Below, piece after piece: positions 1 to 40,465 of a stretch of 40,465 nt of DNA; positions within the stretch are counted from its first letter, which is position 1, and each line of letters begins with the position of its first letter. The position numbers and the translations under genes are program-made. A model generated the notes under the pieces. That model was not told the origin of the DNA. It made no database searches and worked only from the letters and a program-made list of their open reading frames with translations. Source of the DNA: Acidimicrobiia bacterium (GTDB taxonomy: Bacteria > Actinomycetota > Acidimicrobiia > Spongiisociales > SHLN01); NCBI GenBank assembly GCA_013002865.1, contig JABDLU010000101.1:1-40465 (forward strand), read 5' to 3'.

Positions 1-1700
1 AGATCGTTGAGCGTTGCGATGTTCTGCAGGGCCAGTTGCTGGAAGACGTACTCGTTGCCGGTGCGCCGGGCCGGATCTCCCGTGCACAACTCCCCGGGCC
101 CGAGGATGGCGAAGTCGAGCCCGGCCTCGTGCATCAGCCGGGCGGTCGACACCGTGACCTTGCGGTTGCGGTCGTCGAACGAACCGGCACATCCCACCCA
201 GTACAGCCACTCGGCAGTGACGCCGGGATCGGTCAGCAGCTTGACCTCGAAATCGAGCTCCTTGGTCCAGTCCGCCCGCGCTTGCTGGCCCATCCCGTAG
301 GGGTTCGACGAGTTCTCCAGCGAAACGTATGCCTTGCCGAGCTCCGAGGGGAAGTCCGACTCCATGAGCGACAGGTACCGCCGCATGTCGAGAATCTTGT
401 CGAGGATCTCGATATTGACCGGGCAGATCTCGTCGCAGGCCCGGCACGACGTGCACGCCCACAGCTCCTCGGAGGTGATGCGTTCAAACACCGAGTCGGC
501 CGAGACGGTGATTGCCTCGTCGTGCCCGATCGGGGGCGAAAGGGGATAGCCGGCCGTGGCCGCCGCCACGTCACCCAGTTTGAGCACGATCTCCCGGGGA
601 TCGAGTGCCTTGCCCGTCGTGTTGGCGGGGCACACCGAGGTGCACCGGCCGCACATCGTGCAGGCATCGGTGTCGAAGAGCTGTTTCCAGGTGAAATCGC
701 CGACCGCGTTTGCGCCGATGGTTTCGATGTCGGTCGCTTCCATCAGGTTGGGCATCTCCCGCATGGCGCCTTTGGGACGCTCGCGGGGTGAGAGGAACAT
801 GTTGCTCGGCGAGGTGACCATGTGGCGGAGCTTGGTGGTGGGGAGCATTACGAGGAAGCCCATGAAGGCCAGGGCATGGACCGCCCACATCACCTGATGG
901 AACCCGGAAGCGATCGACCCCGGAACGAGATAGCTGAGGCCAAAGCCGGCGAACGACCAGACCTCGAAGTCGGGGCGGCCCTCGGCGGCGAGGCGGGCGG
1001 CTTCAACGGCCAGGCCGGTCACCCCGATCACCGCCAGCAGCAGCAGCGTCCAGGCATCCTCCGGGCGGGTCTTGGACTTGATCCGCCACGGCTTCTGCAG
1101 GTAGCGGCGGGCGGCCGCCCAGGCCAGACCGGCCAGGAAGACGAGCGCGAACGCATCGAGGGTGAAGGAAAAGCCCTGGTAGAACCGGCCGGTGAGGAAC
1201 TTCCAATCGGCGGGGAGCAGATGGTCGATCTCGACAGTGACCGTGCCGGCGAACAGCACCAGGAACCCGTAGTAGATCATCGAGTGCATGACACCGGCCG
1301 CCGGATCCCGCAACAGCGTCTTCATCCGCAACCCTTTGTCCAGGGCCAGCGCCCGCTTCTTCCACAGGCCTTTCCGGGACTCGCCGGCCCCCCGCTCCCA
1401 GTTCTTGGCCCGCAAGGCAAACAGGTAGAAGAACACCCCGAGAAAGGCGGCCACACCAAAGTAGAAGACGGCCACCAGCCCGTCCTGGATGTTGACGAAC
1501 ACGTCCCGGCGGATCTCGGCGTCGGCATGGCCCGGGAAGGAACCCAGCCACCAGGCGGCGAGGGTTCCTATTGGAGCCAGAATGGCCAGGGCAAGGAAGA
1601 GATTGGAGGCGCTCAGCCACGCTCGGCCGGCACTCGCCTCGGGTACGTCGGTTGCTTCCGTTTGCTCGGCCGTTTGCACCACGAATTCGAGTTTAGGCAC
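1..1700 (-). CDS. Membrane Fe-S oxidoreductase, EtfD/HdrD-like (3' end off window)
   Basis: The reverse frame is open from a GTG at 1700 to the window edge (about 566 residues seen). A GGGAG motif lies 8 nt upstream of the start. The N-terminal part (roughly residues 25-290) has several hydrophobic segments with histidines in a NarI-like haem b membrane domain. Two 4Fe-4S motifs follow: CTMCGRCTSVCP near residue 345 and CTSCRACDEICP near 414. A CCG-type motif, WVGCAGSFDDR, is near 498; the remaining cysteine-rich part is lost. Known proteins of this layout (mycobacterial EtfD, HdrD-related) pass electrons from electron-transfer flavoprotein or similar donors to menaquinone. No etfAB genes are visible here, so the donor is inferred. 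The upstream same-strand gene is a ferredoxin-cyclase fusion. Confidence 0.88.
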   Translation of the reverse strand, partial: MPKLEFVVQTAEQTEATDVPEASAGRAWLSASNLFLALAILAPIGTLAAWWLGSFPGHADAEIRRDVFVNIQDGLVAVFYFGVAAFLGVFFYLFALRAKNWERGAGESRKGLWKKRALALDKGLRMKTLLRDPAAGVMHSMIYYGFLVLFAGTVTVEIDHLLPADWKFLTGRFYQGFSFTLDAFALVFLAGLAWAAARRYLQKPWRIKSKTRPEDAWTLLLLAVIGVTGLAVEAARLAAEGRPDFEVWSFAGFGLSYLVPGSIASGFHQVMWAVHALAFMGFLVMLPTTKLRHMVTSPSNMFLSPRERPKGAMREMPNLMEATDIETIGANAVGDFTWKQLFDTDACTMCGRCTSVCPANTTGKALDPREIVLKLGDVAAATAGYPLSPPIGHDEAITVSADSVFERITSEELWACTSCRACDEICPVNIEILDKILDMRRYLSLMESDFPSELGKAYVSLENSSNPYGMGQQARADWTKELDFEVKLLTDPGVTAEWLYWVGCAGSFDDRNRKVTVSTARLMHEAGLDFAILGPGELCTGDPARRTGNEYVFQQLALQNIATLND

Positions 1701-1799
1701 CAAACGGCTCCCGCCGACGCGGGCTGCCGTGTTTCGCTGCGGACCGGCGTTTGCCCCGCACCCCGACCGGCGTAGCGGCGCCCGGGCACGCTGGGGCCA

Positions 1800-2723
1800 C
1801 TACGAGCCTGGATCGACCAGACCGACCACGGGGTACGCCACGACCTGCCCATCCTTGCCCGCCAGGTCGAGCTCGAAGTGGGGTCCGTATTCCACCCGGT
1901 CGCCCGTTCGGGCGCGCACGGATTCAGTGACCAGCATCGTGGTTCCGGTTCGCTTGTTGGCAGCCTCGAGCCGGCTCGCAGTGTTCACGACGTCCCCGAC
2001 AACGGTCTCGCGAGCCGACTGCTCGCCCCCCATCAAGCCGTAGATGACCTCGCCGACGCTGATCCCGACCCGAACCGCAAATGCGTGACCGTAGATCCGG
2101 GATACGTAGTCGTGCATGTCGGCGGCGATCGCCAGGGCATCCAATCCTGCTTCGACGGCCGCTATCGCGTACTCCTCCTCATCGGTGGTCCCAAAAACGG
2201 CCAGGAGACCATCGCCCATGTAGTTGTCGACCCGGCCGGCCCGGGCCACCACGGCCTCCTCGACACGATTGAAGAACCGGTTGAGGATGTGGACGACGTC
2301 GTAAGCCGGCAGCGCCTCGGACATCGTCGTGAACCCGGCCACATCGATGAACATGACGGCCGCATCGACATCCCGGCCGACCGGGCCGACGTAGTGGCCT
2401 TCTCCGAGCTGGGACGCCATCTCCAGGTCGATCCCGTCCAGCACCAGCCGCCAGAGGCGAACAGAGGCACTCGCCGTCGTTTGGCAGGCCAGCCGGACAT
2501 CATCGGGGAAATCGAGTTTGTCTGCCATGGCGGTCTCTAGCTCGGTGCGTTGCGAGAGTCCGTCCAATCCGCTCACCACCCGGACCCGGCACGTCGAGCA
2601 GCGGGCCCGTCCCCCGCACAGGTGAGCGAGCGGGACTCCGGCGTCTACCGCCAGTTCCAGCAGCGTGGTCGCCGCGCGCACCGGGATGGAGACTTCGTCC
2701 GGTGATACGAAGAGGTCCGACAT
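1800..2723 (-). CDS. [2Fe-2S] ferredoxin-adenylate/guanylate cyclase fusion
   Basis: This 307-residue protein has an N-terminal plant-type ferredoxin domain with C36, C42, C45 and C80 in the CxxxxxCxxC...C pattern. A class III nucleotidyl cyclase domain covers roughly residues 118-300. Metal-binding aspartates are visible at D127 (FIDVAGF) and D171 (YMGDGLLAVFG). The transition-state pair is N247 and R251 (VNTASRLE). The usual adenine-contacting lysine ahead of the GD motif is replaced by N167, a variant that leaves substrate choice open. No membrane segment is seen, so it is cytoplasmic. The likely role is redox-modulated cAMP (or cGMP) synthesis. The start ATG has no SD but a TAGGCT box 6 nt upstream. 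It lies 99 bp ahead of the Fe-S oxidoreductase gene, on the same strand. Confidence 0.88.
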   Translation of the reverse strand: MSDLFVSPDEVSIPVRAATTLLELAVDAGVPLAHLCGGRARCSTCRVRVVSGLDGLSQRTELETAMADKLDFPDDVRLACQTTASASVRLWRLVLDGIDLEMASQLGEGHYVGPVGRDVDAAVMFIDVAGFTTMSEALPAYDVVHILNRFFNRVEEAVVARAGRVDNYMGDGLLAVFGTTDEEEYAIAAVEAGLDALAIAADMHDYVSRIYGHAFAVRVGISVGEVIYGLMGGEQSARETVVGDVVNTASRLEAANKRTGTTMLVTESVRARTGDRVEYGPHFELDLAGKDGQVVAYPVVGLVDPGS

Positions 2724-2729
2724 CGCCTC

Positions 2730-2735
2730 AGCCTA
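2730..2735 (-). promoter_or_regulatory. Putative leaderless -10 box (TAGGCT) of cyclase gene
   Basis: TAGGCT on the minus strand ends 6 nt before the ATG at 2723, and no SD is present. It fits the TANNNT pattern repeated at other starts in this window. No clear -35 is seen. Confidence 0.5.
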
Positions 2736-2775
2736 GGAAACGACCCGGCCTCTCCTAGCCGGGGCGCACCGGCCA

Positions 2776-2781
2776 TAATCT
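2776..2781 (+). promoter_or_regulatory. Putative -10 box (TAATCT) of DUF445 gene
   Basis: TAATCT ends 4 nt before the ATG at 2786, and no SD is visible. The spacing is shorter than at the other candidate leaderless starts, so it is less certain. Confidence 0.4.
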
Positions 2782-2785
2782 CTAC

Positions 2786-4042
2786 ATGACCTCCCCACAC
2801 CTCGCCGGATCCTGGGATGACGAGCGGTCCGCCCAGCTGCAAGTTGCCCGCCGCCGCGCTACCGGGCTCCTCGTCCTGGTGGTTGCCATCTTCGCTGCTA
2901 CCCATGCGTTTACCGATGGCCGGGGGTTCTGGGGGTTCGTTCAGGCCGCCGCCGAGGCGGGCGTCGTCGGCGGCATCGCCGACTGGTTCGCGGTCACGGC
3001 ACTGTTCCGCCACCCGCTGGGGATCCCCATCCCGCATACCGCCATCATCCCCCGGGGGAAGGATGCCTTCGGAAAGGGGCTGGGTGAGTTCGTCGCTCGC
3101 AACTTCCTCGACCCCGACCTCCTCGACGAGCGACTCACCGAAATGGACCCGGCCGACCGGCTGGCGGTGTGGCTGATGCGGCCCGCCAACGCCGACCTGG
3201 TCGCCCGCCAGGCAGCCAACGTGCTTGTCGGGGTGACTGAGGCTCTCAGCGACGCGGAGGTCCAGGACGCGATCCGGACCGGGATCGAGGAACGGGTGCG
3301 GTCCGTCGAGCTAACCCCGCTGCTCGGCACCGTCGCCGAGCTGGCCATGGAGGGCGGCCATCACCACGCCCTGGTCGACGCTGCGCTGCTCGGATTGGGC
3401 CGGGCCATCGAAGACAATCAGGAGGTGTTCCGCACCCAGCTCCGCAAGGAATCACCATGGTGGGTGCCCGAGCCCGTGGACGACGTCGTCTTCCAGAAGG
3501 TGTACGACGGGGCCCAGCGGTTCATCGCCGATATCACCGCCGATCCGGATCATCCGCTCCGCCTCCACGTCGACGCCCGGGCCCGGGGCTTGATCGCCGA
3601 TCTGAAGGAATCACCGGAGTTGCGCGAACGAGGGGAAGAGCTCAAGGCGGCCTTTCTCGACCACCCCGAGTTCGCGGCGTGGACGGACGACCTGTGGACG
3701 GACCTCAAGCGCAGCATCGCCCATGCCGCCGCTCAGCCCGAGTCGGATCTGCGCAGGCGGTTCGCCAAGTGGACGGTGACCGCCGGGGAGCGCCTCGCCA
3801 CCGAGCCGGAGCTACGCGGCCGGGTCAACACCTGGGTGAAAACGGTCGTCAAGCAGGCCGTGACGAACTCCGGCGAGGAAGTCACCGACCTGATCTCCTC
3901 GACCGTCGAACGCTGGGATGCGCAGGAGACCAGCCGAAGGCTCGAGCTGCTGCTCGGCCGGGACCTGCAGTTCATCCGGATCAACGGAACGCTGGTCGGA
4001 GCACTGGTCGGCCTGGTCATTCACACGGTTGTCATTCTCTGA
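2786..4042 (+). CDS. DUF445 family membrane protein (YjiN-like)
   Basis: This 418-residue protein is close in length to E. coli YjiN. It has an N-terminal hydrophobic segment (about residues 27-43). The family signature follows: an AEAGVVGGIADWFAVTALFRHP stretch, then IPHTAIIP and GKGLGEFV. A long, charged, probably helical middle part leads to a C-terminal hydrophobic segment (NGTLVGALVGLVIHTVVIL). The molecular function of DUF445 proteins is not established. An inner-membrane protein with a large soluble helical domain is the safest description. It is transcribed divergently from the cyclase gene, with 62 bp between the starts. Confidence 0.88.
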   Translation: MTSPHLAGSWDDERSAQLQVARRRATGLLVLVVAIFAATHAFTDGRGFWGFVQAAAEAGVVGGIADWFAVTALFRHPLGIPIPHTAIIPRGKDAFGKGLGEFVARNFLDPDLLDERLTEMDPADRLAVWLMRPANADLVARQAANVLVGVTEALSDAEVQDAIRTGIEERVRSVELTPLLGTVAELAMEGGHHHALVDAALLGLGRAIEDNQEVFRTQLRKESPWWVPEPVDDVVFQKVYDGAQRFIADITADPDHPLRLHVDARARGLIADLKESPELRERGEELKAAFLDHPEFAAWTDDLWTDLKRSIAHAAAQPESDLRRRFAKWTVTAGERLATEPELRGRVNTWVKTVVKQAVTNSGEEVTDLISSTVERWDAQETSRRLELLLGRDLQFIRINGTLVGALVGLVIHTVVIL

Positions 4043-4060
4043 GGCATCCAGGCATCGGGC

Positions 4061-4108
4061 ATCAGCAATCAGCAATCAGCAATCAGCAATCAGCAATCAG
4101 CAATCAGC
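4061..4108. repeat. Heptamer tandem array, unit ATCAGCA (6.9 copies)
   Basis: Six perfect copies of ATCAGCA plus six bases of a seventh lie in the gap after the DUF445 gene. The same unit, in the same orientation, recurs at 17471-17505. Confidence 0.97.
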
Positions 4109-4189
4109 TAAAGCAACGCCGACCCTGGGCTGCGAAGCAGCTCCAAAGGAATCCGCAGCGTTCCCAACGTCCGGTGTCTTGCTCCTGGG

Positions 4190-4217
4190 CCACCGACCAC
4201 CGACCATTGACCACTGA
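4190..4217. repeat. Heptamer tandem array, unit CCAYYGA (4 copies)
   Basis: Four in-register units: CCACCGA, CCACCGA, CCATTGA and CCACTGA. The array lies about 80 bp after the ATCAGCA array, in the same intergenic gap (4043-4270). The sequence between the two arrays shows no gene. Confidence 0.9.
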
Positions 4218-4258
4218 CAGGAACCCGCAGCGCTCCCCCACGTTTCGCTCCCGGGAGA

Positions 4259-4264
4259 TACCAT
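4259..4264 (+). promoter_or_regulatory. Putative leaderless -10 box (TACCAT)
   Basis: TACCAT ends 6 nt before the ATG at 4271; no SD lies between them. Confidence 0.5.
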
Positions 4265-4270
4265 CGCCCC

Positions 4271-4708
4271 ATGCCGGACATCATTCATCAAGTGGCGATC
4301 AAAGGCTCGGATGCGCAGATCTACTACGCCCTGACCCGGCAGGAGGGGCTGGCCGGGTGGTGGACGCGACACACCCAGGCGGCCACCGTGGTCGGCGCCA
4401 CCAGCACGTTCTCGTTCAACAACGGGGAAACCGTGTTCACGATGCGGGTGGATGCTCTCGAGGAGCCGAGGCTGGTGCGCTGGTACTGCCTGAGCGGTCA
4501 CCCCGAATGGGCCCGGACGACCATCGAATTCGATCTCGAGCAGGACGCCGACATCACCCGTGTCAATTTCAAGCACCTGGGCTGGAGATCGACGGACGGC
4601 ATCCTCGGCATGTGCAGCTACGACTGGGCCGGATACCTCTGGTCGCTCAAGGAACTGATCGAAACCGGCGTGGGGCATCCCTACGAAGATCCACCACTCA
4701 CGACCTGA
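4271..4708 (+). CDS. SRPBCC / AHSA1-like domain protein
   Basis: This 145-residue protein is made of one START-like fold. The N-terminal strand HQVAIKGSDAQIYYAL is followed by the LAGWWT motif. The central part is rich in beta strands (FSFNNGETVFTMRVDAL, VRWYCL). The C-terminal helix is WSLKELIETGVGHPY, typical of AHSA1-type proteins. Such proteins bind hydrophobic ligands or act in stress responses, but no ligand can be named from sequence. There is no signal peptide, so it is cytoplasmic. The next gene starts 20 bp downstream on the same strand, so they may be co-transcribed. Confidence 0.85.
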   Translation: MPDIIHQVAIKGSDAQIYYALTRQEGLAGWWTRHTQAATVVGATSTFSFNNGETVFTMRVDALEEPRLVRWYCLSGHPEWARTTIEFDLEQDADITRVNFKHLGWRSTDGILGMCSYDWAGYLWSLKELIETGVGHPYEDPPLTT

Positions 4709-4728
4709 TCACGTGCCAGAATCCGCCG

Positions 4729-5175
4729 ATGAGAACGCTGCGCCGCATCGCCTTCGCCCTCGCCGTCGTGCAATTGGCGGTGTGGGTTGCCGGCCGGCTG
4801 GCAGAGCGGTCGGCACCGCAGGACACCGACCCGTCGACCGATGAGTTCTCACTGGCCGCGTACACGACAGGTCGGGCATACACCAACCGGTCCACCCACC
4901 TTCGCACCGGGAGCGCAGTGGCGGTCCTCGGCGGAATCACCATCGACCTTACCGGGGCCGAGCTCGATCCGGCAGGCGCGACGCTGGTGCTCAAGACCCG
5001 GTTCGGCGGCGCCCGGGTGCAGGTGCCACCCGGGTGGCGAGTCGAGATGATGGGCCGCTCCGAAATGGGCGGCAACGACTTGCGGGTCACCGACCCGTCC
5101 AGCCTCCCGGAGGATGCTCCCCGCCTATCGATCGTGGCCGACACCCGCTGGGGCGGCGTGCTCGTCACGACGTAG
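4729..5175 (+). CDS. Membrane-anchored LiaF-like C-terminal domain protein
   Basis: This 148-residue protein starts at ATG 4729 (MRTLRRIAF). A longer open frame upstream from 3457 is only the shadow of the DUF445 gene. One hydrophobic segment (about residues 6-22) follows an arginine-rich start and could be a signal anchor. After a linker, the 50-residue core (GGITIDLTGAELDP, then FGGARVQVPPGWRVEM) resembles the beta-rich domain at the C-terminus of LiaF/YvqF cell-envelope stress proteins. In that family the domain often sits on a membrane anchor and may sense envelope stress. That role is inferred here. Confidence 0.72.
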   Translation: MRTLRRIAFALAVVQLAVWVAGRLAERSAPQDTDPSTDEFSLAAYTTGRAYTNRSTHLRTGSAVAVLGGITIDLTGAELDPAGATLVLKTRFGGARVQVPPGWRVEMMGRSEMGGNDLRVTDPSSLPEDAPRLSIVADTRWGGVLVTT

Positions 5176-5235
5176 CCGGTCGGATCGACGGGCGGCCCCG
5201 GCCGACAACCCCACCGCTCGGCTATCCTTGTCCCA

Positions 5236-5335
5236 ACCACCGGGGAGCTCGAGCGAGTCGGGCTGAGAGGTTGGCCACCGGAGCAATCCGCCGTCACGAC
5301 CCGATGACCTGAACTGGATAATGCCAGCGGAGGGA
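5236..5335 (+). promoter_or_regulatory. TPP riboswitch (THI element)
   Basis: The two conserved TPP aptamer blocks are visible. They are GGGCTGAGAGG at 5260-5270, and the 3' block around 5307-5335 with ACCTGAACTGGATAATGCC followed by AGCGGAGGGA. A GACCC at 5298-5302 lies between them. The element directly precedes a thiamine-type ABC importer. The conserved 3' strand contains the GGAGGG that serves as the ribosome binding site of the next gene. TPP binding would therefore probably hide the SD and block translation. Confidence 0.95.
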
Positions 5336-5341
5336 GCCGGG

Positions 5342-6376
5342 ATGTTCACCGCCAGATCAGTACTTCGTCACTCAACGCGCGCCGCGATGGCCGCCACCAT
5401 TGCCATCGTTGCCGCCTCCTGTGGGGGCGGCGGGGCCGACAGCATCACCCTGCTGGCCCACAGCTCGTTCGCCATCTCCGAGTCGACCCTGCAAGCCTTC
5501 ACCGAGGAGACCGGTATCGAGGTCGAGATCCTCGACGGTGGCGACGCCGGTGCGATGTTGTCCCAGGCCGTGCTCACCAGTGACAATCCGATCGCCGATG
5601 TCATCTACGGCATCGACAACACGTTCCTGTCCCGGGCCGTGTCCGAGGAGATCACCATCCCCTATGAGTCACCGTTGATCGACGGAGTCCACGACTTCAC
5701 CCGGCTCGACCTCACCAACCGCTTCACGCCGATGGATTACGGCGACGTGTGCCTGCAATACGACCGGCAGGCCATCGAGGGAGATCCATCGGCGCTGTTC
5801 GGTGATCCCTCGCTCGGTGACCGGCTCGTCGTCGAAGACCCCGCCACCAGCTCACCGGGGCTGGCGTTCCTCCTGTCGACGATCTCGGCCTTCCCCGACA
5901 CCTGGCAGGACTACTGGCGGCAGCTGCGCGAATCCGGCGTGCTGGTGGTCTCCGGCTGGGAGGAGGCCTACTACGGAGAGTTCTCCGGAGCCTCAGACGG
6001 TGATCGCCCGGTCGTCGTCTCGTACGGCTCCTCACCGGCGGCAGAAGTCGTCTTCGCCGTCGAGCCCATCGACGAGCCCGGCACCGGGATCGTGGAAGAG
6101 AGCTGCTTTCGGCAGGTCGAGTTTGCGGGCATCCTCGATGGAACCGGCGCCGAAGACGAAGCCAAACAGCTGATCGACTTCATGCTGAGCACCACCTTCC
6201 AGGAAGACATTCCGTTGAATATGTTCGTGTTCCCCGCCCTGGAGAGTGCCCAGCTCCCCCAGGTCTTCATCGATCATGCCGTCGTCGCCCGTGAGCCCCG
6301 CTCGATCGATCCGGCGGAGATCGCCGCCAACCGGGACCGCTGGATCGACGAGTGGACCGAAATCGTGCTGCGGTGA
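5342..6376 (+). CDS. Thiamine ABC transporter substrate-binding lipoprotein
   Basis: The 344-residue start at ATG 5342 is preferred. An in-frame ATG at 5321 lies inside the conserved riboswitch core, and the GGAGGG at 5329-5334 suits 5342. The N-terminus is a lipoprotein signal peptide with lipobox AASC and C27 as the lipidated residue. The mature part is a TbpA-like periplasmic-binding fold (LLAHSSFAISESTLQAFTEETG, then ADVIYGIDNTFLSRA). It would sit on the outer face of the membrane and deliver thiamine or a phosphorylated form to the permease. The TPP riboswitch upstream and the permease/ATPase genes downstream support the substrate. Its stop overlaps the next GTG. Confidence 0.92.
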   Translation: MFTARSVLRHSTRAAMAATIAIVAASCGGGGADSITLLAHSSFAISESTLQAFTEETGIEVEILDGGDAGAMLSQAVLTSDNPIADVIYGIDNTFLSRAVSEEITIPYESPLIDGVHDFTRLDLTNRFTPMDYGDVCLQYDRQAIEGDPSALFGDPSLGDRLVVEDPATSSPGLAFLLSTISAFPDTWQDYWRQLRESGVLVVSGWEEAYYGEFSGASDGDRPVVVSYGSSPAAEVVFAVEPIDEPGTGIVEESCFRQVEFAGILDGTGAEDEAKQLIDFMLSTTFQEDIPLNMFVFPALESAQLPQVFIDHAVVAREPRSIDPAEIAANRDRWIDEWTEIVLR

Positions 6377-7992
6377 GCAAGCTCGCCCGGGCTGCCCTGA
6401 TCGGCCTCCCGCTCGGGTTTCTGGCGCTGTTCTACGTCTACCCGGTCGCCAGCATCATCATCGAGGGGCTGGCGCCGGACGGCGTGCCCGACTTTTCGCC
6501 GCTGCGAGAGGTGGCCACATCCGGCTCCATCCGGGGGGTGCTGTGGTTCACCCTCTGGCAGGCCATCGCGTCGACGGTCCTGACCATCCTGGCCGCCATG
6601 CCGGTGGCGTATACGTTCGCCCGCTTCCACTTCCCGGGCAAACGGCTGCTCTCGGCATTGCTCACGGTTCCGTTCGTGATGCCGACCGTGGTGGTGGCGG
6701 CCGCCTTTCTGGCGATCTTCGGCAGCTCCGGGTATCTCGGCATCGATTTGAGCCGGTCGATTTGGATCATCCTGGCCGCCCACGTCTTCTACAACGTTGC
6801 CATCGTGGTGCGCACGGTTGGTGGCCTGTGGGCCCATCTCGATCCCCGTCTCGAGGAGGCCGCTCGCACCCTCGGCGCCACCCGCTGGGAGGCGTTCCGC
6901 ACCGTCACCCTCCCCCTGCTTAGTCCGGCGCTCCTGGCAGCGGCCAGCATCGTCTTCCTGTTCACGTTCACATCCTTCGGCGTCGTCCTCATCCTCGGCG
7001 GGCTGCAATACGCCACGCTCGAAGTTGAGATCTACCGCCAGACCATCGTGTTCAACGACCTCCCGCTGGCCGCCGGGCTCGCCCTCGCCCAGCTCGGTGC
7101 CGTGTCCTCCATCCTGTGGGCCTATGGCCGGTCCCAACGGCGCCGCTCGGTCGAGCTGAGCCTGCTCCCGTCCGACTCGGTGGCCCGCCCGCCCCGCACC
7201 CCCCGCCAGCGGTGGGCGGTCGGGGCGGTGGTCGCCTACGTGTGGGTCATCGCACTGGCCCCCCTGGCGCTGCTGGTGGCTCGATCGTTCGACACCGGAT
7301 CGGCGGGTCCCCTGGCGTTCTACGAGGCGCTGGCCGACACCGGCGGCAGCACGGCATCGGTCTCCGCCCTGGAGGCGATTGGGAACTCACTGTGGATCGC
7401 CGCCGTAGCCACTGCCATCGCCACAGTCGTCGGACTCAGCGCAGCAGCCGTCGTCGCCTACACGAAGGGAACGGCCGCCCGGGGATTCGACCTGCTCCTG
7501 ATGCTCCCGCTCGGCACCTCCGCGGTCACGATCGGGTTCGGGATGCTCATCGCACTCGACTGGCCGGTCGATCTCCGCGCCAGCGTGCTCCTGATTCCGC
7601 TCGCCCACGCGCTGGTTGCCATCCCGTTCGTCGTCCGGGTATCGGTGCCGGTGATGCGCTCGGTCCGTCCCCGACTACGGGAGGCGGCGGCCACCCTGGG
7701 AGCTCCTCCGGGACGGGTGTGGCGCGAGATCGACCTGCCCATCGTGGCGCGAGCCCTGGCGGTCAGCGCCGGCTTCGCGTTCGCGATCAGCCTCGGTGAG
7801 TTCGGGGCCACGAGCTTTATCGCCCGTCCCGACACCCCCACCCTTCCGGTGGCGATATTCCGCCTGCTGGGCCGTCCCGGCGCCCTCAACCTGGGTCAGG
7901 CCATGGCCATGTCCACCATCTTGATGGTCGTGACGGCCACCGTCATCCTCACCGTCGACCGCCTCCGGGTGCGCGACGTCGGGGACTTTTGA
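6373..7992 (+). CDS. thiP: Thiamine ABC transporter permease (fused two-domain, ThiP-like)
   Basis: The GTG at 6373 overlaps the upstream stop in GTGA, giving 539 residues, the usual ThiP size. Two homologous permease halves are joined, each ending in an ATPase-contacting EAA loop. The first is EEAARTLGATRWEAFRTVTLP and the second is REAAATLGAPPGRVWREIDLP. About 12 membrane helices are expected. The protein forms the membrane channel for the lipoprotein and ATPase encoded on either side. A general Fe3+ or sulfate-type permease would look similar; the riboswitch makes thiamine the best call. Confidence 0.9.
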   Translation: MSKLARAALIGLPLGFLALFYVYPVASIIIEGLAPDGVPDFSPLREVATSGSIRGVLWFTLWQAIASTVLTILAAMPVAYTFARFHFPGKRLLSALLTVPFVMPTVVVAAAFLAIFGSSGYLGIDLSRSIWIILAAHVFYNVAIVVRTVGGLWAHLDPRLEEAARTLGATRWEAFRTVTLPLLSPALLAAASIVFLFTFTSFGVVLILGGLQYATLEVEIYRQTIVFNDLPLAAGLALAQLGAVSSILWAYGRSQRRRSVELSLLPSDSVARPPRTPRQRWAVGAVVAYVWVIALAPLALLVARSFDTGSAGPLAFYEALADTGGSTASVSALEAIGNSLWIAAVATAIATVVGLSAAAVVAYTKGTAARGFDLLLMLPLGTSAVTIGFGMLIALDWPVDLRASVLLIPLAHALVAIPFVVRVSVPVMRSVRPRLREAAATLGAPPGRVWREIDLPIVARALAVSAGFAFAISLGEFGATSFIARPDTPTLPVAIFRLLGRPGALNLGQAMAMSTILMVVTATVILTVDRLRVRDVGDF

Positions 7993-9038
7993 TGCTGCAG
8001 CTACACAACGTCAGCAAGCGGTACGGACCAACGCTCGCCCTCGATTCGGTGGACCTCCGGGTAGCGGCCGACGAGGTCGTGGCGGTCCTCGGGCCGAGCG
8101 GTTCGGGCAAGTCGACCCTTCTGCGCATGATCGCCGGCCTCGAACACCCCGACACCGGCACGATCACCTGGCAGGAGCGGAACCTGGCGGACGTGCCGGT
8201 CCACGCTCGCGGGTTCGGGTTCATGTTTCAGGATTACGCCCTCTTCCCGCACCGCACTGTGGGAGGCAATGTCGCCTTCGGCCTGCGTATGTCCGGATGG
8301 GAACGCGCTCAGGTCGAGGAACGCGTCGCCGAGGTCCTCGAGCTGGTCGGGCTGAGCGGCGCCGCCGGCCGCTCAATCGACCGCCTATCCGGCGGAGAGG
8401 CCCAGCGGGTCGCGCTCGCCCGCACCCTCGCTCCCCGCCCGGAGTTGCTGATGCTCGACGAGCCACTCGGCTCGCTCGACCGCCCCCTGCGCGAGCGGCT
8501 CATCGTCGAGCTGGGGGCCATCTTCGAGCAACTGGCCGTGACCGTGCTCTACGTGACCCACGACCAGGAAGAAGCGTTCACCATCGCGGATCGGGTCGTG
8601 GTCATGAATCACGGCGCCGTCGTTCAGCAAGCAACCCCCGAGGATCTCTGGCAGAGACCGGCCGGGCTGTTCGTATCCGATTTCCTCGGGTTCACCAACC
8701 AGTTCGAGGCCCCGGTCACCGGCGGCGCGGCCGACCTGGGCTGGGCAACCGTCCCGGTCGACCTGCCAAACGGTGCCGCCGCGGTGGTCATCCGCCCCGA
8801 TGCCCTCACCGTGGACGCCAGCGGGCCGATCCCGGTCACGATGACCGGGTCGGTGTTTCGCGGCGACCACTACCTGGGCAGGGCCCGGCTCTCGACGGGG
8901 GACGAGATCACCTTCCCGGTCGACGCCCGGCCCCGCCCGGGAGATCGGCTCTCACTCCGGCTCGATCCAGCCGGGGTTCTGGCGCACCCGCTGCCACCGG
9001 CCGGCCGGTCGGAGGGGCCGGGCCCGGAAAGCGCGTAA
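7992..9038 (+). CDS. thiQ: Thiamine ABC transporter ATP-binding protein
   Basis: The ATG at 7992 overlaps the permease stop (TGATG). The protein has 348 residues. Walker A is GPSGSGKST (residues 34-42), the signature is LSGGEAQRVALAR and Walker B is LLMLDEP, followed by an H-loop (YVTHDQEEA). It couples ATP hydrolysis to thiamine import at the inner membrane face. Enterobacterial ThiQ is about 230 residues. This one adds roughly 110 residues with an OB/TOBE-like regulatory part (VVIRPDALTV, GSVFRGDHYL), as in FbpC, CysA or PotA. So the subunit may have been recruited from the iron/sulfate/polyamine family. Confidence 0.9.
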   Translation: MLQLHNVSKRYGPTLALDSVDLRVAADEVVAVLGPSGSGKSTLLRMIAGLEHPDTGTITWQERNLADVPVHARGFGFMFQDYALFPHRTVGGNVAFGLRMSGWERAQVEERVAEVLELVGLSGAAGRSIDRLSGGEAQRVALARTLAPRPELLMLDEPLGSLDRPLRERLIVELGAIFEQLAVTVLYVTHDQEEAFTIADRVVVMNHGAVVQQATPEDLWQRPAGLFVSDFLGFTNQFEAPVTGGAADLGWATVPVDLPNGAAAVVIRPDALTVDASGPIPVTMTGSVFRGDHYLGRARLSTGDEITFPVDARPRPGDRLSLRLDPAGVLAHPLPPAGRSEGPGPESA

Positions 9039-9054
9039 GGGTCGCCATCGCCAG

Positions 9055-9060
9055 TACGGT
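9055..9060 (+). promoter_or_regulatory. Putative leaderless -10 box (TACGGT)
   Basis: TACGGT ends 6 nt before the ATG at 9067; no SD lies between them. Confidence 0.5.
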
Positions 9061-9066
9061 GAACGC

Positions 9067-9996
9067 ATGAGCAGCCCGTCCAAGCGTGGGATTCCGGTGC
9101 TCGGCGCGATCACCGGCCGGGCCGCCGACATCGTGGGGCTCACCCGCGACACCATCCGCGATGTGTTCGAGGACCGGCTCCCCGGACTGGCGGCGGAAGT
9201 CGCCTTCTTCCTCGTCCTCTCCCTCCCGCCGCTGCTACTCGTGGTGCTGGGCCTGCTCGGCTACGTCGGCGAGATCGGGGGTCCGGGCACCGTTGCCGAC
9301 ATCAAGACGGAGCTGCTCGACATCGCCGACAACATCTTCTCGGCGAGCACGATCACCGAGAGCATCGAACCCGCCATCGATGACCTGCTCGAGAAAGGCA
9401 GAGCCGACGTGCTCACTATCAGCGGCATCATCGCGCTGTGGTCCGGATCACGGGCCGCCCGGGTCATCGTTGAGGCCGTGACCATCGCCTACGACCTGGA
9501 GGACCAGCGCAGTTTCCGGCGCCGGACCCTGGTCGGGCTGTGGCTGACGGTCGCCGGCATCCTCAGCGCCATCGTCCTCATTCCGCTCCTCGTGGTCGGT
9601 CCGCGGTTCGGGGCAGCCCTGGCCGACACGGTCGGATTGGAATCGACCTTCGAAACCCTGTGGGCCATCTTCTACTGGCCGGTGGTTGGGATCGTCGGGA
9701 TCGTGCTGCTGACCTGGGCGCTGCACATCGCTCCCCCGCACTCCACCCCGTGGCGCCGCGACCTTCCCGGGGCGACGCTGGCCCTCATCGTGTGGGCGCT
9801 CGGCAGCATCGCCCTCCGCCAGTACACCACCAGTTTCCTCGAATCTAATTCGGCGTTCAGCCTGTTCACCGCCCCTCTCGCCGTGCTGCTGTGGCTGTGG
9901 GTATCGGCCATGGCCATACTGCTCGGAGCCGAACTCAACGCCGAGATCGCCAAGCGGTGGCCCCGCGGGCGCAGCAGCCTGCTCGACGCCGACTGA
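9067..9996 (+). CDS. YihY/BrkB family inner-membrane protein
   Basis: This 309-residue integral membrane protein has about six hydrophobic segments. The family pattern is clear: TRDTIRDVFEDRLPGLAAEVAFFLVLSLPPLLL near the N-terminus, SGIIALWSGSRAARVI in the middle, and FSLFTAPLAVLLWLWVSAMAILLGAELNAEI at the end. BrkB/YihY proteins were once annotated as ribonuclease BN, which is now considered wrong; their function is unsettled. It has its own candidate leaderless promoter. It ends 7 bp from the convergent DUF6390-like gene. Confidence 0.9.
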   Translation: MSSPSKRGIPVLGAITGRAADIVGLTRDTIRDVFEDRLPGLAAEVAFFLVLSLPPLLLVVLGLLGYVGEIGGPGTVADIKTELLDIADNIFSASTITESIEPAIDDLLEKGRADVLTISGIIALWSGSRAARVIVEAVTIAYDLEDQRSFRRRTLVGLWLTVAGILSAIVLIPLLVVGPRFGAALADTVGLESTFETLWAIFYWPVVGIVGIVLLTWALHIAPPHSTPWRRDLPGATLALIVWALGSIALRQYTTSFLESNSAFSLFTAPLAVLLWLWVSAMAILLGAELNAEIAKRWPRGRSSLLDAD

Positions 9997-10003
9997 CGAA
10001 CCC

Positions 10004-10774
10004 TCAACGTCCCTCGACGGCCCCGATCGGCACGGCCAGCTCCTCGTTGACAAGGCGCAGGTGATGGGCCGAATAGTTCCGCAGGGTGGCGAGCTGGACG
10101 GCATCCAGTGCGCCGCAGACCCATTCCCAGTGCAGCGCCACCGCGTCGCCGACCTGTACGGCGACGCCGGGAGCAACGCTCACCTCCTCCAGGGTCGACG
10201 CTCCCAGCCGGAGGGTGGCACCGGCCCACTCCAGAGGCCGTGACCGCACCAGCAGGCCGCCGTCGACCGCCTGCTCCACCGTCCCCCACCGGATCCGGCA
10301 GCGATCGAGTACCCGCAGCGGCTCGTCGATTCGGCCCTCGCGCAGCAGGCCGACCCAGGGATACACCGCAAAGACGTGAAAGCTGTGATGGGGTAGCCCG
10401 CCCGCCCACACCGATTCGGCGAGCCGGTCCCAGTGGCGTCCCGCCCGGGACCGGAAACGCTCGGTGATCGCCCGTCCCAACAGGCCCATGTCGACGTTGG
10501 TCAGCAGCCGGTTGCCGACCCAGTACGCCTCGACCACGCGGGCGTCGAGCGGATCGGCAATGCCAGACGCCGCCGCGATCAGTTCCAAGTACGGGTAGGC
10601 ACCGTCGAAGGCAACCACCAGCCGGCGCAGGCCCGGGTCGGATACCCCGGCCGCCACGTAGGCGGCAAGAGCGTCGGCGTCGGCCGGCCCGCAGTAGCCC
10701 AGTTTGTTCGGCGGATAGGCGTACCGCACGAATAGCGTCGCACCGTCGAGCGGCGGGGTCGATTCATGTCCCAC
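10004..10774 (-). CDS. DUF6390-like protein next to the hydrogenase operon
   Basis: I chose the GTG at 10774 (MGHESTPPLDGATLF), giving 256 residues. The open frame continues upstream to 11146 but only as the shadow of the divergent hydrogenase gene. The N-terminal FVRYAYPPNKLGYCGP looks like the family signature. The rest has no membrane segment and no recognised catalytic motif; SFHVFAVYPWVGLLREG and WEWVCGALDAVQLATL are notable. From memory this is the DUF6390 family, whose function is unknown; I could not verify the family number. Its position head-to-head with a group 3b hydrogenase operon (108 bp between starts) suggests a role in hydrogenase expression, assembly or cofactor handling. 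Confidence 0.7.
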   Translation of the reverse strand: MGHESTPPLDGATLFVRYAYPPNKLGYCGPADADALAAYVAAGVSDPGLRRLVVAFDGAYPYLELIAAASGIADPLDARVVEAYWVGNRLLTNVDMGLLGRAITERFRSRAGRHWDRLAESVWAGGLPHHSFHVFAVYPWVGLLREGRIDEPLRVLDRCRIRWGTVEQAVDGGLLVRSRPLEWAGATLRLGASTLEEVSVAPGVAVQVGDAVALHWEWVCGALDAVQLATLRNYSAHHLRLVNEELAVPIGAVEGR

Positions 10775-10868
10775 CGCCCCACTCTGGCGGTGAGCGGCCG
10801 GTTGGTGATGGTGCCGGTGGTCACCGAAACGCGGTCGAAGGTCCCTGTCCGTGCGGTCAGCCGGCCGG

Positions 10869-10874
10869 TACGTT
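10869..10874 (+). promoter_or_regulatory. Putative -10 box (TACGTT) of the hydrogenase operon
   Basis: TACGTT ends 8 nt before the ATG at 10883. No SD is seen, and this supports the 10883 start over the upstream in-frame ATG at 10766. No clear activator site was recognised in the 108-bp divergent region. Confidence 0.4.
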
Positions 10875-10882
10875 CTGAGCAA

Positions 10883-11990
<1,108 letters not shown>

Positions 11991-12004
<14 letters not shown>

Positions 12005-12443
12005 CATCGAGCGCATCGACCACCCGCTCCTAGAAGGCCTGAGCGACACTCACATGGAGATGATCGCATCCTGTGCCTGGGGTGACCGCTTCGAAACGGG
12101 TGAATATCTCTTCCGGGTCGGCGAGTCCGCCACCCGCGCCTACCTCATTTCGGCCGGCCGCCTGGCCCTCGAACTGGACGGCGGTGGTCGTGGCGTGGTT
12201 CAGATCGCCACCCTGCGGGAAAGCGACGTGGCCGGTTTCTCGTGGATCTTCCCACCCCACCGCTGGAAGTGGGACGGTCGGGTCGTTGAACCCGTTGAGG
12301 CGATCGTGCTGGACGGGGAAGCGCTCCGGACCATGAAGGCTGCCGACCATGACTTTGGCTACGAGCTCCTGCTGCGGTTCTCGGCCGTGATCGGCTCCCG
12401 GCTGCAAGCCGCCCGCATGCAACTGATGGACGTCTACGCATGA
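11991..12443 (+). CDS. Cyclic-nucleotide-binding-fold protein in hydrogenase operon
   Basis: This 150-residue protein is one Crp-like beta-roll ([28 protein letters not shown]) with a C-terminal helix and no DNA-binding domain. It sits between beta and gamma, overlapping both neighbours by 14 and 4 nt. The expected phosphate-binding cassette (FGE...R-A/S) is not present. Its place is taken by [21 protein letters not shown]. It may bind a different ligand or use the roll for protein contact. The tight coupling implies stoichiometric production with the hydrogenase and suggests an allosteric or assembly role. A similar gene is recalled in mycobacterial Hyh clusters (not verified). Confidence 0.88.
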
Positions 12444-13273
12444 CGACGGCCCAGCTGCGCAGCGAACCGATGCTAACCACCCCGACGCGGGTGCTGGCCC
12501 GCACCCAGGAGACGGCCGACACGTTCACCATCGAGGTGGAACCGCCTCCCGGGTTTTCATTCCGGCCCGGCGAGTTCACGATGCTGTACGTGTATGGGGT
12601 CGGCGAGGTGCCGATCTCGATCAGCGGGGATCCGGACCGCACCGACACCCTCACCCTCACCATCAGAGCCGTCGGCAAGGTGACCGAAGCGGTCGGCCGG
12701 CTTCAGCCGGGGGATCCCCTCGGGGTCCGCGGACCATACGGAGTGGGCTGGCCGATGGAGGCAGCGCGCGGCCGCGACGTCGTCATCGTCGGCGGGGGAA
12801 TCGGGCTCGCCCCGCTGCGGTCGGCCATCTACGAGATCCTCAATCACCGGGCGGACTACGGGCTGGTTTCCATCGCAGTCGGGTTCCGACGACCCGAGGA
12901 GATCCTGTATGTCGACCAGGTCCACGAGTGGCGGCAGCGCTTCGACATCGACCTCGAGCTGACCGTCGACACTGCAGGGGACACGTGGCGGGGCCCGGTC
13001 GGTGTGGTAACCCGGCTGATTCCGATGCTGGATTTCAGCGACACCGCGGTCGCCATGGTGTGTGGACCGGAGATCATGATGATGTTCACCGCCCGGGCGC
13101 TGCGCGATCGAGGATTCGCCCCGGACAACATCCACGTGTCGCTCGAACGAAACATGAAGTGCGGAATCGGGCTGTGCGGTCACTGCCAGTACGGCCAGCA
13201 TTTCGTGTGCATGGCAGGCCCCGTGAAGCCGTTTTCCCAAGCCGAGCGCCTCTTCGGGATTCGGGAGTTGTGA
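12440..13273 (+). CDS. hydG: Group 3b [NiFe]-hydrogenase gamma subunit (FAD/NAD(P)-binding)
   Basis: This 277-residue protein is of the ferredoxin-NADP reductase type. The N-terminal FAD barrel includes [22 protein letters not shown]. The nucleotide-binding half begins with [17 protein letters not shown] near residue 114. A C-terminal [2Fe-2S] motif CGIGLCGHC...C lies around residues 240-258. It exchanges electrons with NAD(P)H. The ATG overlaps the preceding stop (ATGA). Dihydroorotate dehydrogenase electron-transfer subunits look similar, but the operon context decides. Confidence 0.92.
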
Positions 13274-14049
13274 TGCGCAAACCCAAGCTCGCCGTGTGGA
13301 AGTTCGCCTCATGCGATGGCTGCCAGCTGAGTCTGCTCGACGCCGAAGACGAGCTGCTCGCCGTTGCCGGGGCCGTCGAGATCGCCAACTTCCCGGAAGC
13401 GTCCCGAGAGGTTCTGCCCGGTCCGTACCAGCTGTCCCTGGTGGAAGGCTCCATCACCACCCCCCACGATGCGGAGCGCATCCAGCAGGTCCGGTCCGAA
13501 TCCGAGTTCCTCGTCACCATCGGAGCCTGCGCCACCGCCGGGGGCATCCAGGCACTGCGCAACTGGGCAGACGTGGCGGAGTTCACCCGCTCGGTCTATG
13601 CGACGCCGGAATTCATCGACACCCTCGACACCTCGACGGCGATCGCCGACCACGTCACCGTCGACTTCGAGCTGCGGGGCTGCCCCATCAACAAGGGCCA
13701 GCTGCTGGAGGTCGTCAACGCCTTCCTCTACGGGCGGCGCCCCGACATCCCCGGCTACAGCGTGTGCATCGAATGCAAACGGCGCGGCACCACCTGCGTG
13801 ATGGTGGCCGACGGCACCCCGTGCCTCGGGCCCGTGACCCAGGCCGGCTGCGGGGCGCTGTGCCCCGCCTACCACCGCGGCTGCTACGGATGCTTCGGCC
13901 CCGCCGAAAGCGCCAACCTGCCTGCGCTGATTTCCGAGTTGCGGCGGCTCGAAGTCGACGACGCCACGCTCGTGCGAGCGCTTCGCACCTATAACGCCTA
14001 CGCCCCGGAGTTCCGGGCGGCATCCGACGAGCTCGAGGTGACGGGATGA
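13273..14049 (+). CDS. hydD: Group 3b [NiFe]-hydrogenase small (delta) subunit
   Basis: The ATG at 13273 overlaps the gamma stop (TGATG), and GGGAG stands upstream. The protein has 258 residues. [11 protein letters not shown] near residue 13 and GACATAGG near residue 78 provide the proximal-cluster cysteines. The C-terminus is cysteine-rich ([33 protein letters not shown]) and should carry two more 4Fe-4S clusters. There is no Tat signal, as expected for a cytoplasmic group 3 enzyme. It pairs with the large subunit and passes electrons to beta. Confidence 0.94.
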
Positions 14050-15335
14050 CGAAACGCACAATCGACGTCAACTATCTCGCCCGGGTCGAAGGCGAAGGCT
14101 CACTGTCGGTCACACTCGACGGCGACCGGATCACCGAGCTGGAGTTCGGCATCTTCGAACCACCGCGCTTTTTCGAGGCGTTCTTGCAGGGCCGCCACTT
14201 CACCGAGGTCCCGGACATCACGGCTCGCATTTGCGGCATCTGCCCCATCGGCTACCAGACCTCGTCCGTCAACGCCATGGAGGACGCGTGCAACACTGCG
14301 GTGACCCCCGAAATCGACGCGCTCCGGCGCCTGATCTACTGCGGAGAATGGATCGAGAGCCACGCCCTGCACGTGTTCCTGCTGCACGCCCCGGACTTCC
14401 TCGGCTACGAGTCGGCGATCCACATGGCCAAGGACTTCCCCGACGAGGTCGAAATGGGGCTCCGGATCAAGAAGATCGGCAACTCGATCGTCGAGGTCGT
14501 TGGCGGCCGGGAGATTCACCCGATCAACACCCGGGTCGGCGGCTTCTACCGGGCGCCGACGACCCGCCAGCTAGAGGCGCTCATCCCCGAGCTCGAGTGG
14601 GGACTCGACGCCGCACTCCAAACCGCCGGCCTCGTCTCCGGGTTCACGTTTCCGGAGCTGGACCGGGACCATCTGTTCGTAGCAATGCGGCACCCCGATG
14701 AGTACGCCATCGCCCGCGGCCGGGTCGTGTCCAGCCGAGGCCTCGACATCACCGCCCACGAATACGAGGACCACTTCACCGAACAGCACGTCGCTCGATC
14801 AAACGCCCTTCACTCGCTTACGGCCGACGGCCAGGCCTATCACGTCGGGCCTATGGCCCGGTTCAACCTGAACTTCGAACAGCTGACCCCCCACGCCGCC
14901 GACGCCGCCACCCGCGCTGGGCTGGCCCCGCCCGTCACCAACCCGTTCCGCAGCATCGCCGTCCGGGCAATCGAGATCATCCTGGCGTTCGAAGAGGCGT
15001 TGCGGATCGTCCGTCACTACCGGCCGCCCGATCCGGCTGCGATCGAGGTCACCCCCCGGGCCGGAACCGGGTACGGGGTGAGTGAGGCACCGCGCGGGTT
15101 GCTCTACCACCGCTACCGGATCGACGCCGACGGCCTGATCGAGCAAGCCCGGATCGTTCCCCCCACGTCGCAGAATCAGCCGACTATCGAGGCCGACCTG
15201 CATGATCTCATCTCCGCCAACCTCTCGATGGCCGATGACGACCTGACCTGGCAGTGCGAGCAGGCCATCCGGAACTACGACCCATGCATCTCCTGTGCCA
15301 CACACTTCCTCGACCTCCGGATCAACCGTGGCTGA
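14046..15335 (+). CDS. hydA: Group 3b [NiFe]-hydrogenase large (alpha) subunit
   Basis: This 429-residue catalytic subunit overlaps the small-subunit gene by 4 nt. The four Ni-Fe-binding cysteines are present. The L1 motif is [11 protein letters not shown] (about residues 60-70), and the L2 motif is DPCISCATH (residues 412-420). Nine residues, FLDLRINRG, follow H420. They form the short tail that a maturation protease removes after nickel insertion. The protease gene starts inside this gene's last codons. The enzyme should interconvert H2 and protons with NAD(P)H. Group 3b assignment rests on the operon layout and motif wording. Confidence 0.95.
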
Positions 15336-15783
15336 GGGGGCGGCCGTCATTTGCGTCGGGAACCGGGCCCGGTCCGACGATGCGGTCGGCCCGCTGATCG
15401 CGGAGGAGCTGAGCCAGCGTCATCTCGACGTTCCCGTCCACGTTTCGGAGGGTGAGCCGGGCGAACTGCTCGAGCTGTGGTCACAGCTCAGCCGTGCCAT
15501 CCTGGTTGATGCGGTGGTGACGGGCCGCAGCGCCCCCGGCACGCTTCACGTCTTTTCAGTCACCGCCGAGCCCCTCCCGGTGCGGTCGCACGCCTCCAGC
15601 CACGGTATCGGCATACCGGAGACCATCGAGCTGGCTCGTGCCCTCCATCGCCTGCCGGACGACATCCGGTTGATCGGGATCGAAGCCGGCTGCCTGGAAC
15701 CGGGCACCGCGCTCACACCCGGCGTTGCGGCGGCCATCCCCGAGGCGGTGGCCCGCATAGTCGAGGAGATCAATGGTGCATGA
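15328..15783 (+). CDS. [NiFe]-hydrogenase maturation protease (HycI/HyaD-like)
   Basis: I chose GTG 15328 (151 residues, [21 protein letters not shown]). An ATG at 15295 would add 11 unrelated residues. The GNRARSDDAVG stretch is the HycI/HyaD family signature, with the first metal-binding acid normally a D/E of this loop. ILVDAVVTG supplies the second acid, and a histidine in SSHGIGI the third. It removes the alpha-subunit tail after nickel loading. The start overlaps the alpha stop by 8 nt, and the end overlaps hypA, so production is coupled to its target. Confidence 0.88.
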   Translation: MAEGAAVICVGNRARSDDAVGPLIAEELSQRHLDVPVHVSEGEPGELLELWSQLSRAILVDAVVTGRSAPGTLHVFSVTAEPLPVRSHASSHGIGIPETIELARALHRLPDDIRLIGIEAGCLEPGTALTPGVAAAIPEAVARIVEEINGA

Positions 15784-16036
15784 GCTGAGCCTGGTGGCAT
15801 CCCTATGCGCACGGGCCGAAGCCGCTGCCCGCGCCGATGGAGCCCGCCGGGTGACCGCCCTGACGGTGCGCCTCGGGGCCCTGTCTCACCTCTCCCCCGA
15901 GCACCTGCGGAACCATCTGGCCCGGGCCGCCACCGGATCGATGCTGGAGGGCGCCCGGCTCGTGGTGTCGGTCGGCACCGACCCCGCCGATCCCGCCGCC
16001 CAGGAGATCGAACTCGTGAGCCTCGAGGTCGAATAG
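15776..16036 (+). CDS. hypA: HypA-like nickel chaperone lacking the zinc domain
   Basis: I chose the GTG at 15776, giving 86 residues starting MHELSL. The MHE amino end binds nickel in HypA and has to be exact; the ATG one codon earlier would put a valine in it. The body matches HypA (ARRVTALTVRLGALSHLSPEHL, EGARLVV) and the C-terminal strand IELVSLEVE matches the family end. The 25-30 residue loop with two CxxC zinc motifs is missing. The protein contains one cysteine (C13 or so) and no CxxC. It still lies where hypA is expected, between the protease and hypC. Confidence 0.8.
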   Translation: MHELSLVASLCARAEAAARADGARRVTALTVRLGALSHLSPEHLRNHLARAATGSMLEGARLVVSVGTDPADPAAQEIELVSLEVE

Positions 16037-16038
16037 CC

Positions 16039-16269
16039 ATGTGCCTGGCGATCCCGGCTCGCATTGTGGCCATTTCCGAGGGCGCCGGCCTTGACCGCCA
16101 GGGTCGCATCGTGGTCGAAGGCACCGAGCGAGACGTCAACCTGGCCCTCGTGCCCGAGGCTGCCGTCGGTGACTACGTCATCACCCACGCCGGCTTCGCC
16201 CTCCGCCGCACCGAGCCGTTAGGAGCCGAAGCCACAACGAACGATTACCCGCCGGCAACCGGCGGGTAA
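16039..16269 (+). CDS. hypC: Hydrogenase assembly chaperone HypC
   Basis: This 76-residue protein begins with the invariant MCLAIPARIV; C2 binds iron in the HypC-HypD complex during Fe(CN)2CO assembly. The family pattern continues with DVNLALVPEAAVGDYVITHAGFAL. It is 2 bp from the hypA stop and is the last gene of the operon. HypD, HypE, HypF and HypB are needed for the cofactor but are not in the window. The last codons form part of a terminator hairpin. Confidence 0.95.
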   Translation: MCLAIPARIVAISEGAGLDRQGRIVVEGTERDVNLALVPEAAVGDYVITHAGFALRRTEPLGAEATTNDYPPATGG

Positions 16270-16271
16270 TC
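16243..16271. terminator. Hairpin terminator overlapping the hypC stop
   Basis: Perfect 13-bp arms (GATTACCCGCCGG and its complement) enclose a 3-nt loop. The hypC TAA lies inside the 3' arm. There is no T-run on the plus side; the minus side is followed by T-rich ATCGTTCGTTG. It separates two convergent genes and may act in both directions. Confidence 0.8.
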
Positions 16272-16288
16272 GTCTCGAGTGCGGCGGA

Positions 16289-17332
16289 TCAGACGGTGAT
16301 GTCTTCTTTCACGATCGTCCGATCGACGGGTTCCTGCATCCGCCCGGACGGACGGGCACTCCGGTCTGTCCACCACACGGCACCCGCTGCCAGCACCGCG
16401 ATGATGCCGGCGAAGAACAGGGTGAAGATAATGGGTGAGAAGGCCACCGGCTTGATCGTGTCGTAATTGTCGAGGTTGTTCTCGAATGTCGACACCAGGC
16501 CGTCGAACCGGCTCATGGCCTCCGGCAAGGTACCGAGCGCCTGAGCGGTGGCCGGGAAGTTCTCGCCGAGGAACCCATTGAGCTCCTCACCGCTGAGCCC
16601 GAGTTGCTGGGCCAGAGCCGGCAGCATTTCGGTCTGCATCTGAGTCCCCATCGCCCCAACCGTCTCCAGGGCTCCATTCGCCTGGGCGACCAGCTCGGCC
16701 GTGTAGATCGGCTCCAGGTTCTCGTTGAGATCATCGGCATCGGCTGCTTTCGGGATGAGCGTGAGAATCAGCGTGACTACCACGATCAGAACGCCCAGTC
16801 CGCCGGTCAGGAAGAGCCCGGTCCGGCCGGGGCGGAACAGCATGACACCGGCACCGACCAGGGCAAGCCCGGCAAAGAACAGGCCCCACGGAACCGTGGT
16901 GGCCGGCAGGTCCTTGGTCGGGATCTGATCCGCCGAATCGAACAAGGGACGCTGCTGGTCCAGTGTGTCGACGAGGCCGTTGAACGTGGGCACGATCTCA
17001 GGCAGCGCCTGCACACCGGTCGCAACGGCCGGGAAGTTCGTGGCGGTGAAGCTCATGAACTCTTCGCCGCTCATCCCGAGCTGCTGCGACAGGGCAGGGA
17101 CGATGGCCGTCTCGAACTCGGGGCCGACTGCACCGAGCATGGCGAGGTCGCTCTGAGCCGTGGCGATCGACTCCTCGGCCAGCATCGGCCGGAAATCATC
17201 GATCATCTCCTCGAAGTCGGGACCGACCTGAAAGAGATTGTTAGCGAAGGTACTTATGAGAAGGACTACCCCCACCACCGCCACGATCGCTCCCGCGACG
17301 CGGCGAACTGGTGAGGAAGAATTGGCACGCAT
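16289..17332 (-). CDS. Membrane protein with internal duplication, unknown function
   Basis: The 347-residue protein starts at ATG 17332, with GGGAGG upstream. It has four hydrophobic segments (about residues 13-31, 149-166, 172-193 and 298-320). Two homologous extracytoplasmic-type domains lie between them. The first (about residues 67-140) has VPALSQQLGMSGEEFMSF, NFPAVATGVQALPE and FNGLVDTL. The second (about 218-290) has LPALAQQLGLSGEELNGF, NFPATAQALGTLPE and FDGLVSTF. Each half is therefore TM-domain-TM. No family was recognised. It may be an envelope or channel-like protein; that is a guess. Confidence 0.8.
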   Translation of the reverse strand: MRANSSSPVRRVAGAIVAVVGVVLLISTFANNLFQVGPDFEEMIDDFRPMLAEESIATAQSDLAMLGAVGPEFETAIVPALSQQLGMSGEEFMSFTATNFPAVATGVQALPEIVPTFNGLVDTLDQQRPLFDSADQIPTKDLPATTVPWGLFFAGLALVGAGVMLFRPGRTGLFLTGGLGVLIVVVTLILTLIPKAADADDLNENLEPIYTAELVAQANGALETVGAMGTQMQTEMLPALAQQLGLSGEELNGFLGENFPATAQALGTLPEAMSRFDGLVSTFENNLDNYDTIKPVAFSPIIFTLFFAGIIAVLAAGAVWWTDRSARPSGRMQEPVDRTIVKEDITV

Positions 17333-17350
17333 GTTTACGCCTCCCGTTCA

Positions 17351-17417
17351 TGCACAACAGTGCACGGTATGTGCAGCTTTGCGCATATGTTGCCTCCTGC
17401 ACACCCTGCACAACAGG
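17351..17417 (-). promoter_or_regulatory. Cluster of GTGCA/TGCAC motifs upstream of 17332 gene
   Basis: The 67 bp upstream of the duplicated membrane protein contain at least five GTGCA/TGCAC words. TGCACAACAG occurs twice, at 17351-17360 and 17408-17417. Spacing and repetition resemble a multi-site operator. No regulator is identified and no promoter could be fixed. Confidence 0.3.
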
Positions 17418-17435
17418 GCCATAAGGCCTTCGCGT

Positions 17436-17505
17436 CCGGTCGCCGGTCGCCGGTCGCCAGTCGCCGGTCAGCAATCAGCAATCAGCAATCAGCAATCAGC
17501 AATCA
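17436..17505. repeat. Compound heptamer array: CCGGTCG units passing into GCAATCA units
   Basis: Ten in-register heptamers: CCGGTCG three times, CCAGTCG, CCGGTCA, then GCAATCA five times. The unit sequence changes across the array but the 7-bp phase does not. GCAATCA is the same unit, in another phase, as the array at 4061. Confidence 0.95.
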
Positions 17506-17506
17506 G

Positions 17507-17583
17507 CGACCCAAACGGGAGCACGGGAACGCGCTTTCACCCCCCTCCTTGCCTCCCCCACTCGCTGCGCTCGCGGGGGAGGT
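17507..17583. repeat. Two-block intergenic repeat, copy 1
   Basis: Block one (17507-17534) begins CGACCCAAACGGGAGCACGG. Block two (17542-17583) carries an inverted repeat, CCTCCCCC against GGGGGAGG, around CACTCGCTGCGCTCGC. Both blocks recur at 17651-17747 with one mismatch each. The 17333-17879 gap holds only repeats, no supported gene. Confidence 0.85.
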
Positions 17584-17650
17584 ATCAGAAACGGCGTGGT
17601 CTCAAACGGTGCCGACAACGAGCATCGGTGGAGGCGAGGCGGGCGGAGGG

Positions 17651-17747
17651 AACGACCCAAACGGGAGCTCGGGAACGCGCCCAGCAACCCGTAGGGTTGC
17701 TCACTCCCCTCCTTGCCTCCCCCACTCGTTGCGCTCGCGGGGGAGGT
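17651..17747. repeat. Two-block intergenic repeat, copy 2 with inserted hairpin
   Basis: This is the second copy of the repeat at 17507-17583 (blocks at 17651-17678 and 17706-17747). An extra stem, AGCAACCC-GTA-GGGTTGCT (17681-17699), lies between the blocks. Distance between copies of block one is 144 bp. Confidence 0.85.
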
Positions 17748-17773
17748 GATGATCGAGCAACGTTCTCTTGCTG

Positions 17774-17822
17774 GGGACGGGCGACGGGGGACGGGGGACT
17801 CAGGACCAACGACCAACGACTA
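17774..17822. repeat. Degenerate heptamer array with fixed GAC core (7 copies)
   Basis: Seven in-register units with GAC at the same place: GGGACGG, GCGACGG, GGGACGG, GGGACTC, AGGACCA, ACGACCA and ACGACTA. Confidence 0.85.
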
Positions 17823-17833
17823 CGAATGCAAAA

Positions 17834-17857
17834 GAACCGGAGCTCTCGCTCCGGTTC
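17834..17857 (-). terminator. Rho-independent terminator of pspA
   Basis: Perfect 10-bp arms (GAACCGGAGC / GCTCCGGTTC) enclose a 4-nt loop. On the minus strand the stem is followed by TTTTGCATT. It lies 22 bp past the PspA stop and is the clearest intrinsic terminator here. Confidence 0.88.
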
Positions 17858-17879
17858 GTTCGCAGAGTGCTTCGACCAG

Positions 17880-18602
17880 CTAGCCGGCCAACCCCAGCTC
17901 GGCCTTGAGCTCTTCGAGCTTCTCGTCGGCTTTGGCGAGCGAGACCGCTTCCCGCAGCTCCATCTCGGAGCCTTCCGGCGTGGCCTCGCGAAGCTCGGCG
18001 TGCGCCATCGCTTCTGACTTGCGCTTCTCGATCTTCTCTTCGACGCGAGCGAGACTGGGAACCTCGTCGTCCATTGTCTCGGTCATGGAGGTGACGGCTT
18101 TGTTGACCGACTCCTGCATCTTGGCCTGCTGGAGGGCACCGAGCAGCTCGAGGCGCTTCGCGGCCAGTTCCTGAAGCCGCATGGCGTTCTGGCTGACGGC
18201 CGACTTGGCCTTCTCGGCCTGCTCCATGGCTGTCTCGTACTGCTTCTTCAGACTGTCGAGGTTGGACTCGGAGGCCTGCAGGCGCATGGCCAGCGACTGA
18301 GCGGACCGGGTCCACTTTTCAGCTTCCTCCACGTTGCCGGCAACACGCGCTTCCTCAGCTTTGAGGAGCGCCTTCTTGGCGAGCTCCCGAGCCGAGCCAA
18401 CATTGTCGGCTGCGGTCTCGATCTTCGACTCGAGCTGAACCCGATGGGCGACCACCTTGGCCGCCTGGTTGCGCAGCTCCTGATCTCGCTTTTTGGCCTC
18501 GGAGATCGCTTGCTCGATCTCGATCTCGGGGTCCATCGCCCGCTCGGCCGTTGTCTTGAACAACTGCGTGATATAGCCCCAGAGGCGTCTCAGAAAACCC
18601 AT
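17880..18602 (-). CDS. pspA: PspA/IM30 family envelope-stress protein
   Basis: The 240-residue protein starts at ATG 18602 (MGFLRRLWGYITQLFKTTAERAMDPE), with GGATGGAG upstream. An open frame continuing to 19031 is a shadow. The amphipathic N-terminal helix is followed by a long coiled coil (about residues 28-180), with Q/E/K-rich heptads such as QEAKKRDQ-like and LESKIETAADN segments. A charged tail ends in KADEKLEELKAELGLAG. PspA proteins form ESCRT-III-like assemblies that protect the membrane. The gene follows the TPM-like membrane protein by 83 bp on the same strand and ends at an intrinsic terminator. Confidence 0.92.
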   Translation of the reverse strand: MGFLRRLWGYITQLFKTTAERAMDPEIEIEQAISEAKKRDQELRNQAAKVVAHRVQLESKIETAADNVGSARELAKKALLKAEEARVAGNVEEAEKWTRSAQSLAMRLQASESNLDSLKKQYETAMEQAEKAKSAVSQNAMRLQELAAKRLELLGALQQAKMQESVNKAVTSMTETMDDEVPSLARVEEKIEKRKSEAMAHAELREATPEGSEMELREAVSLAKADEKLEELKAELGLAG

Positions 18603-18685
18603 TGCGTGAACTCCATCCTTTTCGGTTTGCCCATCATAGGGGAGCACTTCACCGTGCAGCCAGCCGGCCAGTGGCCGGGTTTGGG

Positions 18686-19978
18686 CTAGCGCCGCTTCAT
18701 CCCGCGCCGGCGAATCGAGCCCCCGCCGGCCCGCCGGCCGCGCCGCTTGTTGATCATGCCCCGGCGGCTCGGCGTCCGCGTCGTAGGTATCTCCCGGGCC
18801 CTGGTGTAGCGCCGGTGGCTCCGTGCGTGGGGCCGGGCGCGGCCGGTGCCGCCGAACCCGCCCCGGGCAGCCATGCCACCCAGGATGACTTCGAAGACAT
18901 CCATCATGCCGAACCCGCCGCCGCCGTAGCTCTTCGGCGCCATCGGTGCCGGCACGGGACGGCCCCCGACGTTGATCTGACGAGGCTGCGGCTGCTGACC
19001 CTCCCGCAGCCGCTCGGCGTCGGCCGGGCACACTTTGACAGTGCGTTCACCGGCGCTGGTCTTCAGGACGGCAGTCTCGGTCGCCGGCCGGTGGGCCGGG
19101 TCGAAAAAGCAGGTAGCCCGCTCGGGCTCCGGGGGCACCTCGCGGCCGTCTCGCATCGCCACGGCCGCCTGCAGCTGCCAGCGAGCCCGGTCGAGCGAGT
19201 CCGAAATGGTCTCCAGTTGCCGAAGCGTGCTGGTCCGCTCGTATAGATCGAGGGCGTCGGCATACGTCTGGGAAGCCGCCTGCAGGTACTCGGCGGCCTG
19301 GGGATGCTCCGACACCCGAATGGCATCGGTCTCCTCCAGGATGAGGTTGGCGATCTCGTCGAGCTGCCGCTTGATCTCCGCCTGCGCCTCCGAGATGTCC
19401 TCGCCGCGCCGTTCCTTCTCTACCTTGTTCTGGCGCCGCACCAGCCAGACCACGCCGACGACCAGTGCACCGACGATGAACACGAGCACCCACGGGAATC
19501 CACCCGATGAGCCCGAGCCGCCTCCCACCCCCGAACCGGTAGCTACTCCGGGGACGAGGTTGTCGGCGAACAGGGTGAACCCGTCGTTGACGTCGCTCCC
19601 GAACAGGTCGATGGAATCCCGGCCGGCGTCGGTCAGCTCGGCCAGCGAGAACTCGGTGGAGTCAAAACCGAGCTCGCCGGGCGTGAGCACGACCACCGTC
19701 GCCCCAACGCTGAACTGGTCGACCACGGCGCTGGCGAACTCGTTCGCCCCACCGGCCGGGTCATCCGCCAGCACGACCGCCACGAAGTTGTAGCCCCGGT
19801 CCTGCATCAGGCCCGCCAGTTCGATCAGACGTGCCTCGGAGACCGGCTCGGCGCCATTCTCCACGTAGTACCCCTGCGAGGCGACGATCTCGGCAACGTC
19901 GGTCGGCGTTTGGGCGGCGGCAGGAACGGCCAGGCCGAACAGCGCGGCGAGCAGGACGACGGTCACACACGTTCGCAT
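18686..19978 (-). CDS. TPM-like secreted/membrane protein with cysteine-containing C-terminal part
   Basis: I chose ATG 19978 (430 residues), which begins a signal peptide ending near AVPAAA-QTP. An upstream in-frame start at 20014 would overlap the VOC gene. The extracellular part (about residues 30-160) looks like a TPM/YgcG-type domain. A glycine-rich linker and a membrane helix (FPWVLVFIVGALVVGVVWLV) follow, then a cytoplasmic coiled coil with RRQNKVEKERRGED. A later part has CFFDPAHRPATETAVLKT and KVCPADAERL, then a glycine-rich and an arginine-rich tail. Such proteins often accompany PspA in actinobacteria. A membrane-remodelling partner is inferred. Confidence 0.75.
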   Translation of the reverse strand: MRTCVTVVLLAALFGLAVPAAAQTPTDVAEIVASQGYYVENGAEPVSEARLIELAGLMQDRGYNFVAVVLADDPAGGANEFASAVVDQFSVGATVVVLTPGELGFDSTEFSLAELTDAGRDSIDLFGSDVNDGFTLFADNLVPGVATGSGVGGGSGSSGGFPWVLVFIVGALVVGVVWLVRRQNKVEKERRGEDISEAQAEIKRQLDEIANLILEETDAIRVSEHPQAAEYLQAASQTYADALDLYERTSTLRQLETISDSLDRARWQLQAAVAMRDGREVPPEPERATCFFDPAHRPATETAVLKTSAGERTVKVCPADAERLREGQQPQPRQINVGGRPVPAPMAPKSYGGGGFGMMDVFEVILGGMAARGGFGGTGRARPHARSHRRYTRAREIPTTRTPSRRGMINKRRGRRAGGGSIRRRGMKRR

Positions 19979-19986
19979 AGCTGCCC

Positions 19987-19992
19987 AGGTTA
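19987..19992 (-). promoter_or_regulatory. Putative -10 box (TAACCT) of TPM-like gene
   Basis: TAACCT on the minus strand ends 8 nt before the ATG at 19978, with no SD. It supports the later of the two candidate starts. Confidence 0.4.
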
Positions 19993-20000
19993 CGGCGAAC

Positions 20001-20333
20001 TCAGCTGTGCTCATTGATCTGTATCGGCAAGCCGTCGGGATCGCGCACCACTACCGATCGACCGAAGGGCTGCTCCTGAATCTCGCCGACCTGAATTCCG
20101 GCGCCGCCGAGGTCGGCGGCTACTGCTTCGAGATCGCGATCAGCCACCAGCGAGACGGCGACCCGACCGGGCTCGGGCAACTCCTCGAGCAGGTGAAGGG
20201 CGAGCACGCCATCGCGGCCCGCGAACGCCGTCCAGGTGGGCCCACCCCGGTATGCGACGGTGAAGCCGAGCGTCTCAAAAAAGGCGATGGATTGCTCCAT
20301 GTCGGAGACATAGATGATGGTCTGCAGCTGCAT
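20001..20333 (-). CDS. VOC (glyoxalase/bleomycin-resistance) family protein
   Basis: I chose ATG 20333 (110 residues), preceded by GGGCGG; an ATG three codons earlier is possible. It is a single VOC fold: IIYVSDMEQSIAFFETLGFTVAYRG at the start and VVVRDPDGLPIQINEHS at the end. The first metal position of glyoxalase I (usually H or Q in the first strand) is not obvious, so substrate and activity are unknown. The stop lies 22 bp before the TPM-like start. Confidence 0.88.
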   Translation of the reverse strand: MQLQTIIYVSDMEQSIAFFETLGFTVAYRGGPTWTAFAGRDGVLALHLLEELPEPGRVAVSLVADRDLEAVAADLGGAGIQVGEIQEQPFGRSVVVRDPDGLPIQINEHS

Positions 20334-20409
20334 GCCGCCCATTCTGGCTGGTTGAGATCCCGTCCGCCTGTCGTAGCCTCAGGAGGGTCGCCGACTCGAA
20401 GGAACTCTG

Positions 20410-21060
20410 ATGGTCAGCCGTTTCCTCCAGGTCGTCCTGGCGAACCGTGCGTTGTCGATCGGCGCCATCGGGCTCGCCGTCGGGTTCCTCGTCGGCGCTG
20501 GACTGATCGGTCTGCCCCCACCCTTCATGCTGGTCCTGCTCATTGCCTTCGGCCTCGTGACGTGGGCCGTCTACCGGTGGCGTACCCGGGCCCTGCCCGT
20601 CCGGCCGGGCCCCGCCCCCATGCGGACCGTGCTGTCGAGCGCGGGGATTGCGGCACTGCTCGTATTCGCTGCCGCGCAGGCCGTGCCGTATGGACGGGCA
20701 CACGCCAATCCGCCGGTTACGGCAGAGCCGGACTGGGCCAACGCCGAAACCCGTGCCCTGATGGTGCGCGCCTGTTTCGACTGCCATAGCAACGAGGTGG
20801 AATGGCCGTGGTACTCGAATATTGCGCCGTTTTCCTGGGCGGTCACCAAACACGTCGACGATGGCCGCAGCAAAGTGAACTACTCGGAATGGGATCGTCC
20901 ACAGCGGGACGCCGATGAGTCTTTCGAGGAGGTCGAGAACGGATCCATGCCTCCGGGCTATTACACCCTCGGCGGCCTGCACGCCGACGCCAGGCTGACC
21001 GATGAGGAAATGTCAACGCTGCTCGCCGGTTTGCAGGCAACTCCCGGGCTGTCCGACTGA
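20410..21060 (+). CDS. Haem-binding domain (CxxCH) membrane protein
   Basis: This 216-residue protein has AAGGA a few bases upstream of the ATG. Three hydrophobic helices lie at about residues 14-35, 38-57 and 75-95. An extracytoplasmic Haem_bd-type domain follows with CFDCH at 122-126, then EWPWYSNIAPFSW, HVDDGRSKVNYSEW and MPPGYYTL, all typical of that family. Most such proteins have one helix; three is more than usual. It is probably a c-type haem protein facing outside, with unknown partner. Its stop lies 26 bp from the convergent proC stop. Confidence 0.88.
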   Translation: MVSRFLQVVLANRALSIGAIGLAVGFLVGAGLIGLPPPFMLVLLIAFGLVTWAVYRWRTRALPVRPGPAPMRTVLSSAGIAALLVFAAAQAVPYGRAHANPPVTAEPDWANAETRALMVRACFDCHSNEVEWPWYSNIAPFSWAVTKHVDDGRSKVNYSEWDRPQRDADESFEEVENGSMPPGYYTLGGLHADARLTDEEMSTLLAGLQATPGLSD

Positions 21061-21086
21061 GCAACCGGCGCTGCGAGCAGCAGCCG

Positions 21087-21902
21087 CTACTCCCCGGCCG
21101 CGGCCTCACCCATTTCGCGGGATCGCTGGGCGGCCGCCCGCACCGCGTCCTCGATGGCTGCCCGGAAACCGCCTTCTTCGAGCACGTGAACGGCGGCGGC
21201 GGTCGTACCCCCTGGAGACGTGACCTGCGCCCGCAGCTTGGTCGGACTGAGCTCGGTCTCGGCGAGCAGCGCACCAGTTCCTTTGAGCGTCTGGTCTACC
21301 AGCAACTGGGCGGCGTGGCGCGGCAGGCCCTCCCGGATGGCGGCATCGGTCAGCGCCTCGGCCAGCAAATACACATAGGCCGGCCCCGTTCCCGACACAG
21401 CTGTGACCGCATCCATGAGGTGCTCGTCGAGCATCACGGTCTTGCCGACCGCCTCGAGCACGGAGGCGACCTCTTTCAGCGCGTCCTCCGAGACGTACTG
21501 CCCGGGTGAGTACGCCGTAATCGCCTCGTCGACCAGCGCCGGCGTGTTGGGCATCGCCCGGACGACCGGCACGTCCCCCAGGCCGCGCTCGAACACCGAC
21601 GTCGGCACACCGGCGGCGAGCGACACCACCAACTGGTCGTCGGACAGACTGCCGGCGATCTGGTCCAGCAACGTGGCAACGTCTTTTGGCTTGACCGCCA
21701 CGACGACGATGTGGCGACCCTCGAGGGCCGCCACCGGGTCGAGGTGGCAGACCACCCCGAGGCGTTCCTGCAATTCGGCGCACCGCTGCTCCCGTCGAGC
21801 GGCCAGCGACAGATCGTCCGGCGACCAACCGGCCCGCAACAATCCCCCGGCGAGTATCTCCCCGAGCGCTCCCGCCCCGAGAATGGCAACTGTCGGTTTC
21901 AT
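21087..21902 (-). CDS. proC: Pyrroline-5-carboxylate reductase
   Basis: The 271-residue protein is the usual ProC length. The N-terminal Rossmann motif is AILGAGALGEILAGGLLRAGW. Conserved ProC segments follow: VVAVKPKD, VVSLAAGV, VVRAMPNTPALV and the C-terminal AVSGTGPAYVYLLAEAL, then QVTSPGGTTAAAVHVLEEGGFRAAI. It catalyses the last step of proline synthesis from P5C using NAD(P)H. The start has no SD. AATACT lies 6 nt upstream, and a 13-bp hairpin begins 11 nt upstream. Confidence 0.96.
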   Translation of the reverse strand: MKPTVAILGAGALGEILAGGLLRAGWSPDDLSLAARREQRCAELQERLGVVCHLDPVAALEGRHIVVVAVKPKDVATLLDQIAGSLSDDQLVVSLAAGVPTSVFERGLGDVPVVRAMPNTPALVDEAITAYSPGQYVSEDALKEVASVLEAVGKTVMLDEHLMDAVTAVSGTGPAYVYLLAEALTDAAIREGLPRHAAQLLVDQTLKGTGALLAETELSPTKLRAQVTSPGGTTAAAVHVLEEGGFRAAIEDAVRAAAQRSREMGEAAAGE

Positions 21903-21913
21903 GAGGGAAGTAT

Positions 21914-21943
21914 TGCAGCGCAGCGCCCGTGCGCTGCGCTGCA
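21914..21943. other. Perfect 13-bp inverted repeat upstream of proC
   Basis: Arms TGCAGCGCAGCGC (21914-21926) and its complement (21931-21943) enclose a CCGT loop, 11 bp upstream of the proC ATG. It overlaps the expected core promoter, so it could be an operator or a 5' stem if transcription starts farther out. Confidence 0.7.
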
Positions 21944-22030
21944 GTCAACCGTCGACGGTCAACTGTCAACTGCCAGAAGCCCGCTAGGGCGGCGGCTTGG
22001 CCGTTGACGGTTGACGGTTGACCGTCGACC
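21944..22030. repeat. Two heptamer arrays in inverted orientation
   Basis: Array one (21944-21971): GTCAACC, GTCGACG, GTCAACT, GTCAACT. Array two (22003-22030): GTTGACG, GTTGACG, GTTGACC, GTCGACC. Read in reverse, array two matches array one over 21 bp with two mismatches. The loop between them has its own weak dyad (GCCAGAAGCCCGC against GCGGCGGCTTGGC). Confidence 0.9.
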
Positions 22031-22055
22031 GGCTTCGTAGCTGCTCCCTCCTCCG

Positions 22056-22061
22056 TAACCT
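22056..22061 (+). promoter_or_regulatory. Putative leaderless -10 box (TAACCT)
   Basis: TAACCT ends 7 nt before the ATG at 22069. The intervening bases are pyrimidine-rich with no SD. Confidence 0.5.
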
Positions 22062-22068
22062 TCCCCCT

Positions 22069-22692
22069 ATGGCCTACCGGCTTCCGATGTTTCCGTTGTC
22101 GAATGTGGTTTTTCCCTACATGCTGCTGCCGCTGCATGTGTTCGAAGACCGGTACCGGGCGATGATGGCCGATCTGCAGGTCGTGGACGAGCCGGAGTTC
22201 GGGGTCGTCCTCATCGAGCGGGGGTGGGAGGTCGGGGGCGGCGAAGAACGCGCTTCTCTCGGCACCGCCGTCCGCCTGCTTGATGCCGAGGAGATCGAAG
22301 GGGGCCGCTGGGTGGCGGTCAGCGCCGGCACTCGCCGGATCCGGGTCACCAGCTGGCTGCCAGACGACCCGTACCCCGTTGCCGAAGTGGAGGATGTGAA
22401 AGACCTCGAGATCGGAGACGAAGCCGGAACACTGCGCGACGCCGCCTTCCAGGCGGTGCGCAAGGTCGCGGCCCTGCAGGCCGAACTCGGTGACCCCGGG
22501 CCGCCGCTCGACTTCGAGCTCGCCGACGACCCGGCCATCGCGTCGTATCAGGCGTGCGCCCTCTCCCCCATCGGGCCGCTCGACGCCCAACGCCTGCTGG
22601 TGATGGATGATCCGACGGGCCGCCTCTGGGAGCTGACCGACCTGTTGCGCGAGCAGATCGGCGTACTGGAGATGCGACTGGCCCAGGGCTGA
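22069..22692 (+). CDS. LON substrate-binding domain protein (Lon N-terminal domain only)
   Basis: The 207-residue protein starts at ATG 22069 (MAYRLPMFPLSNVVFPYMLLPLHVFE). The frame remains open upstream to 22018, inside the heptamer repeats, and is not used. The LPMFPL..VVFPYMLLPLHVFEDRYRAM signature is that of the stand-alone LON domain family. There is no AAA+ or protease domain, so it is not Lon itself. Its role is unknown; these proteins are often soluble and may bind unfolded protein. It is convergent with the MBL-fold gene, 3 bp apart. Confidence 0.92.
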   Translation: MAYRLPMFPLSNVVFPYMLLPLHVFEDRYRAMMADLQVVDEPEFGVVLIERGWEVGGGEERASLGTAVRLLDAEEIEGGRWVAVSAGTRRIRVTSWLPDDPYPVAEVEDVKDLEIGDEAGTLRDAAFQAVRKVAALQAELGDPGPPLDFELADDPAIASYQACALSPIGPLDAQRLLVMDDPTGRLWELTDLLREQIGVLEMRLAQG

Positions 22693-22695
22693 TCC

Positions 22696-23526
22696 CTAGG
22701 ACAGGTCGAAAACCTCACCGGCTCGCCCGGGTATGTACGCGAAGGGCCGCTCGGCGGCCGCGAACCGGGCGTTGAGATCGTCGAGGAAGTCGTCGCTGTG
22801 GGCCGGATCGTGATGGAACGACATAAGGGTGCCGACGTCGGCCCGACCGGCGATGGCCGCCAGCTGCGTCAGCGTGCAGTGGCCCCAGCCGACCCGGGCG
22901 GCATACTCCTCGTCGGTGTACTGGGCATCGTGGATGAGAAGGTCGACCCCCTCCATCAAGGCGTTGCCGGACGTCCACTCGGGCGCATCGGGAAAGTCGG
23001 TCACGCCCAACGCCGGCTCGTGATCGGGCAGATAGGCCAGGGTGCCGGTATCGGCCTCCAACCGGTAGCCGAGCGTGGTGCCGGGGTGACACACCAGGTC
23101 GGCCTTCACGGTCACAGAGCCGATCTGAAACGGACCCGGGGTGACGTCGTGCAGGATGGTGTTTGGCAGATCGCGGAGCCGGACCGGGAATAGCGGCGGC
23201 GACAAGTACCGTCCGAGGCGCTCGGCCAGCCGCATGGTGGTGGAGGGTGGGCCCCACAGGTGGGTCTCAACGCCCGGGTCGAACAGCGGAGCGAAGAAGC
23301 CCAACCCCTGAATGTGGTCCATGTGCAGATGGGTGATGAGAACGTCGATCCGGGTCGCCCCGTTGCTCGCCGCGCTCACCGGCCGGATGCCCGAGCCGGC
23401 ATCGAGCAGGATCATCTCACCGGCCGGCCCGGTGACTTGCACACAAGCGGTGTCTCCCCCGTAGCGGACGGTGTCCGGCCCGGCCGCCGCCACCGAGCCG
23501 CGCGTCCCCCACAGGGTGACCTTCAT
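22696..23526 (-). CDS. MBL-fold metallohydrolase (PhnP/RNase Z-like)
   Basis: I chose ATG 23526 (276 residues, MKVTLWGTRGSVAA), which overlaps the PAS stop in ATGA; residues read farther upstream are shadow. Metal ligands are LITHLHMDHIQG (HxHxDH), a later VCHPGTTLGYRLE histidine, LLIHDAQY and the last MSFHHDP. The fold and the WGTRGS start are those of PhnP or RNase Z-like phosphodiesterases. Substrate is unknown. Co-expression with a PAS protein suggests it acts in signalling, perhaps on a cyclic nucleotide; that is inferred. Confidence 0.88.
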   Translation of the reverse strand: MKVTLWGTRGSVAAAGPDTVRYGGDTACVQVTGPAGEMILLDAGSGIRPVSAASNGATRIDVLITHLHMDHIQGLGFFAPLFDPGVETHLWGPPSTTMRLAERLGRYLSPPLFPVRLRDLPNTILHDVTPGPFQIGSVTVKADLVCHPGTTLGYRLEADTGTLAYLPDHEPALGVTDFPDAPEWTSGNALMEGVDLLIHDAQYTDEEYAARVGWGHCTLTQLAAIAGRADVGTLMSFHHDPAHSDDFLDDLNARFAAAERPFAYIPGRAGEVFDLS

Positions 23527-23921
23527 GTCCGGGCGGTCTCCCAGAAGACGGCCATGGCACCGAGGTGGCGGGCTCCCTCGCCCTCGATAGGGATGGCGGT
23601 GACCTCGATCTCCAGCCACTCCTCCCGATCGAGCGGCTGGATGCGGAGGGGCCGATGCGCCGGATGGTGCTCGGTGAGTGCCACCACCACCGGAAGCTCC
23701 TTGGTGGGGACGGGCTCACCGTCAAGACCGGTGGTCTCGAACAGATCGGCGAGCTCATCGGCATGGATGATGCCCGCCTCGTCGAACCGCCTGCCGAGGA
23801 GGGCTTCCGCCGGCTCGTTGTAGAACACCAGGTTGCCTTCGACATCCATCAGCCACACCGGAATGGCGATGTAGGTGGCCCACTGCTTGAGGAGTATCAG
23901 CTCGATGGGGTGCTGGGCCAT
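23523..23921 (-). CDS. Single PAS domain protein
   Basis: I chose ATG 23921 (132 residues), because GGAAGGAG stands a few bases upstream; the open frame goes on to 24065 without support. The PAS core is IPVWLMDVEGNLVFYNEPAEALLGRRFDE, with LPVVVALTEHHPAHRPLRI and EIEVTAIPIEG in the later strands. No output domain is attached, so it must signal through another protein. Its stop overlaps the MBL gene start. A sigma factor gene is divergent, 121 bp away. Confidence 0.85.
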   Translation of the reverse strand: MAQHPIELILLKQWATYIAIPVWLMDVEGNLVFYNEPAEALLGRRFDEAGIIHADELADLFETTGLDGEPVPTKELPVVVALTEHHPAHRPLRIQPLDREEWLEIEVTAIPIEGEGARHLGAMAVFWETART

Positions 23922-24042
23922 GGGGCTCCTTCCGGGTGCACCACCGAGATTACGCCGGGCGCTGCCGGATTGCTGACGGGAACGGCCGGCGGGAGCCGAC
24001 AATGGCATGTCACCCGGATCGGCCGCCGGTGGCGTCACAGGC

Positions 24043-24501
24043 ATGATGAACCAAGACGAGGACATCTATCGCAAGCACAGCCAGGAGCTGGTTCGGTTCG
24101 CCACCGGCCTGGTGGGGCCGTTCGATGCCCAGGATGTCGTCACCGATGCCTGTCTCCGGGCCTTCCAATCCCGCAGCTGGCCGGAGGTGACCAACCGGCG
24201 GGCGTACCTGTACCGCTCGGTGCTCAACCAGGCCCATTCCCACCACCGCAGCACGCTGCGGCGCCGCATTCGGGAACACTCCGCGGCCGGGCCGGGGCGG
24301 GTCGAGCAATCCCCGGTCGACCTCGACGTGCTGCGGGCCGTCGACAAGCTGAGCATGCAACAGCGCGCCTGTGTGTTCCTCACCTACTGGGACGACCTCG
24401 CCCCCGCCCAGGTCGCCGCCCGCCTCGGAATATCCGAGGGATCCGTCAAACGTCACCTCGCCCGCGCCCGGGCTCGACTCAAGGAGCTGCTCCATGACTG
24501 A
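24043..24501 (+). CDS. ECF-type RNA polymerase sigma factor
   Basis: I chose ATG 24043 (152 residues); an ATG at 24007 or 24046 could also serve, with no convincing SD at any. Region 2 is seen in IYRKHSQELVRFATGLVG and DAQDVVTDACLRAFQ. Region 4 is seen in QRACVFLTYWDDLAPAQVAARLGISEGSVKRHLARARARLKELL. There is no long linker or extra domain. The next gene overlaps by 8 nt and encodes a membrane protein whose N-terminus could bind the sigma factor. Its promoter targets are unknown. Confidence 0.9.
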   Translation: MMNQDEDIYRKHSQELVRFATGLVGPFDAQDVVTDACLRAFQSRSWPEVTNRRAYLYRSVLNQAHSHHRSTLRRRIREHSAAGPGRVEQSPVDLDVLRAVDKLSMQQRACVFLTYWDDLAPAQVAARLGISEGSVKRHLARARARLKELLHD

Positions 24502-25552
24502 CCAATTGGACCGCCGACTCCAGGAGCTCGTCCAGCGCATAGCCGCCGCGGCGCCCGAGGCCCCGCCCTTCCCCCGCCCTCAGCCCGCCCGGGCACCGTC
24601 CCCGCGCCGGTTGCCGGGATGGGCGCTGGCCGCCGCCGGTGCCGTTGCCGTGCTCGTGCTCATCGGGGTGCCGTTCGTGCTGTTCGGCGGCGGCGACAAC
24701 GACGAGGTGATCACCCCGACGACCGAGATCACTCCGGTCCCGACCACCCCGCCGACCACCGCACCGGTTCCGACAACCTCGAGCACGTCGCTCCCCCCGG
24801 CGGCCCTTCCCGACCGCCGCCCGGCCTACATGCTCCACGATTCGGGTGGCAACGCACGGCGGAGCGGACCGTTCCTGGCCCCGACGGTTCGCAACACGGC
24901 CACGCTGGAGGACACCATCGGTGAGCTGCTGAACGGCCTGACACCCAGCGAAGTCGACCTGGGGCTGTCGACGGCCATCCCGTCCGGCACCGAGCTGCTC
25001 GGGGTCGAGGTGGCAGATGGCGTTGCCACCGTCGACCTGACCGGAGCCTTCGAAGCCGGCGGCGGGACCTTCTCGATGCAGGCGCGGCTTGCCCAGCTCG
25101 TGTACACGGTGACGGGTTTCGACCCGGCCATCACCGGGGTTCGCCTCAGCCTCAACGGCGTGCCGGTCGAGGTGTTCTCCAACGAAGGCCTCGTGCTCGA
25201 CGACCCGATGACGCGCGACGGGTTTCAGGACCTGCTTCCCGGCATCCTCATCGAATCACCCGGCTATGAGATGTGGGCTCCCCCACCGGTGACCATTACC
25301 GGAATCGCCGCGGCGTTCGAGGGCGTATTCCAACTGGAGATCCTCGACGCCAACGGCACCGTCGTCGCCGATGTGCCGTTCGTGCAAACCAGCGATGGCA
25401 CCGGATGGAGCTCCTTTTCCGTGACCTTCGAGGAGAGCGACCTCCCGCCAATGCCGGCCACCCTGCAGATCCGGGTCTACGAGCTGTCTGCCGAAGATGG
25501 CAGCGTGATCAACGAGCGCATCCAACCTTTCGGCTATCGGAGCCAGCCCTGA
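24494..25552 (+). CDS. Membrane-anchored GerMN/Gmad2 protein, candidate anti-sigma partner
   Basis: The 352-residue protein starts at ATG 24494, inside the end of the sigma gene. A 40-50 residue cytoplasmic, proline-rich part precedes a membrane helix (ALAAAGAVAVLVLIGVPFVLFG). A threonine/proline-rich linker (about residues 70-105) leads to a GerMN domain (about 130-230; ATVDLTGAFEAGGGTF, ARLAQLVYTVTGF). A Gmad2 Ig-like domain (about 255-345; PVTITGIAAAFEGVFQLEI) ends the protein. GerMN/Gmad2 pairs occur in envelope and spore-germination proteins. Coupling to a sigma factor implies sensing of the envelope; no canonical zinc anti-sigma motif (HxxxCxxC) is seen. Confidence 0.85.
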   Translation: MTDQLDRRLQELVQRIAAAAPEAPPFPRPQPARAPSPRRLPGWALAAAGAVAVLVLIGVPFVLFGGGDNDEVITPTTEITPVPTTPPTTAPVPTTSSTSLPPAALPDRRPAYMLHDSGGNARRSGPFLAPTVRNTATLEDTIGELLNGLTPSEVDLGLSTAIPSGTELLGVEVADGVATVDLTGAFEAGGGTFSMQARLAQLVYTVTGFDPAITGVRLSLNGVPVEVFSNEGLVLDDPMTRDGFQDLLPGILIESPGYEMWAPPPVTITGIAAAFEGVFQLEILDANGTVVADVPFVQTSDGTGWSSFSVTFEESDLPPMPATLQIRVYELSAEDGSVINERIQPFGYRSQP

Positions 25553-25573
25553 TCCGCCCGGCGGCGCCGACCC

Positions 25574-25939
25574 TCAGTCGGCGGCGCGCAGGTCGACGAT
25601 CCGCTGGCGTACGGCTGGATCACCGGCCGCGCCGTACCGGACGGTGCAGGTAGCCGGCCGCGACCCGTGGCTGCGGAGGATGCCTTCGACACACGCAAAC
25701 AGCCGGTCGCCGTCGGGCCCGTACATGTAGATCACAGCCTCGCCGCCGCCGAACTCGTGGCCGTCGAGCTCACCAGCCCCCGCCGCCTCGATAGTGCCGA
25801 TCAGGCCGTCCTCGAGGGTGAAGAAACTCTCCCGCTCTTCGACTCCCCCGAACTCGTCGTCGGAAAGCTGATAACGGGCGATGACCGCATGCTCAGCCGC
25901 AGGCGGCTCCACATTTTGCTGCTTCTTTCGCTTGAACAC
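25574..25939 (-). CDS. Uncharacterised small acidic protein
   Basis: I chose the GTG at 25939 (121 residues, MFKRKKQQNVEPPA), because GGAGG stands 5 nt upstream; the frame stays open to 26002 without support. A basic start is followed by an acidic body. EDGLIGTIEAAGAGELDGHEFGGGEAVIYMYGPDGD is reminiscent of widespread unnamed small proteins, and ATCTVRYGAAGDP follows. No family could be named with confidence. It is divergent from the gene at 26021. Confidence 0.7.
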   Translation of the reverse strand: MFKRKKQQNVEPPAAEHAVIARYQLSDDEFGGVEERESFFTLEDGLIGTIEAAGAGELDGHEFGGGEAVIYMYGPDGDRLFACVEGILRSHGSRPATCTVRYGAAGDPAVRQRIVDLRAAD

Positions 25940-26008
25940 CAGGGCCTCCGCAAGCCCTCCCGAGACTACGCGCCGTTCCGTCGACTTCCTGGAAACGGGC
26001 ACGCTGCG

Positions 26009-26014
26009 TAGCCT
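26009..26014 (+). promoter_or_regulatory. Putative leaderless -10 box (TAGCCT)
   Basis: TAGCCT ends 6 nt before the ATG at 26021; no SD is present. Confidence 0.5.
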
Positions 26015-26020
26015 TCACGC

Positions 26021-26938
26021 ATGGAGTCGGAGCTGACGGCCCGAGGTGCGCTGCTGTCCGGGCTGATCGACTATGCCGGGTTGTTCCCACCTGAGTCACG
26101 AGACATGCGGGGGGCCGTCGCCGGTTATAGCGACGCCCGGGCGCTGCAGTCGTGGATGGTTCACCGGTTCATCGTGCCAGAAGGCCGACTGGAGGAACTC
26201 GCCGAACACCTCGAAGACGAGCCCGATCCATGGCCTCTCGCCGTCGTCTTTGGCGAGCCATACGGTGAGTGGAGCAAGTCGATCGCCGATGACGCCCGAT
26301 CACTCGAGGTCGTGAAGCTGGCGATGCGCGACTCGGCAAAGTTCGAGATCGCCGAGCTCAAGCTCCCGCCCAGCCTGGCGGGCGATCCCGCCGCGTCGGC
26401 CAAGGTAGCGAGCGTGCGCAGTTCGCTCGCCCCGCTATTCGACACGGTGCTGTTCGAGGTGTCGCTGGCCGACGAACGCACGCTCGGGCATCAGCTGCAG
26501 ATTGTGTTCGAGGCGGGGGCCGGAGCAAAGATCCGCTGCGGTGGCGCCGCCGTCGAGGACTTTCCGTCGCCGGCGACCGTTGCCGAATTCATCTCGACAT
26601 CCGCCGAACTGGAGATCCCGTTCAAGGCCACCGCCGGGCTGCACCATCCACTGCGACATTGGGACTGCGACCCGGGCGTGAAGCGCCACGGCTTCCTGAA
26701 CATCGTGGGTGCGTCTGTGTTGGCGGCCGTCACCGACATCGGGGTCGCCGAGTTGACCGAGGTCATCGCCGAGGAAGATCCCGATGCGTTCGAAGTGACC
26801 GACCTGGCGTTTCGCTGGCGGCATCGGGCGGCCACCGCCGGGGAAGTGGCGAAGGCCCGCGACGGGTTCATGCTCGGGTACGGATCGTGCAGCTTTACCG
26901 AGCCGGTCGCCGACCTGGTCGAGATGGGGATTCTGTAG
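26021..26938 (+). CDS. Uncharacterised conserved-looking protein
   Basis: The 305-residue soluble protein has no signal peptide or membrane helix. Blocks that look conserved are LIDYAGLFPPE, FVPEGR-like IVPEGRLEEL, KIRCGG, IPFKATAGLHHPLRHW and KRHGFLNIVGA, with YGSCSF near the end. The K, C, H and N residues in the middle blocks could form an active site, and the pattern resembles a TIM-barrel-like enzyme; this is a guess. I recall similar unnamed proteins in many bacteria but cannot name a family. A strong hairpin follows the stop. Confidence 0.8.
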   Translation: MESELTARGALLSGLIDYAGLFPPESRDMRGAVAGYSDARALQSWMVHRFIVPEGRLEELAEHLEDEPDPWPLAVVFGEPYGEWSKSIADDARSLEVVKLAMRDSAKFEIAELKLPPSLAGDPAASAKVASVRSSLAPLFDTVLFEVSLADERTLGHQLQIVFEAGAGAKIRCGGAAVEDFPSPATVAEFISTSAELEIPFKATAGLHHPLRHWDCDPGVKRHGFLNIVGASVLAAVTDIGVAELTEVIAEEDPDAFEVTDLAFRWRHRAATAGEVAKARDGFMLGYGSCSFTEPVADLVEMGIL

Positions 26939-26960
26939 CACCGGCCCGCGGGGGCCGGTG
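26939..26960 (+). terminator. GC-rich hairpin after 26021 gene
   Basis: Perfect 9-bp arms (CACCGGCCC / GGGCCGGTG) enclose a GCGG loop just past the TAG. No T-run follows; the heptamer array starts at once. Confidence 0.65.
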
Positions 26961-26988
26961 GTCAGTGGTCAGTGGTCAGTGGTCATAC
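26961..26988. repeat. Heptamer tandem array, unit GTCAGTG (4 copies)
   Basis: Units GTCAGTG three times, then GTCATAC. The array lies between the hairpin and the SD of the small gene at 26996, so its last unit overlaps the likely promoter. Confidence 0.9.
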
Positions 26989-26995
26989 TGGGAGC

Positions 26996-27196
26996 ATGGA
27001 TCGAGCACGACTGATCGAGGAGAAGCATCGGGTCCAGGGGGAGATCCGGGCGTTGCGGCCCCGGGTGGAGCGGGCCATGGGCGAGGCATCCAACGGTCGG
27101 CAGCGGCGCCGGGCCCAGCGCATGCAGCGAGAGCTGGAGCGTCTCATGAGCCGGGAGGGGGAGCTCCGCATGGCGATCGATCGGGCGCCACGCTGA
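26996..27196 (+). CDS. Small basic coiled-coil protein
   Basis: This 66-residue ORF starts at ATG 26996 with GGGAG close upstream. It is rich in R and E with a heptad-like pattern (LIEEKHRVQGEIRALRPRVERA, then RRAQRMQRELERLMSREGEL). That suggests a helical dimer. CATACT 6 nt before the start could be a -10 box. No family was recognised. A gap of 12 bp separates it from fumarylacetoacetase. Confidence 0.6.
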   Translation: MDRARLIEEKHRVQGEIRALRPRVERAMGEASNGRQRRRAQRMQRELERLMSREGELRMAIDRAPR

Positions 27197-27202
27197 TACG
27201 CT
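27197..27202 (+). promoter_or_regulatory. Putative leaderless -10 box (TACGCT)
   Basis: TACGCT ends 6 nt before the GTG at 27209; no SD is present. Confidence 0.45.
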
Positions 27203-27208
27203 CGGACC

Positions 27209-28489
27209 GTGGATTCAACAACCGACCCACGGCTGCGGAGCTGGGTGGACATGCCCGGCGAGACCCTATTCCCCATTCAGAATCTTCCCTTTGGGGTGTA
27301 CCGCCGGCCCGGTGACGTTCCCCGGGTCGGCGTCGCCATCGGGAACCATGTGGTCGACCTGGCGGTCCTGGCCGACGCCGACCTGCTGAGCGACGCCGGC
27401 GTGTGGCGCGGTGCCTACTTCGCCGACTCGCTCAACCCGCTGCTGTCGGAGGGCCGGACGGCAGTTGGCCGGGTGCGTGCCCGGCTGACTGAGCTGTTGG
27501 AGATCGGCAACCGGGAGATGCCCGATCGGCCCGGTCTGGTCGATCGGGCACTGGTCGATCGCACCGATGTCGAGTTGCTCGTCCCTATCCGGCCCGGCGA
27601 TTACGTGGACTTCTATTCATCGCTCCATCACGCCACCAACCTGGGGCGGCTGTTCCGCCCCGACGGTGACCCGCTGCTGCCCAACTGGCGGCACATCCCC
27701 ATCGGCTATCACGGGCGGTCCTCGTCGGTGGTGGTGAGCGGCACCGACATCACCCGCCCGTCCGGCCAGCTCAAGGCACCCGACGCCCCGCCCCGGTTTG
27801 GACCGACCGGGCGACTCGATATCGAGCTGGAAGTCGGGTTCGTCACCGGCGATGCCAACCCGCTCGGGGAACCCATCGACGTCGCCGATGCCGAGGACCA
27901 CATCATCGGCCTGCTGCTGGTCAACGATTGGAGCGCTCGCGACATTCAGGCCTGGGAGTACCAGCCGCTCGGTCCGTTCCTCGGCAAGTCGTTCGCTACG
28001 TCGGTGAGCCCATGGCTCGTGACCCTCGACGCCCTCGAGCCGTTCCGAGTGCCGGCTCCCGACCAGGACCCGCCACCCCTCAGCTACCTCGAGGAGAAGA
28101 ACCGACGAGGCATCGATCTGCACCTGGAGGTAGCCGTCGCCACCCCGGACATGCCCCGGCCGCACGTGATCAGCCGCACCAATTTCCGCGACATGTACTG
28201 GACCATGGCCCAGCAGTTCGCCCACATGACGTCGAACGGCACGCCGGTCCGGGCGGGCGATCTCTACGCCTCGGGCACGGTGTCGGGCCCGGAGCCGGGC
28301 AGCTTCGGCTCGTTGATCGAACTGACCCGCAACGGCGCCGATCCGCTCACGCTGCCGAGCGGTGAAACCCGGTCGTTTCTCGACGACGGTGACACCGTCA
28401 TCTTGCGCGGGGTCTGTGAGCGGGAGGGCCACCCGCGGATCGGCCTCGGCGAGGTGCGGGGCACGATCACCCCGGGCGACCCTCGATAA
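27209..28489 (+). CDS. fahA: Fumarylacetoacetase
   Basis: The 426-residue length matches the bacterial and animal enzyme. The N-terminal FAH domain contains FPIQNLPFGVYRRP. The catalytic domain has YVDFYSSLHHATNLG, HIPIGYHGRSSSVVVSG, the metal-binding DIELEVGFVTG, LLVNDWSARDIQAWEYQPLGPFLGKSF and SGTVSGPEPGSFGSL. It hydrolyses fumarylacetoacetate to fumarate and acetoacetate, the last step of tyrosine (homogentisate) breakdown. The other pathway genes are not in the window. The GTG start has a -10 box 6 nt upstream. Confidence 0.96.
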   Translation: MDSTTDPRLRSWVDMPGETLFPIQNLPFGVYRRPGDVPRVGVAIGNHVVDLAVLADADLLSDAGVWRGAYFADSLNPLLSEGRTAVGRVRARLTELLEIGNREMPDRPGLVDRALVDRTDVELLVPIRPGDYVDFYSSLHHATNLGRLFRPDGDPLLPNWRHIPIGYHGRSSSVVVSGTDITRPSGQLKAPDAPPRFGPTGRLDIELEVGFVTGDANPLGEPIDVADAEDHIIGLLLVNDWSARDIQAWEYQPLGPFLGKSFATSVSPWLVTLDALEPFRVPAPDQDPPPLSYLEEKNRRGIDLHLEVAVATPDMPRPHVISRTNFRDMYWTMAQQFAHMTSNGTPVRAGDLYASGTVSGPEPGSFGSLIELTRNGADPLTLPSGETRSFLDDGDTVILRGVCEREGHPRIGLGEVRGTITPGDPR

Positions 28490-28492
28490 CGC

Positions 28493-29584
28493 TCAGCCGC
28501 CGGCGAGGAGGTTGTCGACGGCCGCGAGCAACCGGGTGTTCTCGGCGTTGGTGCCGATCGAGATCCGCACCCCGCCCCCGGCCACGCGCACGATGACACC
28601 TTGCGATTGCAGGTGCCCGTACCAGGCATCGGCGTCCACCGGCGGGGGCAGATAGACAAAGTTGGCCTGGCTGTCGGCCACGGGCAAGCCCCGGGCGGCC
28701 AGCTCCCGGGACACGAACTCGAGCTCGGTGCGGTTCTCGTCGGTCCGTTGCCGGACGAGATCCTGGTGCTTGATCGCTTCCATGGCGGCGACCTGGGCGA
28801 GGTTGCCCACCGAGAATGGCAGCTGGATCGATCGGAGCTGTTCGAGCGTCGACGCATCCCCGACGAAATAGCCGGTGCGGAGCCCGGCCAGCCCATAGGC
28901 CTTGGAGAACGTCCGGGCCACGACGACATTCGACCGTTCCAGGGCATGGCCCAGGGCCGTGCCGTAATCGGCCGCCGAGGCGAATTCGAAATAGGCCTCA
29001 TCCACGACCACCAGGACCCGTTCTGGAACCGAGGCGATGAACCGGTCGAGGTCCGCACTGGGCACATGCGTGCCGGTTGGATTGTTGGGGTTACACACAT
29101 ACGCCACCGTCGTGTCATCCCGAATGGCGTCAGCCATGGCGGCGAGATCGTGCCGGTGCGCTCCGTCGAGCGGTACCGGAATGGGCTCGGCCAGCGCGAT
29201 CTGACTCGCAATGCGATACAGGCCGAACGACGGTTCGGCGAACACTGCACTGGTGCCGGGCCCACCCGCCGCCAGCGCCGTCACATACATCAGCTCGTTG
29301 CTGCCGCCTCCCAGCCACAGTTGATCGGGGGACACCCCCAGGAAGGAGGCGAGCGCCGCTCGCAGATCCCGCCGGGCATTGTCGGGGTAGCGGTTGACAC
29401 CGGCGGCCGCTCCCCGGACCGCCTCGACCACCGCTGGAAACGGCTCATAGGGACATTCGTTCGAGGCCAGCTTGACGATCGAATCGAGACCGAACTCGCG
29501 GCGGACCTCTTCGGGCGTGCGGCCCGGCCGGTAGACCGGTATGTGACCCAAATCTCGGCGAAACGTCGGCACAAGCACCTCCAT
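28493..29584 (-). CDS. hisC: Histidinol-phosphate aminotransferase (HisC-type)
   Basis: I chose ATG 29584 (363 residues, MEVLVPTFRRDLGHIPVYRPGR); in-frame ATGs at 29593 and 29614 are possible. Class I/II aminotransferase motifs are VKLASNECPYEPFP, NRYPDNARRDLRAAL, VCNPNNPTGTHV, DEAYFEFA and the PLP lysine in RTFSKAYGLAGLRTGYF. The wording fits HisC, which makes histidinol phosphate. A broad-specificity aromatic or phenylalanine aminotransferase is hard to exclude, and no other his gene is here. It is convergent with fahA (3 bp). Confidence 0.88.
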   Translation of the reverse strand: MEVLVPTFRRDLGHIPVYRPGRTPEEVRREFGLDSIVKLASNECPYEPFPAVVEAVRGAAAGVNRYPDNARRDLRAALASFLGVSPDQLWLGGGSNELMYVTALAAGGPGTSAVFAEPSFGLYRIASQIALAEPIPVPLDGAHRHDLAAMADAIRDDTTVAYVCNPNNPTGTHVPSADLDRFIASVPERVLVVVDEAYFEFASAADYGTALGHALERSNVVVARTFSKAYGLAGLRTGYFVGDASTLEQLRSIQLPFSVGNLAQVAAMEAIKHQDLVRQRTDENRTELEFVSRELAARGLPVADSQANFVYLPPPVDADAWYGHLQSQGVIVRVAGGGVRISIGTNAENTRLLAAVDNLLAGG

Positions 29585-29680
29585 GGCCAGCATACGCCGG
29601 GGGGATTGCCTCACCAGGGGTCAATCCGAGGCGGAAAAGGCCGATACAACAGCAACGCAACTCGCCCAGGGGGCCCATAC

Positions 29681-31345
29681 GTGGCGATCCCACAATCTGA
29701 GCCGGACCGCGAGGCCAGGCTGGTGGAGGCCAACCTGGCGCTGCGCCGCGAGCTAGAGAGCCTTCGATCGAGCGCGGACGAACAGCGCGATCGTCTCGAG
29801 TCCCGTCTCATCGAAGCAGTCGACGAGCGCGATCACGCCCGCGCCGCTCTGGACAAGAAGGCAGAAGCTCTCGCCCACATGAGCCATGAGCTCCGCACCC
29901 CGATGAACGGCATCCTCGGCATGACCCGCCTGGCCCTCCAGACGGAACTATCCCAGAAGCAACGGGAGTACCTGGAGGTTGTGAACAGCTCGGCAGATGC
30001 GTTGCTGACGCTCATCAACGACATCCTCGACCTCTCCAAGCTCGATGCCGGTCGCCTCACCCTGGAGACCATCCCCTTCGACCTGCGTGATACGGTCGAC
30101 AACTCCATCAAGAGCATCTCCACGCTCATTGCCGACAAGGGCCTGCTTCTCGATCTGGAAATCGACCAGGCGGTGCCGGCCATCGTGGTCGGCGACCCGG
30201 GCCGCCTCCGGCAGGTCCTGCTCAACCTGGTGTCAAACGCGGTGAAGTTCACCGAGACCGGGACGGTTCGGCTGCACATCCACCCCGAGAGCGACCAGGC
30301 CGAGGGAGTGCATCTTCACTTCGCCGTGATCGACGAAGGGATCGGCATCCGGGCCGACCGGCTCAGCAAGATCTTCGAGCCCTACCTGCAAGCGAGCGAC
30401 AGCACGACCCGCGAATTCGGCGGCACCGGACTGGGGCTGGCGATTTGCAGGGATCTCGTCGAGCTGATGGGCGGCCGGATCTGGGCTGAGAGTGAAGAAG
30501 GCAAGGGCTCGGCGTTTCACTTCACCGCCCGGTTTGAGTCGGCGACCGCCGCCGACGATGACGCACTGGCCGCCATCGACGAGCTCGCCCATCTCAGCGT
30601 CTACGTCCTGGCCGAAGAATCCCCGGCCTATGCCCTCGCCCAGCAGCTCGATCCGGCCGGCATCCGACCATCGCTGTTTTCGCAGCCGTCCAGCCTGTAC
30701 CGGGCGGTCGTCGAACACCGCCCCGACATCGTCATCGTCGACCTTGATGCAACCGACCTCAGTGTGGTATCCGACCTCGACGAGCAGACTCACACGATCG
30801 TGGTCACGTCCTCCGGACAGCGGGGCGACGCGGCCCGATGCCGCGAGCTCGGTGTCGCGGCCTACCTGACCCGGCCGCTCGGCCCTCTCGACCTCCGGGA
30901 TGCCGTCCGGGCCGTGATCCATCGCAGCGATGACACCCTCATCACCCGACACTGGCTGCGAGAGCACCGACCCCGGCTGCGGGTGCTGGCAGCCGACGAC
31001 AGCGCCTCAAACCGGCTCATCATCACGCAGATGCTCGAGCTGCAGGACCACGACGTCGTGACCGTGTCGGACGGGGCCGAGGCCGTTGACGTGTTCGAAC
31101 CCGGCGAGTTTGACCTCATCCTGATGGACATGGAGATGCCCACTCTGGACGGAGCCGGGGCGGCTCGCGCCCTGCGCAGGGACGGTGTGACCGTCCCGAT
31201 CATCGCCCTGACCGGCCACTCCTCGCCCGAACAGATCCGCAAATGCCTCGACGCCGGCATGAACGGCCACCTGACCAAGCCGTTTGAGTTCAACGAGCTG
31301 ATGGACACCATCGAGTCCGCCGTCAAGGCGGAGGTCACAGCCTAG
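29681..31345 (+). CDS. Soluble hybrid histidine kinase with degenerate and intact receiver domains
   Basis: I chose GTG 29681 (554 residues), with AGGGGG upstream; a longer frame from 28601 is shadow of hisC. An N-terminal coiled coil (about residues 8-60) precedes HisKA with H69 ([13 protein letters not shown]). The HATPase motifs are [17 protein letters not shown] and [10 protein letters not shown] first receiver-like domain (about 305-425) lacks the acidic pair and has arginine for the usual lysine (TRPLG). The last receiver (about 435-550) is intact: [19 protein letters not shown] and LTKPFE. No sensor or membrane segment is seen. It probably acts through the coiled coil or partners. Confidence 0.92.
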
Positions 31346-32661
31346 CTCTCGAGGGTGGGGCCATCCCCAACGGGCGGGGCCTCGGTGCGCTGGCCGTACA
31401 CGTAGATCGGCATGCCGTGCTCCAGCTGGGGCTTGAGCCAGTCCTGATCGACGATCTGGGTCCGGATGCACCCGTGGGAGGCCGGGTAGACCGGCACGCT
31501 GTTGGATCCGTGGATGGCGTAGCCGCCGCGGAAGAAATAGGGTTCGTATAGGCCGCCCAGGTAACTGCGATACCAGCCGCTTTCGGAACGGTAGAAGGCG
31601 AACTCCCCTTCCGGCGTACGGGCCGTAGCCGTGTTTCCGTTCCAGCTGGTATAGGTCTCGCCGTTGGCCGACGACACGGGGATCACACCAGCGAGCTCGT
31701 GATCCACGATCAGAAACAGTATCTGGCGACCGAGGTCCACCTCCACCCTGGTTGGCGTTTCGGCCCGATAGGGGATCGCCACCGTCTGGTCGAGCAGCGC
31801 CCACTGGTCGGCACCGAACACCCCGTCGCGCTCAATGCCGTGATACTTCTCGAAGGCGACGACTGCCCCTCGCAGCCGGCTGTCGTATTCCTCCCCCGAT
31901 CCCGGTCGGAACCCGACTGCGGTCAGTGCGGTGCGAAGCTCGACCACCCAGGCGCCGCGATCACCGGTGGTGAGCGCCGGGCGGTTGTCCACGCAGTCGA
32001 GGCACGGGATCCCGAACTGGCCGGCGACCGGCACCAGGCGGCGCAGCGCATTCTCGAAGGCATAGTCGGAGGAAACCTGGACCGACGATCCGTCGTAAAA
32101 CCAGTCGCCGTCCGCTGGGGCGTAGTTCGGCGTGGCGTCGTTCACGAGAATGAGCCCTGACCCGTCCCGGTAGCCGGCCGGTTCGTCACTGCCGTCGTTG
32201 TCGAAGTCGCCCACCACGGGGATGCCCGCCACGGGGTAGGAGCGCCAGGTCGGATGGACCCCGAGCCGGTCGGCGGCATACACGGTGGCTTCGCTCGGCC
32301 GGTAGACAGCGACCGTGTCACAACCGTCCCCGTTCCAGTCGCCGACGAGCGGCTGGTCGCCGGCTACGCCGAAGTGGAATGCGACGTCGGGCTCACCCCC
32401 GCTGCTGGCGTTGCGCAGATAGAAGTAGCCGTCAGGCCGGAAGCGCCCGGGCGTGTCGATCCCGTTGCAGTCCCAGTCACCGGAAATCGGAGTGTCGCCG
32501 GGAGCGCCGTAGGTGAAACTGGCGAGTGACCCCGAGCCGTCGGGCACATACCATCGGCCGTCGTTCGGATCGACGAAGGCAACGCTGGTGGCGGCGAGCG
32601 ACGGCGCCGGGATCGCCGTCAGGGCGATCCCCATGATGAGGGGAAGTATGAGTCGCCGCAT
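31342..32661 (-). CDS. Secreted L,D-transpeptidase with peptidoglycan-binding domain and FG-GAP-like repeats
   Basis: I chose ATG 32661 (439 residues), which opens a signal peptide (MRRLILPLIMGIALTAIPAPSLA). Three FG-GAP-like units follow (about residues 60-160): GDWDCNGIDTPGRFRPDG, GDWNGDGCDTVAVYRPSE and GDFDNDGSDEPAGYRDGS, with calcium-site-like aspartates. A PG-binding domain (about 228-290; GDRGAWVVELRTAL) leads to YkuD, with HGSNSVPVYPASHGCIR and catalytic C398. It should cross-link peptidoglycan or attach proteins outside the membrane. Its stop overlaps the kinase stop on the other strand. Confidence 0.92.
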   Translation of the reverse strand: MRRLILPLIMGIALTAIPAPSLAATSVAFVDPNDGRWYVPDGSGSLASFTYGAPGDTPISGDWDCNGIDTPGRFRPDGYFYLRNASSGGEPDVAFHFGVAGDQPLVGDWNGDGCDTVAVYRPSEATVYAADRLGVHPTWRSYPVAGIPVVGDFDNDGSDEPAGYRDGSGLILVNDATPNYAPADGDWFYDGSSVQVSSDYAFENALRRLVPVAGQFGIPCLDCVDNRPALTTGDRGAWVVELRTALTAVGFRPGSGEEYDSRLRGAVVAFEKYHGIERDGVFGADQWALLDQTVAIPYRAETPTRVEVDLGRQILFLIVDHELAGVIPVSSANGETYTSWNGNTATARTPEGEFAFYRSESGWYRSYLGGLYEPYFFRGGYAIHGSNSVPVYPASHGCIRTQIVDQDWLKPQLEHGMPIYVYGQRTEAPPVGDGPTLES

Positions 32662-32784
32662 GGTCTTTCTAACGACAGTGTGCACTACTAGGGCTATACC
32701 CATCCCACCACGACACAAACGGACTAGTACTCGATTTCGCTGGTTGGTTTTCGCGTTCCGGTGTCTCGTGTCTCAGCCGACCGC

Positions 32785-32790
32785 TAAGTT
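32785..32790 (+). promoter_or_regulatory. Putative leaderless -10 box (TAAGTT)
   Basis: TAAGTT ends 7 nt before the ATG at 32798; no SD is present. Confidence 0.5.
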
Positions 32791-32797
32791 CGACCTC

Positions 32798-33487
32798 ATG
32801 GCACAACGCACATACTTCACCAGCGCAACGTTCACATTCCTCCGAGACCTCGAGGGCAACAACAAGCGGGAATGGTTCAAGGCAAACAAGGACCGCTACG
32901 ACGCCACCATCAAAGAGCCGGCGCTCGACTTCATCGAGGACTTCGCCAAACCACTCTCCCGAATCAGCCCGCACTTCGTGGCCGACCCGTCGCTGCAGGG
33001 CGGATCGCTCTTCCGCATCTATCGAGACACGCGGTTCTCCAAGGACAAGACGCCATACAAGACCAACACCGGCCTGCACTTCCGTCACTTCATGGCCAAA
33101 GACGCCCACGCCCCCGGCTTTTATTTGCACATTCAGCCCGGCGAGAACTTCATGGGAGTCGGGTTGTGGCGTCCCGAGACGAAGGTCGCCTACCAAATAC
33201 GCGAGCACATCGCCGAGCACCCGGCGGAATGGAAGAAGGCGTCCCGCGGCAAGCGCTTCGCCGATGTCTTCTCGTTGGAGGGCGACTCACTCACCCGGCC
33301 GCCGAAAGGGTTCGACGCCGACCACCCCCTGATCGAAGACTTGAAGCGCAAGGATTTCATCGCCTCCACCCGCCTCACCCAAAAGGACGTGACCAGCTCG
33401 GGGTTCATGAAGACCTTCGAGAGCAACTGCAAGCGAGCGGCCCCGTTCATGAAGTTCCTGTGCGACGCCCTCGGAGTGCCGTTCTAG
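32798..33487 (+). CDS. DUF2461 domain-containing protein
   Basis: I chose ATG 32798 (229 residues, MAQRTYFTSATFTFLRDLEG), the usual family length; the frame open upstream to 32513 is shadow of the transpeptidase. Signature blocks are FLRDLEGNNKREWFKANKDRY, GGSLFRIYRDTRFSKDKTPYKTN, HAPGFYLHIQPGENFMGVGLW and KGFDADHPLIEDLKRKDF. The function of DUF2461 is not known. It is soluble, and a likely leaderless promoter precedes it. Confidence 0.93.
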   Translation: MAQRTYFTSATFTFLRDLEGNNKREWFKANKDRYDATIKEPALDFIEDFAKPLSRISPHFVADPSLQGGSLFRIYRDTRFSKDKTPYKTNTGLHFRHFMAKDAHAPGFYLHIQPGENFMGVGLWRPETKVAYQIREHIAEHPAEWKKASRGKRFADVFSLEGDSLTRPPKGFDADHPLIEDLKRKDFIASTRLTQKDVTSSGFMKTFESNCKRAAPFMKFLCDALGVPF

Positions 33488-33530
33488 CGGCTGCGCCGGG
33501 TCTCCACTCGCCGGACCGCGGGGCGATCGG

Positions 33531-33755
33531 TCACTCGAAGTCGGTGAGGCGGCGCTTGGGCGAGTAGAGGTACCGGACCACCAGCAGGCCCGGAACCGCC
33601 AGGACCAGCGCGATGATCGCCATCGCCCACCGGCCCGTCGCCATCGCGAATACCACGGCGCTCCCACCGATGAGCACGACGGCGAGCAGTAACACCGTTC
33701 CCCAGAAGCGGGCGACGACCTTGCCCCCAAACCGATCGATCCCTTCGAGATCCAT
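33531..33755 (-). CDS. Small two-helix membrane protein
   Basis: The 74-residue ORF starts at ATG 33755 (MDLEGIDRFGGKVVARFWGT). Two hydrophobic helices (about residues 19-37 and 40-58) are followed by a basic, then acidic tail (SPKRRLTDFE). The open frame extends to 34334 only as a shadow of the GTPase. It lies 38 bp after the second GTPase on the same strand, so it may be the last gene of that operon. No SD is visible and no family is recognised. Confidence 0.6.
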   Translation of the reverse strand: MDLEGIDRFGGKVVARFWGTVLLLAVVLIGGSAVVFAMATGRWAMAIIALVLAVPGLLVVRYLYSPKRRLTDFE

Positions 33756-33793
33756 GAATGCCGCATCGGCCGGAACCGGCCGGCGCTGAAGCC

Positions 33794-35368
33794 TCAGGAA
33801 CCAGCCAGCGCCTGCGACATCTTCGCCAGGGCTTCGGCGAGCTCGTCCCGCCGCCGGATCGAATCGAGAATGGGGTCCGACAGCCGGGTCCGGACCTGAG
33901 CAGCCATGGCGGTTTCCACCCGCTGGCGGTAGCGCTCGCCCGCCCGGCGGCCGAGGCGGCGCCCGCTGGCTCCGACCGCCCACGACAGCACGGTTGCCAC
34001 GATGATCGACCCGCCCACCAGCACCAGATTCCACGGAAACTCGCCGCGGTCGACTCCGTCGACGTATAGCCACACCAGCCCGGACACGAGCGCGGCGAAC
34101 AGGGCGAGCTGCACGACTCCCACCAGGCCCCACCACCAGCGGGCGCTCACCCCTTGAATGTCCCCGACGTTGTGATGGGTGCCTTCCACCGAGGCCCGGA
34201 GCTGTTCCTCGAGCTGATCGGGTCCGAAGTCCTCCCGGAGCCGGCGTCCCAGCGGTCCCCCCAGCTGGACGGAGGTGTCGGTCACCGCCCGACTCACCTC
34301 GGACAGAACCCGCTCCAGGCCGGGCCGCGTCCACCAGTGGCCCGGTCCCGGCTCGTCGGGGGCGGCGCCCAGGGCGCGGCCAAACCGGCTGCGACGAAGC
34401 AGGGCACCGAGCCGTCCGATCGGGCCGGCCGCCCGCGACATCGCGGTCCGTTCACCCACCCGGGAGGCTTGCTCGATCGCAGCCGAATCGACCAGCAAGC
34501 CGGTCAGACCCTCAATCGCGTCATGCTCGGTGGCCTCCCAGCGCTCAGCGGGGGTCGGCCCGGCCCGGTCGGTCAGGCCGGCCGCGGTCGCCAGCCGGTC
34601 ACGCGCCCGTGACAGGTCGGTAGCGAGCTTGGCCCGCACCGTTCGCTTGGCGTCCAGGCGGTGCGCCAGCACCTCCGACAATGCTTCTACCCGCGGCGGC
34701 CCACCGTCGGCCGGCCGGGCGGCCGTTGTGACGATGACCGGCTGCTGGTATCCCTCGGCCCGCAGGCGTGCTTCGAGGTCGGTGAGCACCGCCTCCATCC
34801 CGCTGTCGTCCAGGCGGTCCACCTGGTTGAGCGCGAACAAGAACTGATCCTCGTAATCGGCCAGCGGCACCAGGTAGTCACGGTGCAGAGCCCGGTCGGA
34901 GTACTTCTGCGGGTCCAGCACCCACACGATGGCGTCTACCCGCGGCACCAGCCGCTCGACCGTGGCACGATGCTCGAACTCGACGCTGTCGTAGTCGGGC
35001 AGGTCAACCAGTGCGAGCGAGGCCGGCCCGTTGTGGCCGATGCGCCGGTCGATGCCGAGCTCGTCGAGCAGGCGAACCAGGCCGGGTTCCGGGTTGGCCG
35101 GAATCCAGGCCGTCGGATCGGCCGTAGTCGGACGCACCGCTCCCACCTCGGTGACCTCTGACCCGGCCAGCGCGTTGAGCAGGCTCGACTTGCCCGAACC
35201 GGTTCCGCCCGCGAGTGCCACCACCACGGTCTCCCCGAGGTAACCGAGCCGGCTGCCAACGTCGTCGGCAACTGCCCGGGCCGCCGCCAGGTCGTCGGGC
35301 CCGACGAAGGCTTCCGCCAGGCCGACCGCCTCGGTGAGAGCGTCGTGGGTGGCTTGTAGATCAGCCAT
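33794..35368 (-). CDS. Membrane GTPase (YfjP/dynamin-like), second of a pair
   Basis: The 524-residue protein starts at ATG 35368 (MADLQATHDALTEA), 8 nt inside the end of the upstream GTPase gene. GTP-binding motifs are G1 GGTGSGKSS (residues 54-62), G3 DLPDYDS (about 118) and G4 NQVD (about 172). A long helical middle part precedes two membrane helices (WWWGLVGVVQLALFAALVSGLVWLYV and LVLVGGSIIVATVLSWAVG), then a coiled-coil tail. It probably acts with its partner on the membrane, as Streptomyces DynA/DynB do; that is inferred from the paired layout. Confidence 0.85.
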   Translation of the reverse strand: MADLQATHDALTEAVGLAEAFVGPDDLAAARAVADDVGSRLGYLGETVVVALAGGTGSGKSSLLNALAGSEVTEVGAVRPTTADPTAWIPANPEPGLVRLLDELGIDRRIGHNGPASLALVDLPDYDSVEFEHRATVERLVPRVDAIVWVLDPQKYSDRALHRDYLVPLADYEDQFLFALNQVDRLDDSGMEAVLTDLEARLRAEGYQQPVIVTTAARPADGGPPRVEALSEVLAHRLDAKRTVRAKLATDLSRARDRLATAAGLTDRAGPTPAERWEATEHDAIEGLTGLLVDSAAIEQASRVGERTAMSRAAGPIGRLGALLRRSRFGRALGAAPDEPGPGHWWTRPGLERVLSEVSRAVTDTSVQLGGPLGRRLREDFGPDQLEEQLRASVEGTHHNVGDIQGVSARWWWGLVGVVQLALFAALVSGLVWLYVDGVDRGEFPWNLVLVGGSIIVATVLSWAVGASGRRLGRRAGERYRQRVETAMAAQVRTRLSDPILDSIRRRDELAEALAKMSQALAGS

Positions 35369-37067
35369 CGAATGCCCCGGCCTCGAGCTCCACGCCCCGG
35401 GCGAGGTCGCGAATCCGCCCGGCGTCCTCCCGGTCGGCGCTGCGAGCACTGCTCAGCTCGTAGAACCGCGCCCCATCCATGTGCAGCACGCTGTTGAGCG
35501 CCTGGTCGAGGCGCTCCCGTGCCTTGATGATGAGCGTTCGGGCGGCGGCCGATCCGAAGATGTGCTCCAGCACCTTTTGCTGGGCCGCCGCCGCGCTTGC
35601 CGTCACACCCAGCTCGGCGCCGGTCAGGCCGCCGGTGTGCACGAACACGCCGAGCAGCACGGCGACGGCGGCGGCGTTCACACCGTAGGAGGCCACCTGG
35701 GCAAAGCGCTTGCGTCCGCCCCCCTCCTCTTCGATGAGCTGGGAGAGATACCCCAGCCAGTCCTCGACCGCCCGCTGCGCCCGGCCCGGGGTCTCCGGGG
35801 CGTGCCGCCACAGCGCACCGCCCGATTCGGCCAGCAGCGCCGCCCCGGCGTCGTCCAGCTCCCACGCTCCTGCGGCTGTGGTGGCGGCAAGGTCGGTCCG
35901 TCGAACGACCGCGTCGACCAGCTCGCTGCGAGCCTCCCGCTCCACCTGCTCGACCTGTGGTTCTCCACCAAAAACGCGCCGCAGCCAGCTACGAACCCGG
36001 CTGGTGCCCTCGGCCAGCGCCTGCAACAGCTGACCGGTCCCGACGAAGTTCTGCCAGCGGGCGACCACTTCGCCCCGGATGAGGGTGCCGTCCTCCAGCA
36101 GCCGTCCCAGCTCGGACATCTGGGCCCGGTAGGCCGACTCGGCCACCTGCGCCAGCCCGGCGCCCTCACCGGCCTCGTCCTCGATCGAACCGGCCAGCGC
36201 CTCGGCTCGCACGACGACGTCCTGCACGCCGCCCCGGACGGCCTCCCGCACCAGCTCGGCACGGGTACCAGGACGGGCGAGCGTCTCGAGCCTGGTGCGC
36301 AGGCCGGCCACCTCGGATGCCGGGAGACCGCCATGGCCGCCGTCGACCGACTGTTCGGTGATCGCAACCAGTTCCGCCCACCCTTCCAGCCCGGCACCGG
36401 CCAGCCGCCGCCGGTAGTCGTCGAGGATGACAGTGCGATCGGCCGCCGGAATCCGGTTGACGACAAACACGATCGGCAAGGAGCGTCGCTTGGCACGCTC
36501 GAGGAACTCCCACGGCACCGCATCGGCATACCGCTGAGCGCTGGTAACAAAGATGCAGAGATCGGCAATGGCCAGCAGGTCGTCTGCCATGTCCCGGTTT
36601 TCCTCAACCACCGAGTCGAAATCGGGTGAATCGATCACCGTCACGCCCTCCAGCAGTCGATCGGTCGATGGCCGCACCTCGAGGCGATGGTCGCTCCCCG
36701 GCCCATAGCCGGAGAGAAACCCCTCCCCGCTGTATCGCCCGGCCTGGCTCTCGTGTGCCCAGACCACCGGGTGGCGGGTGGTGGGACGAACCGGACCCGG
36801 TAGGGAAACGGCCGCCTGGGCAAGGGAGTTGACGAGAGTCGACTTTCCGCTGCCGGTCGACCCCAGCACGACGGCGACCGCCGGCGCCCCGAGGTCGCCC
36901 AGGCGCGGGAGGAGGTACTCGGAGATCGACCAGAGCAGGTGTTGCTGCTCTCGGCGGCGGGCCTCCCGCGCCGGGGATGGAAGCTCGAAGGCGACGCTTT
37001 CCACCCCCTCCCCCAGGGCGTGCAGCGCGGCGCGCAACTGCGCGGCCGGGGATATGTCGACGGTCAT
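35361..37067 (-). CDS. Dynamin-like GTPase, first of a pair
   Basis: The 568-residue protein starts at ATG 37067 (MTVDISPAAQLRAALH); the frame is open to 37142 but that overlaps the divergent gene. G1 is GSTGSGKST (residues 69-77), and G3 is DSPDFDS (about 146). The G4 position reads VNRIPAAD rather than NKxD, so guanine selection may be altered. A helical region of about 250 residues and a moderately hydrophobic segment (VASYGVNAAAVAVLLGVFVHTGGL) follow, with a short amphipathic end. Translation is coupled to the next GTPase by an 8-nt overlap. Confidence 0.85.
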   Translation of the reverse strand: MTVDISPAAQLRAALHALGEGVESVAFELPSPAREARRREQQHLLWSISEYLLPRLGDLGAPAVAVVLGSTGSGKSTLVNSLAQAAVSLPGPVRPTTRHPVVWAHESQAGRYSGEGFLSGYGPGSDHRLEVRPSTDRLLEGVTVIDSPDFDSVVEENRDMADDLLAIADLCIFVTSAQRYADAVPWEFLERAKRRSLPIVFVVNRIPAADRTVILDDYRRRLAGAGLEGWAELVAITEQSVDGGHGGLPASEVAGLRTRLETLARPGTRAELVREAVRGGVQDVVVRAEALAGSIEDEAGEGAGLAQVAESAYRAQMSELGRLLEDGTLIRGEVVARWQNFVGTGQLLQALAEGTSRVRSWLRRVFGGEPQVEQVEREARSELVDAVVRRTDLAATTAAGAWELDDAGAALLAESGGALWRHAPETPGRAQRAVEDWLGYLSQLIEEEGGGRKRFAQVASYGVNAAAVAVLLGVFVHTGGLTGAELGVTASAAAAQQKVLEHIFGSAAARTLIIKARERLDQALNSVLHMDGARFYELSSARSADREDAGRIRDLARGVELEAGAFDG

Positions 37068-37118
37068 AGGCGAGGGATTCTCGCACAAACCGGGCCCGGG
37101 AGCCCCGGCGCTCGCCGG

Positions 37119-37124
37119 TAGGCT
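37119..37124 (+). promoter_or_regulatory. Putative leaderless -10 box (TAGGCT)
   Basis: TAGGCT ends 6 nt before the ATG at 37131; no SD is present. It lies between the divergent GTPase and MBL-fold genes. Confidence 0.5.
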
Positions 37125-37130
37125 GATTTC

Positions 37131-38072
37131 ATGAGTGCTCACTCAGAGCATTTTCGGATCGAAGAGGTCGCCCCCGGGGTGTGGGCCGCGCTGGCCGGGC
37201 CGACCGGTGCCTGTGTGTCCAATGCCGGCATCATCGACCTCGGAGACCGGACCCTGGTCTTCGACACGTTCATGACACCCCAGGCCGGGCGCGACCTGCG
37301 GGAGGCGGCCGAGCGGCTGACGGGTCGGCCGGCGGCGCTGGTCGTCAACAGCCATCACCACGACGACCACATCCGGGGCAACCAGGCGTTCGGAAGCGCC
37401 GACATCATCGGCACGGTTCGCATGATCGAACTGATCGAGTCAGGCCGTCCCGGGGATCTCGATGTCTATGCCGAGGGGGTGCGGGCCTGGATCGCCGACC
37501 TCGACCGGCAGCTAGCAGATCCCGAGGTTCCGGCCCGCAATGAACTGGCGCTGTCGAGACGGATGGCCGGGGAGGTGCTCGCTTCGCTGCCCGACCTCAC
37601 CATCACGGTGCCGACGAGCTCGTTCGCAGACGAGCTGATCGTCGAAGGCGAGGCCCGTCAGGCCCATCTGCTGTCCTACGGGGGCGGCCACACCGACAGT
37701 GATGCCTTCGTGTTCCTCCCCGACTGCGGAGTGCTCTTCGCCGGCGACCTCCTGTGGGTGGAGAGCCACCCGTGGGGTGGGGATGGCCATCTCGATGAGT
37801 GGATCGACATCGTGTACCGCATGAATGAGTTGCGTCCCCGCACCGTCGTTCCCGGTCATGGCACGGTGGCGGCGTTCGAGTACGCCCGGGTCTTCAGCCG
37901 CTATCTCACCTTCCTGTGCGACATTGTGCGCCAGGCCGAAGCCAGCTCAATGCCGGTAGTGAAGCTGGCCGACCACCCCATCCCGCCCGAGTACGGCGGG
38001 TGGGATGCCACGCGGCGGTTCCGGACAACGCTGGAGGCATTGGGCCGCCGGGCAGGCCTCCCGGCCGCTTAG
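37131..38072 (+). CDS. MBL-fold metallohydrolase
   Basis: The 313-residue cytoplasmic protein has the metallo-beta-lactamase fold. Ligands are NSHHHDDHIRGN (HxHxDH), GGGHTDSDAFVF, LFAGDLLW and the last histidine in VVPGHGTV. The N-terminus (FRIEEVAPGVWAAL) and general order match hydrolases annotated as beta-lactamase-like or quorum-quenching; substrate is unknown. The stop shares bases with the stop of the convergent YbaK-type gene (TTAG, 38069-38072). Confidence 0.9.
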   Translation: MSAHSEHFRIEEVAPGVWAALAGPTGACVSNAGIIDLGDRTLVFDTFMTPQAGRDLREAAERLTGRPAALVVNSHHHDDHIRGNQAFGSADIIGTVRMIELIESGRPGDLDVYAEGVRAWIADLDRQLADPEVPARNELALSRRMAGEVLASLPDLTITVPTSSFADELIVEGEARQAHLLSYGGGHTDSDAFVFLPDCGVLFAGDLLWVESHPWGGDGHLDEWIDIVYRMNELRPRTVVPGHGTVAAFEYARVFSRYLTFLCDIVRQAEASSMPVVKLADHPIPPEYGGWDATRRFRTTLEALGRRAGLPAA

Positions 38073-38557
38073 CCCACCGCCGCCTTGGCGAGGTCGGCAA
38101 CCACCTCGGCCCCGGGCAGTGCGGTGAGAACCTCCGGGGAGGCTTTCACTTTGAGCGATCGGCTCCCGCCGCCCAGGATCACCCAATCGCATGCCATGAC
38201 CGCCTCGTCGATCCACAGTGGCAGGTCGGCGGGGAGGGCGAACGGGGTCACGCCACCGATGAGCATGCCGGTCACCTCGGCGGTCACCTCGGCGGGAGCA
38301 AAGGAGATCTTGCGCACATCGAGCAGCTTCCGCACCCGGTTGTTGACATCGAGGCGGTGGGTGGCGAGCACCACGCAGGCGGCATACCGGCCCTCGGGTT
38401 TCCGGGAGGCCACGAGGATCGTGTTGGCGGACTGCTCCAGTGGATAGCCGTAGTGGGCGCAGAACGCCGCCGTGTCGGCCAGCTCCGGATCGCAGGGGAT
38501 GAGCTCGTGCTCGAAGCCGTCGAGGGCGGCCCGCACCCGGGATTCGATCGATTCCAT
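38069..38557 (-). CDS. YbaK/ProX-type aminoacyl-tRNA deacylase
   Basis: The 162-residue protein is a single YbaK fold. Blocks are GYPLEQSANTILVASR, CVVLATHRLDVNNRVRKLL and GMLIGGVTPFALP. The family lysine of YbaK (in the strand ending VLATHR) is replaced by histidine or arginine. It probably hydrolyses mischarged tRNA; which amino acid is unknown. INS-type ProX and other editing homologues look alike. It shares stop-codon bases with the MBL gene. Confidence 0.85.
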   Translation of the reverse strand: MESIESRVRAALDGFEHELIPCDPELADTAAFCAHYGYPLEQSANTILVASRKPEGRYAACVVLATHRLDVNNRVRKLLDVRKISFAPAEVTAEVTGMLIGGVTPFALPADLPLWIDEAVMACDWVILGGGSRSLKVKASPEVLTALPGAEVVADLAKAAVG

Positions 38558-38622
38558 GGCCGCCGATTCAACCCGGCGGGCCGTGCGAACTCAAACCCGG
38601 CACCACTACCCTCATCCGCCCG

Positions 38623-39744
38623 ATGAATCTCGACACCCTGCTGACTGCGTGGTACCAGCACGCACACGAACGCCTCCCCGAAGGCGTTCCGGTGTGGGAT
38701 GCCCACACCCACACCGGCGACCGCGACCCCGACGGGGTCGTCGGAAGGGTCGAAGAGTTGCTGGAGGCCCTCTTGCATGCCGGACACGCCGGTGCCGTCG
38801 TTGCCTCCAACCACAACCCCGACGGATACCGGGAGGCCAACGACCGGATCCTCGCTGAGGCCGACGCAGCCGACGGCCGGCTGGCTCCGTTCCTGCGGGT
38901 CGCCCCCTCGGACCCGGAATCCGTGGCCGAGGTGGAGCGATCGCTGACGGCCGGGCACCGGGGCATCAAGCTGCACCCCCGGGCCGAGGCCTTCGACCTG
39001 GCCCACTCCAGCCTCATCCCCATCGCCCGCCTGGCGGCCGCCGCCGGCGCTCCCCTCCTGTTCCATGCCGGCCGGGGTATCCCATCGCTGGGCGATGGAG
39101 CACTGCAGCTGGTCGACCGGGTGGAGGGTCTCAACGTGATCCTGGCCCACTGCGCCATCAGCGACCTCGCCTACCTGGGACCGATCGCCGCCGACCACCC
39201 CGGCATCTTCTTCGACACCTCGTGGTGGAACGTCACCGACATCATCGCCCTCATGTCCTGGGTCCCCCCGGAACGAATCGTCTATGCCTCAGATACGCCG
39301 TACGGCGATCCGCTGATGTCGTTCATCATCACCATGCGCCCTGCGCTGGCGGCCGGATACACCCCCGCCCAACTCACCGCCCTGTTCTCCACCACCATCA
39401 CGGGCCTCCTGGCCGGCGAGCGCCCGGCGGCGATGAGCCCGCCACCCGGTGACGACTTCTTCTCCCACACCGCCGGGCTGCTGCGCGTGCACAGCAACCT
39501 GCACGGATCGGTGGTCCGTATCTTCAGCGATCAGGACCCCTCCCAGCCCCTGTCGCTGGCCCGGCTGGCCTGCAACGTACGGGACGGTGCCAACCACCGG
39601 GAGGTGTATCGGGCGATCGCGACGACCCTGGATGCAATCACCCCTCACATCGATGATCCGGACAGGCGGCGGGTCGTCATCGGATTGCTGCTCGCCTGCA
39701 CCGCCGTTGCCCTGACACCGGACGTCGGAGTGCCCGACCTGTAG
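38623..39744 (+). CDS. Amidohydrolase (PF04909-type) TIM-barrel protein
   Basis: The 373-residue protein starts at ATG 38623. The metal-binding HxH appears as DAHTHTG. Later ligands are GIKLHPRAEAF, LLFHAGRGIP, VILAHCAIS and the aspartate in VYASDTPYGDP. This is the order of metal-dependent amidohydrolases related to 2-amino-3-carboxymuconate semialdehyde decarboxylase. The last 100 residues (from about 275) are an extra helical domain not typical of the family. Substrate is unknown. TACCCT at 38607-38612 lies 10 nt upstream, somewhat far for a leaderless start. Confidence 0.87.
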   Translation: MNLDTLLTAWYQHAHERLPEGVPVWDAHTHTGDRDPDGVVGRVEELLEALLHAGHAGAVVASNHNPDGYREANDRILAEADAADGRLAPFLRVAPSDPESVAEVERSLTAGHRGIKLHPRAEAFDLAHSSLIPIARLAAAAGAPLLFHAGRGIPSLGDGALQLVDRVEGLNVILAHCAISDLAYLGPIAADHPGIFFDTSWWNVTDIIALMSWVPPERIVYASDTPYGDPLMSFIITMRPALAAGYTPAQLTALFSTTITGLLAGERPAAMSPPPGDDFFSHTAGLLRVHSNLHGSVVRIFSDQDPSQPLSLARLACNVRDGANHREVYRAIATTLDAITPHIDDPDRRRVVIGLLLACTAVALTPDVGVPDL

Positions 39745-39806
39745 ACCGGCGGAATGATTTCGGGCGGCGGCAAGTTGGCATCGTCGAACTCTGAATTGGA
39801 GCATCC

Positions 39807-40465
39807 ATGACAACGACCGCACCAAAAGGGCGAATCCGCCTCGAGAACTCCCGCAAGCGGGTCCGTGTGTTCCTGGGCGGCGAACTCATCGCCGACAGCA
39901 CCGACATGCTGCTGGTGTGGGAGAAGCCGTACTACCCGGTCTACTACTTCCCGCAGCGAGACGTCCGGATGGAATTGCTCAGCCCCTCCGGCGACGAGAA
40001 GAAGTCGCCCAGCCGAGGCACGGCGACGCTCTACACCGTCAAGGGGGGCTCGAAGGTGGTGGAGAACGCCGCCTACGGCTACGACGATCCGAAGATCGAA
40101 GGCCTCGCCGACCATGTCGCCTTCATGTGGGATGCCATGGATTCCTGGTTCGAAGAGGACGAAGAGGTGTTCGTGCATGCCCGTGACCCGTACACCCGCA
40201 TCGATGCACTGCCGAGCTCCCGCCACATCGAGGTGAAGATCAATGGGGTGACAGTCGCCGACAGCACCAAGCCAACACTGCTGTTCGAGACCGGCCTCCC
40301 GACTCGCTACTACCTGCCCCTCCTCGACGTGCGCATGGACCTGCTCCGCGACAGCGACACGACGACGTACTGCCCCTACAAGGGCGAGGCCAACTACTTC
40401 TCGGTCGAGCTGGACGATGAGCTGATCGAAGACATCGTCTGGTACTACAAGTACCCGGTCGAGGA
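39807..40465 (+). CDS. Tandem DUF427 protein (3' end off window)
   Basis: ATG 39807 (MTTTAPKGRIRLENSRKRVRV) opens 219 residues up to the window edge. Two DUF427 units are visible. The first covers about residues 18-115 (VRVFLGGELIADSTDMLLVWEKPYYPVYYFP, then YTVKGG). The second starts near 140 (IEVKINGVTVADSTKPTLLFETGLPTRYYLP, then CPYKGEANYFSVE). The domain is a small beta barrel of unknown function. In the second unit the C-P-Y-K-G motif is intact, but the first has LYTVKGG, so only one unit may be active. Confidence 0.88.
   Translation, partial: MTTTAPKGRIRLENSRKRVRVFLGGELIADSTDMLLVWEKPYYPVYYFPQRDVRMELLSPSGDEKKSPSRGTATLYTVKGGSKVVENAAYGYDDPKIEGLADHVAFMWDAMDSWFEEDEEVFVHARDPYTRIDALPSSRHIEVKINGVTVADSTKPTLLFETGLPTRYYLPLLDVRMDLLRDSDTTTYCPYKGEANYFSVELDDELIEDIVWYYKYPVE

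Follow-up and report, generated by a model that had tools for sequence, protein, structure and literature searches.

A 7-bp tandem array that changes its unit in phase, and related intergenic heptamer arrays in an Acidimicrobiia draft genome

The window analysed here, the whole stretch of 40,465 nt, is contig 55 of a draft genome (G000; 2.9 Mb, 224 contigs, about 90% complete). At positions 17436-17505 it contains ten contiguous heptamers, CCGGTCG x3, CCAGTCG, CCGGTCA and GCAATCA x5, in one 7-bp register without any shift, exactly as a preliminary description of this locus had given the units, coordinates and phase. We consider that this array probably belongs to a family of heptameric SSRs spread between genes throughout the genome, in which 7-nt slippage together with point mutation makes mixed units. 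Established by observation are the array itself, the exclusivity of the 7-bp period, the graded and mixed arrays, the turnover of units between species, including at orthologous sites, and the undetected MutS.

The focal array and the other arrays of the window

The focal array shares its intergenic region with an opposing array, as follows.

16289-17332, minus strand: gene for a 347-aa protein without a Pfam match, flanking the arrays
17333-17879, no strand assigned: intergenic region with the focal array and the opposing array, between the 347-aa protein gene and the PspA/IM30 gene
17436-17470, plus strand: 5' block of the focal array, CCGGTCG x3, CCAGTCG, CCGGTCA
17471-17505, plus strand: 3' block of the focal array, GCAATCA x5, in the register of the 5' block
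17772-17820, minus strand: opposing heptamer array, GTCGTTG x2, GTCCTGA, GTCCCCC x2, GTCGCCC, GTCCCCA
Stop at 17880, minus strand: PspA/IM30 gene, flanking the arrays

One RTC core recurs every 7 bp from 17439 to 17508, and CCGGTCA meets GCAATCA exactly at the TCA core. Tandem Repeats Finder splits the focal array into two overlapping 7-bp rows (17436-17469 and 17468-17507). The opposing array is likewise a mixed series of units in one phase. The focal array has neither the CCAGA cap nor the 5' hairpin described below for other arrays, its predicted fold was no better than that of many shuffles (z = -1.3), so that its secondary structure is unremarkable, and an Rfam search gave no curated match. 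As to G-quadruplex potential, neither CCGGTCG nor GCAATCA contains three consecutive G on either strand. The flanking gene's closest named relatives carry Acidimicrobiia MAG labels.

Between the opposing arrays lie two copies (17552-17582 and 17716-17746) of a dispersed hairpin repeat, CCTCCCCCACTCGYTGCGCTCGCGGGGGAGG, related copies of which are found elsewhere in this genome and in the congeners G001 and G003. The genes for HycI (hydrogenase maturation protease) and HypC (15295-16269) are located just past the 347-aa protein gene; in G003 the latter is missing and PspA directly follows the hydrogenase maturation genes.

The window holds seven period-7 arrays, and those outside this intergenic region are listed here with one adjoining motif.

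4054-4109, plus strand: heptamer array, ATCGGGC, ATCAGCA x6, ATCAGCT
4191-4218, minus strand: opposing heptamer array, GTCAGTG, GTCAATG, GTCGGTG x2
21944-21971, plus strand: heptamer array, GTCRACN x4, with a perfect 13-bp hairpin adjoining its 5' side
21972-21978, plus strand: 3' cap motif GCCAGAA, immediately 3' of the array at 21944-21971
22002-22029, minus strand: opposing heptamer array paired with 21944-21971, GTCGACG, GTCAACC x2, GTCAACG
26961-26988, plus strand: heptamer array, GTCAGTG x3, GTCATAC; two congeners have a different heptamer at the orthologous site

At 21930-22040, the two GTCRACN arrays and their spacer are predicted to fold as RNA into one long hairpin (-63 kcal/mol, z = -4.9), and G002 and G003 lack an array at the orthologous site.

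Period and units in the genome and its relatives

In a 340-kb sample of G000, whose stretches were partly picked for containing GCAATCA, near-perfect tandem arrays numbered 58 for period 7 and none for periods 4-6 and 8-13 at equal stringency, as read from a MAG assembly in which copy numbers may be misstated. In 257 kb of contigs picked blind to repeats there were 14 period-7 arrays against 2 of other periods; the true density of arrays is therefore lower, but the exclusivity of period 7 still holds. GCAATCA x3 occurs 108 times in the whole genome (overlapping counts) and the reversed pattern does not occur. A separate reversed-pattern control does not serve as a clean null, since some real units have RCTG heptamers on their complement strand. 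With a looser threshold, 81 arrays of 27 unit types were found in the 340 kb. A GTC or ATC core is present in 22 of these types and GTT in the other five (p about 6e-6 for the RTC content, 38% being the expectation for random heptamers). Whereas 80 RTC arrays were observed in the 340 kb, its order-2 Markov shuffles contained none, and the focal array is beyond chance. In the first G000 set, all 72 arrays were intergenic (0/72 in genes), and within this genome a few identical units reappear at dozens of unlinked loci.

Period-7 arrays of GTCAGAA, GTCATCG and GTCGTCG were also seen in stretches of G035 (L111-L119), and two IMG/VR viral contigs have ATCAGCA arrays of 5-6 units (L215:325-366 and L216:609-650).

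The comparison with relatives was made at the species level, with one genome per species, and revealed gain, loss and unit replacement of arrays. The nearest relative, G001 (flanking protein 75% identical), has no array at the focal site, where the upstream region is kept and a different sequence lies beyond. At the orthologous site 26939-27208, GTGGTCA x4 in this genome corresponds to CCCACCG/CCAGCCG in G003 and CCCACCG/CCCTCCG in G001, and G004 has no array. Heptamers have also changed at the orthologous sites L065:10984, L063:5416 (GTGGTCA here, TTGCCCG and GATGCCT arrays in G003), L061:11209 and L061:14667 (GTCRACN arrays common to this genome and G002, CCGGCTT in G001), and AGGCAGT x12 of G001 occupies the position of a 26-bp spacer in this genome. 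Arrays coincided across syntenic intergenic pairs more often than expected (5/15 vs 3/63, p = 0.006); the coincidence was weaker with spacers of at least 60 bp only (p = 0.07), so spacer length may account for part of the apparent site preference.

The preliminary description had suggested from the single locus that period and core, not sequence, are maintained. The period part extends to every species examined, congeners included, in all of which period 7 is nearly exclusive, and the independence from sequence proved wider than proposed, since the unit differs between loci, between congeners and even at orthologous sites. The core part was borne out within G000 (RTC/RTY) and failed in G001 and G003, whose units retain the 7-bp period but have no RTC core; these other units rule out a universal RTC core.

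Probable slippage, direction and possible origin of the arrays

Among 89 runs with a minimum of four units, 35 combined different unit classes, closely related classes being counted as well. Read from the core, the focal transition runs in phase from GTCGCCG-type to ATCAGCA-type units, and the same in-phase transition occurs again at two loci whose flanks are mutually unrelated and unlike the window: L066:1851 (GTCGCCG x4, GTCGGCA, ATCAGCA x3) and L058:2462 (GTCGCCG, GTCGGCA, ATCGGCT, GTCGGCT, ATCGGCA, ATCAGCA x4), the latter being nearly a mutational ladder. Copies would be gained and lost in exact 7-nt steps through slippage in DNA synthesis or realignment of the template, and a point-mutated unit, amplified in turn, would give a second unit type in the register of the first. 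Nascent-strand template switching at the common RTCR core, here TCA, may also join families in phase. From these patterns we infer slippage as the step that changes copy number, and likewise a contribution of template switching. The earlier proposal that a new unit invaded by slippage at an intermediate is compatible with graded arrays such as L058:2462, whereas its premise that simple slippage of one unit would not yield two in-phase unit types was not right, because slippage with point mutation does so.

The MutS_I domain was undetected in 59/59 genomes of order-level relatives (controls positive in 11/14), so slipped loops may escape repair, which would not by itself favour a step of 7. From plain slippage some arrays of period 5, 6 or 8 would be expected, but they are almost absent; such slippage also leaves unexplained the recurrent units at unlinked loci, the convergence and the CCAGA cap, and the out-of-phase half of the strong junctions (see below) likewise counts against it. 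Recurrence, convergence and cap would need something more, such as copying between arrays, insertion of heptamer-ended elements or directional addition to DNA ends.

Array direction was read on the RTC strand, and opposite-strand arrays at most 400 bp apart were taken as neighbours. Such neighbours were convergent in 28 of 30 pairs (21/23 in the first set and 7/7 in the validation sets), and of 126 arrays, 93 were directed away from the nearer gene and 33 towards it; the blind contigs (14 away, 4 toward) and G002 (10 away, 2 toward) showed this polarity too. It is found near gene starts and gene ends alike, and the direction of transcription is therefore not the explanation. In G035 the polarity relative to genes was opposite (3 away, 7 toward). 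CCAGA was located within 13 bp 3' of the array in 13/80 arrays of G000 and 6/15 of G002, against a background of about 1% (p about 1e-12 and 2e-9, respectively), and in 2/20 arrays of the blind contigs; no other flank 5-mer was more frequent than CCAGA in either G000 or G002. About 11 arrays of the GTCRACN or GTCARTG type begin right after a perfect or near-perfect hairpin of locus-specific sequence. The hairpin was rejected as a general 5' feature, since there was no overall energy difference and perfect hairpins are confined to a subset.

It is possible, but in our judgement unlikely, that the arrays mark the termini of insertions: small elements, either mobile or templated, that carry heptamers at convergent ends and an inner cap GCCAGA and that spread between loci. 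Both unit types of the focal array would in that case have arrived together. The convergence of neighbours (28:2), the polarity away from the nearer gene, the CCAGA enrichment in the 3' flank, the perfect hairpins adjoining 5' ends and the identical units at many unlinked loci are all in line with such elements. However, the sequences enclosed between paired arrays are mostly unalike, the units of convergent arms are often non-complementary, and the cap occurs in a minority of arrays. A search for MITE-like boundaries and a target duplication gave the one-sided CCAGA cap in this minority, an unconserved 5' side and no clean empty site. Other observations against insertion are that Y1_Tnp (PF01797) was found in 0/59 genomes (controls positive in 5/14; G000 about 90% complete), that RVT_1 was not found in G000 at that completeness, and that the focal array has neither cap nor hairpin. 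We accordingly rejected an origin from a Y1/REP (RAYT) transposase and one from a telomere-like or retron-like reverse transcriptase; RVT_1 was present in 6/59 relatives. Ku was found in 45/59 genomes, and Ku end joining was rejected as a requirement (17/20 array-rich genomes vs 28/39 others, p = 0.34); G011 and G022 are array-rich without a Ku match.

A roughly 200-bp intergenic stretch with heptamer ends at L061:14667-15252 appears to be tandemly repeated (GCCAGAACCCGTTTCACG... to ...CGCTCTTGGC), which suggests a larger-scale duplication of a cap-to-cap unit.

The strictly intergenic location and the core conserved within G000 could also be expected of a regulatory array, with tandem sites for a protein reading the RTCR core every 7 bp, and a role as regulator sites has been suggested for heptamers of Geobacter (PMC2700814) and Beggiatoaceae (PMC4679880). 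We regard this as distinctly improbable, because the focal site lacks an array in the nearest relative despite the conserved upstream gene region, units turn over between congeners, some of which lack the core, and arrays are located by gene starts and stops alike, also between converging genes. A host function for the arrays is neither demonstrated nor required.

Two independent arrays may in principle have abutted with a common register by chance, since CCGGTCG and GCAATCA are each found alone elsewhere in the genome and an equal phase is expected by chance in 1 of 7 cases. This case of two insertions joined by chance, which the preliminary description had raised against its own reading, is disfavoured and we consider it very unlikely: the same ordered in-phase transition occurs at three unrelated loci, with different flanks at L058:2462 and L066:1851 and with graded intermediates at one of them. 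Moreover, among the ten junctions of clearly different units in G000, five were in register, above the expected 1/7 (p = 0.008), three were shifted by 1 bp and two by 4 bp, which indicates that phase is favoured, not obligatory. The least probable reading, and a very remote one, is that a putative enzyme with a 7-nt step adds heptamers processively, telomere-like, to 3' ends at intergenic breaks and that the extended ends are then joined, although, if true, it would provide one mechanism for convergence, polarity away from genes, serial unit changes, locus-specific fold-back hairpins and the CCAGA end mark. We retain slippage with point mutation as the preferred explanation of the focal array.

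Comparison with known heptamer repeats

A preference for 7-bp tandem repeats in bacteria has been noted since 2007, without a tested cause. Heptanucleotides are cited as the most abundant class of long-unit SSRs in most genomes, with polymerase slippage involving a 7-nt contact as the proposed cause (Mrazek et al. 2007, as cited in PMC4679880). The survey dealt with statistically long repeats, whereas here in-phase unit replacement and turnover at orthologous sites are seen in uncultured Acidimicrobiia.

The intergenic heptamers of Xanthomonas and Nostoc, GGGAATC and GGGGA(C/T)T, are dispersed, and Xanthomonas has 70-75 convergent plus/minus heptamer pairs, with repeats nearer to the 5' neighbouring ORF in any orientation (Rehm et al. 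2015, PMC4692102). Our arrays resemble them in period 7, dispersed intergenic location, heterogeneous units, convergent pairs and position nearer to the 5' ORF. They differ in that Xanthomonas and Nostoc have one dominant, G-rich, quadruplex-capable unit, whereas here many units coexist, often within a single array, most of them without G-tracts, congeners differ in their units at one and the same site, and a CCAGA cap is seen.

TAACTGA direct repeats occur in marine Beggiatoaceae, cyanobacteria and Bacteroidetes (MacGregor 2015, PMC4679880). These are also intergenic heptamer direct repeats of patchy distribution, and TAACTGA is circularly ATCAGTT, close to ATCAGCA of this genome. In that system near-variants are rarely repeated and the repeats lie mostly just upstream of start codons, whereas here variants are abundant and both gene starts and gene ends are occupied. 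Cyanobacterial STRR heptamers include CCCCAGT, TTGGTCA and CAACAGT. As in our genome, several heptamer families are found per genome, and all three units have a GTC core in circular form, although they are from a different phylum. RTC is present in circular form in 8/8 of the published heptamers that we listed (chance about 5e-4), a list that is unsystematic and includes the three cyanobacterial STRR units, and this common RTC is a lead only.

The heptamer preference and convergent heptamer pairs are thus already published, and the varied, strongly turning-over units are the notable variant. This lineage is an unusually clean case, with a nearly exclusive period 7, unit replacement between congeners, also at some orthologous sites, and arrays that have a direction and in some cases a constant motif at the end. 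Should direction and cap be confirmed, more than plain slippage would be at work, and the step responsible for '7' would become open to testing.
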